Below, piece after piece: positions 1-64,000 of a stretch of 64,000 nt of DNA. This DNA comes from Mesorhizobium sp. J8 (GTDB lineage Bacteria > Pseudomonadota > Alphaproteobacteria > Rhizobiales > Rhizobiaceae). The stretch's first letter is position 1. Each line of letters opens with the position of its first letter. The notes under the pieces are model-generated. The model was not told the origin of the DNA, ran no database searches, and saw nothing but the letters and a program-made list of their open reading frames with translations. The position numbers were made by a program, and so were the translations under genes. The stretch covers positions 6,012,001 through 6,076,000 of the forward strand of contig NZ_AP024109.1 of NCBI RefSeq assembly GCF_016591715.1. Reading direction: 5' to 3'.

Positions 1-302
1 GCGAAGCCGTTGTCGTCGGTTCCATTTTCCGGGAAGGCGGCGATGAGATTGGCGCGCCGGTCGTGGTTTCCGGGCAGCAGCCGGTAGGGCACGGTGAGCC
101 GGCTCAGCGCGGCCTTCAGGTCGGCGTAGCTCTCGGCCTCGCCGTCATCGGTCAGGTCGCCCGTGAAGATGCAGAGCGTCGCATCGCTGTGACGTTGATT
201 GATATGATCGATGCATCGATCGAGGCGCTCGTTCAAGTTTGCGCCATAGCGCATCTCGCGCCGACGACCGAGATGGACGTCGGAGACCTGGATTATCTTC
301 AT
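1..302 (-). CDS. Metallophosphoesterase, C-terminus outside the window
   Basis: The first 100 codons of a calcineurin-like phosphoesterase. The ATG lies at 302 and the protein opens MKIIQVSDVHLG, the classic first metal motif (DxH), followed by FTGDLTDDG (GD motif) and LLPGNHDRR (GNHD motif), so three of the five metal-binding blocks are present. It belongs to the cyclic-nucleotide/glycerophosphodiester phosphodiesterase branch (CpdA/GpdQ type), but the substrate cannot be fixed from the fragment. It starts 45 bases after the ugpC stop in the same direction, so it is probably the last gene of the ugp operon. That context suggests hydrolysis of glycerophosphodiesters to feed the importer, the role UgpQ has in enterobacteria. 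Confidence 0.85.
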   Translation of the reverse strand, partial: MKIIQVSDVHLGRRREMRYGANLNERLDRCIDHINQRHSDATLCIFTGDLTDDGEAESYADLKAALSRLTVPYRLLPGNHDRRANLIAAFPENGTDDNGF

Positions 303-347
303 GCGTGAACCCTCAATCAGCTCTTTCGAAATCGCGGGGAGTTTCGC

Positions 348-1448
<1,101 letters not shown>

Positions 1449-1460
1449 TTTATCGTCTCC

Positions 1461-2375
1461 CTATTTTTCGGTGGCGATCAGACCGCGCACGAACCAGCGC
1501 TGCATCAGCACCACCACGATCAGCGGCGGCAGCATGACGATCAGCGTGCCAGCCATGGCGATATGCCATTCCGGCGCGCCGCCGACATTGGGGATGAGCT
1601 GCTTCAGCTCGGTCACCGCCATCGCGTGCGACTGGTCGGTGGTGATAAGCAACGGCCACAGATACTGGTTCCAGGCCCACAGGAACATGATGGTGCCGAG
1701 CGCCGCCATGTTGTTGCGCGACAACGGCAGAAGGATATCGACGAAGAAGCGCAGCGCGCCGGCGCCGTCCATCCGCGCCGCCTCGGTCAATTCGTCGGGC
1801 ACGGTCAGGAAGAACTGCCGGTAAAGGAAGGTGCCGGTGGCGGTGGCGACCAGCGGCAGGATCAGGCCGCTATAGGAATTGAGCAGCCCCAGGCTGAGCT
1901 GGACCTGAACCCCCGATATCTTCTCAATCAGCCAGGAAAGCCCCGTCAGGTCCATGATCGTCTGATAGGGATCGAGAACGTTGGCGACCACCGCGTAGGT
2001 CGGCACGATGCGCACTTCGAGCGGCAGCATCAGCGTGACGAAGATCAGCCAGAAGATCAGCATGCGGCCGGGATAGCGGAAATAGACGATCGAGAAGGCC
2101 GTCAGCGCCGACACGATGACTTTGCCGGCGGCGACCCCGAACGCCATGACGAAGGAGTTGAAGAGCTTCGGGCCGAGATCGGCGGTCGTCCACGCCGTCT
2201 TGATGTTGACCCAGAAATCGCTGCCCGGCAGCAGCGACATCGGCACGTCGTTGACGTCCTTCAGATTGTGCGAGGCGGCGATCGCCACGATGACGAACGG
2301 CGCCACGCAGAATACGAAGCCGGCGAACAGGATGAGATGCGTGAAGAAATTGAGGATCGGGGTGCGTTCGACCAT
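1461..2375 (-). CDS. ugpE: sn-Glycerol-3-phosphate ABC importer, permease
   Basis: A 304-residue inner-membrane permease of the MalG/UgpE type, with about six hydrophobic spans. The cytoplasmic EAA loop that docks on the ATPase is visible at residues 198-206 (EAARMDGAG). The N-terminal span runs over residues 10-33. It follows ugpA by 7 bases and precedes ugpC by 12, so all three are certainly co-transcribed. Together with UgpA it forms the translocation channel. Confidence 0.92.
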   Translation of the reverse strand: MVERTPILNFFTHLILFAGFVFCVAPFVIVAIAASHNLKDVNDVPMSLLPGSDFWVNIKTAWTTADLGPKLFNSFVMAFGVAAGKVIVSALTAFSIVYFRYPGRMLIFWLIFVTLMLPLEVRIVPTYAVVANVLDPYQTIMDLTGLSWLIEKISGVQVQLSLGLLNSYSGLILPLVATATGTFLYRQFFLTVPDELTEAARMDGAGALRFFVDILLPLSRNNMAALGTIMFLWAWNQYLWPLLITTDQSHAMAVTELKQLIPNVGGAPEWHIAMAGTLIVMLPPLIVVVLMQRWFVRGLIATEK

Positions 2376-2382
2376 GACCGCC

Positions 2383-3267
2383 TCAGCGATAATGCACGCG
2401 CCGCTCGATGAAGCGGAACTGGACGATGGTGAGCGCGATGATCAAGAGCATCAGGATGATGCTCTGCGCGGCGGCGCCAGAGTAATCCAGGCCTTTGAAG
2501 CCGTCGGAATAGATCTTGTAGACCATCAGGTTGGTGGCATTGGCAGGCCCGCCCGCCGTCATGATGTCGACGATGCCGAAGGAGTCCTGGAAACTTTCGG
2601 TGATGTTGATGACCAGCAGGAAGAAGATCGTCGGCGTGATCAGCGGGAACTGGATGTCCCAGAAGCGCCGGATGACACCGGAGCCGTCCATCGCCGCAGC
2701 CTCGATCAGCGAGCGCGGGATCGCCTGGAAGGCGGCGAGAAAGAAGATGAAGTTATAGCCGACATATTTCCAGGAAAAGGCGATGATGATCGAGGCCATC
2801 GCGTCGGCGCCGTCGAGGCCTGGGTCCCAGAAGCCCGGCCAGACCTTGTTGACGACGGCCATGAAGCCGGCCTCCGGCGCCAGGATGAAACGAAACGCCA
2901 GCGCCAGAGCCGGCGCGGCGATGCCGTAAGGCCAGATCAGCACCACTCGATAGAGCCATGAGCCGGCAAGTTGCCGGTCGGTCAAGGCGGCGAGCACGAG
3001 CGCGATGACCATGGCAAGGCCGGTGCTGATTCCGGCGAAGATCATGCTGGCGGTGATGGAATTCCAGTAGTCGGCATTGGCGAGGATCGAGCGGAAATTG
3101 TCGAGCCCGACCCAGATATTGCCGCCGCCCCAGGGCTGCTGCAGCGTCAGCGACCAGTAAACCGCCTGGCCCGCCGGCCAGTAGAAGAAGGTGAAGATCA
3201 GGATGAGCTGCGGCACCGCGAACAGGATGCCGATCGTCCATCTGCCGAAAGTGACGCGTTTTTCCAT
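2383..3267 (-). CDS. ugpA: sn-Glycerol-3-phosphate ABC importer, permease
   Basis: A 294-residue permease of the MalF/UgpA class. Span one is at residues 11-30, followed by the periplasmic stretch with WVGLDNFRSIL that is typical of UgpA. The EAA docking loop is at residues 189-197 (EAAAMDGSG). It is separated from the upstream binding-protein gene by 105 bases that hold a strong hairpin, and from ugpE by 7 bases. It pairs with UgpE in the heterodimeric channel. Confidence 0.92.
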   Translation of the reverse strand: MEKRVTFGRWTIGILFAVPQLILIFTFFYWPAGQAVYWSLTLQQPWGGGNIWVGLDNFRSILANADYWNSITASMIFAGISTGLAMVIALVLAALTDRQLAGSWLYRVVLIWPYGIAAPALALAFRFILAPEAGFMAVVNKVWPGFWDPGLDGADAMASIIIAFSWKYVGYNFIFFLAAFQAIPRSLIEAAAMDGSGVIRRFWDIQFPLITPTIFFLLVINITESFQDSFGIVDIMTAGGPANATNLMVYKIYSDGFKGLDYSGAAAQSIILMLLIIALTIVQFRFIERRVHYR

Positions 3268-3327
3268 CGATCCGCCGGTGCCGTTGAACCGTCAGCCCAC
3301 CTTCACGGGTAAACCTAGATGTGAAAT

Positions 3328-3356
3328 GGCCGCCCGTCGATTCCCGACGGGCGGCC
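3328..3356 (-). promoter_or_regulatory. Intercistronic hairpin between ugpB and ugpA
   Basis: A perfect 12-bp inverted repeat (3328-3339 with 3345-3356) around a 5-base loop lies 16 bases after the ugpB stop, within the 105-base gap to ugpA. There is no clear U-tract on the minus-strand transcript, so it is more likely a 3'-protecting or partially terminating stem-loop than a full terminator. Such stems commonly raise the level of binding-protein mRNA over that of the permease genes; that role is inferred here. Confidence 0.7.
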
Positions 3357-3372
3357 GCTCCAACATCCGGGA

Positions 3373-4725
3373 TCAGGGCAGGGTCTTACCCGGATAGGTC
3401 TGCTGGAAGCGCTCGAGTATGGCGTCGCCATTCTTGACCAGCGTGTCGAGGCCTTCCTGGACGCTGACCTTGTTGGCGAAGATCGCCTGCATCTGCGTGC
3501 CGAATTCGGCGCGGATCTGGGTGAAGTTGCCGAGCCGAACCCCGCGGGTGATCTCGGTCGGCTCCGAGGCGGTCAGGCTCTCGATCGCCACTTCACGGCC
3601 CTTGTAGGGCGCCTTGTCGTAGAAGCCGTTGGACTTCATGAAATCGAAGCCCGACTTCGTCACGGGGATGTAGCCGGTGTTGGTCGACCAGAACAAAGCG
3701 GTCTTGGGATCGTGGATGAAATTGAGGAAGGCGGCCGCGCCCTTGTATTCGGCGTCCGACTTGCCGGACAGAACCCACAGCGAGGCGCCGCCGACCAGCG
3801 AGTTCTTGCGCTCGGTGCCGGCATAGACCGGCAGCTCGGCGACGTCCCAGTTCATGCCTTCCTTCTGGGTGCGGCCGACCGTGCCGTGGTCGCCGACCGA
3901 GGTCAGGATGACCTGGCAGGTGCCGGTGGCGAAAGCCTGCACCATGTCCTGGCCGAGGTCCTTCGACTTGATCTTGATCAGGCCGGCGTCATACCACTTT
4001 TTCAAGTCGGTGACGTACTGGACGAACTTGGTCTTGTTGACTTCCAGACGGGCGTCGAGACCGTCATAGCCGTTGTTCTTGGTGGCGATCGGCTGATTGT
4101 GCAGCGCCGAGAACTGCTCCATCAGTTGCCAGCTCTCATTGGCCGAGATGTTGATCGCCATCGGGCAATCATAGCCGGCGTCCTTCAGCGCCTTGAGGTC
4201 GGCGCCGACATCTTCCCAGGTCTTCGGCGCCTCGCTCTTGCCGATCTTGGCGAAGGCGTCCTTGTTCCAGTACATCAGCGCCGTCGAGGAGTTGAACGGG
4301 AAAGACAGCATCTCGCCCTTCGAGGTCGCGTAATAGCGGGCGATGCCGGGGAAATAGTCGCTGTAGTCGATCTTGTAGCCGTTCTCCTCCATCAGCTTGT
4401 CGGCGGGCTTGTAGGCGCCCGACAGCATCATGGTGGCGGTGCCGACGTCATAGACCTGGACGACGGTGGGCTGCTTGCCGGCGCGGAAGGCGGCGATCGT
4501 GTTCTGCAGCGTGGCGTCGTAATTGCCCTGGCTGGTGCAGACGACCTCGTAGTCCTTCTGGGAATCGTTGAAGTTCTTGCACAGCGTGTCGACGACGCGG
4601 GCAAGATCGCCCGAAAGTCCGAACCAGAAATCGAATTTGACCGGCTCGGCGAAAGCAGGAACCGCAAGCGCGGTGCTGAGCGCGCCGGCGGCAAGGGCAG
4701 CGAAGCCCCGCTTGATGATCGTCAT
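3373..4725 (-). CDS. ugpB: sn-Glycerol-3-phosphate ABC importer, periplasmic binding protein
   Basis: A 450-residue extracellular solute-binding protein (family 1). A signal peptide covers residues 1-26 (KR at 5-6, hydrophobic core 8-21, AFA cleavage site before E27). The mature part begins VKFDFWFGLSGDLARVVD, close to known UgpB N-termini. It captures glycerol-3-phosphate in the periplasm and delivers it to UgpAE. It is the first gene of the operon; the promoter must lie in the 240 bases upstream. In rhizobia this operon is phosphate-regulated, but only a single CTGTCAC half of a Pho box (about 4799-4805, minus strand) could be seen. Confidence 0.93.
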   Translation of the reverse strand: MTIIKRGFAALAAGALSTALAVPAFAEPVKFDFWFGLSGDLARVVDTLCKNFNDSQKDYEVVCTSQGNYDATLQNTIAAFRAGKQPTVVQVYDVGTATMMLSGAYKPADKLMEENGYKIDYSDYFPGIARYYATSKGEMLSFPFNSSTALMYWNKDAFAKIGKSEAPKTWEDVGADLKALKDAGYDCPMAINISANESWQLMEQFSALHNQPIATKNNGYDGLDARLEVNKTKFVQYVTDLKKWYDAGLIKIKSKDLGQDMVQAFATGTCQVILTSVGDHGTVGRTQKEGMNWDVAELPVYAGTERKNSLVGGASLWVLSGKSDAEYKGAAAFLNFIHDPKTALFWSTNTGYIPVTKSGFDFMKSNGFYDKAPYKGREVAIESLTASEPTEITRGVRLGNFTQIRAEFGTQMQAIFANKVSVQEGLDTLVKNGDAILERFQQTYPGKTLP

Positions 4726-4965
4726 GGTTTTTCCCTCTTGAGTGGCAGTGTGACAAGGGTTTTGCGCAAGTCCTTGCCCGCTCTCATAGAGAAGGTATGT
4801 GACAGTTCTGTTGTGGCCCCTTGACCGGCAAGCGGCCCCTGTGGACAGCCGGTCTCTCCTCCTCCTGGCAGCGGTCGCGCCGGCATGAAAACGTCACATC
4901 GGCGCTCTAGAGAGCTAGAGCACGCCCACGCGGCGAAAAGACTCTTTGATTAACCGACTAACTGA

Positions 4966-6018
4966 ATGAGAAGAGACATGCTGGTTCCGCAGCTCACGCA
5001 CGTGCCTGTCGACGTCCGCAACGCCATGCGGGACGGACAGCGCGACAGCGCCACTCATTTGCGCCACGCGGCCGCCGTTCCAGCCCTCGGCGAGATCGAG
5101 ATCGGCGGCAAGGCTTCGCAAGCAAGCGCCGGCGAGAGCCTGACCGTCATGGCCTGGAACGTCGAGCGGCTGCGTCACCTCGATGCCATCGCCGCAACGA
5201 TCGCCGGCCAGGCGCCGCATGTCGTGCTGCTGTCCGAGGTCGACAAGGGCATGGCGCGCTCCGGCAACGGCCATCTTTTGAGCCGGCTTGCCGATCGTCT
5301 CGGCCATTCCTACGCCTATGGCGTCGAGTTCCTCGAACTCGGTACCGGCAACGAGGCCGAGCAGGCGGCAAATGGCGGCGCCGAGAACATCGAGGGCTTC
5401 CACGGCAACGCCATAACCAGCGCCGTCCCGCTGCTGCGACCCTTCCTCGTTCGCCTGGACGCCGCCGGCGCCTGGTTCCTGCCGGAGCACGGCCAGCCCC
5501 GGATTGGCGGCCGCATGGCGCTCGGCGGCCAGGTGATGGTCGGCGACCGCCGGGTCACCGTCGTTTCGGTGCACCTCGAGAACCGCACCAATCCCGCCGG
5601 CCGCGCCGACCAGACGCGCCACCTGCTCGACGCCATCGACAGATATGACGCGGAAGCGCCGGTGCTGATCGGCGGCGATTTCAACACGCTGACCGCGACC
5701 TATGAAGAGCGTCACGCCGATCCGGCCGCATGGCAGGCCCGCATTGCCGCCGAACCGGACCGGCTGATGTGCCCCGACCGCCACGAGCCCCTCTTCGGCA
5801 TCATGGCCGAGCGCGGCTACGATTGGCGCGACGCCAATGCGTTCGACAGACCCACCCAGCGGCGCGCGGCAGGCGACGCCACACCTGCCGGCCACATCGA
5901 CTGGTTCTTCACCCGGGGTCTCGTGGCAAGCGCGCCGGCGACGCTGCCGGCGGTGCTGCCGGACGGCAGCCCGAGCGCCGACCACGAGGCGCTGGTGGTC
6001 ACGGTGCGGTTGAAGTGA
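4966..6018 (+). CDS. Endonuclease/exonuclease/phosphatase-family protein
   Basis: 350 residues with the EEP metal-hydrolase fold. Active-site landmarks: N65 in MAWNVERLR, the metal-binding Glu91 in LLSEVDKG, GGDFN at 236-240, and the terminal DH pair at 339-340 in SADHEAL. No signal peptide or membrane span is evident; the first 55 residues are variable and lie outside the fold. A second ATG at 4978 has a purine-rich stretch (AGAAGAG) just upstream and is an equally good start. The substrate is unknown: the superfamily includes nucleases, sphingomyelinases and inositol phosphatases. It stands alone, divergent from ugpB. Confidence 0.8.
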   Translation: MRRDMLVPQLTHVPVDVRNAMRDGQRDSATHLRHAAAVPALGEIEIGGKASQASAGESLTVMAWNVERLRHLDAIAATIAGQAPHVVLLSEVDKGMARSGNGHLLSRLADRLGHSYAYGVEFLELGTGNEAEQAANGGAENIEGFHGNAITSAVPLLRPFLVRLDAAGAWFLPEHGQPRIGGRMALGGQVMVGDRRVTVVSVHLENRTNPAGRADQTRHLLDAIDRYDAEAPVLIGGDFNTLTATYEERHADPAAWQARIAAEPDRLMCPDRHEPLFGIMAERGYDWRDANAFDRPTQRRAAGDATPAGHIDWFFTRGLVASAPATLPAVLPDGSPSADHEALVVTVRLK

Positions 6019-6196
6019 CTGCCTTTGGACCGACACGATCGGTCGGATCGGCCAATCGATCCGGCGCATAATCTTCCGCAGGCGACACAACCTGGAAAGC
6101 ACGCAGAGGTTGCGGGCGGCATAATCGATTCTTCAGCCGTCCGGTCCTAATCAATCCCATTGCCTTGATTGATGCGGGTAGATCAGGTGAAGCAAG

Positions 6197-8632
6197 ATGC
6201 TGACCGTCTATAATTGTATCGTGAACGAGCACGATCTGAGACTGGTCGCACTGGCCGCGCTCATTTGCGGAATATCCTGTTTCTCCGCGGTGAACCTGCT
6301 TCGTCATGTCGAGCAGTCGACCAGTCGAAACCGTCATGCCTGGCTGCTGATTGCCGCCGCCTCGACCGGATTCGGCATCTGGGCGACGCATTTCATCGCC
6401 ATGATCGCTTTCACGCCGGGAATACCCAACGCCTACAACGCCGAACTTTCGGTCGCTTCGCTGGCGGTTTCCGTTCTGCTGACGGCCGCCGGCATGTGGA
6501 TCGCGACCGTGCGCGGCGGCATCGACCACTACCTCGTGGGCGGCGCCGTGCTCGGCATCGGCATCGCGGCGATGCACTATACCGGCATGGCGGCTTTCGA
6601 GGTCGAAGGCCGGATCGTCTGGAACCAGCTGCTGGTCGCCGCCTCGCTGGTCTCGGGCATAATGCTCGCCGCGCTCTCGCTGCTTGTGGTGCTTCGCCGC
6701 CCGTCGACCCTGGGAACGATCCTTGGCACCGTCCTGCTGACGCTGGCGATCTGCACGCTGCATTTCATCGCCATGGCCGCCGTCTCGATCTACCCGGATT
6801 CCTCGATCGGGATCTCGAAATTCACGATCGCGCCGATGTCGCAGGCCTTTGCCGCCGCGGCGGCAAGCCTGGTCATCCTGGTGCTGTCGGCCACGGCGCT
6901 GTGGATCGATCTGCGGTTTCGCCGTCACAGGGTCGAGGCGGAACGCATGCATGGCCTCGCCAATGCCGCCGTCGAAGGCCTTATCGTCTGCGACGGCAAC
7001 CGCATCGTCAGCGCCAATGACAGCATCGCGGCGCTGAGCGGCATCGCCGCCGGCACGCTGAACACGATGACGCTCAGCGACCTGTTCGGCGAACGGATCG
7101 CGTCGGCCGTCACCGCCGGCAGCGGACAGGCGCAGGAAGCCGACCTTCGCAGCCGAGACGACAGCCGGATACCGGTGGAGTTGATCGCCAGGAGCATCGA
7201 TTATTGCGGCAGGCCGCATCTGGTCGTGGCCGTCCGGGACATTCGCGAGCGCCGGAAGGCCGAGCAGGAGATCATGCGGCTCGCGCATTACGACCCGCTC
7301 ACAGGGCTGGCCAACCGCCGCAGCTTCACCGCCCGGCTGGAAGCCGAGATCGCCGCGTCGGCGGAAGGCGGCAACGGCAAGCGGGGCCAGCTGGCGCTCA
7401 TGCTGCTCGACCTAGACAGGTTCAAGGAAGTGAACGACCTCTTCGGCCACGCCGCCGGCGACGCCGTGCTGCAGAAGGTGGCCCACTGCGCCTCCAGCGC
7501 GCTGCGCCATGGCCAGATGTTGGCCCGGCTCGGCGGCGACGAATTCGCCATCATCGCCCCCAACCTTCCCGATCCGCAAGCGGCCGGCCGCATTGCCGAA
7601 GCGGTGCTATCGGCGCTGCGCCAGGAAAACCGGCTGTCGCCGGGCGGCATGGTGTCGGCCAGCATCGGCATCGCGCTTTACCCGCTCGACGCCGACGAGC
7701 AGGCGGCGCTGGTCAGCCATGCCGACACCGCGCTCTATCGCGCCAAGGCCGAAGGCAAGGACACCTTCCGCTATTTCGAGGCCTCGATGGGCGCTGAGGC
7801 GCGCGACCGGCGCAGCCTGGAGCAGGACCTGCGCCAGGCCGTGGCGCGCGGCGAGTTCCGGCTCGTCTATCAGCCGCAGAAGGAAATCAGCAGCGGCAGG
7901 ATGATCGGCTTCGAAGCCCTGCTGCGTTGGCGGCATCCCGAACGCGGAGAGGTTCCGCCTTCGGTGTTCATCCCGGTGGCCGAGGACAGCGGTTCGATCG
8001 CTCAGATCGGCGAGTGGGTGCTGGCGGCGGCCTGCAAGGAAGCCGCGACCTGGAAGAACCCGCTGACGGTCGCCGTCAATGTCTCGGCGGTGCAGCTCCA
8101 CAATCCCGATTTCAGCCGCAAGGTGCATGAGGTGCTGCTGCGCACCGGCCTGGCGGCGGGCAGGCTCGAACTCGAGATCACCGAGACGGCGCTGGTGAAG
8201 GACATGCCGCGCGCGCTGGCCACCTTGCGCCAGATCAAGGCGCTCGGCGTGCGCGTGGCGATGGACGATTTCGGCACCGGCTATTCCTCGCTGTCCAACC
8301 TGCGCGCCTTCCCGTTCGACAAGATCAAGATCGACGGCTCCTTCATCAAATCGGTCGACCGCAACAGTCAGGTCGCGACCATCGTGCGCGCCGTGCTCGG
8401 CCTGGGGCGCGGCCTCGGCCTGCCGGTCCTGGCCGAAGGCGTCGAGACGCTGGACGAGCTGCGCTTCCTCAACGCCGAGGATTGCGACATCGGCCAGGGA
8501 TATTTTCTGGGCAGGCCCGGCCCGATCGAGGCGTTCGGCGAGCTGACAGGCGTTTCGGCGGCCGATGACGGCGTGACGAAGACGGCGCCGCCGGCACTAA
8601 GATCGAGAATATGCGGAGCGGCAGCATCCTGA
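6197..8632 (+). CDS. MHYT-PAS-GGDEF-EAL cyclic-di-GMP signalling protein
   Basis: 811 residues. Residues 1-240 form a seven-span MHYT sensor with the repeated HFIAM / MHYTGM / LHFIAM motifs thought to bind copper and sense O2, CO or NO. A PAS-like segment (about 245-345) leads to a diguanylate cyclase domain with an intact GGDEF at 446-450 and a phosphodiesterase domain with EAL at 573-575, DDFGTGYSS and AEGVE, so both enzymatic sites look competent. The RxxD inhibitory site before GGDEF is not present. The start has a good upstream purine box (GGTGAAG). It probably sets membrane-proximal c-di-GMP in response to gas or redox; which activity dominates cannot be read from sequence. Confidence 0.92.
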   Translation: MLTVYNCIVNEHDLRLVALAALICGISCFSAVNLLRHVEQSTSRNRHAWLLIAAASTGFGIWATHFIAMIAFTPGIPNAYNAELSVASLAVSVLLTAAGMWIATVRGGIDHYLVGGAVLGIGIAAMHYTGMAAFEVEGRIVWNQLLVAASLVSGIMLAALSLLVVLRRPSTLGTILGTVLLTLAICTLHFIAMAAVSIYPDSSIGISKFTIAPMSQAFAAAAASLVILVLSATALWIDLRFRRHRVEAERMHGLANAAVEGLIVCDGNRIVSANDSIAALSGIAAGTLNTMTLSDLFGERIASAVTAGSGQAQEADLRSRDDSRIPVELIARSIDYCGRPHLVVAVRDIRERRKAEQEIMRLAHYDPLTGLANRRSFTARLEAEIAASAEGGNGKRGQLALMLLDLDRFKEVNDLFGHAAGDAVLQKVAHCASSALRHGQMLARLGGDEFAIIAPNLPDPQAAGRIAEAVLSALRQENRLSPGGMVSASIGIALYPLDADEQAALVSHADTALYRAKAEGKDTFRYFEASMGAEARDRRSLEQDLRQAVARGEFRLVYQPQKEISSGRMIGFEALLRWRHPERGEVPPSVFIPVAEDSGSIAQIGEWVLAAACKEAATWKNPLTVAVNVSAVQLHNPDFSRKVHEVLLRTGLAAGRLELEITETALVKDMPRALATLRQIKALGVRVAMDDFGTGYSSLSNLRAFPFDKIKIDGSFIKSVDRNSQVATIVRAVLGLGRGLGLPVLAEGVETLDELRFLNAEDCDIGQGYFLGRPGPIEAFGELTGVSAADDGVTKTAPPALRSRICGAAAS

Positions 8633-8668
8633 TGCTGCAGCCGGCCGCGGCCGCGCGTTCAGTCTGAA

Positions 8669-8712
8669 GCAATTCCAGGAAAAGTGCGTAGCGGTTTTTC
8701 GTCCGGAATTGC
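8669..8712. repeat. Palindromic intergenic repeat (type A)
   Basis: Inverted repeat with arms GCAATTCC (8669-8676) and GGAATTGC (8705-8712) around a core containing GTGCGTAGCGGTTTTTC. It fills much of the 102-base gap between two convergent genes. A related element (core ending CTTTTCCTGGAATTGCTC) occurs at 44588-44641. It is a REP-like dispersed element. Confidence 0.6.
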
Positions 8713-8734
8713 GTCAATGCAAAAGACTACACGA

Positions 8735-9430
8735 TCACGGCGTTAGCGCTGCTTCCACCAGCCGCTTGGCGTCGGGGCTCGACCATTCGGCTGGGCCGTT
8801 CATATGTGCGATCAGGCAGCCTTCGCCATCGATCAACATGGTCACCGGGAGCCCGAGCGCCAGGCCGCGCGTCTTCGCCTCGTTGAACAGGGCGATCGTC
8901 GGGTCCCGGTAGAAGCCGAGCGTTTCGACGCCGATCTCCTTGAGGAACTTCTTCGGCTTGGTATCGTCGCCGGTGTCGACATTGACCGCGATCACCTCGA
9001 AGTCCTTGCCGCCCTTCTCCTTCTGCAGGGCGTCGAGCGCCGGCATCTCGGCGCGGCATGGAGCGCACCATGTCGCCCAGAGATTGAGCAGCACCGTCTT
9101 GCCGGCATGGTCGGCAATCGTCATCGGCTTGCCGTCGGGGCCGTTGAAGGCAAGGCTCTTCAGCGACTGCGGCGGATCGGCGGGCTGCAGGGCCGCGACC
9201 TGGCCGACAGCTTTCGCAGCGATGGTCTTGGCGCGCGCGGCCTTGACCCCGCAGGCCGCATCGCCCCCCCCGGCGTCCTTGTCGGAGGCCGCTGCGACCT
9301 TCTCGGGAGCGTTGTTGCCAGAACCGCTCTCGCTGACATATACCGCGACCGCGCCGGCCAGCACGCCCGCCACCAATGCGGCAAGGATGAGGCGCGTAGC
9401 CGGAAAAAAGAACCTATTGCCGTCTGCCAT
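8735..9430 (-). CDS. TlpA-like membrane-anchored thiol:disulfide oxidoreductase
   Basis: 231 residues counted from MADGNRFFF at 9430. One transmembrane anchor (about 13-32) puts a thioredoxin-fold domain in the periplasm. The redox motif WCAPC has cysteines 122 and 125, and the cis-proline loop reads GLPVTML. TlpA proteins reduce or protect cysteines of exported proteins, for example during cytochrome oxidase maturation in rhizobia. Two further cysteines, at 60 and in EGCLIAH, are outside the active site. It is transcribed away from argH; the two starts are 32 bases apart. Confidence 0.86.
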
Positions 9431-9462
9431 TTCAAAACTGCTCCGGAGCACGGGTTATAGCG

Positions 9463-10863
9463 ATGAGCGACAAGAAGGCCAGCAACCAGATGTGGGGCGG
9501 ACGTTTTGCCTCGGGTCCGGCCGCGATCATGGAAGCGATCAACGCGTCGATCGGCTTCGACCGCAAGCTCTATGCGCAGGACATAAGCGGATCGATCGCC
9601 CATAGCGAGATGTTGGCTGAAACGGGCATTATTTCGGCCGCCGATCAAGAAAAAATCGCTCACGGGCTGAACACGATCCTGAAAGAGATCGAGGCCGGCA
9701 CGTTCGAATTCTCGACCAGGCTGGAAGACATCCACATGAATGTGGAAGCCCGCCTAGCCGACTTGATCGGCCCGGCGGCCGGCCGCCTGCACACCGCGCG
9801 CTCGCGCAACGACCAGGTGGCGGTCGACCTCAGGCTCTGGGTCAAGCAGGAGTGCCAGCGCGTCGCCGAAGCGCTGAAGGACCTGATCGGCGCCTTCCTC
9901 GAACGCGCCGAGGAGCACGCGGCGACCGTCATGCCCGGCTTCACCCATATGCAGGCCGCGCAGCCGGTGACCTTCGGCCACCATTGCATGGCCTATGTCG
10001 AGATGTTCGGCCGCGACCTGTCGCGCGTCCGCGACGCCATCGAGCGCATGGATGAAAGCCCGCTGGGCGCGGCGGCCCTTGCCGGCACCAGCTTTTCCAT
10101 CGACCGCCACATGACCGCGAGGGCTCTCGGTTTTCGCGAACCGACGCGCAATTCGCTGGACAGCGTCTCGGACCGCGATTTCGCGCTCGAATTCCTCAGC
10201 CTCGCCGCGATCTGCGCGACGCATTTGTCCAGGCTGGCCGAGGAGATCATCATCTGGTCGACGCCGCAATTCGGCTTCATCCGGCTCTCGGATTCCTTCT
10301 CCACCGGCTCCTCGATCATGCCGCAGAAGAAGAACCCGGACGCCGCCGAGCTGGTGCGCGGCAAGACCGGCCGCATCAACGGCCATCTTGTCGGCCTGCT
10401 GACCGTGATGAAGGGCATGCCGCTCACCTATGGCAAGGACATGCAGGAAGACAAGGAAGCGGTCTTCGACGCCGCCGAGACGCTCGACCTGATGCTGGCG
10501 GCGACCGCTGGCATGGTGCGCGACATGACCGTCAACGCCGCCGCCATGAAGAAGGCCGCCGGCGCCGGTCACGCCACGGCGACCGACCTTGCCGACTGGC
10601 TGGTGCGCAATCTGGGCCTGCCCTTCCGCGAGGCGCACCACGTCACCGGCCGCGCCGTGGCGCTTGCGGAGGAGAAGAAGGTCTCCCTTGAAAAGCTCTC
10701 GCTGGACGATCTGCGCTCGATCCATCCCGGCATCTCCGACGGCGTCTTCTCGGTGCTCGCCGTGCAGAACTCCGTGAAGAGCCGCACCAGCTTCGGCGGC
10801 ACCGCGCCGTCGGAAGTGCGAAAGCAGATCCGCTACTGGAAGAAGCGGCTCGCCAAGGCTTAA
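9463..10863 (+). CDS. argH: Argininosuccinate lyase
   Basis: 466 residues, full length for the family. It splits argininosuccinate to arginine and fumarate, the last step of arginine synthesis, in the cytoplasm. The fumarase/aspartase-superfamily signature [12 protein letters not shown] is at residues 282-293, and the N-terminus ([23 protein letters not shown]) is diagnostic of ArgH. It shares a short divergent promoter region with the TlpA-like gene and precedes lptM-lysA, an arrangement common in Rhizobiales. Confidence 0.96.
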
Positions 10864-10977
10864 TGCATGTCGCCCAGAAGTGTGCAGCGGTTCTGGGACA
10901 ACGACAGGCATCAAAACAAATGCATGTCGCCCAGAAGTGTGCAGCGGTTCTGGGGCAACGGCATGCATGAAAGCAAA
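10864..10977. repeat. Two tandem 57-bp palindromic repeats (type B)
   Basis: Two near-identical 57-base units (10864-10920 and 10921-10977), with only a handful of mismatches, directly follow the argH stop. Each unit contains the dyad CCCAGAA...TTCTGGG, able to form a 7-bp stem, and ends in a CATCAAAACAA-like tail. A diverged third copy is at 39540-39595. The position suggests a 3'-UTR structure, possibly terminating argH or marking insertion of a non-autonomous repeat. Confidence 0.75.
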
Positions 10978-11048
10978 TGTCGGGATGCAAAGCGCTGAGA
11001 ACTCGGCTAAAAGCGCAGCACAACAATCAGTTTCGAACGGATGGATCG

Positions 11049-11255
11049 ATGACCCGTAGCAGGATTTTGGTGACGCTGGCGCTGCTGGCGGCGGTTGTCA
11101 CCGTCACGGCCTGCGGCAGGAAGACCGGCCTCGACACGCCCTACGAGGCAGCGGTGCAGGCGCGCAAGGATGCGGAAAAAGCCAAGCAGCCGGTGCCGCC
11201 CGAGCCGGAAAAACCGGTCAAGGACAGGAAGTTCATCCTCGATCCATTGCTCTGA
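11049..11255 (+). CDS. lptM: Small LptM/YifL-like lipoprotein
   Basis: 68 residues from the ATG at 11049. A short signal peptide (residues 1-21) ends in TVTAC, placing the lipidated cysteine at 22, followed by GRKTGLDTPYEAA, similar to the CGxKGxL start of YifL/LptM lipoproteins. The rest is a charged, proline-rich tail. LptM assists assembly of the LptDE lipopolysaccharide translocon in the outer membrane of E. coli; whether this short homologue does the same is inferred. It lies 21 bases before lysA; in enterobacteria yifL likewise sits next to a lysine-pathway gene (dapF). An upstream in-frame extension to 10977 would run through the repeat and is unlikely. Confidence 0.75.
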   Translation: MTRSRILVTLALLAAVVTVTACGRKTGLDTPYEAAVQARKDAEKAKQPVPPEPEKPVKDRKFILDPLL

Positions 11256-11276
11256 TCTTTTCCGGAAACAGTACCC

Positions 11277-12545
11277 GTGAACCATTTCGATTACCGCGAC
11301 GGCGTGCTTCATGCCGAGGACGTCGCGATCCCCGACATCGCGGCCGCGGTCGGCACGCCCTTCTATTGCTATTCGACGGCGACGCTGACCCGGCATTTCC
11401 GCGTCTTCAGGGAGGCCTTTGCCGGCCTCGACGCGCTCGTCTGCTACGCCATGAAGGCGAATTCCAACCAGGCCGTGCTGAGGACGCTGGCCCGCCAGGG
11501 CGCCGGCGCCGACGTGGTGTCGGAAGGCGAGTTGCGCCGCGCCTTGGCTGCCGGCATCCCGGCCGGCAAGATCCTGTTTTCCGGCGTCGGCAAGACCGCG
11601 CGCGAAATGGACTTTGCCCTTAGCGCCGGCATTCTCTGCTTCAACGTCGAATCCGAGCCTGAGTTGGAGCTTTTGTCGGCGCGAGCGACGGCGCTCGGCA
11701 AGGTGGCGCCGGTCTCGCTGCGCATCAATCCGGATGTCGATGCGAGAACCCACAAGAAGATCTCGACCGGCAAGGCCGAGAACAAGTTCGGCATCCCCTG
11801 GCAGCGCGCGCGGCAGGTCTATGCCCGCGCCGCGCAACTGCCGGGCATCAAGGTGACCGGCATCGACACCCATATCGGCAGCCAGATCACCGAATTGCAG
11901 CCCTTCGACGACGCCTTCGCATTGCTCGTCGAACTGGTCGGGGCGCTGCGCGCCGACGGACATGCGATCGAACATGTCGATCTCGGCGGCGGCCTCGGCA
12001 TTCCCTACCGTGTCGACAACAGCCCGCCGCCTTTGCCTGACGCCTATGCCGAGATCGTCAGGAAGCACGTCACCAGGCTTGGCCTCAAGGTGATGTTCGA
12101 GCCTGGACGGCTGATCGTCGGCAATGCCGGCATCCTGGTGTCCGAGGTGATCTATGTGAAGGAAGGCGACGCCAGGAACTTCCTTGTCGTCGACGCCGCC
12201 ATGAATGACCTGATCCGGCCGACGCTCTATGACGCCTTCCACGACATCAGGCCGGTGGTGCAGCCACCCGCCTCCACGCCGCGCATGAAGGTCGACGTCG
12301 TCGGCCCGGTCTGCGAGACCGGCGACTTCATCGGCCTGGACCGCGACCTGCCGAAGCTGAAGGCAGGCGACCTGATCGCCGTTTCGACAGCCGGCGCCTA
12401 TGGCGCGGTGCAGGCCGGTACCTACAACACCAGGCTTCTGGTGCCGGAGGTGCTGGTCGACGGCGACCGCTTCCATGTCGTACGGCCGCGCCAGACCTAT
12501 GAGGACCTGATCGGCCTGGATTCGGTCCCCGACTGGCTGAAGTAA
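11277..12545 (+). CDS. lysA: Diaminopimelate decarboxylase
   Basis: 422 residues starting from GTG at 11277. This PLP enzyme (fold III) converts meso-diaminopimelate to lysine. The PLP lysine is K60 in CYAMKANSN; HIGSQI and the glycine-rich GGGLGIPY phosphate loop are present, as is the C-terminal substrate motif CETGDFIG. It follows lptM by 21 bases and is probably co-transcribed with it and possibly argH. Confidence 0.95.
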   Translation: MNHFDYRDGVLHAEDVAIPDIAAAVGTPFYCYSTATLTRHFRVFREAFAGLDALVCYAMKANSNQAVLRTLARQGAGADVVSEGELRRALAAGIPAGKILFSGVGKTAREMDFALSAGILCFNVESEPELELLSARATALGKVAPVSLRINPDVDARTHKKISTGKAENKFGIPWQRARQVYARAAQLPGIKVTGIDTHIGSQITELQPFDDAFALLVELVGALRADGHAIEHVDLGGGLGIPYRVDNSPPPLPDAYAEIVRKHVTRLGLKVMFEPGRLIVGNAGILVSEVIYVKEGDARNFLVVDAAMNDLIRPTLYDAFHDIRPVVQPPASTPRMKVDVVGPVCETGDFIGLDRDLPKLKAGDLIAVSTAGAYGAVQAGTYNTRLLVPEVLVDGDRFHVVRPRQTYEDLIGLDSVPDWLK

Positions 12546-12574
12546 CCCAGGCGGCGCGCCTTAAGGAGCTAGCC

Positions 12575-13516
12575 ATGCTGGAAAAAAACACGATCACGCG
12601 CGAGCGCATCGCTGCTGTCGAGCCGCGCATCCGTCCCTATGTGCGCCATACGCCGGTCATGCGCGTCGACATGGCAGATTTCGGCCGGCCTGCTTTTGCG
12701 GTCGACCTGAAGCTCGAATGCCTGCAGCATTCCGGCTCGTTCAAGGCGCGCGGCGCCTTCACCAACCTGCTCGAGCGCCAGGTCCCCGAAGCCGGCGTGG
12801 TCGCCGCGTCGGGCGGCAATCATGGTGCGGCTGTCGCTTACGCCGCCATGAAGCTCGGGCACAGGGCGACCATCTTCGTGCCCGAGGTCAGCCCGCCGGC
12901 GAAGCTCGAGCGCATTCGCGGCTATGGCGCCGAGCTGGTGGTCGGCGGCGCGCGCTATGCCGAGGCGCTCGCCGCGAGCGAGGATTTCGCGGCCAGGACC
13001 GGCGCCTTGCAGGTGCACGCCTTCAACCAGGAGGAAACACTGCTCGGCCAGGGCACGCTCGGCTTGGAGATCGAAGCCGATTTGCCCGAGATCGACACGC
13101 TGCTGGTCGCCGTCGGCGGCGGCGGGCTGATCGGCGGCATCGCCGCCTGGTTCGCTGGCCGCATCCGCATCGTCGCCATCGAGCCCGAGGGCGCTCCGAC
13201 GCTTTACCGCGCCTTGGAGGCCGGAGAGCCGGTCGACGCGCCTGCCGAAGGCATCGCCGCCGATTCGCTGGCGCCGAAGCGCGTCGGCGAGATGATGTTT
13301 CCGATCGCCGAGGCCTTCGTCGAGCGCTCGATACTGGTCAGCGACGACGACATCGTGGCGGCGCAGAAGGCGCTGTGGGACCGCGTGCGAATCATCGCCG
13401 AGCCGGGTGGCGCCGCGGCCTTCGCCGCCATGCTTTCCGGGCGTTACGTGCCCTCGGAGGGCGAGCGCGTGGCGGTCCTGGTCTGCGGTTCGAACACCAA
13501 TCCGGCCAATTTCTGA
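12575..13516 (+). CDS. Threonine/serine dehydratase-like PLP enzyme
   Basis: 313 residues of the fold-II PLP family. The Schiff-base lysine is K57 in SGSFKARGAF and the phosphate loop GGGGLIGG lies near residue 185. There is no C-terminal ACT-like regulatory domain, so it is the short catabolic type (TdcB-like threonine dehydratase, serine racemase or hydroxyectoine-type lyase) rather than biosynthetic IlvA. It follows lysA by 29 bases. The exact substrate is not decided by sequence. Confidence 0.82.
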   Translation: MLEKNTITRERIAAVEPRIRPYVRHTPVMRVDMADFGRPAFAVDLKLECLQHSGSFKARGAFTNLLERQVPEAGVVAASGGNHGAAVAYAAMKLGHRATIFVPEVSPPAKLERIRGYGAELVVGGARYAEALAASEDFAARTGALQVHAFNQEETLLGQGTLGLEIEADLPEIDTLLVAVGGGGLIGGIAAWFAGRIRIVAIEPEGAPTLYRALEAGEPVDAPAEGIAADSLAPKRVGEMMFPIAEAFVERSILVSDDDIVAAQKALWDRVRIIAEPGGAAAFAAMLSGRYVPSEGERVAVLVCGSNTNPANF

Positions 13517-13630
13517 TCATAACCCGGCCAAACCGCTTCACGTTTTTGGAACCCGCCTCGCCTTTGCCGTGTTTGTTGGTATCCTTCTGTTGATGACGTC
13601 CGGGCTATCCCGCCTGGACAGGAAGGGCCG

Positions 13631-16213
13631 ATGACCGAACGACCCATTTCCAGCGGCGAACGCGGCCTGGCCGGGCGCCTGGCGCTCAGCCGGTCGGCGA
13701 CGCGGGCCTCGATAGTCTTCGAGCGCGCCTGGCCGCTCGTGCTGCCGCTGTTGATCGTCATCAGCCTGTTCCTCAGCTTTTCATGGTTCGGCCTGTTCCC
13801 ACGCCTGCCGGACGCGGCGCGCATCGGTCTGCTGATCCTGTTCGCGCTGGCGGGTATCGCGGCGCTCTATCCGCTTCGCTTCTTCCGCATGCCCTCGGCC
13901 GCCGAGATCGACCGCCGCATCGAGGCGGCGAACGAATTGCTGCACAGCCCGGTCCAGGTGCAGACCGACCGGCCGAGCGGCGCCGAGAGCATCTTCTCGC
14001 AGGCGTTGTGGCGCGAGCATCAGAAGCGCATGGCCGAGCGGCTCTCGAGCTTAGGTGCCGACCGGCCGCGCACCGGCGTGCCGGACTATGATCGCTGGGG
14101 CCTGCGCGCCGTGGCGGGGCTGCTGTTCGTCACCGCTTTGGCCTTTTCCTTCGGCCCATTCGGCGGTAGGGTCGGCGACGCTTTTGTCGCCCGCGCCGCG
14201 CACGATGCCGTGCCGCCGCGCATCGACGCCTGGGTGACGCCGCCCGCCTATACCGGCAAGGCGCCGCTGTTCCTGACCGCCGATGCCAACCAGGCCGTCC
14301 AGACCTTTTCCGTTCCGCAGGGCAGCGACGTTTCGCTCCGCGTCACCGGCGGCTCGGGCGAGGAAACGCTGAGCTACTCCGATCAAGGCGGCAATGACCG
14401 CGCCATCGAGCCCGCCGCACCCAAAGCGCCAGCTGCCGCCAGCCAGACGGCGCCAAATGTCCGCCAGTTCTCCGGCAAGCTGAACACCAACGGCACGCTG
14501 ACGCTGAAATCCGGCGATAGCGATCTCGGCCACTGGGCTTTCGCGGTCATCCCAGACAAGCCGCCAACGATCCGCTTCGTCGGCGAGCCGAAGCGCGCCG
14601 TCAACGGCGCCATGGAGCTCAACTATCAGGTCGACGACGATTACGGCGCGGCCTCCGCCAAGGCCGTTTTCGAACTGTCGGACCCGCCGGCCGCCAATGC
14701 GCATCCGCTTTACGGCGCACCCGAGATGCCGCTGACCCTGCCGCGGCGCGGCGGCAAGGCGAGCGCGGCGAAGACGACCAAGGACCTGACCGAGCATGTC
14801 TGGGCCGGCGGCAACATCAAGCTGACGCTGAGCGTCACCGACGATGCCGGCCACACAGCGACCAGCGAAACCAAGACGCTTGTCATGCCCGAGCGGCCAT
14901 TCGCCAATCCGCTGGCCCGCGCGGTGATCGAACAGCGCCGGTTGCTGGCGCTCGACACCAATGCCAAGCCGCGCGTCCTCGACCTGATGGACGCGATCAC
15001 TCTGCGGCCCGAGGACACGTTCGACAACATGTCGAACTATCTCGCCATCATGAGCGCGCGGAGCCGGCTGAAGCTCTCCGAGAGCGACGACCAGTTGCGC
15101 AACGTCGTCTCCTATCTGTGGGAAATCGCGCTCGGCATTGAGGAAGGCAATCTGTCGGCCGCCGAGCGGCGGCTGCGCCAGGCGCAGCAGGCGTTGCAGG
15201 ACGCCATCAAGAACGGCGCCAGCGATCAGGAGATCGAGAAGGCGATGAAGGAACTGCGCGAGGCGATGAATCAGTTCCTGCAGGAATTCGCCCAGCGCGC
15301 GCAGCAGAACCCGAACGCGCCGCAGATGCAGCAGAACGGACGCGAGTTGCGCCAGAGCGATATCGACCGCATGATGGATCAGATCGAGAATCTGGCCAAA
15401 TCGGGCGACCGCGACAAGGCGCAGCAGCTTCTCTCCGAGCTACAGGACATGATGAACAACCTGCAGGCCGGCCGCCAGCAGCCGGGCGGCGAGCAGGACA
15501 GCGAGCTGCGCCAGCAGATGGACAAGCTTGGCGACATCATGCGCCGCCAGCAGGAGATGATGAACGACACCTTCCGCCTCGATCAGATGCAGCGTGGCTC
15601 GCGCGACAATGGCGAACAACAATTCGGCGAGGACGGCGAGCAGCAGCAAGGCCAGGACGAGCAACGGCCGGGTCCCGGCCAGGATCGCGATCCGCTGGGA
15701 CGGCCGAAAATGTCGCCGAAGGATTTGGCCGATGCGCTGAAACAGCTGCAGGAAGGCCAGGGCCAGCTGCAGAGCGAACTCAACCAGCTGAAGAAGGGGC
15801 TGGAGGGCATGGGCATGGAGCCCAATGAAGGCTTCGGCGAGGCCGGCAAGTCGATGGGCGACGCCGAGCGGTCGCTCGGCCAGGGCGATGGCGACCAGGC
15901 CGTCGGCCACCAGGGCCGTGCGCTGGAAGCGCTTCGCCGCGGCGCCAAGGACATGATGAAGCAGATGCAGGCCATGCAGGGCGACCAGGGCGGCAGCGAA
16001 CAGGGCGGCCGCGAGCAGAATGCCGACCGCGATCCACTCGGACGGCCGCGCGCCACCAACGGACCGGATGACGGCACATCGGTCAAGGTTCCCGACGAGA
16101 TCGACGTGCAGCGCGCCCGCCAGATCCTCGATGCGATCCGCAAGCGGCTAGGCAACGCGCTGAGCCCCGATATCGAGCGCAGCTACCTCGAACGGCTGCT
16201 GGAGCTGAAATAG
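13631..16213 (+). CDS. TIGR02302/DUF4175 family large membrane protein
   Basis: 860 residues. Two adjacent membrane spans lie at about 36-80 and a third at about 158-180; the large middle region looks extracytoplasmic and beta-rich. From about residue 510 to 830 the chain is low-complexity, rich in Gln, Glu, Met, Asp and Gly (QQMQQ, GEQQQGQDEQ types), and likely coiled-coil or disordered. Two copies of a short motif RDPLGRPK/R (near 690 and 800) flank this part. The family is confined to alphaproteobacteria and has no known function. In Rhizobiales it typically sits downstream of lysA, as here. Confidence 0.85.
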   Translation: MTERPISSGERGLAGRLALSRSATRASIVFERAWPLVLPLLIVISLFLSFSWFGLFPRLPDAARIGLLILFALAGIAALYPLRFFRMPSAAEIDRRIEAANELLHSPVQVQTDRPSGAESIFSQALWREHQKRMAERLSSLGADRPRTGVPDYDRWGLRAVAGLLFVTALAFSFGPFGGRVGDAFVARAAHDAVPPRIDAWVTPPAYTGKAPLFLTADANQAVQTFSVPQGSDVSLRVTGGSGEETLSYSDQGGNDRAIEPAAPKAPAAASQTAPNVRQFSGKLNTNGTLTLKSGDSDLGHWAFAVIPDKPPTIRFVGEPKRAVNGAMELNYQVDDDYGAASAKAVFELSDPPAANAHPLYGAPEMPLTLPRRGGKASAAKTTKDLTEHVWAGGNIKLTLSVTDDAGHTATSETKTLVMPERPFANPLARAVIEQRRLLALDTNAKPRVLDLMDAITLRPEDTFDNMSNYLAIMSARSRLKLSESDDQLRNVVSYLWEIALGIEEGNLSAAERRLRQAQQALQDAIKNGASDQEIEKAMKELREAMNQFLQEFAQRAQQNPNAPQMQQNGRELRQSDIDRMMDQIENLAKSGDRDKAQQLLSELQDMMNNLQAGRQQPGGEQDSELRQQMDKLGDIMRRQQEMMNDTFRLDQMQRGSRDNGEQQFGEDGEQQQGQDEQRPGPGQDRDPLGRPKMSPKDLADALKQLQEGQGQLQSELNQLKKGLEGMGMEPNEGFGEAGKSMGDAERSLGQGDGDQAVGHQGRALEALRRGAKDMMKQMQAMQGDQGGSEQGGREQNADRDPLGRPRATNGPDDGTSVKVPDEIDVQRARQILDAIRKRLGNALSPDIERSYLERLLELK

Positions 16214-16246
16214 ACCGCCCGCATCAATCTCGGATCGCATCACACC

Positions 16247-16621
16247 GTGCCGAAGCTTGGAAGCGTCACCCCGATCCTGCGCATGTTCGACATCGCCAAG
16301 GCGCGCGAATTCTATCTCGATTTCCTCGGCTTCGAGATCCGCTTCGAACATCGCTTCGACGACAATGCGCCGCTCTACATGGGTATCACTCGCGACAGCT
16401 GCGAATTGCATCTAAGCGAGCATCACGGCGACGGCTCGCCAGGCGCCAACATTCGCGTCGAGGTGGCCGACATCGCGGCGCTGCATCGTGAACTGACGGC
16501 GAAGAAATATCGCTACGCCCGACCGGGATTGGAAGAGACGCCTTGGCGGACACGGGAGGTCACAGTCGGCGACCCGTTCGGCAACCAGCTGACTTTCTAC
16601 GAAGACATGCCGGACCGATAG
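16247..16621 (+). CDS. VOC (glyoxalase/bleomycin-resistance) family protein
   Basis: 124 residues from GTG 16247. It starts PKLGSVTPILRMFDIAKAREFYLDFLGFEI, the standard first beta-alpha-beta-beta-beta module, and ends GDPFGNQLTFYE, with the expected metal-site Glu and GN. One module pair per chain means it functions as a dimer. Close relatives are annotated as bleomycin-resistance-like proteins, but substrate cannot be assigned. It begins 33 bases after the TIGR02302 gene and converges on a LysR gene. Confidence 0.8.
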   Translation: MPKLGSVTPILRMFDIAKAREFYLDFLGFEIRFEHRFDDNAPLYMGITRDSCELHLSEHHGDGSPGANIRVEVADIAALHRELTAKKYRYARPGLEETPWRTREVTVGDPFGNQLTFYEDMPDR

Positions 16622-16687
16622 GACGGGCAACCGCACCGATGTGGAACCGTTCTGCGTTCGTGAAACGGCGAAAATACTCTGGCTTTG

Positions 16688-17584
16688 CTACAGCCCAATC
16701 GTCGCGCCTGCCTGCCGGGTCAGCATGAACGCCTCGCGGATCGCGTTCTCCATGCCGTCGATTGCCTCGCCGGTCGCCAGCGGATTGCGGTGCAGGACGA
16801 CATTGGAGGAATCGATGTCGCCGAAGCCGTCGGCCGCCGTCAGCTCGCGGCAATCGGCCGGGATGTTGCTGCGCGAGATCGGCGCGATCGCCAGGCCGGA
16901 CGTGACCGCGAGCGTCAGGCCGCCATTGGTGTCGCTGGTGTAGGCGACGCGATAGTCGAGGCCGCGCTGCTGCAGCGACTTGATGGCGAAGTCGCGGCAC
17001 CAGCCGTTGCGGCTGTAGAGCGCGATCGGCACCGGCCGTTCCTCATGCATGTGGTGCAGCGTCGAGGTCACCCAGACCGTCGGATCGTGCATCAGCACCT
17101 CGCCGCCGGAAGAGCCCTCCCATTCAAACACCACCGCGAGGTCGAGCTCGCCGGCCGCAAGCGCCCGCACCTGCGAATCCGAATGCGCGTAGCGCACCGT
17201 GACCTCGACGCGCGGATGCCGCTTGGCGAACTCGCCCAGCGCCCGCGACAGGATCGAGCGGCCATATTCGGCCGGGATGCCGATGCGCACCAGGCCGCCG
17301 AGCGGCGGCGCCACCAGCGAGGCCGCCGTCTCGTCGAGCAGCGAGACGATCCGGCGCGCGTTGACGATGAGCTCGCCGCCACGGCGCGTCAGCGCCACGC
17401 CGCGCGAGCCGCGTTCGAAAAGATCGTCGCCGACCATCTCTTCCAGCTTCTTCATCTGCATGGACACAGCCGATTGCGTGCGCCCGGCCTTCTCCGCCGC
17501 GCGCGTGAAATTGCCGGTCTCGGCCACCGCCACGAAGGTGCGCAGGAGGTCGCTGTCGAGGACTGGTCTCATCAAAGTCGCCAT
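16688..17584 (-). CDS. LysR-family transcriptional regulator
   Basis: 298 residues. The N-terminal winged helix-turn-helix is clear (DLLRTFVAVAETGNFTRAAE, then TQSAVSMQMKKLEEMVG), followed by an effector-binding domain of two periplasmic-binding-like lobes. An alternative start is the Met at 17572. The gene is divergent from the DMT exporter at 17761 with 176 bases between them, so it is the likely regulator of that exporter as well as of itself. The effector is unknown. Confidence 0.9.
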   Translation of the reverse strand: MATLMRPVLDSDLLRTFVAVAETGNFTRAAEKAGRTQSAVSMQMKKLEEMVGDDLFERGSRGVALTRRGGELIVNARRIVSLLDETAASLVAPPLGGLVRIGIPAEYGRSILSRALGEFAKRHPRVEVTVRYAHSDSQVRALAAGELDLAVVFEWEGSSGGEVLMHDPTVWVTSTLHHMHEERPVPIALYSRNGWCRDFAIKSLQQRGLDYRVAYTSDTNGGLTLAVTSGLAIAPISRSNIPADCRELTAADGFGDIDSSNVVLHRNPLATGEAIDGMENAIREAFMLTRQAGATIGL

Positions 17585-17760
17585 AAGAAAATCTGATTGC
17601 TGGCATCATTCCAATTCGTTTGCAAGATGTCAAACACCGCAGGATAGTCGCGACACCCATTGGATATGCGACCGCGAAATCGGCCGCGGACCAATCGAAG
17701 AGTCCTCACTCGTGCCCGCTGCCTGAAAAAGGTGGCGGGTTCTTTTTCGCTGGATCGATC

Positions 17761-18726
17761 ATGCAAAACCGGATGGTGCTTGGCATTCTGAGCCTTTGCC
17801 TCGGCGTGCTGGTCTTTTCGCTGCAGGATCCGCTGGTGAAGGCGGTGTCGGGCGGCTATCCGGTGACCGAGGTGATGGCGATTCGCGCCATCGTCGCCTT
17901 GCCGATCCTGATCGTCATCGTCCAGGCCGATGTCGGCCTGAGAGCGGTGCTGTCGAAACGCTTCGGCATGCTGACGCTGCGCGCCTTCATCCAGTTCTCG
18001 TCCTACACGGTCTATTATCTGGCGATCGCCGCGCTGCCGCTGGCCGACGCGGTGGCGCTTTATTTCATGGCGCCGCTGTTCATCATGGCGGTGGCCGGAC
18101 CCTATCTCGGCGAGCGGGTCTCGTGGAAGACGCTGGCGACGGTGCTGATCGGCCTTGTCGGCGTGCTCGTGATGGTGCGGCCCGGCGCCGGCGTGTTCGA
18201 CTGGGCAGCGATTTTGTCGCTGGGCTCGGCCTTTCTCTACGGTTTTTCGCAACTGATGGCGCGCCGCATCGGCGACACCGAATCGTCGACCGTGATGGCC
18301 TTCTACCAGAACGGCGCCTATCTCAGCGGCGCCGTCGCCGTCGCGGCCGTCTTCCACCTTGCCGGCATCACCCATGCGGCGCATCCGAGCGTCGAATTCC
18401 TGGTGCGGCCATGGGTGTGGCCGACAATGCCGGATTTCCTGAAGATGGCTGCCTGCGGCCTCGTCGCGTCCGCCGGCATGATCCTGCTGTCGCAGGCCTA
18501 TCGCATGGCGCCGGCCAACCGCGTCGCGACGTTCGAATACACCGGCATCCTGTGGTCGCCACTTTGGGGTTTCCTGTTCTTCGCCGAGGTGCCGCGGGAA
18601 ACCACCGTGCTGGGCGCGGCGCTGATCATCGGCGCCGGCCTGCTTGCGCTCGGCGGCGGGCCCCGGCGAAGTGCCGCGCCGGCGGCCCCTGTCACGGCTG
18701 ATGCGGTCTCAAGCGAAGCAGCTTAA
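17761..18726 (+). CDS. DMT-family (EamA) transporter
   Basis: 321 residues from MQNRMVLG at 17761. Ten membrane spans in two EamA repeats (about 5-140 and 150-290), the hallmark of drug/metabolite transporters that export amino acids or other small metabolites. The tail (from about 300) is Ala/Pro-rich and cytoplasmic. The reading frame extends 47 codons upstream, but that part is charged and has no family similarity. Its last 18 bases overlap the 3' end of the convergent response-regulator gene. Probably controlled by the divergent LysR protein. Confidence 0.87.
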   Translation: MQNRMVLGILSLCLGVLVFSLQDPLVKAVSGGYPVTEVMAIRAIVALPILIVIVQADVGLRAVLSKRFGMLTLRAFIQFSSYTVYYLAIAALPLADAVALYFMAPLFIMAVAGPYLGERVSWKTLATVLIGLVGVLVMVRPGAGVFDWAAILSLGSAFLYGFSQLMARRIGDTESSTVMAFYQNGAYLSGAVAVAAVFHLAGITHAAHPSVEFLVRPWVWPTMPDFLKMAACGLVASAGMILLSQAYRMAPANRVATFEYTGILWSPLWGFLFFAEVPRETTVLGAALIIGAGLLALGGGPRRSAAPAAPVTADAVSSEAA

Positions 18727-19080
18727 TGCCTTGCCGACGCGGGCACGGATCTCAGCCAGCGTGAAGGGCTTCTGCACGACGTCGAGGATGATGCCGTTGA
18801 GTTCCTCGGCCCGCTCGCGCTGGTCGGCATAGCCGGTCATCAGCATGATCCGCATCGCCGGGAATTCTCGCGCGGCCGCCGTCGCCATCTCGATGCCGTC
18901 CATCTCCGGCATGCGGATGTCGGACACCACCAGATCGTAGCCGCCGCGGGCCTGCCGGATCGCATCCAGCCCCTGCCCGCCGTCGGTGGCGACGGTGACA
19001 TTATGGCCGTCGCGCTCCAGCGCGCGGGCAGCGAGGGTACGGACGGACTCATCGTCCTCGACGATCAGAAGCTTTGCCAT
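18709..19080 (-). CDS. Single-domain (CheY-like) response regulator
   Basis: 123 residues, only a receiver domain. Acidic pocket E8-D9-D10, phosphoacceptor D54 in SDIRMPEMDG, T82 in MTGYAD and K104 in QKPF are all present, so it should be phosphorylated. No output domain, hence signalling by protein contact, as with DivK/CpdR-like regulators; it is not recognisably either of these. It has no adjacent histidine kinase. It follows hpt by 84 bases and its final codons overlap the convergent DMT gene by 18 bases. Confidence 0.9.
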   Translation of the reverse strand: MAKLLIVEDDESVRTLAARALERDGHNVTVATDGGQGLDAIRQARGGYDLVVSDIRMPEMDGIEMATAAAREFPAMRIMLMTGYADQRERAEELNGIILDVVQKPFTLAEIRARVGKALSCFA

Positions 19081-19164
19081 ACCGAGATAGATGCCGCCGA
19101 AACGTTGACGTTTTCTGAAAATTCTAACGATCGGCAGCTTTTCGGAAGGAACTCCGGCGTCCTC

Positions 19165-19707
19165 TCAGGCGTCGCCCTTCACCACTCCGACGAACGGCAG
19201 CTCGCGGAACGCATGCGCGACGTCCATGCCGTAGCCGACGACGAAATAGTCCGGGCAGTCGAAGCCGACATAGTCGGCGTTGAGCGCGGTCTGGCGGCGC
19301 ATCCGCTTGTCGAGCAGCACCGCGATGGCGCAGCTCTTGGCGCCGCGCGACAGCATCAGGTCGCGGGTGTAGGAAAGCGTCTTGCCGGATTCCAGTATGT
19401 CGTCGATCAACAGCACGTCGCGGCCGGCGACCTCATTGTCGATGTCGCGTAGCACCCTCACTTTGCCGCTCGTGGTGCCCGCGCCGTAGCTGGAGATGAA
19501 GATGAACTCGACTTCCGGCGACAGGCCGACATCATGCATGGCGCGGATGAGATCGGCGGCGAAGACGAACGAGCCCTTGAGGATCGAGATCACCAGGAGG
19601 TCGTGGTAGTCGCGCCCGGCGATTTCCTTGGCGAGCTCGAGATTGCGGCGCGCGATCGCCGACGCCGAAAACAGGACCTCGATGTCCTTGCCACGCACAA
19701 CTGGCAT
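19165..19707 (-). CDS. hpt: Hypoxanthine phosphoribosyltransferase
   Basis: 180 residues. The PRPP-binding loop reads VLLIDDILESGKTL, and the N-terminal ILKGSFVFAADL and C-terminal DYFVVGYGMD are typical of Hpt. It salvages hypoxanthine (and probably guanine) to IMP/GMP. The start at 19707 is chosen over 19734 because it is preceded by GAAGGA at the right spacing. A large palindromic repeat lies just upstream. Confidence 0.93.
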   Translation of the reverse strand: MPVVRGKDIEVLFSASAIARRNLELAKEIAGRDYHDLLVISILKGSFVFAADLIRAMHDVGLSPEVEFIFISSYGAGTTSGKVRVLRDIDNEVAGRDVLLIDDILESGKTLSYTRDLMLSRGAKSCAIAVLLDKRMRRQTALNADYVGFDCPDYFVVGYGMDVAHAFRELPFVGVVKGDA

Positions 19708-19746
19708 ATTTTGTCCTTCAAAAATCAGCTGCAACGCCGGAAGGTA

Positions 19747-19888
19747 AGGTGTGCGGAGATTCAGGTCAGGCCGAGTCGAAAACGATGGCTTCCGAGAACC
19801 GGAGCGGAGCGTACTTGAAGTACCTGAGCACCGGAAGCGCAGGAAGCCGTGGTTCGCAGGTCGGCCTCACCTGAATATCCGCACACCT
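19747..19888. repeat. 142-bp palindromic repeat (type C), long hairpin
   Basis: The outer arms, 19747-19766 and 19869-19888, are complementary at 19 of 20 positions, and complementarity resumes inward (GGCCGAGTCGAA against the right-hand GGTCGGCC; GGCTTCC against GGAAGCC; ACTTGAAGTA at the apex). The whole 142 bases can fold into one long stem. It sits between hpt (start) and the stop of the next minus-strand gene, overlapping the latter by the final 2 bases. The first 23 bases of its left core (19758-19780) recur exactly at 30116-30138. Confidence 0.8.
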
Positions 19889-20516
19889 AGCCGGCGAAGA
19901 CTACGGAGACGGTCCTGATGCCGTCTTTAGGCACATCGAGGCGGCTGGAAAAGCCGAATCTTTCGCCGGGCGCCAGCGAGCGGTTGGATGTCCCCAGCCT
20001 GTAGCGGGTGATGTTGGCGTTGTTGTCGGTGACGCGGATTTCGAGCGGCGGCAGCGTTTCCGACCTCATCCCGTCATTGGCGGCCTCGCCGTCGACGAAT
20101 AGGACCGGCTTCAATCCCGACGCATCGATGCGCGACGTCACGCCGGAAATGGTGAGCGCGCTCGTCGGCGCGGCGGTGGTCCAGAAGGGGCTCTGCCGGA
20201 CCAGCGCATGACCTCCCGAAACCCAGAAGGAGGCGAGCGCTATGCCGACGCCGGCGATCCAGAACATCGGACCGCCCCGCGAGGGCCGCGACGGCGCGGG
20301 TTCCGGTTTGCGCAGCATGCCCATGCCTTCGATGGCCGGCCTCGGCGGGATCTGCGGCGGGGGTGCCGCCGGCGCCGCGGCAAAACGCGGCAGCACAACG
20401 TAGTCGGCGTCGAGGATATCGGCGGCATCGAGCATGACGCGCTCCGGCGCGGCATTTGTTGCCGGGCCGGTCATGATTTCGCCGGAAACAGGGCGCGCGG
20501 TTCTGTCGTCAGCCAT
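19887..20516 (-). CDS. Unknown single-span membrane protein beside ftsE-ftsX
   Basis: 209 residues. Residues 1-83 are cytoplasmic, with an Ala/Pro-rich tract at 46-61; one membrane span at about 84-102; residues 110-209 form a periplasmic beta-rich domain (LTISGVTSRIDASGLKPVLFVDGEA, then PPLEIRVTDNNANI and LAPGERFGFSSRLDVP) that resembles the C-terminal domain of DUF3426-type zinc-ribbon proteins, without the N-terminal zinc ribbon. It diverges from ftsE and shares its regulatory region, including a CtrA-type box. A role in the cell envelope or division is inferred only from position. Confidence 0.65.
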   Translation of the reverse strand: MADDRTARPVSGEIMTGPATNAAPERVMLDAADILDADYVVLPRFAAAPAAPPPQIPPRPAIEGMGMLRKPEPAPSRPSRGGPMFWIAGVGIALASFWVSGGHALVRQSPFWTTAAPTSALTISGVTSRIDASGLKPVLFVDGEAANDGMRSETLPPLEIRVTDNNANITRYRLGTSNRSLAPGERFGFSSRLDVPKDGIRTVSVVFAG

Positions 20517-20612
20517 TGCGGCACCAGTGCAGTCTTCGTTTCTTTTGCGTAAACGGAATTGGTTAACGCTTCCCCACCGGAATGGCTTTGATGCACGCTG
20601 AACGTCGAAAAA

Positions 20613-20628
20613 TTAACCGCCGGTTAAC
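20613..20628. promoter_or_regulatory. CtrA-type binding site before ftsE
   Basis: TTAA (20613-20616), 7 bases, TTAAC (20624-20628): an exact match to the alphaproteobacterial CtrA consensus TTAA-N7-TTAA(C). A further TTAAC half site is at 20648-20652. It lies in the 180-base divergent region between the unknown membrane protein and ftsE, about 70 bases before the ftsE start. Confidence 0.6.
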
Positions 20629-20696
20629 CATGCCGGCCGATGGTCTGTTAACGTAGATTGTGGCGCGTCGCCGCCGAAAGTTTCAGGTCGCCGAAC

Positions 20697-21356
20697 GTGA
20701 TCCGCTTCGAAAATGTCGGCCTCCGCTATGGCATGGGTCCGGAGATCCTCCGCGATATTTCCCTGCACATTCCGGAGCGCTCCTTCCAGTTCCTGAGCGG
20801 CCCTTCGGGCGCCGGCAAGACCACCTTGCTGCGTCTTTTGTTCATGTCGCTGAAGCCGACGCGCGGGCTGATCACCATCTTCGGCAAGGACCGATCGCGC
20901 ATCTCGCGCAGCGAATTGCCGCTGCTGCGCCGCCGCATCGGCGTGGTGTTCCAGGATTTCCGCCTGCTCGACCATATGACCACCTACGAGAATGTCGCGC
21001 TGCCCTTGAGGGTGCGCGGGCGCGAGGAGGCGAGCTACCGCACCGACGTCACCGAGCTTCTGAAATGGGTCGGCCTCGGTGACCGCATGCATGTGCTGCC
21101 TCCGGTGCTGTCCGGCGGCGAGAAGCAGCGCGCCGCGATCGCGCGCGCCCTCATCGAGCAGCCGGAGATCCTTCTGGCCGACGAGCCGACCGGCAATGTC
21201 GATCCGCCGCTGGCGCGCCGGCTGCTCAGGCTGTTCATCGAACTCAACCGACTGGGCACCGCCGTGGTCATCGCCACCCACGACCTCGGCTTGATGGAAC
21301 AGGTCGATGCGCGCCGCATGATCCTGGCTGGCGGAAGGCTGGACGTCTATGACTGA
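20697..21356 (+). CDS. ftsE: Cell-division ABC ATPase FtsE
   Basis: 219 residues from GTG 20697 (VIRFENVGLRYG), which matches the usual FtsE length; an in-frame TTG at 20658 would add 13 residues of no family similarity. Walker A GPSGAGKT at 35-42, signature LSGGEKQR, Walker B LLADEPTGNVD. With FtsX it forms the membrane complex that activates peptidoglycan hydrolases at the septum. The stop overlaps the ftsX start by 8 bases, giving translational coupling. Confidence 0.93.
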   Translation: MIRFENVGLRYGMGPEILRDISLHIPERSFQFLSGPSGAGKTTLLRLLFMSLKPTRGLITIFGKDRSRISRSELPLLRRRIGVVFQDFRLLDHMTTYENVALPLRVRGREEASYRTDVTELLKWVGLGDRMHVLPPVLSGGEKQRAAIARALIEQPEILLADEPTGNVDPPLARRLLRLFIELNRLGTAVVIATHDLGLMEQVDARRMILAGGRLDVYD

Positions 21357-22338
21357 CTTTCCGGCCGATCATCTCCAGGACGAAACCGCCGAGGCGCCGG
21401 TGACAGTCCGGCGCGTCCAGCGCAAGATGGCGCCGATCGTGCCGGCGCAGAACATCGCCGGCCGGGCGCTGGTGCTGGTCATCGCCATCATGACCTTCCT
21501 GTCCTGCCTCACCTTCGGCGCGGTGACGCTGGTGCGCGATACGGCATCGGTCTGGGAGAACCAGATTTCGCGCGAGGCCACGATCCAGATCAAGCCGGCC
21601 GACGGTCTCGACATGGAAGCGGCCCTTGCCCAGGCCTCGCAAATCGCCAGCGAATTCCCCGGCGTGAAGGGCACCAAGATCATCGACCGCGACGCCACCG
21701 CGCGCCTTCTCGAGCCATGGCTTGGCAGCGGTCTCAACATCGACGAATTGCCGGTGCCGCGCCTCATCATCGTCACCATCGACGAGGCCAGCCCCCCGGA
21801 CTTCGCCGCCATGCGCGCCGCCATCACGCCCAAGATCCCGACTGCCGCGCTCGACGACCACCGCACCTGGGTCGACCGCCTGGTCGCCATGGCGCACACC
21901 ACGGTGACCATCGGCATCGCCGTTTTGGTGCTGATGCTCTCGGCGACCGTTCTGACTGTGGTGTTCGCCACGCGCGGCGCCATGGCCGGCAACGGCCATA
22001 TCATCGAGGTGCTGCACTTCGTCGGCGCCGAGGCGCGCTTCATCGCACGCGAGTTCCGCTGGCATTTCCTGGTCACCGGCATGAAGGGCGCGGCCGCCGG
22101 CGGTGCGCTCGCGATCGTGGTCTTCATCGTGTTTTCCTGGTGGTCGTCCCGAAACATGGCCACGCCCCAGGCCGACCAGGCGACCGCCTTGTTCGGCAAT
22201 TTCGCCATCGGTTCGGCAGGCTATTTCGGCGTCGGCCTGATGGTGCTGGTCATCGGCGCGTTGACCGCAGCGACCTCACACGCCACCGTCGTCGCCTATC
22301 TCAGCGACATCGATGTTCGCCAGCCGGATGCGGGCTGA
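21349..22338 (+). CDS. ftsX: Cell-division membrane protein FtsX
   Basis: 329 residues. A cytoplasmic N-terminal tail (1-40) precedes span one (about 41-65, ALVLVIAIMTFLSCLTFGAV), a periplasmic domain (about 66-175) and three C-terminal spans (about 185-210, 240-265, 295-315): the four-span FtsX topology. It transmits FtsE ATP hydrolysis to periplasmic amidase activators. It overlaps ftsE by 8 bases. Confidence 0.92.
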   Translation: MTDFPADHLQDETAEAPVTVRRVQRKMAPIVPAQNIAGRALVLVIAIMTFLSCLTFGAVTLVRDTASVWENQISREATIQIKPADGLDMEAALAQASQIASEFPGVKGTKIIDRDATARLLEPWLGSGLNIDELPVPRLIIVTIDEASPPDFAAMRAAITPKIPTAALDDHRTWVDRLVAMAHTTVTIGIAVLVLMLSATVLTVVFATRGAMAGNGHIIEVLHFVGAEARFIAREFRWHFLVTGMKGAAAGGALAIVVFIVFSWWSSRNMATPQADQATALFGNFAIGSAGYFGVGLMVLVIGALTAATSHATVVAYLSDIDVRQPDAG

Positions 22339-22487
22339 TCCATGAGCTCGATCCAGAAACCGGCGCAAGCGCTATATAAGACAACGATCACACACGAGAC
22401 ACCTGCCGTAACGCAATGTGCGCGCCTTACCCATCAAACGCCGCATTTCGGAGTTAACCATGGGATGCTTTCAGGATTAACCTGGGG

Positions 22488-23216
22488 ATGATGGAAGCGC
22501 GGGATTCGATCGATACGGTTGGACGGATGCCGGCGATGCGCGTGCGCAGCGCTGCCCCCGCCTCGCTTGGTCGTCTGCGGCTCGCTTTGCGCGTCTGCGG
22601 TTTCGCGGTTCTCGCCGCGCTGGTGCTTTTTGCCGGCGGCTTCGGCTGGTTCGCCGACAAGGTCAGCCACATGACGACCCCGCTCAACCCGGCCAGAGCC
22701 GACGCCATCATCGTGCTCACCGGCGGACAGTCGCGGCTCGACGCGGCGATGGACCTGCTGGCCTCCGGCAAGGGCGAACGCTTGCTGATCAGCGGCGTCC
22801 ATCCCTCGGCCACTAGGCGCCAGTTGCAGGCGGCGATGGGCGGCGACAAGCAGCTCTTCTCCTGCTGCGTCGATATCGACCGCGCCGCACTCGATACCAT
22901 CGGCAATGCCGAGGAAAGCGCCAAATGGGTGGAGAACCACGCCTATGGCAGCATCATCATCGTCACCAACAACTACCACATGCCACGCAGCCTGCTCGAG
23001 ATGGGCCGGCTGTTGCATGGCGCGCGCCTCGAACCCTATCCGGTGGTCAACACCAATCTCGGCAATGGCGGCTGGCTGACCAAGCCGGAGGCGCTGCGCG
23101 TGCTGCTCACCGAATACAGCAAATATGTGCTGTCGCTGGCGCGCGGCTTCCTGCCGCTGCGCGCGACGCCCGAGGGCGTCACGCTGGCGGAAGCATCGAC
23201 CGTGGTGAAGAACTAA
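22488..23216 (+). CDS. DUF218 (YdcF/SanA/ElyC-type) membrane protein
   Basis: 242 residues. One N-terminal span (about 29-56) anchors a DUF218 domain that starts ADAIIVLTGGQSRLDAAMDLL and contains ISGVHP and TNNYHMPRS, the family's core motifs. Relatives (SanA, ElyC) affect envelope integrity and peptidoglycan or polyisoprenyl-phosphate homeostasis. It follows ftsX by 149 bases and may belong to the same transcript. Two near-copies of TTAACC(A)TGGG(G)ATG occur just upstream (22454-22490). The stop overlaps the convergent PPOX gene by 4 bases. Confidence 0.82.
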   Translation: MMEARDSIDTVGRMPAMRVRSAAPASLGRLRLALRVCGFAVLAALVLFAGGFGWFADKVSHMTTPLNPARADAIIVLTGGQSRLDAAMDLLASGKGERLLISGVHPSATRRQLQAAMGGDKQLFSCCVDIDRAALDTIGNAEESAKWVENHAYGSIIIVTNNYHMPRSLLEMGRLLHGARLEPYPVVNTNLGNGGWLTKPEALRVLLTEYSKYVLSLARGFLPLRATPEGVTLAEASTVVKN

Positions 23217-23830
23217 AGCCTGGCCGCACCATCGCGCAGGCGGGCATTCTCCTGCTCCAGGCCGGCGATGCGCCGGTCGCGCTCGGCAAGCGCCGCTGCG
23301 ACATCCGCCGCCTCGAAACGTTGCGGAATGTGTTGCGGGCAATTGGCATCCCAGGCCGTGACGGTGAACAGGATCGCCTGCTCCGGCCGGGCTTTGTAGT
23401 CCGCCGGCATCAGCCTCGCCGTCAGCTCCGTGTCATTTTCGACGACCCGCGCCCTGCCCCAGATCTTGATGCGCTGCCTGAGCATGTAGTCGATCAGGAA
23501 CAGGAAGGCCTGGTCGTTGTCTTCGAGATTGCCCTGGGTGATGAACTGCCGGTTCCCGGAAAAATCCGCGAAGCCGATCACGTGCTCGTCCAGCACCTTG
23601 AGGAAGCCGGCCGGCCCGCCGCGATGCTGGATGTAGGGCTGGCCCTCGGCATTTGCGGTCGCCAGGAACACGCTGGTCTGCGCCGCGATAAAGGCGGCGA
23701 GATCCGGCGTGATCGTTGCCCGCCAGCCGCCGCGCTGCTCGACGCGCGCATAGGAGTCTCGCGACCCCTTGCGGGACTGGATGGCCTTCACGGTTGGCGT
23801 GAAGGCGACGTCGCTGGTGGATTCACTCAT
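23213..23830 (-). CDS. Pyridoxamine 5'-phosphate oxidase-family (PPOX) flavoprotein
   Basis: 205 residues from MSESTSDVAF at 23830; the open frame runs 29 codons further but those lie in the divergent promoter region. The split-barrel FMN domain spans about 40-170, with FLATANAEGQPYIQHRGGPAGFLKVLD and IGFADFSGNRQFITQGNL. A short coiled coil (ALAERDRRIAGLEQENARL) closes the protein. Function is not known beyond likely FMN or F420 binding. It is divergent from a LysR gene (101 bases apart), its presumed regulator. Confidence 0.8.
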   Translation of the reverse strand: MSESTSDVAFTPTVKAIQSRKGSRDSYARVEQRGGWRATITPDLAAFIAAQTSVFLATANAEGQPYIQHRGGPAGFLKVLDEHVIGFADFSGNRQFITQGNLEDNDQAFLFLIDYMLRQRIKIWGRARVVENDTELTARLMPADYKARPEQAILFTVTAWDANCPQHIPQRFEAADVAAALAERDRRIAGLEQENARLRDGAARL

Positions 23831-23869
23831 ATGGGCGCTCCTCGGATAGGATCGCACGTCAAATAGCCC

Positions 23870-23927
23870 CTTCCGAAAACCGGATGTAGAGCGCATATTC
23901 GCAATCCATCTTTCCAAATTTCGGAAG
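23870..23927. promoter_or_regulatory. Inverted repeat in the PPOX/LysR divergent promoter
   Basis: CTTCCGAAA (23870-23878) and TTTCGGAAG (23919-23927) are perfect 9-bp inverted copies; the second overlaps TTCC-N7-GGAA (23912-23926), a T-N11-A-like arrangement typical of LysR operators. The region is the only space between the two divergent starts (23830 and 23932). Operator function is inferred. Confidence 0.4.
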
Positions 23928-23931
23928 AATA

Positions 23932-24834
23932 GTGGATCGCCTCGACGCCATGTCCTTGTTTGTCGCCACGGTGGAGGCCGGCAGCCTTTCCGCCGCTGCC
24001 AGGCGCGCTGGTGTGCCGCTGGCCACCGTCAGCAGAAAGCTCTCCGACCTGGAGAAGCACTTGGGGACGCGCCTGCTCAACCGCTCGACGCGCCGCCTGG
24101 CGCTGAGCGATGCCGGCCGGTCTTATCTCGCCGCCTGCCGCCGCATCCTCGACGAGGTCAGCGAGGCCGAACGCATGGCGGCCGGCGAATACTCCAGCCC
24201 GACCGGCGAGCTGGTCATCACCGCGCCGGTCGTCTTCGGCCGCCTGCATGTGCTGCCGGTGATCACCGGCTTTCTCGCCGTCTATCCGCAAGTGGACGTC
24301 CGCCTGACCTTGTCCGACCGGATCACCCAGCTGGTCGAGGAGCATATCGATCTTGCCGTGCGCATCGGCGAGCTGCCGGATTCGACCATGGTCGCGACTC
24401 GCGTCGGCTCGATCCGCCGCATCGTCTGCGCAAGCCCGGCCTACCTCGCCTTGCACGGCACGCCGATGAAACCGCCGGAACTGGCGGGCCACAACTGCGT
24501 CACCTTCGAAGGCCTCGCCTCGCCTGCCACGTGGAACTTCGGCGCCAGCAAGACCGAGACCACAATCCCGGTCCGCTCGCGCCTGCAGGTCAACACAGCC
24601 GAGGCGGCGATCGATGCCGCGATCGCCGGCCTTGGCCTGACGAAAGTGCTGTCTTACCAGGCCGACGACGCCGTGCGCGCTGGCGCGCTGCGGGTGGTGC
24701 TGGAGCCGTTCGAGCCGCCGCCTTGGCCGGTGAGCCTCGTCCATGCCGGTCAGGGCCGGCTGCCGGTGAAGCTGCGGGCCTTCCTCGATTTCGCCGCGCC
24801 GCGCCTGAAGGAGCGGCTGGCCAGATCGCTTTAA
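23932..24834 (+). CDS. LysR-family transcriptional regulator
   Basis: 300 residues from GTG 23932. Winged-helix DNA-binding domain in residues 1-60 (MSLFVATVEAGSLSAAARR, ATVSRKLSDLEKHLG, RLLNRSTR), then the effector domain with the phrase YLAACRRILDEVSEAE that is common in the CrgA/DmlR subgroup, which often controls an adjacent oxidoreductase. That fits its divergent PPOX neighbour. Effector unknown. Confidence 0.9.
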   Translation: MDRLDAMSLFVATVEAGSLSAAARRAGVPLATVSRKLSDLEKHLGTRLLNRSTRRLALSDAGRSYLAACRRILDEVSEAERMAAGEYSSPTGELVITAPVVFGRLHVLPVITGFLAVYPQVDVRLTLSDRITQLVEEHIDLAVRIGELPDSTMVATRVGSIRRIVCASPAYLALHGTPMKPPELAGHNCVTFEGLASPATWNFGASKTETTIPVRSRLQVNTAEAAIDAAIAGLGLTKVLSYQADDAVRAGALRVVLEPFEPPPWPVSLVHAGQGRLPVKLRAFLDFAAPRLKERLARSL

Positions 24835-24912
24835 CGTTGCGTCCATGCGGCGGCGTTTCCTTTTTGCCGCCGCTTGGTGTAACCAACGCACACTTCCTCA
24901 CGGGCCCCTTGC

Positions 24913-25707
24913 ATGCTCATTATCCGCTCGCTGGCGTTCAACTTCGTTTTCTATCTCAGCCTGATCGTCCAGATGATCTTCTGGACGCCTTTCTATTTCC
25001 TGTCGCCGCGCCACCGCGCCTGGTTCGTGCCGAAATTCTGGTCGCGCACCTCAATGTGGCTCTATGACAAGATCGCCGCGACCAAGAGCGAGATCACCGG
25101 CGTCGAGAACCTGCCGCAAGGGTCCTTCATCCTGGCGCCGAAGCACCAGTCCTTCTGGGACGCGATCGCCTTCTTCCCCTATCTCGACGACGCGCTCTAC
25201 ATCCTGAAGCGCGAGCTGACCTGGATCCCCTTCTTCGGCTGGTACATCATGAAGATGCGCATGATACCGGTCGACCGCGGCAGCCGCTCGAAAGCGCTGA
25301 AGGCGGTCGTTGTCGCGACCAGGCAGGAGATGAACCGTAATCCGCGCCAGCTCATCATCTATCCCGAAGGCACGCGCCGCCCGCCGGGCGCCGAGCCCTC
25401 CTACAAATACGGCATCGTCGAGATCTATTCGCAACTGGGCGTGCCGGTGGTCCCGGTCGCCCATGTCGCCGGCCTCTATTGGCCGCGCCGGAAGTTCCTG
25501 CGCTATCCCGGCACCATCAAGGCCCGCTTCCTGCCGCCAATCCCGCCAGGGCTCGGCAAGGAGGAATTCATGCGGCGGCTGATCGGCGAGACCGAAGCTG
25601 CTTGCGACGAGTTGCTGGTCGAGGCCGCGCGGGCGCCGAACCCGCCGCCCATGCCGCCGACCGCGGTCAAGCGGCTGGCGGAGCTCGGCGTAACTGCCAA
25701 GAGCTGA
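24913..25707 (+). CDS. plsC: 1-Acyl-sn-glycerol-3-phosphate acyltransferase
   Basis: 264 residues. One N-terminal span (about 8-30) and the PlsC acyltransferase domain: the catalytic H78(X)4D83 in KHQSFWD, the FFGWYIMK block, and the PEGTR motif at 151-155. It adds the second acyl chain to lysophosphatidic acid to give phosphatidic acid on the inner face of the membrane. It stands between a LysR gene and a convergent LysE gene; its stop is 4 bases from the latter's stop. Confidence 0.9.
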   Translation: MLIIRSLAFNFVFYLSLIVQMIFWTPFYFLSPRHRAWFVPKFWSRTSMWLYDKIAATKSEITGVENLPQGSFILAPKHQSFWDAIAFFPYLDDALYILKRELTWIPFFGWYIMKMRMIPVDRGSRSKALKAVVVATRQEMNRNPRQLIIYPEGTRRPPGAEPSYKYGIVEIYSQLGVPVVPVAHVAGLYWPRRKFLRYPGTIKARFLPPIPPGLGKEEFMRRLIGETEAACDELLVEAARAPNPPPMPPTAVKRLAELGVTAKS

Positions 25708-25711
25708 TCGA

Positions 25712-26332
25712 TTATCGCGGCATTGCCAGCAGGGTCGTCAGCACCAGCATCGCTGCAAACGCCAGATTGATGATTCGCGACGCCAGCGGATGGCGCAGGA
25801 AGCGCGCGAAGGCCGTTCCCGCGAGCAGCCAGACCACATGGATGGCGACGATCATCGCGGCAAGCACCAGCAGCCTGGTGGAGACGCCGAGCGGCTCGGC
25901 CTGCGACGCGGCGCCGGCAAAGACGGCGGCGATCGCCACATAGGCCTTCGGATTGGCGACGGCGAGCATGAAGCCGCCGGTGAATGTCGGACGTGCCGCT
26001 TGCCTTCCGCCTTCGGCCAGCGGCGGTGCCGTCGCAATCTTGAAAGCGAGATAAAGGATATAGGAGACCGATAGGATCGTCAGCGCCTTGGCCAGCCCGG
26101 GCATCGAAGCAAGCATACCGACGATGCCGGCCGCCACGACCACGAGCACGGCGATCGTTCCAAGCACAAGTCCTGACGCGTAACTCAGCGAGGAACGCAG
26201 TCCGAAAGCCGCGCCGACGGCGGTCACGCTGATAGTCGATGGCCCTGGGCTGCCCATGACGACGGTCGCAGCCACGATGAGCGCCAGCACTTGCTGCCAA
26301 GGCTGCGCTCCAGTCAGAACACTACCAGCCAT
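25712..26332 (-). CDS. LysE/RhtB-family exporter
   Basis: 206 residues from MAGSVLTG at 26332. Six membrane spans, with the family's G-S-P-G-P motif in VVMGSPGPSTI at about residue 27 and the NPKAYV motif at about 132. Members export amino acids such as lysine, threonine or homoserine lactones. It is monocistronic, about 85 bases downstream of the aldo/keto reductase start on the opposite side. Substrate unknown. Confidence 0.86.
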   Translation of the reverse strand: MAGSVLTGAQPWQQVLALIVAATVVMGSPGPSTISVTAVGAAFGLRSSLSYASGLVLGTIAVLVVVAAGIVGMLASMPGLAKALTILSVSYILYLAFKIATAPPLAEGGRQAARPTFTGGFMLAVANPKAYVAIAAVFAGAASQAEPLGVSTRLLVLAAMIVAIHVVWLLAGTAFARFLRHPLASRIINLAFAAMLVLTTLLAMPR

Positions 26333-26416
26333 GCCGAACCCTCCACCTGCCGTGATACGGCAGGACTTACGAAGGATCGACATGACCGTCTTGAACGATC
26401 GTGCGGGGCGCCCGCC

Positions 26417-27364
26417 TCAGGCGCTGGCCCGGTCCAGCGCCGCGATATCGTCGGCCGAAAGCTTGAGTGAAGCAGCGCGGATCAGGCTGTCCATCTGGGC
26501 CGGCGTGGTGGCGCTGGCGATCGGGGCGGTGATGCCCGGCCGCGCGATGATCCAGGCCAGCGCCACTTCCGCCTGCTTGGCTGAATGGCGCTCGGCCACG
26601 GCATCGAGCGCGGCAAGGATGCGCATGCCGCGCTCGTTGAGGTAGCCGGCGACGCCCTCGCCGCGCGCGCTTTGGCCGAGATCGGCCTTGCTGCGGTATT
26701 TGCCGCTCAGAAATCCCTTGGCCAGGCTGAAATAGGTGATAACGCCGATGTCCTCGGCTTTGCAGAGGTCGAGCAGCGGTCCGTCGAGCGACGAGCGATC
26801 GTACAAATTGTACTCAGGCTGCAGCACCTCGTAACGCGGCAGGCTGCGCAGGCTGGCGACGTCGAGCGCCGCGCGCAACTGCCCGGCATCGAGATTGGAG
26901 CAGCCGGGGTAGCGGATCTTGCCCTTTTCGAGCAGCCGCTGATAGGCGCCGAGCGTTTCCTCGTAAGGCGTGGTCGGATCAGGCCAATGCGACAGATAGA
27001 GGTCGATGACATCGACCTGCAGCCGCTTCAGCGAAGCGTCCACCGCCTTTTCGATGTAGGCGGCGGAGAGGTCCTTCTTGCCTTGCCCCATGTCGGAGCC
27101 GACCTTGGTGATGACGATCACCTGATCGCGGTTGCCGCGGCTCTTCATCCAGTTGCCGATGATGGTTTCCGATTCGCCGCCCTTGTTGCCGGGGACCCAG
27201 CGCGAATAGGAATCGGCCGTATCGATGGCGTTCAGGCCCGCGCCGACGAACCGGTCGAGCAGGTCGAAAGAGGTTTTCTCGTCGGCGGTCCAGCCGAAGA
27301 CGTTGCCGCCCAGGACCAGCGGCGCGATGGAAAGGTCGGTGCGACCGAGACGACGTTTCTGCAA
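26417..27364 (-). CDS. Aldo/keto reductase
   Basis: 315 residues, a complete (beta/alpha)8 NADPH oxidoreductase. The catalytic tetrad is visible: D48 and Y53 in NAIDTADSYSRW, K87 in VIVITKVGS, H126 in LYLSHWPD. The C-terminal cofactor segment reads PGITAPIASATTPAQMDSL. It belongs to the Tas/YajO/Mvim-type branch that reduces aldehydes or ketones with broad specificity. No operon partners. Confidence 0.92.
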   Translation of the reverse strand: MQKRRLGRTDLSIAPLVLGGNVFGWTADEKTSFDLLDRFVGAGLNAIDTADSYSRWVPGNKGGESETIIGNWMKSRGNRDQVIVITKVGSDMGQGKKDLSAAYIEKAVDASLKRLQVDVIDLYLSHWPDPTTPYEETLGAYQRLLEKGKIRYPGCSNLDAGQLRAALDVASLRSLPRYEVLQPEYNLYDRSSLDGPLLDLCKAEDIGVITYFSLAKGFLSGKYRSKADLGQSARGEGVAGYLNERGMRILAALDAVAERHSAKQAEVALAWIIARPGITAPIASATTPAQMDSLIRAASLKLSADDIAALDRASA

Positions 27365-27524
27365 GATTGATCTCCGTTGTGCCGGAACGGGCCTGATGCC
27401 CAGGGATGGGATGCCGCTAAGCTAGGTCGTGGCCTGCCGAGGTCAAAGGCATGGTTTTGCTTTTTGATCGGACCAGGGCAATTCAGGTGCGTCGCGGGTT
27501 GTATCCGGAATTGCTTGAAGCCGC

Positions 27525-28046
27525 TCACGAAGGCGCGATCTGTCGGCCCACCTCTTCCAGCCAATGATCGCGGATGCCGAGCGCCTTGAGGTGCTCCAGC
27601 GTGCTCAGCACATAATCCTCGTTGTTGCCGGACCGGCCGACGGCGCCGCGAACGAGTTCCGCTGCGTGATCGGCATCGAGCGCGCCGGCATATTGCTCAT
27701 GCTGCCGGTCGACGATGTAGGCGACCGCCTCGACCGAACTGCCGTCATTCAGTCGGATGTCCAGCATGCGTTCGAGATAGACGCTGGTCACCAGCTCACG
27801 CTCGCGCAGGTACGAAAGCACCTCGTCGCGCAGATTGCCCGGGACACGATAAGCGAGGCCGATGCACGAGCCGCCCCGGTCGAGACCGAGCACGAGGCCC
27901 GGCCGCGCCCGGGTGCCGCGATGCACGAAGGAATAGACGCAAAGCGACCGGCGATAGCCGTAGAGCCGGGCACGGCGCGTCTCGACATGGGCAAATCCGG
28001 GCCGCCAGATCAGCGACCCATAGCCAAAAACCCAAAAATCGCCCAT
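27525..28046 (-). CDS. ChaC-type gamma-glutamylcyclotransferase
   Basis: 173 residues from MGDFWVFGYG at 28046, which places the diagnostic YGSLIW at 9-14; the open frame continues upstream but the extension has no family similarity. The fold (F-A-H-V-E-T-R-R-A, then YRRSLCVYSFVHRGT, GLDRGGSCIGLAYRV) is that of ChaC, which degrades glutathione to 5-oxoproline and Cys-Gly in the cytoplasm. It is divergent from the DUF2125 gene. Confidence 0.85.
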   Translation of the reverse strand: MGDFWVFGYGSLIWRPGFAHVETRRARLYGYRRSLCVYSFVHRGTRARPGLVLGLDRGGSCIGLAYRVPGNLRDEVLSYLRERELVTSVYLERMLDIRLNDGSSVEAVAYIVDRQHEQYAGALDADHAAELVRGAVGRSGNNEDYVLSTLEHLKALGIRDHWLEEVGRQIAPS

Positions 28047-28164
28047 ATCGCCAAGCCTGATCGCATTCGAGTGAACGATACCGCACCGCCAAGGTGCCTC
28101 TTCTGTCCCCCGCTTGTTTGCGTATTGGTAAACGCCCGCTCGCCGGGTTAACGAGAGCCGCAGC

Positions 28165-29163
28165 ATGACGTCAAGTGAAGAGCGATCGCCCAAACCCCGC
28201 CGCTGGCTGTTCTGGCTCGCCTCGTTCATCGTCGTGCTATTCGCCATCTACAGCGGCGGCTGGTTCTATCTCGCCGGCAGGCTCAAGACCGAAGCCGACC
28301 AGGCGGTGGCGCGGCTGGGCAGCAAGGGAATCGCCGCCGGATGCGCCAATCTCACCGTCAGCGGCTATCCGATGAGCTTCACGGTCTCCTGCGACAACAT
28401 CGCCTATGAGGATGACGCCCGGAAGGTCGCGGCCTCCACCGGAAGCTTCAACGCCGTCGCCGGGATCACCGGCCCCTTGTCCCCGGTCGCCGATCTGCGC
28501 GGGCCGCTGAGGACGATGGCGCCCGGCATGCCGCCGCTATGGATCGACTGGGACCAGTTGCAGGCCAATATCAAGGTATGGTGGCCGCTGCCGCGGAGCG
28601 TCTCGCTGCGGGCCGACGGCCTTAACGGTCAGACCGATCCGCAGGACGACACGGATCCGATGCAATTGTTCAGCGCCGGCAAGGCGGCCGGCCAGTTGCA
28701 GCCGGTCGGCCAGGACATCAATTATGTCGGCAGCTTCGGCGATCTGGAGATCAACGCGGATGCTATCGACGGTCGCGTGCTGCCTGCGCTGGACGGCAGC
28801 GGTGACGTAACGCTGAAGAACGGCGTGGCGCTGATTGCCGCGCCCCCGAAAAGCCTACGCGGCCAGTCGATCGAGATTGCCAGGCTCGACCTGTCGTCGG
28901 GCACGGCGCGCGTCACCGTGTCCGGTCCGGTTTCGGTCGATGCGGAAGGGCTAATCGATGGGGACCTGACGATCAAGCTCAAGGATCCGAAAGCGGTGGC
29001 TTCTATCCTTGCCGGCGCCGTCCCCGAGCATAAAAGCGAAATCGAGCAGGGATTTGCCGCCCTGGCGATGCTCGGAAAGGAACCGTCGATGCCGCTGAAG
29101 ATCGTCAAAGGCAAGGCCTCGCTCGGCTTCATTCCGCTCGGCAAGATCAAGCCTCTCGAGTAA
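28165..29163 (+). CDS. DUF2125 family envelope protein
   Basis: 332 residues. A cytoplasmic tail of about 12 residues is followed by one span (about 13-36, WLFWLASFIVVLFAIYSGGW) and a large exported beta-rich domain starting YLAGRLKTEADQAVARL, with GCANLTVSGYPMSFTVSCDN as the family signature. The two Cys in that block could form a disulfide. Family function is not known; alphaproteobacterial. It ends 7 bases before the PfkB kinase. Confidence 0.82.
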   Translation: MTSSEERSPKPRRWLFWLASFIVVLFAIYSGGWFYLAGRLKTEADQAVARLGSKGIAAGCANLTVSGYPMSFTVSCDNIAYEDDARKVAASTGSFNAVAGITGPLSPVADLRGPLRTMAPGMPPLWIDWDQLQANIKVWWPLPRSVSLRADGLNGQTDPQDDTDPMQLFSAGKAAGQLQPVGQDINYVGSFGDLEINADAIDGRVLPALDGSGDVTLKNGVALIAAPPKSLRGQSIEIARLDLSSGTARVTVSGPVSVDAEGLIDGDLTIKLKDPKAVASILAGAVPEHKSEIEQGFAALAMLGKEPSMPLKIVKGKASLGFIPLGKIKPLE

Positions 29164-29170
29164 CGCGGCG

Positions 29171-30115
29171 ATGGCGAAGCCGGTCAGACTGCTCAGCGTC
29201 GGCGCCTTCACCCTCGACACCATCCTTCGCGTCGAGACGCTGCCGGCGCATCAGGGCAAATTCATCGCCGGCGACGGCGTTCAGATCGCCTCCGGCATGG
29301 CGACGAGCGCCGCCTGCGCCGCGCATCGCCTCGGCGCCGAGGTCTCGCTTTGGGCAAGCGCGGGTGACGATCCGGTCGGCGACCAACTGATCGCCGACAT
29401 CGAGGCCGAAGGCGTCGACTGCAGCCTTATCCGCCGCGTCCCTGGCGCGCGATCGGCGCTGGCCGCCATCGTTGTGGATGCGCATGGCGAGCGCATCATC
29501 GTCCCCTTCTACGACAAAAAGGCGCAAGCCGATCCCGAGGCGCTGCCGCTTGCCGACCTCTCCGGCTTCGACGCCGTGCTGGTGGATGTCCGCTGGCCGG
29601 GCGCCGCGGCGCTTGCTTTGAGCGCAGCCAGATCGATCGGCCGCCCGGCGATCCTGGACGCCGACACTGCACCCGTCGAAGTCCTGGAACGGCTCTTGCC
29701 GTTGGCTTCGCATATCGTTGCCTCGGAGCCCGCGGCGCGCATCGTCTGCGGCCACGCGCTGGACCCCGAAAGCGCCTGCGCCGACCTTGCATCGCGCACC
29801 GACGCCTTCGTCGCGGTGACCGGCGGCGCGGCCGGCACCTGGTGGCATGACCGAACGACTGGGCGCGTGCGCCATATCGAGGCGCCGAAGGTCAAGGCGG
29901 TCGATACGCTCGCCGCCGGCGACGTCTTCCACGGCGCTTTTGCCGTCGGCCTCGCCGAGGCCATGCCGATGGAGGAAGCCCTGCGCTTTGCCAGCGCCGC
30001 CGCCGCGCTCAAATGCCTGCGCTTCGGCGGCCGTCTGGGCGCGCCGGACAGGACCGAGACGCTGGCCATGATGGCGGCGCATTGGCCGCCAGTCCGAGAA
30101 GGCAAGGGGAGTTGA
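29171..30115 (+). CDS. PfkB-family carbohydrate kinase
   Basis: 314 residues of the ribokinase fold. The anion-hole/catalytic motif near the end is DTLAAGD, with the base D251; the usual first Gly of GAGD is Ala here, a variant seen in several rhizobial members. The N-terminal sugar-binding strand SVGAFTLDTILRVETLP is typical. Substrate is not determined: ribose, tagatose or a nucleoside are all possible. It follows DUF2125 by 7 bases and converges on tyrC. Confidence 0.85.
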   Translation: MAKPVRLLSVGAFTLDTILRVETLPAHQGKFIAGDGVQIASGMATSAACAAHRLGAEVSLWASAGDDPVGDQLIADIEAEGVDCSLIRRVPGARSALAAIVVDAHGERIIVPFYDKKAQADPEALPLADLSGFDAVLVDVRWPGAAALALSAARSIGRPAILDADTAPVEVLERLLPLASHIVASEPAARIVCGHALDPESACADLASRTDAFVAVTGGAAGTWWHDRTTGRVRHIEAPKVKAVDTLAAGDVFHGAFAVGLAEAMPMEEALRFASAAAALKCLRFGGRLGAPDRTETLAMMAAHWPPVREGKGS

Positions 30116-30138
30116 GATTCAGGTCAGGCCGAGTCGAA
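30116..30138. repeat. Partial copy of repeat type C
   Basis: These 23 bases are identical to 19758-19780, part of the left arm of the long palindrome near hpt. They occupy almost the whole 25-base gap between the convergent stops of the PfkB kinase and tyrC. The right arm is absent, so this is a remnant or a solo arm. Confidence 0.75.
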
Positions 30139-30140
30139 TA

Positions 30141-31079
30141 TCAGTTGCCTTTGGCCGGATGCTCGACGGCCTGCCGGCCGAAATCCGGCACATCGATATC
30201 CTGGCCGGCCTCGATGATCGAGCGGCGGATGGCGCGGGTGCGGGTGAAGAGGTCGAAGAGCTTCTCGCCGTCGCCCCAGCGGATCGCCCGCTGCAGCGAG
30301 GCCAGATCCTCCGAGAACCGCGCCAGCATCTCCAGGATCGCATCCTTGTTGTGCAGGCACACATCCCGCCACATGGTCGGATCGGAGGCGGCAAGGCGGG
30401 TGAAGTCGCGAAAACCGGAGGCGGAGTATTTGATGACCTCGCTCTTGGTCACCGCTTCCAGGTCGTCCGCCGTGCCGACGATGTTGTAGGCGATGATATG
30501 CGGCAGATGCGAAACGATCGCGAGCGTCATGTCGTGATGCTGCGGGTCCATCGTGTCGATGTTGGAGCCGCAACGCCGCCAGAATTCCGAAAGCTTTTCG
30601 AGCGCGGCGGGATCGGTGCCCGGCAGCGGCGTGAAGATGCACCAGCGGTTCTCGAAGAGATCGGCGAAGCCGGCATCGGGTCCGGACTTTTCCGTGCCGG
30701 CCAGCGGATGTCCGGGGATGAAATGCACGCCCTCCGGCACATGCGGCTGCATTTGCGCGATCACCGAGGCCTTGGTCGAGCCGACATCGGTGAGGATGGC
30801 GCCCTTCTTCAGCGCCGGCGCGATCTCGGCCGCGACCTCGCCGGACGAGCCGACCGGCACCGAGACGATGACGAGATCGGCGTCGCGCACCGCTTCTTTT
30901 GCATCCGTCGAGTAGGAATCGCCGAGACCGAGCTCCTCGGCGCGCTTCAGCGTCGAGGCGCTGCGCGTCGCGATGGCGATGTGCCTGGCAAGCCCTTCGC
31001 GGCAGATGACGCGGGCGAGCGACGAGCCGATCAGGCCGATGCCGACCAGCGCTATTTTCTCGAACATCGGTGATGCCAT
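30141..31079 (-). CDS. tyrC: Prephenate/arogenate (cyclohexadienyl) dehydrogenase
   Basis: 312 residues. The NAD(P) Rossmann motif VGIGLIGSSLA is at 12-22, and GHPLAGTEKSGPDAG with the substrate-site His, then ENRWCIFTP, are typical of TyrA/TyrC. There is no chorismate-mutase or ACT domain, so it is a stand-alone dehydrogenase of the tyrosine branch. An alternative start is Met 5 (31067). It lies 7 bases after hisC; in Rhizobiales the pair is a fixed unit, and HisC-type enzymes can supply the aromatic transamination step. Confidence 0.88.
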   Translation of the reverse strand: MASPMFEKIALVGIGLIGSSLARVICREGLARHIAIATRSASTLKRAEELGLGDSYSTDAKEAVRDADLVIVSVPVGSSGEVAAEIAPALKKGAILTDVGSTKASVIAQMQPHVPEGVHFIPGHPLAGTEKSGPDAGFADLFENRWCIFTPLPGTDPAALEKLSEFWRRCGSNIDTMDPQHHDMTLAIVSHLPHIIAYNIVGTADDLEAVTKSEVIKYSASGFRDFTRLAASDPTMWRDVCLHNKDAILEMLARFSEDLASLQRAIRWGDGEKLFDLFTRTRAIRRSIIEAGQDIDVPDFGRQAVEHPAKGN

Positions 31080-31086
31080 GGGTGTT

Positions 31087-32190
31087 CTAGCTTTTCAGGA
31101 AGGTCTTGAGCGCATCGACGACGCCGCGATTGGCTTCCTCGGTGCCGACGCTCATGCGCAGCGCGTTGGGGAAGCCGTAGCCGGTGACGCGGCGCAGGAT
31201 GTAACCGCGGGCGCTCAGATAATCGTCCGCGGCCGCCGCCGAATGCTTCTGGTCGTCGGGAAAATGGATCAGCACGAAATTGCCGACGCTGGGCGTGACG
31301 CGCAGGCCGAGTCCGGTCAGCTCGGCGCTGAGCCAGGCCAGCCATTTCTCGTTATGCGCCACGCTGCGCTCGATATGGGCGCGGTCGCGGATCGCGGCGA
31401 TGCCGGCCTCGATCGCGGTGGCGTTGACGTTGAACGGGCCGCGGATGCGGTTGATCGCATCGACGATATGCGCCGGCCCGTACATCCAGCCGATGCGGGC
31501 GCCGCCGAGGCCGAGCTTGGAGAAGGTGCGGGTCATCACCACGTTCTCGGAGCTGCCGGCGAGCTCGATGCCGGCTTCGTAGTCGTTGCGCCGTACATAT
31601 TCGGCATAGGCGGCGTCGAGCACCAGGAGCACGTTCTTCGGCAATGCCGCGTGCAGCCGGCGCACTTCCTGGAACGGCACATAGGTGCCGGTCGGATTGT
31701 TGGGATTGGCGAGGAACACGATCCTCGTCTTGGGCGTCACCGCGGCAAGGATCGCGTCGACATCGGCGCGCTCGTCGGTTTCCTTCACCGCGACCGGCTT
31801 GGCGCCGGCCGCCTGGATGTAGATCTTGTAGACCATGAAGGCGTGTTCGGTGAACACGGCCTCGTCGCCCGGCGCGAGATAGGTCTGCGCCAGGAGCCCC
31901 AGGATCTCGTCGGAGCCGTTGGAGCAAATGATGTTCGCCGGATTGAGCCCATGCACATCGGCGATCGCCTCGCGCAACCGCCGTGCCGTGCCGTCGGGAT
32001 AGACGTCGAGCTTCGCCGCAACCTCGCGCGCGGCCTCGATCGCCTTCGGCGAGGGTCCCAGCGGATTTTCGTTCGACGACAGCTTGTAGACCTTCGTCAC
32101 GCCGGCCGGGGCAGTGCTTTTTCCCGGTACATAGGCCTCGATGTCCATGATGCCCGCGCGGGGCGTCGGACGGGGCTGATCCTGCTTCAT
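31087..32190 (-). CDS. hisC: Histidinol-phosphate aminotransferase
   Basis: 367 residues, fold-I PLP enzyme. [14 protein letters not shown] at the N-terminus, [13 protein letters not shown] at about 159-171, and the PLP lysine K225 in [16 protein letters not shown] identify HisC. It converts imidazole-acetol phosphate and glutamate to histidinol phosphate; many members also transaminate phenylpyruvate or prephenate, which fits its pairing with tyrC. Transcribed away from metX across a 321-base region that carries the SAM-II riboswitch. Confidence 0.9.
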
Positions 32191-32345
32191 GTCACAAATC
32201 CGTCGAGAAGGCCTTCAAGGCCGCAGCGGAAATACAGGCCACGGGCTGGAATGTCGAGTGCCGCCGCTTGGCGTAAGCGGGCCGCCCGCCAGCAGGCTAC
32301 CCGTTGACGAAGCGCGGCGCTGGTCCTAGAAGGACTGCCAGACTT

Positions 32346-32403
32346 CCGTGGTGATTTGGCCGGTCGGCTTGCAGCCACGTTAAACAACTTGCTAAAGGGC
32401 CGT
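32346..32403 (+). ncRNA. SAM-II riboswitch aptamer upstream of metX
   Basis: The sequence matches the alphaproteobacterial SAM-II pattern: P1 arms CGTGG (32347-32351) and CCACG (32375-32379), the core GTGATTTGGCC, a central GGCTTGCAG loop, the conserved GTTAAACAA, and GCTAAAGGGCC at the 3' end, whose GGCC pairs back with GGCC at 32358-32361 to form the pseudoknot. SAM binding should lower metX expression. It lies 109 bases before the metX start. Confidence 0.92.
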
Positions 32404-32414
32404 TTGCAACCTGT

Positions 32415-32446
32415 AACCGGCTTTGCGACGGCAAGCCGGTTTTTTG
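32415..32446 (+). terminator. Intrinsic terminator following the SAM-II aptamer
   Basis: Arms AACCGGCTT (32415-32423) and AAGCCGGTT (32433-32441) form a 9-bp stem with a 9-base loop, followed directly by TTTT and a G/T-rich run. It sits 12 bases after the aptamer and before the metX coding region, the expected place for a transcription attenuator, although many SAM-II elements are thought to act on translation. Confidence 0.8.
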
Positions 32447-32511
32447 TTGTCCGCTCCCGGCCGGACACCGCATCGGGACAAGACCGATGCGGCACAGGAT
32501 TGAGGACGGAC

Positions 32512-33681
32512 ATGGCCGCTCAGCGCGCTGCAAGAACCAAGGACGAGGTCGACCATCCGTCGAGCCCGGTGCTGCAGTTTGGCCCCGACAAGCCGCTGAA
32601 GCTCGACGCGGGCACGCTGCTTTCTCCTTTCCAGATCGCTTACCAGACCTACGGCAGCTTGAACGACGCGCGCTCCAACGCCATCCTCGTCTGCCACGCG
32701 CTGACCGGCGACCAGCACGTCGCCAACACCAATCCGGTGACCGGCAAGCCGGGCTGGTGGGAGGTGCTGATCGGTCCCGGCAAGATCATCGACACCAACC
32801 GCTTCTTCGTGATCTGCTCCAATGTCGTGGGCGGTTGCCTCGGCTCGACCGGCCCGGCCTCGACCAACCCGGCGACCGGCAAGCCCTATGGGCTCGACCT
32901 GCCGATCATCACCATCCGCGACATGGTGCGCGCGCAGGCGATGCTCATCGATCATTTCGGCATCGAAAAGCTGTTTTGCGTGCTTGGCGGCTCGATGGGC
33001 GGCATGCAGGTGCTGGAATGGGCAGCAAGCTATCCGGAGCGGGTCTTCTCGGCGCTACCGATCGCCACCGGCGCCCGCCATTCCTCGCAGAACATCGCCT
33101 TCCATGAGGTCGGCCGGCAGGCCGTCATGGCCGATCCGGACTGGCATGGCGGCAAATATCTCGATTTCGGCAAGCGGCCGGAAAAGGGGCTGGCCGTCGC
33201 GCGCATGGCCGCCCACATCACCTATCTTTCGGAAGCCGCGCTTCACCGCAAGTTCGGCCGTAATTTGCAGGACCGCGAGGCGCTCACCTTCGGCTTCGAC
33301 GCCGATTTCCAGATCGAGAGCTATCTGCGCCACCAGGGCATGACTTTCGTCGACCGCTTTGACGCCAATTCCTACCTCTATCTGACCCGCGCGATGGATT
33401 ACTTCGATCTTGCCGCCGATCACGGCGGGCGCCTCGCTGACGCCTTCGCCGGCACCAGGACGCGCTTTTGCCTGGTCTCCTTCACCAGCGACTGGCTGTT
33501 CCCGACCGAGGAGAGCCGCTCGATCGTGCATGCCTTGAACGCGGCGGGCGCTTCCGTCTCCTTCGTCGAGATCGAGACCGATCGCGGCCATGACGCCTTC
33601 CTGCTCGACGAACCGGAACTGTTCGCGGCCATCAACGGCTTCATCGCCTCGGCGGCTCGCGCCAGGGGGCTCAGCCTATGA
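32512..33681 (+). CDS. metX: Homoserine O-acyltransferase
   Basis: 389 residues from [10 protein letters not shown] at 32512. The alpha/beta-hydrolase acyltransferase has its nucleophile S161 in the elbow GGSMGGMQ, the acid Asp in [12 protein letters not shown] and the His in [10 protein letters not shown]. It acylates homoserine for methionine synthesis; acetyl versus succinyl specificity cannot be called safely. An upstream in-frame ATG at 32356 falls inside the riboswitch and is not a start. It overlaps metW by 4 bases (ATGA). Confidence 0.94.
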
Positions 33682-34292
33682 GCGTCAATCGCGCCCAGCG
33701 TGTCGACCTCGAAGTCGTCACCGACCTCATTCCGGCCAATTCGCGCGTCCTCGATGTCGGCTCCGGCGACGGCGTGCTCCTGGAACTGTTGCAGGAGACC
33801 AAACAGGTCGACGGCCGCGGGCTGGAACTGTCGCAGCGCGGCGTCAACGAATGCGTGGCGCGCGGGCTATCGGTCATCCAGGGCGACGCCGACACGGATC
33901 TGAAATTCTACGCCGACAAGGGCTTCGACTTCGTCGTGCTCTCGCAGACGCTGCAGGCGACGCGTAACCCGAAGATCGTGCTCGACGAGCTGCTTCGGAT
34001 CGGCAACCGCGCCATCGTCTCCTTCCCCAATTTCGGTCACTGGCGCGTGCGCTTTTCGCTGCTGATCAAAGGCAGGATGCCGGTCACCAAGGATCTGCCC
34101 TATTCCTGGTACGACACGCCCAACATCCACTTCTGCACCATCCGCGACTTCGTCAATTTGTGCGAGGAGCTTGGCGCGACCGTCGAAAAGGCGACCGCGC
34201 TCGACGCCAACGGCCAGAAGATCGGCCTGTCGATGCCATGGTGGTTCTGGAACTTCTTCGGCCAGCAGGCGGTGTTCTTGCTGAAGCGCTGA
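33678..34292 (+). CDS. metW: Methionine biosynthesis protein MetW
   Basis: 204 residues with a class I SAM-methyltransferase-like fold: [17 protein letters not shown] is the SAM-binding glycine loop, and the C-terminal half has [17 protein letters not shown], the MetW signature. MetW stimulates MetX-type acyltransferases in proteobacteria. The start codon overlaps the metX stop, so translation is coupled and both are under the SAM-II switch. Confidence 0.93.
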
Positions 34293-34306
34293 CGCTCGAT
34301 GCGCCC

Positions 34307-34627
34307 TCATCCAAGCACATCCGTAGCCTTGTGCGGATGCTCGACGCCGTCGACAAAGATCACGTCCGACTGCGAATTCTCGGTGCGTAGCGAAAGGATC
34401 GCCTGATAGGCCGGCGAATTGTACCAGTCCCGTACATGCTGCCTGTCCGGGAACTCGATGACGATCAGGTGCCCTGGCCAGTTGTTCTCGACAAGCTCGA
34501 CATCGCCGCCATGGACAAGGAAACGTCCGCCGAACGGCGCCAGCGTGGCGTCTATCTTCTCAAGATATTCGATCATCCAGGGACCCGGCGTGACTTGGCG
34601 CATATGGGCAACGGCGTAGGCGGTCAT
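34307..34627 (-). CDS. DUF1330 (ferredoxin-like barrel) protein
   Basis: 106 residues from MTAYAVAHMRQV at 34627. A dimeric alpha/beta-barrel fold protein: PGPWMIEYLEKIDATLAPFGGRFLVHGG, then VIEFPDRQHVRDWYNSPAYQAI, the family's consensus blocks. No catalytic assignment exists for DUF1330. Convergent with metW and alone in its direction. The 335 bases before its start, toward 34963, hold a strong terminator-like structure that belongs to neither neighbour in an obvious way. Confidence 0.82.
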   Translation of the reverse strand: MTAYAVAHMRQVTPGPWMIEYLEKIDATLAPFGGRFLVHGGDVELVENNWPGHLIVIEFPDRQHVRDWYNSPAYQAILSLRTENSQSDVIFVDGVEHPHKATDVLG

Positions 34628-34796
34628 GGTGCTGCTCCTTGATGGGTCGAAGCCGATCACCCGGCCTCGTCGGGATCACCATGCGGGAACCAGCTAGTCC
34701 GGTCGATTACCTCGGGCGTCATAGGGACAAAGCCGTCGCTGGGACCTGCTGGCGGACCATCCAATCAAGGCTGAGGCCGATTGTGTTGCCATCAAA

Positions 34797-34873
34797 CCGC
34801 AATGTTGCGGAAAAGCCACCAGTTTTTGGGCATTTCCAGGCCGGCCTGGCGTGACACAAAGGTGGCTTTTTTG
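34797..34873 (+). terminator. Structured leader with intrinsic terminator before the GT2 gene
   Basis: A tight stem CCGCAA/TTGCGG (34797-34810) directly precedes a 10-bp stem AAAAGCCACC (34811-34820) / GGTGGCTTTT (34861-34870) ending in TTTTTTG, with an inner hairpin CCAGG/CCTGG (34836-34849). On the plus strand it is a strong rho-independent terminator; the opposite strand also ends in a T-run. It stands 90 bases before the GT2 start, so it ends either an unannotated small RNA from about 34640-34800 or an attenuated leader of the GT2 gene. Confidence 0.65.
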
Positions 34874-34962
34874 TAGCGTCGGCCGCAAATCACAGGTGGG
34901 ACAAGAACATAGCCATCAAACCCATCCGACACACGGAAGAAACGACCGGTAGTGGCAGCCCG

Positions 34963-35892
34963 ATGTCGAGCGAAGACATTCCGCTGATTACGGTGATCAC
35001 GCCGACCCACAATCGGCGCAGCCAGGTCGTGCGCGCGGTGGAAAGCGTTCTGGCGCAGACACTTACCCGCTTCGAGCATATTGTCGTCGACGACGGTTCG
35101 ACCGACGGAACGGCCGCCGCGCTCGCCGAAATCCGCGACCCGAGGCTGATCTATGTCGGCGCCAAATGGCGCGGCGCCAACGCCGCGCGCAATGCGGGCA
35201 TAGAGCGCGCGCGGGCACCGGTCGTGACGTTCCTCGATTCGGACGATGTCTATCTGCCCGACCGGCTGGAGCGGACGCTGGCGCGCTTCGACGCGAACCC
35301 TTCGCTCGAGGTCCTCATCAGCTCCTTCGTGTCGCTGAAGGGCAGCCGCAGCACCAAATGCATTAACCGCGAGGCCTTCCTCGACAAGGGCACGCTGCAG
35401 CGCGCCCTGGTCTCGCAGACCATCTTCATCGCCGGCTCGGCGATCACCGCCAGGCACGAATCGCTGCTCGCGATCGGCGGCTATGACAGCGACATCACGC
35501 GCATGCAGGATCGCGAGCTTCTGCTGCGCTTTGCCCGCCGCGGCGGCGCCCAGTTGTCCGAGGACATCGACTGGAAGAAGTACAATTCGGAGAACTCGAT
35601 CTCCGGCCGGCGCGACGGCTATGTTGCGGCCTATGCCAACCTGATCGACAAGCACCCCTATATCGCCGACCGCTACCCCGACGTCCCGCCCTACATGATC
35701 GCCCGCCAGATCATCGCCGACACGTTGCAGGGGCGGCTGCAGCAGGCCTTTTCCGGCTACCTCGCCAATCGCTCGTCCAAGGCGCTCGGCTATTCGCTGC
35801 CGCAGCTCCTGCGCGGCTATGTCGTCGGCCGCCGCTGGCGCCGCGATTGTTATGACGAGTTCCGCGCCAAATACGGCGCCCGGGCGGTCTGA
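34963..35892 (+). CDS. Family 2 glycosyltransferase
   Basis: 309 residues. GT-A fold with the UDP-sugar binding start LITVITPTHNRRSQVVRAVESVLAQT (first 31 residues), VDDGSTDGT at 42-50 and the metal-binding DSDD at 92-95. No membrane span, so it works at the cytoplasmic membrane face on a lipid or polysaccharide acceptor; sugar and acceptor unknown. It is a lone gene, probably an envelope-polysaccharide enzyme, converging on the ABC transporter gene. Confidence 0.88.
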   Translation: MSSEDIPLITVITPTHNRRSQVVRAVESVLAQTLTRFEHIVVDDGSTDGTAAALAEIRDPRLIYVGAKWRGANAARNAGIERARAPVVTFLDSDDVYLPDRLERTLARFDANPSLEVLISSFVSLKGSRSTKCINREAFLDKGTLQRALVSQTIFIAGSAITARHESLLAIGGYDSDITRMQDRELLLRFARRGGAQLSEDIDWKKYNSENSISGRRDGYVAAYANLIDKHPYIADRYPDVPPYMIARQIIADTLQGRLQQAFSGYLANRSSKALGYSLPQLLRGYVVGRRWRRDCYDEFRAKYGARAV

Positions 35893-35899
35893 GCGGCTT

Positions 35900-37741
35900 C
35901 TAAACTTCGGTGGTTTCCTTCTTGCGGCGCGGCGCCGCGGGCGGCGGCTCGATCGCCCCTGCCCTGACGCGCGCGGGTTTCAGCGCCGGCGAGCCGGAAT
36001 CCTTGACGATATTCAGCGAGCGCGGAAAAAACTGGTTGTTGTGCTGACCGCGCCCGATATTGACGATCGCGGTTTCGGGCAGACGCTTCTGCAGCATGGC
36101 CAGCACCCGCCGTAGCGTCGGGCCGTCGAACGCGTCGAGCGCTTCGTCGATGATCACCCATTTCGGCTTGCGCAAGGCGAGCCTGGCGAAAGCCAGCGCC
36201 CGTTGCTCGTCATCGCCGAGCTCGCGTTCCCACCGCCCGGGATGGTCAATGATGGTCGCCAGCCGATCGAGGCCGACCTCGCCAAGCACCGCCGCGATCT
36301 CGGCATCGCTGGCCGGGGCCTTGCCGTTCGGATGGTCGAGGACCTCGCGCAACGTGCCGGCCGGGAAATACGGCACGCGGGGCACGAAGATGGGAGTCTC
36401 GCCTGCAGGCAGGCCGATCCGGCCGCTCCCCCACGGCCACAGGCCGGCAATGGCGCGGAAGAACAATGTCTTGCCGGCGCCCGGCTCGCCGGTGATCATG
36501 ACGCGCTCTCCGGGGCGGATTTCGACATCCGTCTGGGCAAGCTTGGTGCAGCCTTCCGGCGAAGCCACTTCGAGCTTTTCGAAGGTCAGGCTGCCATTGG
36601 CGTTTTCGACGAACTGGATGCGCTTTTCCGTGTCGTGCAGCGCATCGGTCTCGGTGAGCGCGATCCGGAAATCGGCCACGCGCATCAGCGTCGCGCGCCA
36701 GTCGGCGATGCTGCCGATGTTGTTGATGAACCAGCGCAGCGACGAATGGACCTGGTTGAACGCGCCTACCGCCATCATCAATCCGCCGAACGAGATGTCG
36801 CCCGAGAAATACACCGGCGAAGCCACCAGGATGGGCGCCACGACCGTTATCCAGCCATAGGTGTCGGTCACCCAGGCCAGGTTGATCTGCGCGGTGAAGA
36901 TGCGCCGCATGGCGCCCAGCACCGTGCCGAGGTCGAGCTCCAGCCGGCGCCGGGCGTCGGGCTCGCCATGGTAAAGCGCGATCGCATCGACATTCTCGTT
37001 GACCCGCACCATGGAGGAGCGCAGTTCCGCTTCGCGGGTATAGCGCTCGCTGTTGAGGCCGATCAGCGGACGTCCGACCAGCCAGCTCAGCCAGGAGGCG
37101 ATGCCGGCATAGAAGAAGGCCGCCCAGACCATGTAGCCCGGTATCGCCAATGAATAGTCGCCGATGTGGAAGACGAAGCCGGAAGAAAGCTCCCACAGCA
37201 CGCCTATGAAGGAGACGAGCAGGATGAAGGACTGCAGCAGTCCGACGCCGAGATCCGTCGACAGATCCGACAAATGGGCCGCATCCTGCTGCATGCGCTG
37301 GTCGGGATTGACGCCGATGGCGCCGGCATTGGCAAGCCGGAAGGCCCGCGCCGGACGCATCCATTGATCGATCAGGTCGAGCGTCAGGGCCTCGCGCAAC
37401 CGCAACCGGATCATCTGGTTGAGCCAGGTCTGGCCGATATTGAGCACCAGAAGTCCGCCGGCGATCATCGCAAAGACCAGAAGCTGGTGTAGGAAATCCG
37501 CCATGTCGCGCCGGGCCAGCGCATCGTAGAAAGGCTGGTTCCAGCGGTTGAGCAGGACCTGTCCGATCGAGGTGGCGACGATGACCGCGACGATGCCGAT
37601 GGAGACCCACGCAAGTTGCCTGCGCACTGGCGAGGTTTTCAGCCCCAGCTTGATCGTCGCCATCTGGTCGGCGAGGCTGCTTGCCTCGACCGAGACGGCG
37701 GGTTTTTGCGGGCCCGGCTTTTTATCGGTCTGGTCGTCCAT
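35900..37741 (-). CDS. SbmA/BacA-like ABC transporter (fused permease and ATPase)
   Basis: 613 residues: about 40 cytoplasmic residues, six spans (about 45-330) of the ABC_membrane_2/SbmA-BacA type, and an ATPase domain. Walker A GEPGAGKT at 418-425 and the Walker-B-like WVIIDEALDAFD are present; the signature is the degenerate LGDDEQ rather than LSGGQ, as is usual for this YddA/ABCD-like family. Relatives take up peptides or export cobalamin and long-chain substrates; rhizobial BacA and BclA confer survival against legume NCR peptides. Whether this copy does so is not determined. Confidence 0.85.
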   Translation of the reverse strand: MDDQTDKKPGPQKPAVSVEASSLADQMATIKLGLKTSPVRRQLAWVSIGIVAVIVATSIGQVLLNRWNQPFYDALARRDMADFLHQLLVFAMIAGGLLVLNIGQTWLNQMIRLRLREALTLDLIDQWMRPARAFRLANAGAIGVNPDQRMQQDAAHLSDLSTDLGVGLLQSFILLVSFIGVLWELSSGFVFHIGDYSLAIPGYMVWAAFFYAGIASWLSWLVGRPLIGLNSERYTREAELRSSMVRVNENVDAIALYHGEPDARRRLELDLGTVLGAMRRIFTAQINLAWVTDTYGWITVVAPILVASPVYFSGDISFGGLMMAVGAFNQVHSSLRWFINNIGSIADWRATLMRVADFRIALTETDALHDTEKRIQFVENANGSLTFEKLEVASPEGCTKLAQTDVEIRPGERVMITGEPGAGKTLFFRAIAGLWPWGSGRIGLPAGETPIFVPRVPYFPAGTLREVLDHPNGKAPASDAEIAAVLGEVGLDRLATIIDHPGRWERELGDDEQRALAFARLALRKPKWVIIDEALDAFDGPTLRRVLAMLQKRLPETAIVNIGRGQHNNQFFPRSLNIVKDSGSPALKPARVRAGAIEPPPAAPRRKKETTEV

Positions 37742-37858
37742 GAAGGATATTCCTGGTTTCCGCCGCGGTCATCATTACCGCGCCGAGCGAAGCATGGTTG
37801 GATCGGGCACGTCTCAGATAGGGTGATGATCGCTGCGCGATGCAAGGCGCGGCGGCGA

Positions 37859-38635
37859 TCACGAACGCGTCACTTGGCCAGGCGCGCCGTCGCTCGCGTG
37901 CCGGCCAAGCCGCGTTGCCCCCTGTGGCGAGAAGACCGGAACGAAGACACGGCGAGAGGCGCGCTGCGCGACTGGCACGCCCTGATAGAGCCGTTTCTGT
38001 GCTTCGACGACGATCACGCCGGAAAAGATCGGCCAGAACCGCCGGCCAGCCTTCTCCAGCACATTGTGGAACCGCATCATGAAACGCCGCGGCGACGGCG
38101 GGAAGAACAGCGCATCGCTCCACGTCGCCGGCGTGAAGTTCGCCTCGCGCAGCAATTCGGTCAGTTGGCCGCGCGAGAACGGCCGGCCGTTGCCGAAGGG
38201 CGTGTGCTCGAAGCGCGCCCACACGCCGCGCCGGTTGGGCACGACGATGACCACCCTGCCCGCCGGCGACAGCACGCGCCAGATCTCGTTCAGCGTCTCG
38301 CGCGGATTTTCGGCATGTTCGAGCGAATGCACCAGGAGCACGCGGTCGATGCAGGAATCGACCAGCGGCAGTTCCTCGTCAAACACCAGTGCCGTCGCCG
38401 CCGGCCCGGTCGCCGGCCACACCACCGCGCCCTGCGTCGCCGGCATAAAGGCGAAGACACGCTCGGCATCGGTGCCGAAGCGCTCCAGCCATGGCAGCGT
38501 GTAGCCGAGGCCGACCAACCGCTCGTTGGGCACCGTTGCCCATATGGACGACAGCGCCATGGTGATCGAATGCTCGGCCAGTTGGCCGAGCGTGGACGAG
38601 TAGAAGGAGCGCAGATCGACGATATCCGAATGCAT
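37859..38635 (-). CDS. Class I SAM-dependent methyltransferase
   Basis: 258 residues from MHSDIVDLRSF at 38635. The motif order is LVGLGYTLPWLERFG, then LVDSCIDRVLLVHSLEHAENPRETLNEIWRVLSPAGRVVIVVPNRR-type blocks of a Methyltransf_11 domain; the opening DLRSFYSSTLGQLAE is specific to an alphaproteobacterial group. Substrate unknown. Divergent from gloB, a pairing seen repeatedly in Rhizobiales. Confidence 0.82.
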   Translation of the reverse strand: MHSDIVDLRSFYSSTLGQLAEHSITMALSSIWATVPNERLVGLGYTLPWLERFGTDAERVFAFMPATQGAVVWPATGPAATALVFDEELPLVDSCIDRVLLVHSLEHAENPRETLNEIWRVLSPAGRVVIVVPNRRGVWARFEHTPFGNGRPFSRGQLTELLREANFTPATWSDALFFPPSPRRFMMRFHNVLEKAGRRFWPIFSGVIVVEAQKRLYQGVPVAQRASRRVFVPVFSPQGATRLGRHASDGAPGQVTRS

Positions 38636-38769
38636 GCGCGGGACGGTAGCCGTGAAGCCAGCCAAGTTCAACAAAGGCGGCCGGCTCAACGAACGCGCCA
38701 GTCTCGACAAACCTGGATGACATCGGCACGCGTCCGCCCTATGTCTGCGACGACAAAGGGAGACATGCG

Positions 38770-39537
38770 ATGCCGGTCGAAATCGAGCAGTTCATGTGCC
38801 GCACCGACAATTTCGGCGTGCTGGTCCACGATCCGAAGAGCGGTGAGACGGCGATCGTCGACGCGCCGGAAGAGGCGCCGATCCTGGCGGCGATCAAGCG
38901 CACAGGCTGGACGCCGACATTGATCCTCACCACGCATCATCATGCCGACCATGTCGAAGCCAATCTGGCGCTGAAGGAGCGCTTCAAACTGCGCATCGTC
39001 GGCCCGGAGGCCGAGAAGGCGAAGATTCCCGGCATCGACGATACGGTGAAACAGGGCTCGGTCGTGCGCCTTGGCGAGGAAAGGATCGAGGTCATCGAGA
39101 CGCCCGGCCATACCGCCGGCCATGTCTCCTATTATTTGCCGGCCTCCAAGGTGGCCTTCACCGCCGACACGCTGTTTGCGCTGGGTTGCGGCCGGCTGTT
39201 CGAATGCAAACCGCCGGTCATGTATGAGTCGCTGAAGAAGCTGGCGGCGCTGCCGGCGCAAACCACCATCTATTGCGGCCACGAATACACCTTGGCCAAT
39301 GCCCGTTTCGCCGTGACGGTCGATCCGAGCAATCCGGCGCTGAAGCAGCGCGCGGCAAGGATCGAGGCGCTGCGCGCGGACAACAAGCCGACGCTGCCGA
39401 CCACCATCGGCGAGGAATTGTCGACCAACCCGTTCCTGCGCTGGCACGACCCGGCGATCCGCAAGCATCTCGGCATGGAGAAAGCCTCGGATGCCGAAGT
39501 TTTCGCCGAAATCCGCAAGCGCAAGGATAATTTCTGA
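38770..39537 (+). CDS. gloB: Hydroxyacylglutathione hydrolase (glyoxalase II)
   Basis: 255 residues. Metallo-beta-lactamase fold with THHHADH at 55-61 (metal ligands H56, H58, D60, H61), the third His in PGHTAGH, and the C-terminal substrate domain with KCGHEYT-like YCGHEYTLANA. It hydrolyses S-lactoylglutathione to lactate and glutathione, completing methylglyoxal detoxification in the cytoplasm. Followed by a type B repeat and the cupin gene. Confidence 0.93.
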   Translation: MPVEIEQFMCRTDNFGVLVHDPKSGETAIVDAPEEAPILAAIKRTGWTPTLILTTHHHADHVEANLALKERFKLRIVGPEAEKAKIPGIDDTVKQGSVVRLGEERIEVIETPGHTAGHVSYYLPASKVAFTADTLFALGCGRLFECKPPVMYESLKKLAALPAQTTIYCGHEYTLANARFAVTVDPSNPALKQRAARIEALRADNKPTLPTTIGEELSTNPFLRWHDPAIRKHLGMEKASDAEVFAEIRKRKDNF

Positions 39538-39539
39538 TG

Positions 39540-39595
39540 CCTGCCCCCAAAACCGCGCAGCGATTTTTGGGATAACGACATCGATCAAGACAAAG
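39540..39595. repeat. Third copy of palindromic repeat type B
   Basis: Diverged copy of the element at 10864-10977: CCCAAAA (39546-39552) and TTTTGGG (39565-39571) form the stem, and the tail ATAACGACATCGATCAAGAC matches the unit end. Compared with the argH copies the stem's fifth base pair has changed from G-C to A-T on both sides. Confidence 0.65.
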
Positions 39596-39596
39596 A

Positions 39597-40031
39597 ATGC
39601 GAATGACCGCCAGCGCCGCCGAGATCATCGCAATGCTGGGCTTGAAGCCGCATCCCGAGGGCGGCTGGTATGCCGAGACGTTTCGGGACGCCGCGGGCGG
39701 CCCGCGCGGCCATTCGACGGCGATCTATTTCCTGCTCGAGCAGGGCCAGCTTTCGGCCTGGCACCGGGTCAAGGACGCCACCGAGGTCTGGCATTTCTAC
39801 GCGGGCGCGCCGCTGGCGCTGTCGATGCACGGGGAAGGCGCGGGCGCCGTCATCGAGCAGGTGCTTGGCACGGCTCTTGCCGCGGGCGAGCGGCCGCAGA
39901 TCGTGGTGCCGGCCGGCTGGTGGCAATCGGCGCGCAGCTTAGGCGAATGGACCCTGGTCGGCTGCACCGTGGCGCCGGGCTTCGATTTTGCCGCCTTCGA
40001 ACTGGCCGAGCCGGGCTGGCAGCCGGTCTAG
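39597..40031 (+). CDS. DUF985 cupin-family protein
   Basis: 144 residues. It starts SAAEIIAMLGLKPHPEGGWYAETFRD, the DUF985 consensus, and carries the cupin strand residues YFLLEQGQLSAWHRVKDATEVWHFY and VPAGWWQSARSL. These proteins bind a sugar-like ligand in a beta-barrel; no enzyme activity is established. A second ATG at 39603 is an alternative start. The stop overlaps the convergent YhhN gene by 4 bases. Confidence 0.85.
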   Translation: MRMTASAAEIIAMLGLKPHPEGGWYAETFRDAAGGPRGHSTAIYFLLEQGQLSAWHRVKDATEVWHFYAGAPLALSMHGEGAGAVIEQVLGTALAAGERPQIVVPAGWWQSARSLGEWTLVGCTVAPGFDFAAFELAEPGWQPV

Positions 40032-40699
40032 GCGAGTAGAAATCCCAGCGTGATGGCCAACTGGGCCGCGTAATAAAGGACCCAGACCGCGTAACGCATC
40101 CACACGCGGCGCGGTGAAATCGCCGCGAGCAGGAAGCGCTCGGCCGCCAGCAGCCCGTCCGAGGCGATGAACAGCACCGCGCCGGCAATGACCCAAGCCT
40201 TGTCCGTGGTGAGCGCCGAAATACCCATGGCGAGGATCGCCGCGACATAGACGGCGACCGGGATGCGCAGCTGCGGACCGACGCGGCGCCACAGCGCGGC
40301 AAGCATGGCAATGCTGAATGCGGCCATGGCCAGGGCGGTCGCGCCCCGCCAGGATTGGGCGCTCAACAGTTGGAGCCCGCCGCCCGCCTGCGCGAACAGC
40401 GCGACATAGGCGATGTGGCCGGCGAGAAAGCTCGTCAGCCCGCCAAGAAAAGCCTTTTCGCCGTCGCGCGACAGGAAGGCGTCGCCGGCGGCGCTCAATC
40501 CCAGCGCTGCGACGAGCAGCAGCGGACCGCCCTGCATGGCGGCAAGCACGGCCAGCAAAGCCACGGCAAGCGTCTTTGCCGCCGTGCGCGTCCATTTCGG
40601 CGGCATGTCGAGCGCAAAGAGGTAGATCACGGTCGCGACGAACGAGAACAAAAGCGTCGCGTTGGCGTTGGCCTCGATGCCGCCAGGGAACGGCATCAT
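40028..40699 (-). CDS. YhhN/TMEM86-type lysoplasmalogenase family membrane protein
   Basis: 223 residues starting at 40699; about eight membrane spans. The family signature GDAFLSRDGEKAFLGGLTSFLAGHIAYV-type block (two acidic residues in GD and SD) sits at about 68-95, and the last part has ASDGLLAAERF. Mammalian members hydrolyse lysoplasmalogen, but bacterial substrates are unclear. The start codon overlaps the stop of the YddG-like gene (ATGA), so the two form an operon. Confidence 0.85.
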   Translation of the reverse strand: MMPFPGGIEANANATLLFSFVATVIYLFALDMPPKWTRTAAKTLAVALLAVLAAMQGGPLLLVAALGLSAAGDAFLSRDGEKAFLGGLTSFLAGHIAYVALFAQAGGGLQLLSAQSWRGATALAMAAFSIAMLAALWRRVGPQLRIPVAVYVAAILAMGISALTTDKAWVIAGAVLFIASDGLLAAERFLLAAISPRRVWMRYAVWVLYYAAQLAITLGFLLA

Positions 40700-41583
40700 G
40701 CGTTGACCTCTTTTGCGGCCGGCTTGCGCATCAGCAGCGACTTCGCCGCGAGCGCGGCGCCGCCGGTGATAAGCACGCAGGCCGCCAAAATGCGCAGCGA
40801 CGGCTCGGCGACGCCGGCGGCGATCAGCACCAGCGTCGACAACAGCGGCGCCGCATAGCTCGCGGCGCCCAGCACCTGGATGTTGCCGCGCTTGACGCCG
40901 ATGTCCCAGGCGTAGAAGGCCGCGCCGACCGGCATCAGGCCAAGTCCGATGACGGCAAGCCACTGTCCAGGGCCGTCCGGCAGCACCGTCTTCTCAAGCA
41001 GAAGATGGCAGATCAGCGACAACACTGACGTCGCCGCGCAGAACCAGGTGACGATCGAGGTCGGCACCGACGGGAAACGCCGTGACAGAAGCGAATAGGA
41101 AGACCACAGCAGCGCGCACACGGCGGCCATCGCATAGCCGAAGGCATAGCGCGCATCGAAAGCCAGACCACCGCCCTTGGTGACGATCATGACGGTGCCG
41201 GCGAGGCCGAGCAGCACGCCGACGACATGGTTCCAGGCGAGCCGCTCTCCCGGCATCAGAGCCGAGCCGAGCACGATCAGCAGCGGCCACAGATAGGCGA
41301 TCAGGCTCGCCTCGACCGCCGGCGCATTGCGCAGCGCCGTGAAGTAGAAGAAGTGGTAGCCGAACAGGCCGGCTATGCCGATCACCCAGACCTGGCCAGG
41401 GATCTTCTGGCTTTTGTCGGCGGCCGGCATCACCAGACGCGCCGCCAGCCCGACGCAGGTGCCGATGGCGAAGGTAATGGCCGACAGCAGGAACGGCGGC
41501 ACCTGCCCCGAGGCGTCGGTGAGCAGCGCCAGCAACGCCCACATGGCGACCGCCGAAAACCCGATCAGTGTTGCGCGCCCCAT
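40696..41583 (-). CDS. YddG-like DMT exporter (aromatic amino acid type)
   Basis: 295 residues, ten spans in two EamA repeats. GLFGYHFFYFTALRNAPAVEASLIAYLWPLLIVL is typical of YddG, which exports aromatic amino acids and methyl viologen; substrate is inferred. First gene of the pair with the YhhN protein, separated by 33 bases from the stop of the DUF3108 gene upstream. Confidence 0.83.
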   Translation of the reverse strand: MGRATLIGFSAVAMWALLALLTDASGQVPPFLLSAITFAIGTCVGLAARLVMPAADKSQKIPGQVWVIGIAGLFGYHFFYFTALRNAPAVEASLIAYLWPLLIVLGSALMPGERLAWNHVVGVLLGLAGTVMIVTKGGGLAFDARYAFGYAMAAVCALLWSSYSLLSRRFPSVPTSIVTWFCAATSVLSLICHLLLEKTVLPDGPGQWLAVIGLGLMPVGAAFYAWDIGVKRGNIQVLGAASYAAPLLSTLVLIAAGVAEPSLRILAACVLITGGAALAAKSLLMRKPAAKEVNA

Positions 41584-41616
41584 AGCTCCCCCCGCCGGCG
41601 CGCGGCGGCGCCTGAT

Positions 41617-42408
41617 CTAATTTACCGCTTCGAATCTTCCGGCGCTGATGGTCAGCGGACCGATCTGGGTCCCGACCGTGGCGCGGATCGGCGCATATAC
41701 GCCGGATTGGCCGACCGGCGCAAACGTCACCAGCATGCGGCTCTTGTTCTTGAGGAAGTTCAGCGCCTTGCGGCCCTTGCGGTAGCCCGCCACCGGCTCG
41801 AAGCCCATCTTGCAGGTCACCGTGTCACCCTTGTAGCCGGGTACCGAAATCGACCCCTTGGAGGCATAGGTCAAGGTCAGATCGGCGCGCATTTCGCCGT
41901 CATAGAACTTGACCGTGCGTCCGCAGACCTTGTCCAGGCTGTCGGCATGGATGACGGTAGCGGCCATCGGATCGAGCACCGATTTCAGGTCTCCGCTGCC
42001 GATCGGCACCCAGCTCTTCGGATCGCGCTTGCCCGGAGCGGGAACGACTTGCGTGGAGGTGACCGCCCCGTTGCTGAAGCGTATGTCGACCATCGAGGCC
42101 TTCTTGCCGGACGTATAGTCGGCCCTGAACACCTGCGGGATCATCCGCTTGTCGGAAATGGTGCCTTTCGATGAAATCGTGCCTTTCGTGTCGTCGAACA
42201 GCCTGCCGAGCCCGGCGGCGGAGACCGTGCCGTTGATGGCATAGGTATCGCCCTCGTAGCGGCTGGAAAAGGTCGCCCTGGCGATCGAAAGGCCGAGATA
42301 GGACACCGTGTATTCGCCCTTGAAGGATTGCGGGGCGGTGGCGGCGAAGCTTGCTGCCGGCGCGGCAAGGGCAAGCAGGGCGGCGAATGCGTGAGACGGA
42401 CGGAACAT
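41617..42408 (-). CDS. DUF3108 family exported protein
   Basis: 263 residues from MFRPSHAFAALLA at 42408. Signal peptide about 1-22 (AASFAA). The mature part is beta-rich: FKGEYTVSYLGLSIARATFSS, and YEGDTYAINGTVSAAGL, the usual DUF3108 N-terminus, with the lone pair of Cys in KVCGRTVKF and VTCKMGF probably forming a disulfide. Family function unknown; periplasmic. Divergent from rpmB, a common rhizobial arrangement. Confidence 0.82.
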   Translation of the reverse strand: MFRPSHAFAALLALAAPAASFAATAPQSFKGEYTVSYLGLSIARATFSSRYEGDTYAINGTVSAAGLGRLFDDTKGTISSKGTISDKRMIPQVFRADYTSGKKASMVDIRFSNGAVTSTQVVPAPGKRDPKSWVPIGSGDLKSVLDPMAATVIHADSLDKVCGRTVKFYDGEMRADLTLTYASKGSISVPGYKGDTVTCKMGFEPVAGYRKGRKALNFLKNKSRMLVTFAPVGQSGVYAPIRATVGTQIGPLTISAGRFEAVN

Positions 42409-42665
42409 GGCAGCTGGCAAATCCCTGGCGGTTCGGCCGGAACACAGCGGCTCCAGCCTGGCATTTCCCTTCGCGAAGGGCTTATAGTTTAAAATCCGAC
42501 CTTTATATGGAGCGCGACTGGCGGCCGGCGACGTGCCGGAGCTTGACGCAATGGCGAAATGCCACTATGGAACGCCAACTTTTCCAAAGGCCGCCTGACC
42601 GAGACCGCGCGCCGCCTGGCGCGGGCAGAATGGTTTGGCAGGTTTAGAAACTGAAGGTTAGACAA

Positions 42666-42962
42666 ATGTCCCGCACCTGCGAACTCACTGCCAAGGCAGT
42701 CCAGACCGGCAACAATGTGAGCCACGCCAACAACAAGACCAAGCGTCGCTTCCTGCCGAACCTGGTCAATGTGACGCTGATTTCCGAAGCGCTGAACCAG
42801 AACGTTCGCCTGCGCATCTCGGCCAACGCGCTGCGTTCGGTCGAGCACCGCGGCGGCCTCGACGCCTTCCTGGTCAAGGCCGACGTCAAGGAACTGTCGC
42901 AGCGTGCTCGCCTGCTGAAGAAGCAGATCGCCAAGAAGCTTGCCGAGCAGTCGGCCGCTTAA
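42666..42962 (+). CDS. rpmB: 50S ribosomal protein L28
   Basis: 98 residues. [32 protein letters not shown] is the L28 start and [33 protein letters not shown] segment the core; C-terminal extension is the alphaproteobacterial type. No zinc-binding Cys pair beyond C5, so the C-minus form. Monocistronic, followed by a hairpin. Confidence 0.97.
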
Positions 42963-42991
42963 AGCAGCTATCAGGCGGGGGACGACCGCCT

Positions 42992-43016
42992 CGAGCACCG
43001 GCCAAGCCGGTGCTCG
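42992..43016 (+). terminator. Hairpin downstream of rpmB
   Basis: Perfect 11-bp stem (42992-43002 with 43006-43016) around CAA, 29 bases after the rpmB stop. There is no U-run (GCTTATG follows), so termination would be weak or rho-assisted; it also separates rpmB from the riboswitch-controlled gene. Confidence 0.55.
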
Positions 43017-43047
43017 GCTTATGAGCGAGCGTCGGCATGACGCTCCG

Positions 43048-43077
43048 CTGGTTCCATTACCCAGGATAAAAAAATGA
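43048..43077 (+). ncRNA. Candidate preQ1-I riboswitch overlapping the transporter start codon
   Basis: P1 stem CTGG (43048-43051) / CCAG (43061-43064) encloses TTCCATTAC, and an A-rich tail (ATAAAAAAA) follows, as in preQ1-I aptamers. The loop bases CATT (43055-43058) are exactly complementary to AATG (43073-43076), giving an H-type pseudoknot that includes the ATG at 43074. The Shine-Dalgarno AGGA (43063-43066) overlaps the 3' P1 strand. The gene behind it is a queuosine-precursor transporter of the family known to carry this switch in proteobacteria. Confidence 0.65.
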
Positions 43078-43760
43078 GCTTCCTGACGCGATATCTGCCC
43101 TTCGTGGCCGCCATGGCGCTCGTCGTCGTGGCCTCCAACATCCTCGTGCAGTTCCCGATGCAGGGCGAGATCGGCGGCCTGTCGCTCGCCGACCTGCTCA
43201 CCTGGGGCGCCTTCACCTATCCCTTCTCCTTCCTGGTCACCGACCTCGCCAACCGCCGCTACGGCCCGGCCGTGGCGCGCAAGGTGGTGTTCGTCGGCTT
43301 CATGACCGCGGTGACCTGCTCGATCCTGATCCCGCCCTTCCTGTTCCGTCATGGCCTGATCGAGTTCGAGACCGCCGCCGACAGGCTGGTGCGCATTGCT
43401 GCCGCTTCGGGTGCTGCCTTCCTGACCGCGCAGCTGCTCGACGTCACCGTGTTCAACCGTCTGCGCCGGCAGAGCTGGTGGCGCGCGCCGATCGTCGGCA
43501 CGCTGGTCGGCTCGGTGTTCGACACCGTCGTCTTCTTCGGCGTTGCCTTCTCCGCCGCCTTCGCCTTTGCCGGCCCCAATGACAGCTTCGCGCTGCAGAC
43601 GGCGCCGCTGATGGGAGTGCTGCCGGTCGAGACGATGCGCTGGGTGTCCTGGGCGCTTGGCGACCTTTCGGTGAAGCTCATCATCGCCGTGGTGGCGCTG
43701 ATCCCCTATCGGCTGCTCGCAGCGCGCTGGAGCCAGCCGGCGGTCGCGGCCGGAGCATGA
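43074..43760 (+). CDS. Queuosine-precursor (preQ0/preQ1) transporter, YhhQ/VUT family
   Basis: 228 residues, six membrane spans. VVASNILVQFPM near the start and DLANRRYGPAVARKVVFVGF, with the SPLTFLITDL-like FPFSFLVTDLANRRYG block, mark the vitamin-uptake/VUT family (COG1738, YhhQ). It imports a queuosine precursor used for tRNA wobble modification. The start codon lies within a candidate preQ1-I pseudoknot. The stop is inside repeat type D. Confidence 0.88.
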   Translation: MSFLTRYLPFVAAMALVVVASNILVQFPMQGEIGGLSLADLLTWGAFTYPFSFLVTDLANRRYGPAVARKVVFVGFMTAVTCSILIPPFLFRHGLIEFETAADRLVRIAAASGAAFLTAQLLDVTVFNRLRRQSWWRAPIVGTLVGSVFDTVVFFGVAFSAAFAFAGPNDSFALQTAPLMGVLPVETMRWVSWALGDLSVKLIIAVVALIPYRLLAARWSQPAVAAGA

Positions 43761-43802
43761 TTCCAGGAAGCGGGAACCGGTTTTCGGAAAAGATCATGCT
43801 CC
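43752..43802. repeat. Palindromic intergenic repeat (type D)
   Basis: GGAGCATGAT (43752-43761) and ATCATGCTCC (43793-43802) flank a core with GGGAACCGGTTTTCGG. It overlaps the end of the transporter gene, supplying its stop codon, and a partial second copy (GAGCATGATTCCAAG) begins at 43816. It belongs to a repeat type frequent between rhizobial genes. Confidence 0.65.
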
Positions 43803-43842
43803 AGGCAAAACGAGAGAGCATGATTCCAAGTGTAATCAGCTC

Positions 43843-44517
43843 ATGATTCCCTGGGTCCAGCTTGATTCTGCCCGCACGCCCGATGGCGGCCAGGAGTTGC
43901 GCCTGAAGCAACGCGGCACCGAATTCTCGATCATGCTCGGCGCCAACGAATTGATGAACAGCCGCCTCAGCGGCTCCGAGGAGGCTCTCGCCAAGCTTTC
44001 CTGCGAGCGGATCGCCGGGCGCAAGGGGCCGAGGCTCCTCATCGGCGGGCTCGGTATGGGCTTCACCTTGCGCGCCGCTCTCGCAGCGCTCGATCCCGAC
44101 GCCGCCGTCACCGTCGCCGAACTCATCCCCGCGGTCATCGTCTGGGCGCACGGCCCGATGGCGAAAATCTTCGACGGCTGCCTCGACGACCCCCGCGTCA
44201 CCATTCGCGAGGCAGATGTCGGCCAGCTGATTAGGGCGCAGAAGGCCGCCTGGGACGCCATCCTGCTCGACGTCGACAATGGCCCCGAAGGCATCGTCTA
44301 CAAGGGCAATGACGCGCTCTATGGCGCGCCCGGCCTGGCGGCGGCGCGCGCCGCCTTGACGCCCGGCGGCGTTCTGGCGGTCTGGTCGCAAGGGCCGGAC
44401 AGCGGCTTCACCCGTCGGCTGAAGCAGGCCGGTTTCGCGGTCGAGGAGATCAATACGCGGGCCAACGGCAAGCGCGGCGCCCGCCACGTCATCTGGATTG
44501 CGACCAACCGCCCCTGA
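43843..44517 (+). CDS. Spermidine-synthase-fold (methyltransferase-like) protein
   Basis: 224 residues. LLIGGLGMGFTLRAALAALDP is the glycine-rich SAM/dcSAM loop and AELIPAVIVWA the acidic strand of the spermine/spermidine synthase superfamily, but the polyamine-binding catalytic Asp of true SpeE enzymes (GGGDG motif) is not evident: the loop reads GGLGMG. Probable role as a SAM-dependent transferase of unknown substrate. Confidence 0.75.
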   Translation: MIPWVQLDSARTPDGGQELRLKQRGTEFSIMLGANELMNSRLSGSEEALAKLSCERIAGRKGPRLLIGGLGMGFTLRAALAALDPDAAVTVAELIPAVIVWAHGPMAKIFDGCLDDPRVTIREADVGQLIRAQKAAWDAILLDVDNGPEGIVYKGNDALYGAPGLAAARAALTPGGVLAVWSQGPDSGFTRRLKQAGFAVEEINTRANGKRGARHVIWIATNRP

Positions 44518-44587
44518 CGCATTCGGCCACGGTCGCGGCGGCTTTACGCTTTGTTACGCCCGATGATGCAGGATCGCGAAAATCTCC

Positions 44588-44641
44588 AGAGCGGTTCGTC
44601 GTTTCACGGAAACGGCCAACCACTTTTCCTGGAATTGCTCT
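44588..44641. repeat. Palindromic intergenic repeat (type A-related)
   Basis: AGAGC (44588-44592) / GCTCT (44637-44641) ends with an imperfect inner dyad (GCGGTT...AACCAC) and CCTGGAATTGCTC, shared with the element at 8669-8712. Sits in the 141-base gap before the GT-C gene. Confidence 0.5.
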
Positions 44642-44658
44642 AAGGCATTGCGGCCAGC

Positions 44659-46434
44659 ATGACCGTGCAAGGCACCGGTTGGAAAAACGATCTCCCGCTT
44701 GCGTTGTGCGCCACCCTGGTGGTGCTGGCGATCAACGCGGTGTCCGGCTTCCCCACTCTTGCCAACTATGGAGCGGACAATGACAGCATGCTGCGGCTGG
44801 TCGAGGTCCGCGACCTGCTCGCCGGCCAGGGCTGGTTCGATCTCCATCAATACAGGATGGGCACGGCGGGCGGCTTCGTCATGCACTGGTCCCGGCTGGT
44901 GGATGCGCCGCTCGCATTTCTTATCATGGCCTTCGATGCGCTGGGTGCCGGCACCGCCGCCGCCGAACGCGCCGCGCAAATCATCTGGCCGACCCTGCTC
45001 TACGGGCTGACCATATTCGTGCTCATGCGCGCCTCGCAGCGCTTCGCCGGTACGAATGTCGCGATGCCGGCGGTCATCCTGTCGACGGCAGCGCTGTTCT
45101 TCCTGGTGGTCTACAGCCCCGGCGTGATCGATCATCACAATGTCCAGTTGCTGCTGACGGCGGCCAGCCTCTGGCTCTTGATGGAAGCGCCGGCATGGCG
45201 GCCAGCCGCCCTGCTCTCAGGCATTTGCGCCGGCCTGACGCTGGCTGTCGGCATGGAGACCGCTCCCTATGTGGCGGTGCTCGGCATCTGCGCCGCTGCC
45301 CTATTCATCCTCGACGACAGAGAACGCTTCACGGCGCGGGGCTTCGGCCTCGGATTTGCCGGCATCGCCTCGCTGGTCTTCGTCGCGACCATCCGGCCGG
45401 CCGACTGGGGCGTCGCCCAATGCGACGCCTTCTCGTCCTTCCAGTTTGCCGTGGCGGCGCTGTCCGGCTTCGGTCTCGCGATCGCGGCTGCATCGGCCGC
45501 GTCGACAGCCCGGGCGCGGCTGGTTTCCATGCTGGCGCTTGCGGCGGTGATCGCGGCCGCCGTGATTGTGTTCTTCCCGCAGTGCCTGGCCTCGCCCTAT
45601 GCGGGCATGGACGAGCGCATCCGCACCTATTGGCTGGACGACGTGGTCGAAGCGCAGCCCTTCTGGAGCGTCGCCATCCACCAGCCGAAGCTGATGGCGG
45701 CACGTTATGTGACGCCCTGCATCGCGATCCTGCTGATCGGCCTTCAACTCAGGATCCGGCGCCTGCGCCGCGAGGAAATTTTAGCCGCCATCCTGCTCCT
45801 CGTCGCCTTCGGCGTCAGCCTCTGGCAGGTGCGCGGCTCGACCTTCTCCGTCGCCTTCGCCGTATTGCCGCTCTCGGCCTGGATAGCGAAAATCCGCCTG
45901 CGGGCTAACACCGCGCCCTCATGGCGCCTCTCCACCGGCATCGTGATGGCGTGGCTGGTCTCTCTCAACGTGACCTGGGCCGGCGTCGCGGTGGCGGCGC
46001 AATCGATGGTCCAGAAGGCGCCGCAGCGGATCAATTCCGATCCCGACCACGCCGTGACCTGCGGCAAGCCGGGCGACTTCCGCGAGCTGGCGGCCAAGCC
46101 GGCGACGACGGTGCTTGCCTCGTCCAATCTCGGCTCGGGGATACTGATGTTCACCGGCCACCGGGCGCTGGCCGGCCCTTACCATCGCAATATCGGCGGC
46201 AATCTCGCCATGCTCGACGCGTTCATGGGCACGCCGGACGCCGCCCGCGCCGTCATCGAGCGCGAGCATGTAGGACTGGTCGCGATCTGCCGCGGCAACA
46301 CGGAAGAGATATCGCTGGGCCTGGACGCGCCGAATGGCCTTGCCGCGGCATTGCTGCGGGGCGATCCGCCGACATGGCTCGAATTGGACCAGTCTACCGC
46401 GGGAAAGCCGATCGAGATCTACAAGGTCCGCTGA
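44659..46434 (+). CDS. GT-C-type polytopic membrane protein (STT3/PMT-like)
   Basis: 591 residues with about 11-13 spans. The first extracytoplasmic loop holds YGADNDSMLRLVEVRDLL (D40, D42) followed by GWFDLHQYRMG, an arrangement like the acidic-pair loop and W-F/D block of STT3/PMT glycosyltransferases that use polyprenyl-phosphate donors. The C-terminal 130 residues (about 460-591) are soluble, with a possible extracytoplasmic domain. The acceptor and sugar are unknown. Lone gene behind a repeat. Confidence 0.65.
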   Translation: MTVQGTGWKNDLPLALCATLVVLAINAVSGFPTLANYGADNDSMLRLVEVRDLLAGQGWFDLHQYRMGTAGGFVMHWSRLVDAPLAFLIMAFDALGAGTAAAERAAQIIWPTLLYGLTIFVLMRASQRFAGTNVAMPAVILSTAALFFLVVYSPGVIDHHNVQLLLTAASLWLLMEAPAWRPAALLSGICAGLTLAVGMETAPYVAVLGICAAALFILDDRERFTARGFGLGFAGIASLVFVATIRPADWGVAQCDAFSSFQFAVAALSGFGLAIAAASAASTARARLVSMLALAAVIAAAVIVFFPQCLASPYAGMDERIRTYWLDDVVEAQPFWSVAIHQPKLMAARYVTPCIAILLIGLQLRIRRLRREEILAAILLLVAFGVSLWQVRGSTFSVAFAVLPLSAWIAKIRLRANTAPSWRLSTGIVMAWLVSLNVTWAGVAVAAQSMVQKAPQRINSDPDHAVTCGKPGDFRELAAKPATTVLASSNLGSGILMFTGHRALAGPYHRNIGGNLAMLDAFMGTPDAARAVIEREHVGLVAICRGNTEEISLGLDAPNGLAAALLRGDPPTWLELDQSTAGKPIEIYKVR

Positions 46435-46656
46435 ATATCGGCCCGCGGCGATATCAGCATCGTCAACCGCGCCCTCTGCAACGCGCACGGTTCGCACCGA
46501 TGCAACATCATCGCGTGATTTGGAAAACCGCGATTGAAGTCGGTCGCCTGGATCATTGCAATCCAGCCTGTGCTTTGGTTAGCATTTCGCCCTGGCGGCG
46601 ATATATGTAAGCAAGAAATTTGGATTCGGGGTTTTCAGCTTGGGGAGAAGACATCC

Positions 46657-47466
46657 ATGTCGGCCATAGACGGCGCGGCGGCGCCAGCATCGACCACACA
46701 AACGCTGCAGCACGTTGTCTCCCACATGGTGGATGCCGTGAACCGCGCCGCCTTTGTGGAAAAGCCGTTCTGGCATCTTGAGATGACGGATGTCTTTCCG
46801 GCGGACCTCTATCAGCGCATGCGCGCCGCCATGCCCGAGGCGCGTGAGTATCGTGCGCTCAAGGGGCGCAACAATGTGAATATCAAGGCTGACGGAACCG
46901 CGACGCGGATCAAGATCGACCTCTACCCCGAATATATCCGCCATCTGCCCAACGAGAAGCGGGCCGTCTGGGCCCTGGTCGGCAAGGCATTGCATGCGCC
47001 GGAACTGAAGGATGCCTTCATGCGCCGCCTTGCCCCCGGCTTGGAGCGCCGATTCGGCTCGGATTTCATGAAGGTCGGCATGTATCCCGTGCCGATGCTG
47101 ACCCGCGACGTGGCGGGCTACAAGATCGGCTTCCACACCGACACGAAATGGAAGGGCATCACGGTCCAGTTCTATTTGCCCGAGGACGACTCGATCAACC
47201 ATATCGGCACCCGCTTCGCCGAGCGCATGCCGGACGGACGTTTCGAGAATTCGCACCGGATGTCGTTTTCGCCGAATACAGGCTACGCTTTCGCGGTCGG
47301 CACCGACACCTGGCATGCGGTCGACACCGTCGGACCGGAGGTCCGCACCCGCGACAGCATCCTTCACACCTATTTCGTCGACAACACCGCGACGCTCAAG
47401 ATCCGCAACCGCAGCAAGCGCGCGGCCAATTTCGTGATGAACGAAGTCCGCCACATCGGCCGGTAG
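46657..47466 (+). CDS. 2-Oxoglutarate/Fe(II)-dependent oxygenase-fold protein
   Basis: 269 residues from MSAIDGAAAP at 46657; the open frame reaches 46534 but the extension lies in low-conservation intergenic DNA. Iron ligands H160 and D162 (GFHTDTKWKG) and H220 (TWHAVDT), with R230 or R232 for 2-oxoglutarate, fit the dioxygenase jelly roll. Probably hydroxylates a small molecule or a sugar or amino-acid residue. The gene follows the GT-C protein by 222 bases and could act on the same surface product. Confidence 0.75.
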   Translation: MSAIDGAAAPASTTQTLQHVVSHMVDAVNRAAFVEKPFWHLEMTDVFPADLYQRMRAAMPEAREYRALKGRNNVNIKADGTATRIKIDLYPEYIRHLPNEKRAVWALVGKALHAPELKDAFMRRLAPGLERRFGSDFMKVGMYPVPMLTRDVAGYKIGFHTDTKWKGITVQFYLPEDDSINHIGTRFAERMPDGRFENSHRMSFSPNTGYAFAVGTDTWHAVDTVGPEVRTRDSILHTYFVDNTATLKIRNRSKRAANFVMNEVRHIGR

Positions 47467-47492
47467 TCTCGGCGCTCGCCGGCCGGTCTTGC

Positions 47493-48509
47493 TCAGTCCT
47501 GGTGCAGGATGAATTCGAGGTAGAGGTTGCGCTGCAGGATCGAATGGTTGTCGTCGGATATCAGCGACACCATCAGCGCGCCGTCGTCGCGGGTCCAGAC
47601 GTCCAGCCCTTCCATATTGTCGATCTGGTAGCCCATGTCGGCTTCCATCAGCACCGGTCCGTCGGCGACCGCTCCCTTCTCGACGCTTTCGCCATGGATA
47701 CGTCTGAGCCGCATCTTCACCCCGCGGGCGATCGAGAAGCTGCGTTCCAGGAGCAGCAGATCACCGTCCGGCAGGAAGGCGCCGTCCGTGATGTCGAAAT
47801 CGCCGCCGCGCCTGATGGTGAAGACGCCCTTATGCGGCCCCTCGATGACGGCGGCGTAGACATTGCCGGCCTTATCGAGGCTCCTCTCCGAAACCACGAC
47901 CAAGCCGCCCTCGTGCTGTCCATAAGGGTTGGCGTGGGTGACGGTCTCGAAGCCGCGATTCTGGCGCAACTCCTGGGCCGGGACCAGGTAATCGAGCCGC
48001 CTCAGCGGCGCTTTCATATTATCGGGATCGATCCTGAATTGGGCGACGCGCTGGTCGCGCTCGAAGCCGACGGTGGCGATGCCGTCCTTGACCGCGAGCC
48101 CTTCCGCATCGACCTTCCATTTCCGGTCGATCGGCCGGCCCGAGGCATCGACCATCTGCTGCATGCGGAAATTCTTGACGCCCGACGGCCGCTTGCCGGC
48201 GTCGTGAGTGATCGTGCCGAAGAACCAGAAGCCGGTGTCGGCGACACCGATGAAGTCGCTGCCCGGCTTCAGGAAGCGAAACGCCGACAGTGCGCCGAAA
48301 TCGCGCGCCGGCGAGGTCATCTCCAGCCCGCCGACGAATTCGAGCGGCCCGAACCGCGTCTCGTCATGGCCGACACGGAACTGGCTGATCGGCCGCGCCG
48401 AAACCTCGACCGTCTCGACGGGAGCTCCCGTGGCGGCTATGGCCGGCGAAGCGCAGGCCAGCATGCAGGCGAAAAGCGTCCGCCGTGCACGCCGCCCCGA
48501 AAAGGTCAT
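47493..48509 (-). CDS. Exported phytase-like beta-propeller (esterase-like activity of phytase) protein
   Basis: 338 residues. Signal peptide about 1-25 (SPAIAA). The domain is the 'esterase-like activity of phytase' family: [25 protein letters not shown], then [27 protein letters not shown]; a beta-propeller in the periplasm or outside. Actual substrate not known. The ATG overlaps the stop of cobT by 4 bases (ATGA), so it is co-translated with it; an unusual association that looks like chance co-operonic placement. Confidence 0.82.
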
Positions 48510-50404
48510 CCGGCGCGCCGCAAGCCGCCGCGCCGGGTGTCGCGCGCGCTTTCCTCGCCGAACAGCGAGGCGAGTTGCTCGGTCATGGCGCCGGCCAGTT
48601 CCTCGGCATCGACGATGGTGACGGCGCGGCGATAATAGCGCGTGACGTCGTGGCCGATGCCGATGGCCAAAAGCTCGACCGGCGAGCGCGTTTCGATCAG
48701 ATCGATGACCGCCCTAAGATGCCGCTCCAGATAATTGCCCGGATTGACCGAAAGCGTGGAGTCGTCGACCGGAGCACCGTCCGAGATCATCATCAGGATC
48801 TTGCGCTGCTCGGGCCGGCCGATCAGCCGGTTATGCGCCCAAAGCAGCGCCTCGCCGTCGATGTTTTCCTTGAGCAGGCCCTCGCGCATCATCAGCCCGA
48901 GATTGCGCCGCGCGCGCCGCCAGGGATGGTCGGCGGACTTGTAGATGATGTGGCGCAGGTCGTTGAGCCGGCCGGGATTCGGCGGCTTGCCGTCCTTCAG
49001 CCATTTCTCGCGCGCCTGCCCGCCTTTCCAGGCGCGGGTGGTGAAACCGAGGATCTCCACCGAGACGCCGCAGCGCTCCAGCGTGCGCGCCAGGATGTCG
49101 GCGCAAGTCGCGGCGACCGTGATCGGCCGCCCGCGCATCGAGCCCGAATTGTCGAGCACCAGCGATACCACCGTGTCGCGGAACTTGGTGTCGCGCTCCT
49201 GCTTGAAGGACAGCGGCTGCATCGGGTCGATGACCACGCGCACCAGGCGCGCCGGATCGAGATAGCCTTCCTCCAGGTCGAAATCCCAGGAGCGGTTCTG
49301 CTGCGCCATCAGCCGGCGCTGCAGCCGGTTGGCGAGCCGTCCGACGACGCCGGACAGGTTGGCCAACTGCCTGTCGAGGAAGGCGCGCAGCCGGTCGAGT
49401 TCCTCTTCCTCGCACAGGTCCTCGGCGCCGACCGTTTCGTCGAAGGCTGTGGTGAAGACCTTGTAGTCGATCTCTTTCGGCAGGTTGAGGAACGGATTGT
49501 CGTTGCGCTTGGCCTCGCCTGGCGTCTCGGCGTCGGAATCGTCCTCGTCGGAGAGGTCGTCCGAAGTGGCGTCCGTTGCTTCCGTCTCGGCCGACTCTTC
49601 CTCGTCGGCGGAGGCTTCGGCATCTTCCGACTGCGACTGCTCGGAGCCTGAATCCTCCTCGCCGCCTTCCTCGCTCTGTTCCTCGCCCTGCTGCTCGTTC
49701 TCTTCGTTTTCCTCGGAATCGTCGGTTTCCTGGTCGTCGCCGAGCTCCTCGGCCATTTCCATGGAAACCAGCATGTCGCGCACGACGCGGGCAAAGGCCT
49801 GCTGGTCCTCGAGCTTGGCCAACAGGCCGTCGAGGTCGGCGCTCGCCTTCTCCTCGATCCAGGGACGCCAGAGGTCGACCAGCCGCTCGCCGCTCTTCGG
49901 CACCGGGCGTCCGGTGAGCTTCTCGCGCACCATGAGCGCGACCGCCTCCTCGAGCGGCGCGTCCGCCTTGTCCCTGACGTCGACAAGGTTTGCCTTGGCG
50001 TATTTGTCCTCGAGCATCGAGCCGATATTGTCGGCCACGCCCTGCATGGCGCGGCTGCCGATCGCCTCGACGCGCGCCTGCTCGACAGCATCGAAGATGG
50101 ACCGCGCGAGTTTGCCCTCCGGCGCCAGCTTGTTGTGGATGCGCTGATCGTGGCAGGCGCGCTTCAGCGCCATGGAATCGCCCAGGCCGCGGGTGATCGC
50201 GATATCGTTTCGGGACGCCTTCTTCGGCAATTCCGGCAAACGGGCACGGTTGCCGGCCAGCGCCGGCCGGTCCTTGGCGAATCCGACCTCGAGGTCCTTG
50301 TCGCCGGCAACAGCGCGCATGCACACCGTCACGGCGCGCTTGAAGCTGTCGGCTTCAGACCCGTTCTTCGACTTGTTGCGCGTGTTGTCGCCCGGACCCG
50401 CCAT
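48506..50404 (-). CDS. cobT: Aerobic cobaltochelatase subunit CobT
   Basis: 632 residues. A helical N-terminal region, a long Glu/Asp/Ser-rich low-complexity linker (about 210-310) and a C-terminal von Willebrand A domain with MIDAS motif D418-S420-S422 in [11 protein letters not shown]. With CobN and CobS it inserts cobalt into hydrogenobyrinate diamide, an ATP-driven chelatase. The acidic linker is characteristic of rhizobial CobT. It lies 55 bases after cobS; CobN is not in the window. Confidence 0.94.
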
Positions 50405-50459
50405 CGATCATTCCCTGCGCGTTGCATGCTGAAAGGCCGGAGGCCCTTCAGCGGCGCGC

Positions 50460-51446
50460 CTAGCCCAGCACCACGTTGGCGGCGCTCTCCGGCAAATCCT
50501 CGCCGAAGGCGCGCTGGTAGAACTCGGCCACCACCGAACGCTCCAGCTCGTCGCACTTGTTGAGGAAGGTCAGCCGGAACGCCATGCCGATATCGCCGAA
50601 GATCTCGGCGTTCTCGGCCCAGGTGATGACGGTGCGCGGGCTCATCACGGTCGACAGGTCGCCATTGATGAAGGCCGAGCGCGTCATGTCGGCGACGCGC
50701 ACCATCTTGTTGACGATGTCCTTGCCCTTGTTGTCGCGATAATGCTTGGCCTTGGCCAGCACGATGTTCACTTCATTGTCGTGCGGCAGGTAATTGAGCG
50801 TGGTGACGATCGACCAGCGGTCCATCTGCGCCTGGTTGATCTGCTGCGTGCCGTGATAGAGGCCGGTGGTGTCGCCGAGGCCGACCGTGTTGGCGGTGGC
50901 GAACAGCCGGAACGCCGGGTGCGGGCGGATGACCCGGCTCTGGTCGAGCAGCGTGAGCCGGCCCGAGGATTCCAGCACGCGCTGGATGACGAACATCACG
51001 TCCGGACGGCCGGCATCGTATTCGTCGAAGCAGAGCGCGACATTGTGCTGATAGGCCCAGGGCAGGATGCCGTCGCGGAACTCGGTGACCTGCAGCCCCT
51101 CCTTGACGACGATGGCGTCCTTGCCGACGAGATCGATGCGGCTGACATGGCTGTCGAGGTTGACGCGCACGCAGGGCCAGTTGAGCCGCGCCGCCACCTG
51201 CTCGATATGCGTCGACTTGCCGGTGCCGTGATAGCCCGACACCATGACGCGGCGGTTGTAGGCAAAGCCGGCGAGGATCGCCAGCGTCGTCGCCTTGTCG
51301 AACAGATAATCCGGGTCGATGTCCGGCACGTGCTCGGTCGCCGCCGAATAGGCGGGAACGACCATCTTGGACTCGAAGCCGAATTTCTCCTTCACCGGCA
51401 CCGTCGTGTCGGGCAGGTTGGCGATGTCGCGATCGACCTTGTTCAT
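50460..51446 (-). CDS. cobS: Aerobic cobaltochelatase ATPase subunit CobS
   Basis: 328 residues from [13 protein letters not shown] at 51446 (the frame extends 36 codons upstream without family support). AAA+ ATPase with Walker [10 protein letters not shown] at 71-79, Walker [10 protein letters not shown], and the sensor regions expected for the MoxR/CobS group. Drives cobalt insertion with CobT. Upstream, 123 bases contain a small inverted repeat; the next gene is the J-protein, in the same direction. Confidence 0.95.
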
Positions 51447-51522
51447 CACTATCAACGTCTCCACGGGCGAAACGCCGCGTTTCGCCGGCAATCGATTTTG
51501 TCCGGGGGCGGTCTTAGAGCCT

Positions 51523-51549
51523 TTTCCAACCTTATGAAAGTTGGAAAAC
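51523..51549. repeat. Small inverted repeat between J-protein gene and cobS
   Basis: TTTTCCAAC (51523-51531) and GTTGGAAAA (51541-51549) form a 9-bp stem with a 9-base loop. It lies 21 bases downstream of the J-protein stop (minus strand) and before the cobS start. No T-run follows on either strand, so it is more like a short palindromic repeat or RNA stabiliser than a terminator. Confidence 0.55.
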
Positions 51550-51569
51550 GACACGGACCGTGGGGCCGC

Positions 51570-52193
51570 TCAGCACAATCCCGCCTGCTTGAGCACGCGA
51601 TAGGCCTGCAGCACATCGCGGAACCGGTCTTCCGAACCTCTGTCGCCGCCATTCGCATCCGGATGGTGGCGCTTAACGAGTTCCTTATAACGCGCCTTGA
51701 TGTCCTGACCAGTCGCCTTTGTGTCAAGGCCAAGCGTTTCCAGCGCCTTGGCCTCAAGCGGCTTTGCCTTGCGCTCGCGCGGCTCGCGCGAGCCGGCACC
51801 GAACAGATTGAACGGATCGCGCATCCGGTTGTAGTAGCCGGCGCGGCCCGAACGCTGCTGCGCGAAGTCGGGCGCCGAGCGCGTCCCGCCGCCATTGGCG
51901 CCCATGCGCCATGTCGGCCGGTGGCCGGTGAGCGCCTCTTTCTGGAAGCGTGCGATCTCGCTGTCCGACACGCCGGAGAAATAGTTGAAGCCCTTGTTGT
52001 ATTCGCGCACATGCTCGAAGCAGAAGCGGAAATACTCGCCCTCCTTGAGGCGTCCGACCGGCGCGCGATGCGTGCCCGCCTCGTTGCAGCCATCCCACTG
52101 GCAGATCGGGGCGCGCGACTTCAGCTCCGCGTCCTTTTCCGGCCGGATTCGAATTTTCTCGAAATATTTGGGATACGCTTTCATTTCCCCCAT
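51570..52193 (-). CDS. J-domain (DnaJ-like) protein with N-terminal CXXC region
   Basis: 207 residues. The J domain is at the C-terminus (about 143-205), with HPD in KRHHPDANGGDRGSEDRF, so it can stimulate an Hsp70 ATPase. The N-terminal half has CQWDGCNEAGTHRAP and FRFCFEHVREYNKGFNYF, with four Cys/His residues that could bind a metal. Known in Rhizobiales as a J-domain protein next to bolA and cobS. Its partner chaperone is unknown. Confidence 0.85.
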   Translation of the reverse strand: MGEMKAYPKYFEKIRIRPEKDAELKSRAPICQWDGCNEAGTHRAPVGRLKEGEYFRFCFEHVREYNKGFNYFSGVSDSEIARFQKEALTGHRPTWRMGANGGGTRSAPDFAQQRSGRAGYYNRMRDPFNLFGAGSREPRERKAKPLEAKALETLGLDTKATGQDIKARYKELVKRHHPDANGGDRGSEDRFRDVLQAYRVLKQAGLC

Positions 52194-52329
52194 TTATGGG
52201 CTGTTCGCATATGCGAAACAAGAATTGACATTTCGCCGATGATCGCCCTAACCGCTGAATCGCGGCTTAAAAGCGGTCGAAAACATAGATTTTGCGGCTG
52301 TGCCGAAAATGTGGTGAAGGGAAGCCCGA

Positions 52330-52632
52330 ATGTCCATACAGGCGACCATGGAAGATAAGCTGAAGGCGGCGTTCTCGCCCGAACGGCTCGCCGTCATCAA
52401 CGAAAGCCACCTTCACGCCGGCCATCACCACGTCGAGCACGGCCACGAGGCCCACTTCGACGGCACCGGCGAAACGCATTTCCGCGTCCGCGTCGTCTCG
52501 GCCGCCTTTGCCGGCATGAGCCGCGTCGAGCGCCACCGCGCCGTCAACGACCTGCTGGCCGACGAATTGAAAGCCGGCGTGCATGCGCTGGCGATAGAAC
52601 CGGCCGCGCCCGGCGAGAAGACGCGCTGGTAG
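52330..52632 (+). CDS. bolA: BolA-family protein
   Basis: 100 residues. The core fold: LKAAFSPERLAVINESHLHAGHHH, then HFRVRVVSAAFAGMSRVERHRAVNDLL, with the conserved HRxVN. BolA proteins bind [2Fe-2S] clusters with monothiol glutaredoxins and, in some bacteria, DNA. It diverges from the J-protein (136 bases) and its stop abuts the convergent hydrolase stop exactly. Confidence 0.88.
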   Translation: MSIQATMEDKLKAAFSPERLAVINESHLHAGHHHVEHGHEAHFDGTGETHFRVRVVSAAFAGMSRVERHRAVNDLLADELKAGVHALAIEPAAPGEKTRW

Positions 52633-53445
52633 TCAACCGACGGTCGCCTTGAGGAACGCCAACGCGGCCGCGGTCAGGGCGTCGCCGTCCTGTCCGAAAT
52701 CGCGATCGATCGACATATGCGTATAGGCGCTGCCGTCGAACAGCGTGACCTCGGTGCCTGTGGCGCGTAGGCGTTTCGCGAAAGCTTGCGACTCTTCGCC
52801 TCGCCCGGGCGCACGCGAATAGGCGATGAAGGTCGGCGGATGCTTCCTGCCGTCGACATAGCTCGCCGGCGACAGAGCGGCCCATTGCGCGGGGTCGGAG
52901 AAGACACGCGCATAAGCCCGAACCATGCCGCCATCCCTGGAAAGCGCGGCGAGATCATAGGCCCGAGTGTCGTCGAGAAGCAGGCCAGCGACGCCAGGCA
53001 GGCCTCCTCGCAAGCCGGTCAGCGCGACCAGGTGGCATCCGGCCGAATGGCCCATGCCGACGATCCGGTTCGGGTCTCCGCCATGCGGGGCGATGTTGGC
53101 GCGCACATAGGCATAGGCCTTTTCGACATCGCCGGCCTGGGTGGCGACATCGGCCTGCGGCAGCATGCGGTAATCGATCGAGACGAAGACGAATCCGTTG
53201 GCGAGCAGGAAGCCCGGTTTGGCGCCCACCTGGCTGCGTTTGCCGAAACGCCAGGCGCCGCCATGGACGAAGAACACCACCGGCAGGTTCTTCGCGCCGG
53301 CCGGCGCGTAGATGTCCAGCTTGGCCGGACCGTAATCGAAGGTTTGCGGTTCCGGGTGGCCCGGGCGCCCGGCGGCTGACGCACCCGCCGACGACAGCGC
53401 CGCCAGGGCTGCCACGATGAAGCTGCGTCGATTAATCATCGCCAT
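52633..53445 (-). CDS. Exported alpha/beta hydrolase (carboxylesterase-like)
   Basis: 270 residues from MAMINRRSF at 53445. The N-terminus MINRRSFIVAALAALSSAGASAAG is a Tat-like signal (RR-S-F), cleaved after about residue 26. HGGAWRFGKR forms the oxyanion hole (HGG), and GHSAG with S134 is the nucleophile elbow; the C-terminal His is likely in TYTHMSID. Esterase/BD-FAE-like fold; substrate unknown. The open frame continues upstream to 53649, but that part lacks a family match. Confidence 0.8.
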   Translation of the reverse strand: MAMINRRSFIVAALAALSSAGASAAGRPGHPEPQTFDYGPAKLDIYAPAGAKNLPVVFFVHGGAWRFGKRSQVGAKPGFLLANGFVFVSIDYRMLPQADVATQAGDVEKAYAYVRANIAPHGGDPNRIVGMGHSAGCHLVALTGLRGGLPGVAGLLLDDTRAYDLAALSRDGGMVRAYARVFSDPAQWAALSPASYVDGRKHPPTFIAYSRAPGRGEESQAFAKRLRATGTEVTLFDGSAYTHMSIDRDFGQDGDALTAAALAFLKATVG

Positions 53446-53640
53446 CTCCGGCCAGGTTGCGCGGTGTCGGCACGGGTGCTCGCCGCGTGCTTCGTCTACG
53501 AACCAAAAATGACAACTTTCGGTGCGAAACCAAATCCGCTCCTTGACCGTCCGCTGGCAATCACCACGTATGTTTACAGGCGAGCATTTGCGGCCGAATC
53601 GGGGTGCCCCGAGGCCAGCGCCGGATTGCATTGCGCGTTC

Positions 53641-53680
53641 TCCCTTCACGTGAAGGGAACCACAATGCTTTCTGGCGGTT
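53641..53680 (+). promoter_or_regulatory. EcfG/RpoE2-type promoter with overlapping 18-bp palindrome, before prkA
   Basis: GGAAC (53656-53660), 18 bases, TT (53679-53680) matches the general-stress sigma factor EcfG/RpoE2 consensus (GGAAC-N18/19-TT). A perfect palindrome TCCCTTCACGTGAAGGGA (53641-53658) overlaps the -35 element by 3 bases, an arrangement typical of a repressor operator. Predicted start near 53690 gives a leader of about 40 bases before the prkA ATG (53731), including a small hairpin at 53692-53716. Confidence 0.6.
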
Positions 53681-53730
53681 GATGAAGCGATGAGCCGATT
53701 GGCAGCCTATCGGCTCCGAGGCAAAGCATC

Positions 53731-55680
53731 ATGCGCGAAAACCAATCCGACGTCTTCGATCTGTTTTCGGAGATTTATTCCAACGCGGCCCAGGAAGAGA
53801 TCAGCCTCCAGCAATATCTGCTGGCCTGCCGTGAGGACAAATCCATGTACGCCTCGGCGCCCGAGCGTATGGTCGAGGCGATCGGCGAGCCGAATCTGAT
53901 CGACACCAGCAAGGACGAGCGGCTCGGCCGCATCTTCTCCAACCGCACCATCAAGATCTATCCCTCCTTCTCCGACTTCTACGGAATGGAAGACACGATC
54001 GAGCGCATCGCCGGATATTTCCGCTATGCCTCGCAAGGTCTCGAGGAGCGCAAGCAGATCCTCTACCTTCTTGGCCCGGTCGGCGGCGGCAAGTCCTCGC
54101 TCGCCGAACGGCTGAAGAAGCTGATGGAGGAGCGGCCGATCTACACGCTCAAGGTCGGCAACCAGATCAGCCCGATATTCGAATCGCCGCTTGGCCTTTT
54201 CCATCCTGATCGCATGGGCGATCTGCTGGAGGATAAGTACGGCATAGCCCGCCGCCGCCTGAATGGGCTGATCTCGCCCTGGGCGGCCAAGCGCCTGGAT
54301 GAGCTGAACGGCGACATCTCCAAATTCAGCGTCGTCAAGCTGATGCCGTCGCGGCTGCGCCAGATAGCGATCGCCAAGACCGAACCCGGCGACGAGAACA
54401 ACCAGGACGTCTCGGCCCTGGTCGGCAAGGTCGACATCAGGCAATTGGAGAATTTCAGCCAGTCCGACCCGGACGCCTATTCCTACAGCGGCGGCCTCAA
54501 CCGGACGACGCAAGGATTGCTCGAATTCGTCGAGATGTTCAAGGCGCCCATCAAGGTCCTGCATCCGTTGCTGACCGCAACCCAGGAAGGCAGCTACAAC
54601 GGCACCGAGAATTTCGGCGCCTTTCCCTATCAGGGCATCGTCGTCGCCCATTCCAACGAGTCGGAATGGCAGCAGTTCAAGAACAACAAGAACAACGAGG
54701 CCTTCCTCGACCGCATCCTCGTGGTCAAGGTTCCCTATTGCCTTCGCATCACCGAAGAACGGCACATCTACGAGAAGCTGCTGCGCGAGAGCGAGTTGGC
54801 GAACAGCCCCTGCGCGCCCGAGGTACTGGACATCCTCAGCCGCTTCACCGTCTCGACCCGCCTTGCCGAGCATGAGAACTCGCCGCTCTACACAAAGATG
54901 CGCGCCTATGACGGCGAGAACCTCAAGGAGGTCGATCCGAAGGCGAAGTCGGTCCAGGAATATCGCGATGCGGCCGGCGTCGATGAAGGCATGACCGGGG
55001 TCAGCACCCGCTTCGCCTTCAAGATCCTGTCGCAGACCTTCAACTACGACACCAAGGAGGTGGCGGCCGACCCGGTGCACCTGATGTACATCCTCGAGGA
55101 GGCGATCAAGCGCGAGCAATTCCCGAAGGAGACGGAAGCCGCCTATCTCGAGTTCATCAAGTCGGAACTCGCGACGCGCTATGCCGAGTTCATCGGCCAC
55201 GAGATCCAGAAGGCCTATCTGGAATCCTACAGCGAGTACGGTCAGAACCTCTTCGATCGCTACATCGCCTACGCCGATGCCTGGATCGAGGATCAGGACT
55301 ACAAGGATCCCGACACCGGCCAGATCCTCAACCGCGAGGTGCTGGACAAGGAACTGTCGCAGGTCGAGAAGCCCGCCGGCATCGCCAACCCCAAGGACTT
55401 CCGCAACGAGGTGGTCAAATTCACGTTGCGCGCCCGGGCGCGCAACCATGGCCGCAATCCCTCCTGGACGAGCTATGAAAAGCTTCGCGAGGTCATCGAG
55501 AAGCGCATGTTCGGTCAGGTCGAGGATCTGTTGCCGGTGATCAGCTTTGGCTCCAAGCAGGACAGCGTCACGGAGAAGCGGCATAATGAATTCGTGCAGC
55601 GCATGATGGAGCGCGGCTACACCCAGCGGCAGGTGCGACGGCTGGTCGACTGGTACATGCGCGTGAACAAGGCGGGCTGA
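53731..55680 (+). CDS. prkA: PrkA-type serine kinase/AAA+ protein
   Basis: 649 residues. AAA_PrkA domain with Walker A GPVGGGKSS at 115-123, then the PrkA C-terminal kinase-like domain (about 400-649). Conserved in stress-induced operons with YeaH and SpoVR (E. coli yeaG-yeaH, RpoS-dependent). Whether it is a protein kinase or a protease-like AAA+ enzyme is debated. It has the stronger of the upstream signals: an EcfG-like promoter with a palindrome. 20 bases before yeaH. Confidence 0.95.
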   Translation: MRENQSDVFDLFSEIYSNAAQEEISLQQYLLACREDKSMYASAPERMVEAIGEPNLIDTSKDERLGRIFSNRTIKIYPSFSDFYGMEDTIERIAGYFRYASQGLEERKQILYLLGPVGGGKSSLAERLKKLMEERPIYTLKVGNQISPIFESPLGLFHPDRMGDLLEDKYGIARRRLNGLISPWAAKRLDELNGDISKFSVVKLMPSRLRQIAIAKTEPGDENNQDVSALVGKVDIRQLENFSQSDPDAYSYSGGLNRTTQGLLEFVEMFKAPIKVLHPLLTATQEGSYNGTENFGAFPYQGIVVAHSNESEWQQFKNNKNNEAFLDRILVVKVPYCLRITEERHIYEKLLRESELANSPCAPEVLDILSRFTVSTRLAEHENSPLYTKMRAYDGENLKEVDPKAKSVQEYRDAAGVDEGMTGVSTRFAFKILSQTFNYDTKEVAADPVHLMYILEEAIKREQFPKETEAAYLEFIKSELATRYAEFIGHEIQKAYLESYSEYGQNLFDRYIAYADAWIEDQDYKDPDTGQILNREVLDKELSQVEKPAGIANPKDFRNEVVKFTLRARARNHGRNPSWTSYEKLREVIEKRMFGQVEDLLPVISFGSKQDSVTEKRHNEFVQRMMERGYTQRQVRRLVDWYMRVNKAG

Positions 55681-55700
55681 ACAAAGCGGGGACGGTTCCC

Positions 55701-57011
55701 ATGCCGATCTTCATCGACCGCCGCCTGAACCCGAAGGACAAGAGCCTGGGCAATCGCCAGCGCTTCCTCAGGCGCGCGCGCGAGGAGCTCAAGCGCAGCA
55801 TCCGCGACCAGGTCCGCACCGGCGGTATCGCCGAGGTCGACCGCGAACATGCCGTGCCGATGCCTCGCAAAGGCACCAGCGAACCGACCTTCGGCGACGA
55901 CAAGGCAAGCGGCCAGCGCCAGCACATCCTGCCCGGCAACAGGACATTCAGCCCCGGCGATCTTATCGCCAAGCCGGGCGGCGGCGGCGGCTTTGGATCC
56001 GCCCCGGGGACCATGGAATCAGAAGACGACTTCCGTTTCGTGCTGTCGCGCGAGGAAGTGCTCGATCTTTTCTTCGAGGACCTCGAACTGCCCGATCTGG
56101 TCAAGCTCAACCTCAAGCAGATACTGAGCTTTAAGCCGAGACGGGCGGGCTTCGCGGCAAGCGGGGCGCCGACCAACATCAATGTCGGACGCACGATGCG
56201 CAACAGCCATGGGCGGCGCATAGCACTGAGGCGCCCCAAACAGGAGGAGCTCGACGCGATCGCCAGGCAGATCGCCGAGCTGGAAGCGAAGCCGGCAAGT
56301 CCTGCGGTGCGCGAACGCATCGCCACCCTGCGCGAACAGCTCGAGCGGCTTGAGCGCCGGCGCAGGCGCATCGCCTATGTCGACCCGGTCGATATCCGCT
56401 TCAATCGCTTCGATCCCCAGCCCGTGCCCAACGCGAATGCGGTCATGTTCTGCCTGATGGACGTCTCGGGCTCGATGGGAGAGCGCGAGAAGGATCTGGC
56501 CAAACGCTTCTTCGTGCTGCTGCATCTTTTCCTGACGCGCCGCTACGAGCGCATCGAGGTCGTCTTCATCCGCCACACCCACGAAGCCAAGGAGGTGGAC
56601 GAACATACATTCTTCTACCACACCGAAAGCGGCGGCACGGTCGTCTCCACCGCGCTCGAGGAAATGCACCGCATCATCGAGGAACGCTATCCGGTCGCCG
56701 AATGGAACATCTACGCCGCCCAGGCCTCCGACGGCGACAATTTCGCCACCGACTCCGAGCGCTGCATAGAACTGCTCGACCGCAAGCTCATGCGGCTTTG
56801 CCAGTATTTCGCCTATGTGGAGATCATCGACGAGCGGGAAAGCCATATCTTCGGCTCGACCGAGAACGGGACGTCGCTCTGGCGGGCTTACAACGCCGTC
56901 GACGGGAAATGGCCGAACTTCCAGATGAGGCGCATCGCCGCGCCGGCCGACATATACCCGGTCTTCCGGCAGCTCTTCGCCAGGCAGCCTGATCTGCGCA
57001 AGAGCGCTTGA
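55701..57011 (+). CDS. YeaH/YhbH (DUF444) family protein with VWA-like motif
   Basis: 436 residues. Starts PIFIDRRLNPKDKSLGNRQRFLRRAREELKRSI, the DUF444 N-terminus, with a von Willebrand A-like MIDAS at D254-S256-S258 (MDVSGSMGE) and the family blocks RHTHEAKEVDEHTFFYHTESGGT-type sequence in the second half. Companion of PrkA in stress response; biochemical function is not established. 11 bases before spoVR, so co-transcribed. Confidence 0.92.
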   Translation: MPIFIDRRLNPKDKSLGNRQRFLRRAREELKRSIRDQVRTGGIAEVDREHAVPMPRKGTSEPTFGDDKASGQRQHILPGNRTFSPGDLIAKPGGGGGFGSAPGTMESEDDFRFVLSREEVLDLFFEDLELPDLVKLNLKQILSFKPRRAGFAASGAPTNINVGRTMRNSHGRRIALRRPKQEELDAIARQIAELEAKPASPAVRERIATLREQLERLERRRRRIAYVDPVDIRFNRFDPQPVPNANAVMFCLMDVSGSMGEREKDLAKRFFVLLHLFLTRRYERIEVVFIRHTHEAKEVDEHTFFYHTESGGTVVSTALEEMHRIIEERYPVAEWNIYAAQASDGDNFATDSERCIELLDRKLMRLCQYFAYVEIIDERESHIFGSTENGTSLWRAYNAVDGKWPNFQMRRIAAPADIYPVFRQLFARQPDLRKSA

Positions 57012-57022
57012 GGGCTTTGGCA

Positions 57023-58567
57023 ATGGTCGGTCAGGCGCGCAAATCCGAACTGCTGTTTTCCGGGTCGGACTGGGATTTCAAGAAACTGTCCCGGGTCTAT
57101 GACGAGATCGAAGCGGTCGGCCGCGAAGAGCTTCGCCTCGACATCTACCCGGTGCAGATGGAGGTCATCTCTTCCGAGCAGATGCTCGACGCCTATTCCT
57201 CGGTCGGCATGCCGCTGATGTACCGGCACTGGTCGTTCGGCAAGCGTTTCCTCTATGACGAGCTTCTCTACCGCAAGGGCGCGCGCGGCCTGGCCTATGA
57301 AATCGTCATCAACTCCAACCCCTGCATCGTCTACCTGATGGAAGAAAACACCATGGCGCTGCAGGCCCTGGTGACCGCCCATGCCGCGCTTGGGCACAAC
57401 CATTTCTTCAAGAACAATCATCTCTTCCGGCAGTGGACGGACGCCGGCGGCATTTTGAACTATCTGGATTTTGCCAAGAGCTATATCGCCCGATGCGAGG
57501 AAAGGCATGGCCTGGCCGCGGTCGAGGCGATTCTGGATTCGGCCCACGCGCTGATGGAGCAGGGCGTGTTCCGCTACCATCGGCCGCCGAAACTGTCATC
57601 GGAACAACAGCGCGAAGGGCTGCGCGAGCGCCTCGAATATGAGGAGCGCTCCTTCAACGATCTATGGCGGACGCTGCCGCCCTCGCAGGAGAAGAGCAAG
57701 TCGGAAGCAGGGGACGAAAACCTTGCCGAGCGGAAGAAATCGCTCAATCTGCCGGAGGAGAACCTGCTCTATTTCCTCGAGAAGAACAGCCTCGTCCTTG
57801 AGCCCTGGCAGCGCGAGATTGTCAGAATCGTGCGTGTCATCGCGCAATATTTCTACCCGCAGCGGCAAACCCAGGTGATGAACGAAGGCTGCGCCACCTT
57901 CGTCCATTACACGCTCATGAACACGCTGTTCGATCGCGGCCGCATCAGCGAAGGCGCCATGCTCGAGATCCTGCGCAACCACTCCAACGTGGTCTTTCAG
58001 CCGGCTTTTGACGACCCTCGCTTTTCCGGCATCAATCCCTATGCGCTCGGTCTCGACATGATGCAGGACATCCAGCGCATCTCGACCGCGCCGACCGCCG
58101 AGGACCGCGACTGGTTTCCCGACATCGCCGGCCGCGGCGACTGGCGCGACACCCTGCTCGACGCCTGGGCCAACCATCGCGACGAATCCTTCATCCGCCA
58201 GTATCTGAGCCCGACGCTGATCCGCAAATGGCGGTTCTTCGTGCTGGCCGACGGTGCCGACGAGCCGCATTATGAAGTCGCCTCCATCCACAACGAGCGT
58301 GGCTACGCCAAGATACGGTCGGCGCTGGCGCAAAGCTACGATATCGGCGCCAGCCGTCCCGACATCCAGGTGGTCGACGTCGACCTTCTCGGCGACCGGC
58401 ACCTGCGGCTCCAGCACACGGTGAAGGACGGCGTGATGCTCGAGGCTGAAAGCCGCGACGCGACGCTGCGCCATATCCGCAACCTCTGGGGCTACGACGT
58501 CAGCCTGGCCGCGATCGACGGCGGAACCGGCGCAACGCTCAGCGAGCGCTGGACCAAGGAACTTTGA
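57023..58567 (+). CDS. SpoVR-family protein
   Basis: 514 residues from the ATG at 57023; an in-frame TTG at 57008, overlapping the yeaH stop, is less likely. The SpoVR core blocks are clear: YPVQMEVISSEQMLDAYSSVGMPLMYRHWSFGKRF-type at the beginning and GYAKIRSALAQSYD plus LQHTVKDGVMLEA near the end. In Bacillus the homologue acts in spore cortex formation; in Gram-negatives it co-occurs with PrkA and YeaH, forming a stress module of unknown mechanism. Confidence 0.93.
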   Translation: MVGQARKSELLFSGSDWDFKKLSRVYDEIEAVGREELRLDIYPVQMEVISSEQMLDAYSSVGMPLMYRHWSFGKRFLYDELLYRKGARGLAYEIVINSNPCIVYLMEENTMALQALVTAHAALGHNHFFKNNHLFRQWTDAGGILNYLDFAKSYIARCEERHGLAAVEAILDSAHALMEQGVFRYHRPPKLSSEQQREGLRERLEYEERSFNDLWRTLPPSQEKSKSEAGDENLAERKKSLNLPEENLLYFLEKNSLVLEPWQREIVRIVRVIAQYFYPQRQTQVMNEGCATFVHYTLMNTLFDRGRISEGAMLEILRNHSNVVFQPAFDDPRFSGINPYALGLDMMQDIQRISTAPTAEDRDWFPDIAGRGDWRDTLLDAWANHRDESFIRQYLSPTLIRKWRFFVLADGADEPHYEVASIHNERGYAKIRSALAQSYDIGASRPDIQVVDVDLLGDRHLRLQHTVKDGVMLEAESRDATLRHIRNLWGYDVSLAAIDGGTGATLSERWTKEL

Positions 58568-58594
58568 GCGGCATCGTTCGCACCGCAGGCCGCC

Positions 58595-59491
58595 TCAGCC
58601 CTCGCCCGCGGGCCTGATCCTCAACCTCGCAATACGGTTCTTGTCGCGCTTCATCACCACGAAGCGCTTGCCGTGGAAGGTGAACGCCTGCTTCTCCTCC
58701 GGGATCGACTGCGTCTCATGGATGACGAGACCGGCGATCGTCGTTGCCTCCTCGTCGGGCAGGTCCCAGTCGAGCGCGCGGTTCAGGTCGCGGATCGGCA
58801 CCGTGCCGTCGACGACCACCGAGCCGTCGGCTTCCTTCTTCACGCCCTGCATGTCGACATCGTGCTCGTCGGCGATCTCGCCGACGATCTCCTCGATGAT
58901 GTCTTCCAGCGTCACCAGTCCTTCCACCTCGCCATACTCGTCGACGACGATGGCGAAATGCGCCTTTCGCCGCAGGAAGGCGTTGAGTTGGTCCTGCAAG
59001 GTGGTGGTGTCCGGCACGAACCACGGCTTCGCCGCGATCTTCATGACATCGATCCGCGAAAAGTCGTTGCCGACCTCGTTGAGGGCCCTCAGCAGATCCT
59101 TCGCGTGCAGGACGCCGACGATGTTGTCGAGCGAGCCCTTCCACAGCGGCATTCGGGTGTGCGGACTCGTGAGGATCTCGCGCACCACCGCTTCGGGCGC
59201 ATTGTCGGCATTGACCGAGCGCATATTGGTGCGGTGGACCATGACGTCCGACACTTCGAGCTCATCGAGGTCGAAGAGGCCCTCGAGCCGATTGCGCTCC
59301 TCACCGGCAGCCGCGCCCTCGCGGCGGGCATCGTCGTCCTCTTCATCCTCGCCGTTGCGCTCGGAGCCCTGCGGCGGTTCGATCGGCCGCAACGCATAGC
59401 CGCAAGCGGCAAGCAACCGGGCGTGGAACAGAAGCGCCAAAACCACGATGGCGGCAAGGACTGCGGCGACGATCCAGCCGGCGCCGTTCAT
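58595..59491 (-). CDS. CBS-pair, CorC/HlyC-type protein lacking the DUF21 domain
   Basis: 298 residues from [15 protein letters not shown] at 59491. One N-terminal span (about 5-26), then an acidic Glu/Asp linker (about 45-66), a CBS-domain pair (about 75-200: [26 protein letters not shown], then [47 protein letters not shown] block) and the CorC_HlyC transporter-associated domain ([20 protein letters not shown]). Usual family members have four further spans (DUF21) of about 180 residues in front; here they are absent. The start overlaps the aroB stop by 4 bases (ATGA). Confidence 0.82.
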
Positions 59492-60603
59492 CCGGGATGG
59501 CTCACCTTGAGGAAAGCCAGCACTTCCGAGGGCGGCACGTCCTTGGCGATGAACGACTGGCCGATGCCACGTGTCAGGATGAAGGTCAGCGCGCCGCGCG
59601 AGACCTTCTTGTCCTGGGTAATGAAGCCGAGCAACGCCTCGGCGTCCGGCAGCCCGCCCGGAATGTCGGCCATCCGCCACGGCAGGCCGACGGCCCTGAG
59701 ATGCGCCTCGACGCGTTCCGCGTCGTCCGGGCTTGCCAGGTTGAGCCGCGCCGAAAAACGATGCGCCAGCGCCATGCCGATGGCGACGCCCTCGCCATGG
59801 ACGAGGCGCGCGCCGTCATATTGGGTGGCGGCTTCCAGCGCGTGGCCGAATGTGTGGCCGAGATTGAGCAGCGCGCGGTCGCCGGTCTCGAACTCGTCGC
59901 GGGCGACGACGTCGGCCTTGGCGCGGCAGGCCTCGGCGATCGCCTCGACGCGCGCCGGACCGCCGGCGAACACGTCCCGCCAGTTCTGTTCCAGCCAGGC
60001 GAAGAAGCCCGGGCGGTCGATCAGTCCGTATTTGGCGAGCTCGGCATAGCCGGCGCGGAACTCGCGGATCGGCAGCGTATCGAGCACGCCCGTATCGGCA
60101 AGCACCAGCCTGGGCTGGTGGAAGACGCCGACAAGGTTCTTGCCGCGGGCGCTGTTGATGCCGGTCTTGCCGCCGACGGAGGAATCGACCTGCGCCAGCA
60201 GCGAGGTCGGAATCTGAACGAAATTCATGCCGCGCCGCACGATGCCGGACGCGAAGCCGGCAAGGTCGCCGATGACGCCGCCGCCGAGCGCGATCACCAC
60301 GTCGCGGCGTTCGAGCTTTGCGGCGAGCACGCCGTCGACCACCTCCTCAAGATGGGCGAAGCTCTTGGTCTTTTCGCCGGCGGGCAGCGTGATGACGGCG
60401 GACTGGATGCCGCCTTTCTCCAACCCCGCCTTGAGCGTGTCGAGATGCCCGGCCGCGACGTTCTCGTCGGTGACGATGGCCGCGCGAGTGCCTGGAAGGC
60501 GGCGCGCGACCTCTTCGCCCGAGCGCGCCAGGAGCCCCGAGCCGATGAGGATGTCATAGGTGCGGTCGCCGAGCCCGACCTCGACCTTCACCGCCTCGCT
60601 CAC
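59488..60603 (-). CDS. aroB: 3-Dehydroquinate synthase
   Basis: 371 residues from the GTG at 60603 ([18 protein letters not shown]); in-frame codons upstream to 60663 belong to aro[45 protein letters not shown] contains the NAD and metal-site motifs, and [12 protein letters not shown] the zinc His pair. It makes the first carbocycle of the shikimate route from DAHP. The start overlaps the aroK stop (GTGA): tight operon aroK-aroB-CBS protein. Confidence 0.95.
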
Positions 60604-61220
60604 GATTCCACCTCGTCGGTTGTGGCGCCTGTCGCAATCGCGGCGACCCCCAGATACCTGCAAAGCGCGCAGATCACTTCGCCGGCGATGATCTCCTTGC
60701 GGTCGTCGCGCGTCGGCACAGTGAGGTCGGCCGTGGCATAGACGGGATAGCGCTCGCCCATCAGCTTCTCCAGCACGCCGCGCGGATCGGGATTCTTGAG
60801 CAGCGGCCGGTTCTGCTTCTTGGAGACGCGCTCCATCAACAGGTCCAGATCGGCCTTTAGCCAGACCGATACGCCGTGCGCGGAAATCGCCTCGCGCGTC
60901 TGCGTGTTCATGAAGGCGCCGCCGCCGGTCGACAGCACCTGCGGTCCGTTCTCCAGCAGGCGCAGGATCACGCGCTGCTCCAGCGCCCGGAATTCCGGCT
61001 CGCCATAGCGCTCGAACAGCTCCGGCACCGTCATGCGCGAGACGCTTTCGATCTCCTGGTCGCTATCCATGAAGGGCAGCGAAAGCATCGTCGCCACCTT
61101 GCGGCCGATCGCCGTCTTGCCGGCCCCCATCAGCCCGACGAAGACGATCGAACGGCTGCCGAGCGCTTCGATCAGCGCGGCGCGGCCTTCGTCCGTCGGA
61201 TTTGGTGGCAGAGCGTTCAT
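60600..61220 (-). CDS. aroK: Shikimate kinase
   Basis: 206 residues from [12 protein letters not shown] at 61220. P-loop [12 protein letters not shown], shikimate-binding DSDQEIE (D, then R in GRKVA and R in EFRALE), GGGAF and the lid RPLL follow the AroK order. Phosphorylates shikimate at the 3-position. An upstream ATG at 61250 is less likely. First gene of the minus-strand operon; 290 bases separate it from the divergent small membrane protein. Confidence 0.94.
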
Positions 61221-61349
61221 CGGGGCCTCTTTGCGCCGTATCGACATCAAAAGCCAGTTTGCGTCAAGCGCGGCCGGACAGACGTGCTAAGCAGATTCCG
61301 CAAAGGTGGCCCACGGTGTTGCGAAGAGAACCTGCGAAAACAACAATCC

Positions 61350-61390
61350 CTAAGCAGCATTCGTGGGCTTGCCCGCGAATGCCTGCTTAG
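61350..61390. repeat. Hairpin in the aroK / xerD divergent region
   Basis: CTAAGCAG-CATTCG (61350-61363) pairs with CGAATG-C-CTGCTTAG (61376-61390), an imperfect 14-bp stem with a 12-base loop. Halfway between the divergent genes; no T-run follows on either strand. Function not known; it could belong to a leader of either gene. Confidence 0.5.
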
Positions 61391-61510
61391 AAGCTTTTCC
61401 GGCAAAAACCTGCAGCGACCGGAATCCTTCGTCCTTGAATTGCCTGGATTGGCGTCCCATAAGGGCACAGGGCTTTGGAAACGCAGAACAAGAAGACGGG
61501 CGAAATTTGA

Positions 61511-61687
61511 ATGCCGACTTTGTTTCGCTTCGTCGTGACGCTGGCGGTTCTTGCAGGCATTGCCTATGGCGCGATGTTCGCGCTGGCGATGTTCGTGGAG
61601 CCCAAAAAGGCGGAAATGAGCATCCGTATTCCGGCCGAAAAACTGAACCCCAAGAAAACCGACGAAGCGCTGATCCCGGCCCGATGA
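61511..61687 (+). CDS. 58-residue membrane protein coupled to xerD
   Basis: 58 residues: [20 protein letters not shown], span about 5-28 (one membrane helix), then a charged tail rich in Lys and Glu ([21 protein letters not shown] and EALIPAR). Not present in the listed longer frames because of its size. The stop overlaps the xerD start by 4 bases (ATGA), which indicates translation coupling and argues that it is a real gene. A small protein of this type is repeatedly seen ahead of xerD in Rhizobiales; function unknown. Confidence 0.7.
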
Positions 61688-62598
61688 ACAGCGCCGCCCG
61701 CATCGAAGCCTTCCTTGAAATGATGAGCGCCGAGCGAGGCGCGGCCGAAAACACGCTTTCCTCCTACCGCCGCGACCTGGAGGACGCTTCCGAAGCGATC
61801 AAAGGCGGGCTTGCCGGCGCGGGACCGGCCGACATCCGCGCCTATTTCGACGATATTGCCGCGCGGGGCTTCGCGCCGACCTCGCAGGCGCGCAAATTGT
61901 CGGCGATCCGGCAGTTCTTCAAATTCCTCTATGCCGAGGGCCTGCGCGGCGACGACCCGACCGGCACTCTGGACAGCCCACGCAAGGGCCGGCCGTTGCC
62001 GAAGACGATGAGCGAGGCCGAGACCGGCCGCCTGCTCGACCGCGCAGCGCAGGAGGCGGCCGAAGCCGGACCGGATGACGACCGGTTGGCGGCGTTGCGC
62101 CTGCACGCGCTCGTCGAGGTGCTCTATGCCACTGGCCTGCGCGTGTCGGAACTGGTCGGACTGCCGGTGACGGTGGCGCTGCGCGACGACCGTTTCTTCA
62201 TGGTCCGCGGCAAGGGCGACAAGGAACGCATGGTGCCGCTGTCGGCCAAGGCGCGCGCCGCCATGCGGGCCTGGCTTGCCGCAAGGGCCGAGCGGCCGGC
62301 CTTTGCCGAGAGCCCGTTCCTGTTCCCGGCCTCTTCCGACAGCGGTCATCTCTCCCGGCAGGTTTTCGCCCGCGATCTCAAGGGCTTGGCCGCCCGGTCC
62401 GGGATAGAGGCGGCCAAGATCTCGCCGCATGTGCTTCGCCATGCTTTCGCCAGCCATCTTCTGCAGAACGGCGCCGATCTCAGAGCCGTTCAGCAACTCC
62501 TTGGCCATGCCGACATCTCGACCACGCAGATCTACACCCATGTGCTGGAGGAGCGGCTGGTGCGGCTGGTCAACGATCATCATCCGCTTGCCGACTAG
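61684..62598 (+). CDS. xerD: Tyrosine recombinase XerD
   Basis: 304 residues from [12 protein letters not shown] at 61684. The SAM-like N-terminal arm (1-100) is followed by the catalytic domain with R153 (ATGLRVSEL), K178 region (GKGDKER), H249-x-x-R252 ([13 protein letters not shown]), H275 (LLGHADIST) and the nucleophile Y284 (TQIYTHV). Resolves chromosome dimers at dif together with XerC and FtsK; no dif site was found here. Upstream in-frame codons (from 61363) overlap the small membrane gene and are not used. Followed by accA in 100 bases. Confidence 0.94.
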
Positions 62599-62698
62599 GC
62601 CTCATATCGCTATGTGAGGGCGACGTTCCACCGCCCGGAGCCGGCATTTCAGCGGTTCCGCCAGCCATTTGCCTTCCGACGGATCGGTCCGCTCAAGC

Positions 62699-63649
62699 AT
62701 GTACAACTACCTCGACTTTGAAAAGCCGGTGCAGGATCTGGAGCTCAAGATCCTTGAGCTGAAGAAGCTTGCCGAAAACGGCGAGGCGGTCGATGTCGCC
62801 GAAGAGATCAGCAGGCTGGAAAAGCGCTCGCGCGACGCGTTGCGCGACCTCTACAAGGCGCTCACGCCCTGGCAGAAGGTGCAGGTCGCGCGCCATCCCG
62901 ACCGCCCGCATTGCGTCGACTACATCAAAGGCCTGTTCACCGATTTCACGCCTTTGGCCGGCGACCGCAATTTCGGCGACGACCAGGCGATCGTCGGCGG
63001 CTTCGCGCGTTTCCGCGGCGAGCCGGTGGCGGTGATCGGCCAGGAGAAGGGTTCCGACACGGCAAGCCGCATCAAGCACAATTTCGGCTCGGTGCGGCCG
63101 GAGGGCTACCGCAAGGCGGTGCGCCTGATGGAACTGGCCGACCGCTTCAAGATCCCGCTTTTGACCCTGGTCGACACCGCCGGGGCCTATCCCGGCGTCG
63201 GCGCCGAAGAGCGCGGCCAGGCCGAAGCGATCGCGCGTTCGACCTCGGCGTGCCTTTCGCTGAAAGTGCCGTCGATCTCGGTGGTCATCGGCGAAGGCGG
63301 CTCAGGGGGCGCCATCGCGATTGCCACCGCCAACCGCGTCTACATGCTGGAGCACGCCATCTATTCGGTGATCTCGCCCGAGGGCGCGGCCTCGATCCTG
63401 TGGCGCGACACGACCCGCTCCAAGGACGCGGCGACCAACATGAAGATAACCGCGCAGGATCTTCTCGAGATGAAGATCATCGACGCCATTATTCCCGAGC
63501 CGATCGGCGGCGCCCAGCGCGCGCCGGAAACGGTGATCGCCTCGACCGGCGACCTCATCGCCAGGACGATGAAGGATTTTGCCGGCGCCAACACCGATTT
63601 CCGCGAGCAGCGCCGCGAGAAATACCTGGCGATGGGCCGCAGTCTCTGA
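62699..63649 (+). CDS. accA: Acetyl-CoA carboxylase carboxyltransferase subunit alpha
   Basis: 316 residues from [15 protein letters not shown] at 62699. The conserved carboxyltransferase blocks [44 protein letters not shown] and [34 protein letters not shown] are present. With AccD it transfers carbon dioxide from biotin to acetyl-CoA, the committed step of fatty-acid synthesis. Gene order xerD-accA-lipoprotein is typical of Rhizobiales. Confidence 0.96.
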
Positions 63650-63679
63650 CGCGCCAACCTTCAACTGTGGCCAAGATGA

Positions 63680-63700
63680 GCATTTTTGCCACAAAAATGC
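63680..63700 (+). terminator. A/T-rich hairpin downstream of accA
   Basis: GCATTTTT (63680-63687) and AAAAATGC (63693-63700) make an 8-bp stem with a 5-base loop, 30 bases after accA. No long U-run follows, so termination would be weak; the location suggests it marks the accA 3' end. Confidence 0.4.
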
Positions 63701-63858
63701 CGCCGGATTCGGCTCAATGGGATTTGCCGTGAGGGGTTTGCCAAGGCTTGCGGTAAGGAATTTTCAAGGTTAACGGGCTTACGGTCCGCTGGTGTTCAGC
63801 CTGCGGGCTCCGCCATGCCGAGAGCCGTTGGCCAGAGAGAAAAGACGTAGCCGTATCG

Positions 63859-64000
63859 ATGTTTGCCAAGCTTGCCCGCACCGGAGCCCTGATTGCCGCC
63901 ATCGGCGTCGCCGGCTGCAATGATTCGTCGATGAAGGATTTCGCGCCGGAGGCCAACAAGCCGCTGCCGGACAAGATCCTCGCTGACATGAAGGCCAAGG
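63859..64000 (+). CDS. Lipoprotein, probably L,D-transpeptidase family, C-terminus outside the window
   Basis: 47 codons from the ATG at 63859. A short signal peptide ends in the lipobox VAGC (C20), then NDSSMKDFAPEANKPLPDKILADMKAK. In Rhizobiales the gene after accA is a murein L,D-transpeptidase-family (YafK-like) lipoprotein that begins with just this kind of sequence; the catalytic region is beyond the edge, so the call is inferred from context and the N-terminus. Confidence 0.55.
   Translation, partial: MFAKLARTGALIAAIGVAGCNDSSMKDFAPEANKPLPDKILADMKAK

Follow-up and report, generated by a model that had tools for sequence, protein, structure and literature searches.

A Candidate Start-Codon Variant of the Type III preQ1-I Riboswitch at a Queuosine-Precursor Transporter Gene of Mesorhizobium and Its Relatives

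The Locus in Mesorhizobium sp. J8

The window analyzed here is a 64,000-nucleotide stretch of Mesorhizobium sp. J8 DNA, and it carries, on the forward strand, a gene for a queuosine-precursor transporter together with a putative preQ1 switch of 29 letters (43048–43076), in which CTGG and CCAG flank TTCCATTAC and are followed by an A-tract and the transporter start codon (Table 1). Read in DNA letters, the element runs ctgg, TTCCATTAC, ccag, gat (43065–43067), aaaaaa (43068–43073), and atg. The first-pass annotation had assigned the downstream gene to the YhhQ type, and this assignment was supported by matches above cut-off to PF02592 (98.9 bits; cut-off 27.2) and TIGR00697 (108.5 bits; cut-off 50.95); with the narrower E. 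coli-type model NF008406, the protein scores 120.6, below the cut-off of 252. Among the best 80 relatives of the transporter, the nearest named ones are from Mesorhizobium, with up to 98% identity. The gene rpmB (L28) lies directly 5′ of the transporter gene in the window (42666–43760) as well as in two other records, one from Sinorhizobium and one from Rhizobium. A consensus scan of 42600–43200 found no sigma-70-like promoter, and, given the adjoining rpmB, the switch may therefore act on an rpmB read-through transcript.

Table 1. Positions of the putative switch, its parts, and neighboring features in the window.
Feature	Position	Strand	Basis
GC-rich hairpin just 5′ of P1	43027..43045	+	folding
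P1 5′ strand, CUGG	43048..43051	+	sequence; comparison of motif loci
Hairpin loop UUCCAUUAC, 9 nt	43052..43060	+	sequence; E. coli crystal numbering after PMC10622847
Loop positions U6, U7, C8	43052, 43053, 43054	+	E. coli crystal numbering
P2 5′ strand, C9-A10-U11	43055..43057	+	E. coli crystal numbering
Loop position 12, A13, specificity base C14	43058, 43059, 43060	+	E. coli crystal numbering
P1 3′ strand, CCAG	43061..43064	+	sequence; motif loci; pair counts
Likely Shine-Dalgarno sequence AGGA, half within P1, 7 nt 5′ of AUG	43063..43066	+	
Linker GAU and A-rich L3 (AAAAAA)	43065..43073	+	sequence; comparison
Counterpart of E. coli A27 (a preQ1 contact in E. coli)	43073	+	comparison; PMC10622847
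P2 3′ strand = transporter start codon AUG, predicted to pair with CAU	43074..43076	+	frame counts; annotated starts
Position 31 (start of codon 2), A, unpaired with loop position 8	43077..43077	+	
Queuosine-precursor transporter (Vut_1/TIGR00697, YhhQ-like), 228 aa	43074..43760	+	profile matches

Three further features were observed in the window. The 45 nt 5′ of P1, which in the window hold the GC-rich hairpin, fold better than shuffled sequences (160 loci, mean z −2.06; control stretches further upstream, n = 151, mean z −0.79), and their sequences differ between loci; the hairpin is possibly an rpmB terminator or read-through device. An inverted GAGCATGATTCC...GGTTTTCGGAAAAGATCATGCTC stretch 3′ of the transporter gene (43755–43850), with a similar one found by eye in locus L083, probably belongs to an intergenic repeat family. 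Elsewhere in the window, a SAM-alpha (SAM-II) riboswitch was matched by RF00521 (77.5 bits, 32338–32415).

As a single sequence, the hairpin of the window is unremarkable (17 nt at −2.1 kcal/mol, z −1.1), and P1 is absent from the lowest-energy folds of the 33-, 53-, and 117-nt stretches of window sequence. The element is thus significant because it is conserved, not because of its single-sequence fold.

Occurrence of the Motif in the Family

The motif of hairpin, loop, A-tract, and AUG stands at the transporter start in every one of the 80 named loci retrieved with the protein sequence, which are the closest 80 relatives and mostly Mesorhizobium. The pattern CTGGTNNCATNNCCCAGNNTAAAAAAATG, with at most three mismatches, occurs in 343 of the 394 genomes searched within the family and in 95 of 109 genera, and the reversed control pattern gave one match in the same search. 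The CTGG/CCAG hairpin that had been proposed as P1 is therefore not only present in the window but conserved. Of the 51 family genomes without the pattern, 32 have the transporter; among 30 upstream regions from such genomes, the motif is present in 13 with a base insertion or an extended linker, and 17, small genomes among them, lack it. In one 1.5-Mb family genome (locus L165), the motif before the transporter looks degenerate (CTGGTTCCATTACCAAGATTAAGAATG), and several other small genomes are without it. A further 150 loci were taken among the matches listed in the pattern search: all but one (L224, three mismatches) fit a stricter motif, and the transporter follows in all but one (L279, cut by the contig end). 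Named carriers are Mesorhizobium, Pseudaminobacter, Rhizobium, Sinorhizobium, and Shinella. Outside the family, the order search matched 10 of 199 genomes (6 of the own family) and the class search 6 of 327 (one being the own genome), and in the other four and five genomes, respectively, the reading frame that starts at the matched ATG does not encode the transporter; exact patterns gave 0 and 0 matches in viral contigs.

Across 229 loci of equal length, the information per base was 1.83 bits in the motif, a figure inflated by loci drawn by pattern, 0.15 bits upstream, and 0.68 bits in the following codons. CAT, ATG, and the A-tract are near-invariant across the motif loci, most non-Mesorhizobium members of which were drawn with a pattern containing CAT and ATG. 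P1 is CTGG with CCAG in 246 of 248 loci; the exceptions are CTAG with CTAG, a compensatory change (L215/L369), and CCGG with CCAG, one broken pair. The 248 loci have 15 loop types, every one of which ends in C, and the preceding A varies; in the window, AC (A43059 and the specificity base C43060) stands before the P1 3′ strand. UU directly follows the P1 5′ strand in the window (TT, 43052–43053) and in 156 of 248 loci, with TG in the other 92. According to positions 6–8, before CAT, the family loops fall into three classes, TTC, TGG, and TGC, the window belonging to TTC. A fifth P1 pair is suggested, and only suggested, where the linker starts with C: such linkers have a G 5′ of P1 in 9 of 9 cases, and linkers starting with G in 135 of 237.

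The first-pass annotation had paired CATT (43055–43058) with AATG (43073–43076). That complementarity exists in the window, and three of its pairs follow the conserved CAT and ATG; the fourth, T43058–A43073, is not conserved, because relatives have T, C, or A at loop position 12. P2 of the window is hence better described as a putative 3-bp CAU/AUG helix, a view the comparison supports. With this pair excepted, the conservation among orthologues that had been proposed as a check, of the loop-tail pairing and of the A-tract, was borne out.

Could such conservation have another source? Protein operators commonly consist of an inverted repeat near a start codon, and CTGG-N9-CCAG might be one, bound by a repressor within an otherwise ordinary start region; such a repeat would be conserved too. 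However, almost every matching genome has a single site, and just two have two. Alternatively, the locus might be a strong, conserved translation start that does not switch, as an A-tract and AGGA before AUG favor initiation. Against this stand P1 and parts of the loop, which are as conserved as the start region itself, and the compensatory P1 pair described above. Both alternatives are taken up again below.

Relation to Known preQ1 Riboswitches

Type III preQ1-I riboswitches were reportedly defined by McCown 2014. The switch of E. coli yhhQ is a proven member (PDB 8fza; PMC10622847), and its leader in strain K-12 reads TTGGG TTCCCTCAC CCCAA TGGTTAATC AAAAAGG. In the crystal structure, loop bases U11, C10, and C9 pair with A28, G29, and G30 of the Shine-Dalgarno tail, and A27 touches preQ1 (PMC10622847). 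A common family loop, TTCCATCAC, differs by one base from the E. coli loop, and the C10-to-A change in the loop is matched by G29-to-U in the tail, i.e., AAGG becomes AAUG, which by comparison reads as a compensatory change. Further likenesses include the 9-nt pyrimidine-rich loop (UUCCNUNAC; UUCC-N-U-N-AC), the short P1, the A-rich L3 with a loop-tail P2 beside it, the formation of P2 from loop bases 9–11, and the position directly 5′ of a yhhQ-type transporter gene. The loop match and the shared gene partner support the preQ1-I-like architecture that had been proposed; ligand and switching are predicted by analogy.

In contrast to E. coli, the putative P2 strand of the window is AAUG, containing the start codon, and not AAGG, the Shine-Dalgarno sequence; the linker is just 3 nt long, with the Shine-Dalgarno sequence shifted into the P1 3′ end; and other family lineages gain a P2 pair with codon 2 and replace U7 by G. 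As type III has AAGG in P2 serving as the Shine-Dalgarno sequence, we file the element as a type III variant rather than a plain member. When positions 10 and 29 were left free in a scan of the phylum, 65 of 398 genomes matched: all 31 leaders retrieved from transporters outside the class have C10–G29, and all 11 rows of the own family have A10–U29. Most other rows of the scan have C10/G29, one (G604:C38) C10/U29, and some U10. Eight fetched matches (L183, L241–L247) were set aside because no transporter follows; five of them have U10, two C10, and one A10 with G29. The comparison supports a switch that is descended from, or built like, type III.

Kinship with other classes is more distant. 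Type II preQ1-I switches (Tte, Bsu) likewise have AC before the P1 3′ strand and form a single-ligand H-type pseudoknot, and Tte has a G8, like the G at loop position 8 of the TGG class; unlike the element described here, they have a longer loop, and the Tte tail holds the first two Shine-Dalgarno bases instead of the start codon. Direct-occlusion pseudoknots such as SAM-II take a ribosome-binding element into their own helix, and there it is the ribosome-binding site that is held inside the aptamer (PMC10907184). In the general scheme of translational control, the ribosome-binding site and AUG lie in a separate sequester hairpin (PMC10907184). As far as these accounts go, hiding an AUG is not new as such; the difference lies in an AUG that would be the aptamer's own P2 strand.

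A search with the Rfam PreQ1 model RF00522 (cut-off 39 bits), which the first-pass annotation had suggested, gave no match in the window, in two of its sub-regions, or in the whole own genome (6.69 Mb, one contig). The proven E. coli yhhQ leader was also unmatched, so the blank in the window says little.

Start Codon and Shine-Dalgarno Sequence as Proposed P2 Strands

In 237 of the 245 loci with a found frame (TTC, 154/154; TGG, 76/76; TGC, 7/15), the P2 AUG shares the reading frame of the transporter; the CDS is annotated as starting at this AUG in a Sinorhizobium and a Rhizobium record, the two that carry annotation there. AGGA overlapping the P1 3′ strand, as first noted in the window, has its counterpart in relatives: AGG is present at the P1 end in 237 of 246 loci. 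The nine loci that lost it, namely eight TGC loci and L363, kept P1, the loop, and the A-tract, which a plain translation start would not lead one to expect; together with the conserved and compensated P1, this makes a start region without switching very unlikely. In the eight TGC loci (L144, L145, L357–L362), the P2 AUG is out of frame, and the transporter's first ATG lies 4 to 16 nt downstream, a distance at which the AUGGA in P2 may serve as the Shine-Dalgarno sequence, as in E. coli. From the frame shift, the loss of AGG from P1, and the AUGGA in P2, the same aptamer seems to serve in two registers, with either the start codon or the Shine-Dalgarno sequence as its P2 strand.

Probable Extension of P2 into the Second Codon

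A G at loop position 7 always goes with complementarity between loop position 8 and the base that opens codon 2: the base after ATG is C in all 76 TGG loci and G in all 16 TGC loci. In the 156 TTC loci, it is A (110), C (27), or T (19) and never G, and the pair 8–31 is absent when position 7 is U. The window's class resembles type III in lacking a G directly after the P2 strand, for the 31 leaders from outside the class, all with U7, have T (17), C (10), or A (4) there. The encoded amino acid varies: loci with ATGC have Leu, Pro, Arg, or Gln as the second residue, and those with ATGG have Glu, Asp, or Gly. The rule also held in four Rhizobiaceae records retrieved once it had been set (Sinorhizobium meliloti, Rhizobium, Shinella, and Sinorhizobium sp.), all of which are TGG with ATGC; a fifth, from another order, is without the motif.

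The association was examined on a tree of 108 transporters, drawn from the 169 of sufficient length, with named Mesorhizobium thinned. The best tree requires at least eight changes of loop class. The independent-pair tests are small: when the supported branches of the careful tree were compared, TTC/TGC pairs were as predicted in 4 of 4 cases (sign test, p 0.125; 2 of 2 on the quick tree) and TGC/TGG pairs in 2 of 2, whereas of the three TTC/TGG pairs, an average of 1.8 agreed with the prediction and 1.2 showed no difference; no pair of any comparison ran opposite to the prediction. We then simulated the first base of codon 2 on the careful tree at its fitted rate, under two base compositions with 20,000 runs. 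Under neither composition did any of the 20,000 simulations pair every one of the 54 G7 rows; the best runs paired 44 and 45. The absence of G after AUG in TTC rows arose in 1,973 or 430 of 20,000 simulations, depending on base composition (about 2% for the second), and is not significant alone.

Pair counts over 114 distinct aligned rows found the proposed pairs paired in 91.1% of cases, vs. at most 47.3% with the partner slid. Changes on both sides sit at one P1 pair and at pair 8–31; there are 11 such cells, a number equalled by 75 of 500 shuffles, and 2 further pair types, under the shuffle mean of 2.9. The covariation score of 0.014 beats all 500 shuffles and is exceeded by slides of −3 (0.041) and +3 (0.016). 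The CAU/AUG pairs 9–30, 10–29, and 11–28 are invariant within the family and so cannot covary there; their support comes from the A10–U29 difference between groups and from pair 8–31. GUG, UUG, or CUG starts with the exact motif occurred in 0 of 394 family genomes, so that pair 11–28 had no variant to follow. Loop positions 7 and 8 share 0.58 and 0.52 bit, respectively, with the first base of codon 2, and only position 8 is complementary to it throughout the G7 classes; other loop-codon pairs share up to 0.42 bit, owing to common ancestry. These data support the view that, in other lineages, P2 is lengthened at its opposite end, where it reaches codon 2. A protein operator does not account for why, in the G7 classes, loop position 8 complements a base of the coding sequence at a distance of 23 nt. 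The conserved loop also speaks against one, being asymmetric and almost the same as in a proven riboswitch; we therefore regard an operator as highly improbable.

Ligand and Mechanism

Taken together, we interpret the element as a start-codon variant of type III preQ1-I, in which the start codon is the P2 strand and preQ1 represses translation of the transporter, and assign this reading a probability of about 0.8. Comparative data support its structural parts, namely the P1 helix, the bases of the pocket, the AUG-containing P2, and the codon-2 extension in relatives; the ligand preQ1, repression as the sign, and translational control of the window switch are inferred. Without ligand, the short P1 would be weak, leaving AGGA and AUG open to the ribosome. 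preQ1 would enter between P1 and P2, as type III suggests, with C14 reading its Watson-Crick face and U6, the A-tract, and A27 surrounding it. Upon binding, the loop CAU would close on AUG and P1 would hold half of the Shine-Dalgarno sequence, such that initiation at the transporter would be blocked and uptake of preQ0 and preQ1 would fall. Feedback on the importer makes sense because the own genome has family matches for TGT, QueF, and QueC, which suggest that preQ1 is probably made in the cell as well as imported.

Several findings count against this reading, among them, as described above, the missing AAGG tail, the lack of an RF00522 match, the invariance of CAU/AUG within the family, the drawing of most non-Mesorhizobium loci with a pattern containing CAT and ATG, the pair-count scores, and the absence of P1 from the lowest-energy folds. 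In addition, 92 of the 248 loci, those of the TGG and TGC classes, have a G in place of U7, which belongs to the pocket and ceiling of the E. coli switch, and position 13 is not always A in these classes. The same pseudoknot and translational block might instead respond to preQ0, queuine, or another deazaguanine, or might work bound to protein or free of ligand. YhhQ is needed in E. coli for the salvage of both preQ0 and preQ1 (PMC5372724), and bases near the pocket are changed in the G7 classes, which would suit another ligand. However, the window has every named E. coli pocket base (U6, U7, A13, C14, and A27), and the E. coli type III switch strongly prefers preQ1 to preQ0 (PMC10622847); accordingly, we consider these alternatives improbable. 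More speculatively, and at somewhat less than even odds, the TGG and TGC classes may constitute a fourth preQ1-I subtype, with U7 replaced by G, a 4-bp P2 reaching one base into the coding sequence, a ceiling built differently, and perhaps an altered ligand preference. The aptamer would then alternate in evolution between the start codon (most family members) and the Shine-Dalgarno sequence (E. coli and two genera with AUGGA).

Significance

Translational preQ1 switches have been described as acting on the Shine-Dalgarno sequence (PMC10622847, PMC11625349), and type III has been placed almost only in gamma-proteobacteria or proteobacteria (PMC10622847: almost exclusively gamma-proteobacteria). 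In titles, abstracts, and passages of the literature, we found no report of a preQ1 switch in Rhizobiaceae, with an earlier Rhizobiales mention possible, and none of a preQ1 switch whose aptamer holds the start codon. The terms "start codon" and "AUG" are absent from the text of a 2024 review (PMC11625349), as is "Alphaproteobacteria", and from that of the 2023 paper (PMC10622847), as is "alpha-proteobacteria". The 2024 review names riboswitches in mRNAs without a Shine-Dalgarno sequence as a challenge for the field (PMC11625349).

If the proposed reading is true, the element would be a minimal aptamer with the start codon itself as its expression platform, in which RNA structure constrains the coding sequence. 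The exchange of the Shine-Dalgarno sequence for AUG would be compensatory. That RF00522 misses both the window switch and that of E. coli points to a gap in this model. The preQ1-I class would thereby be extended to a large alphaproteobacterial family.
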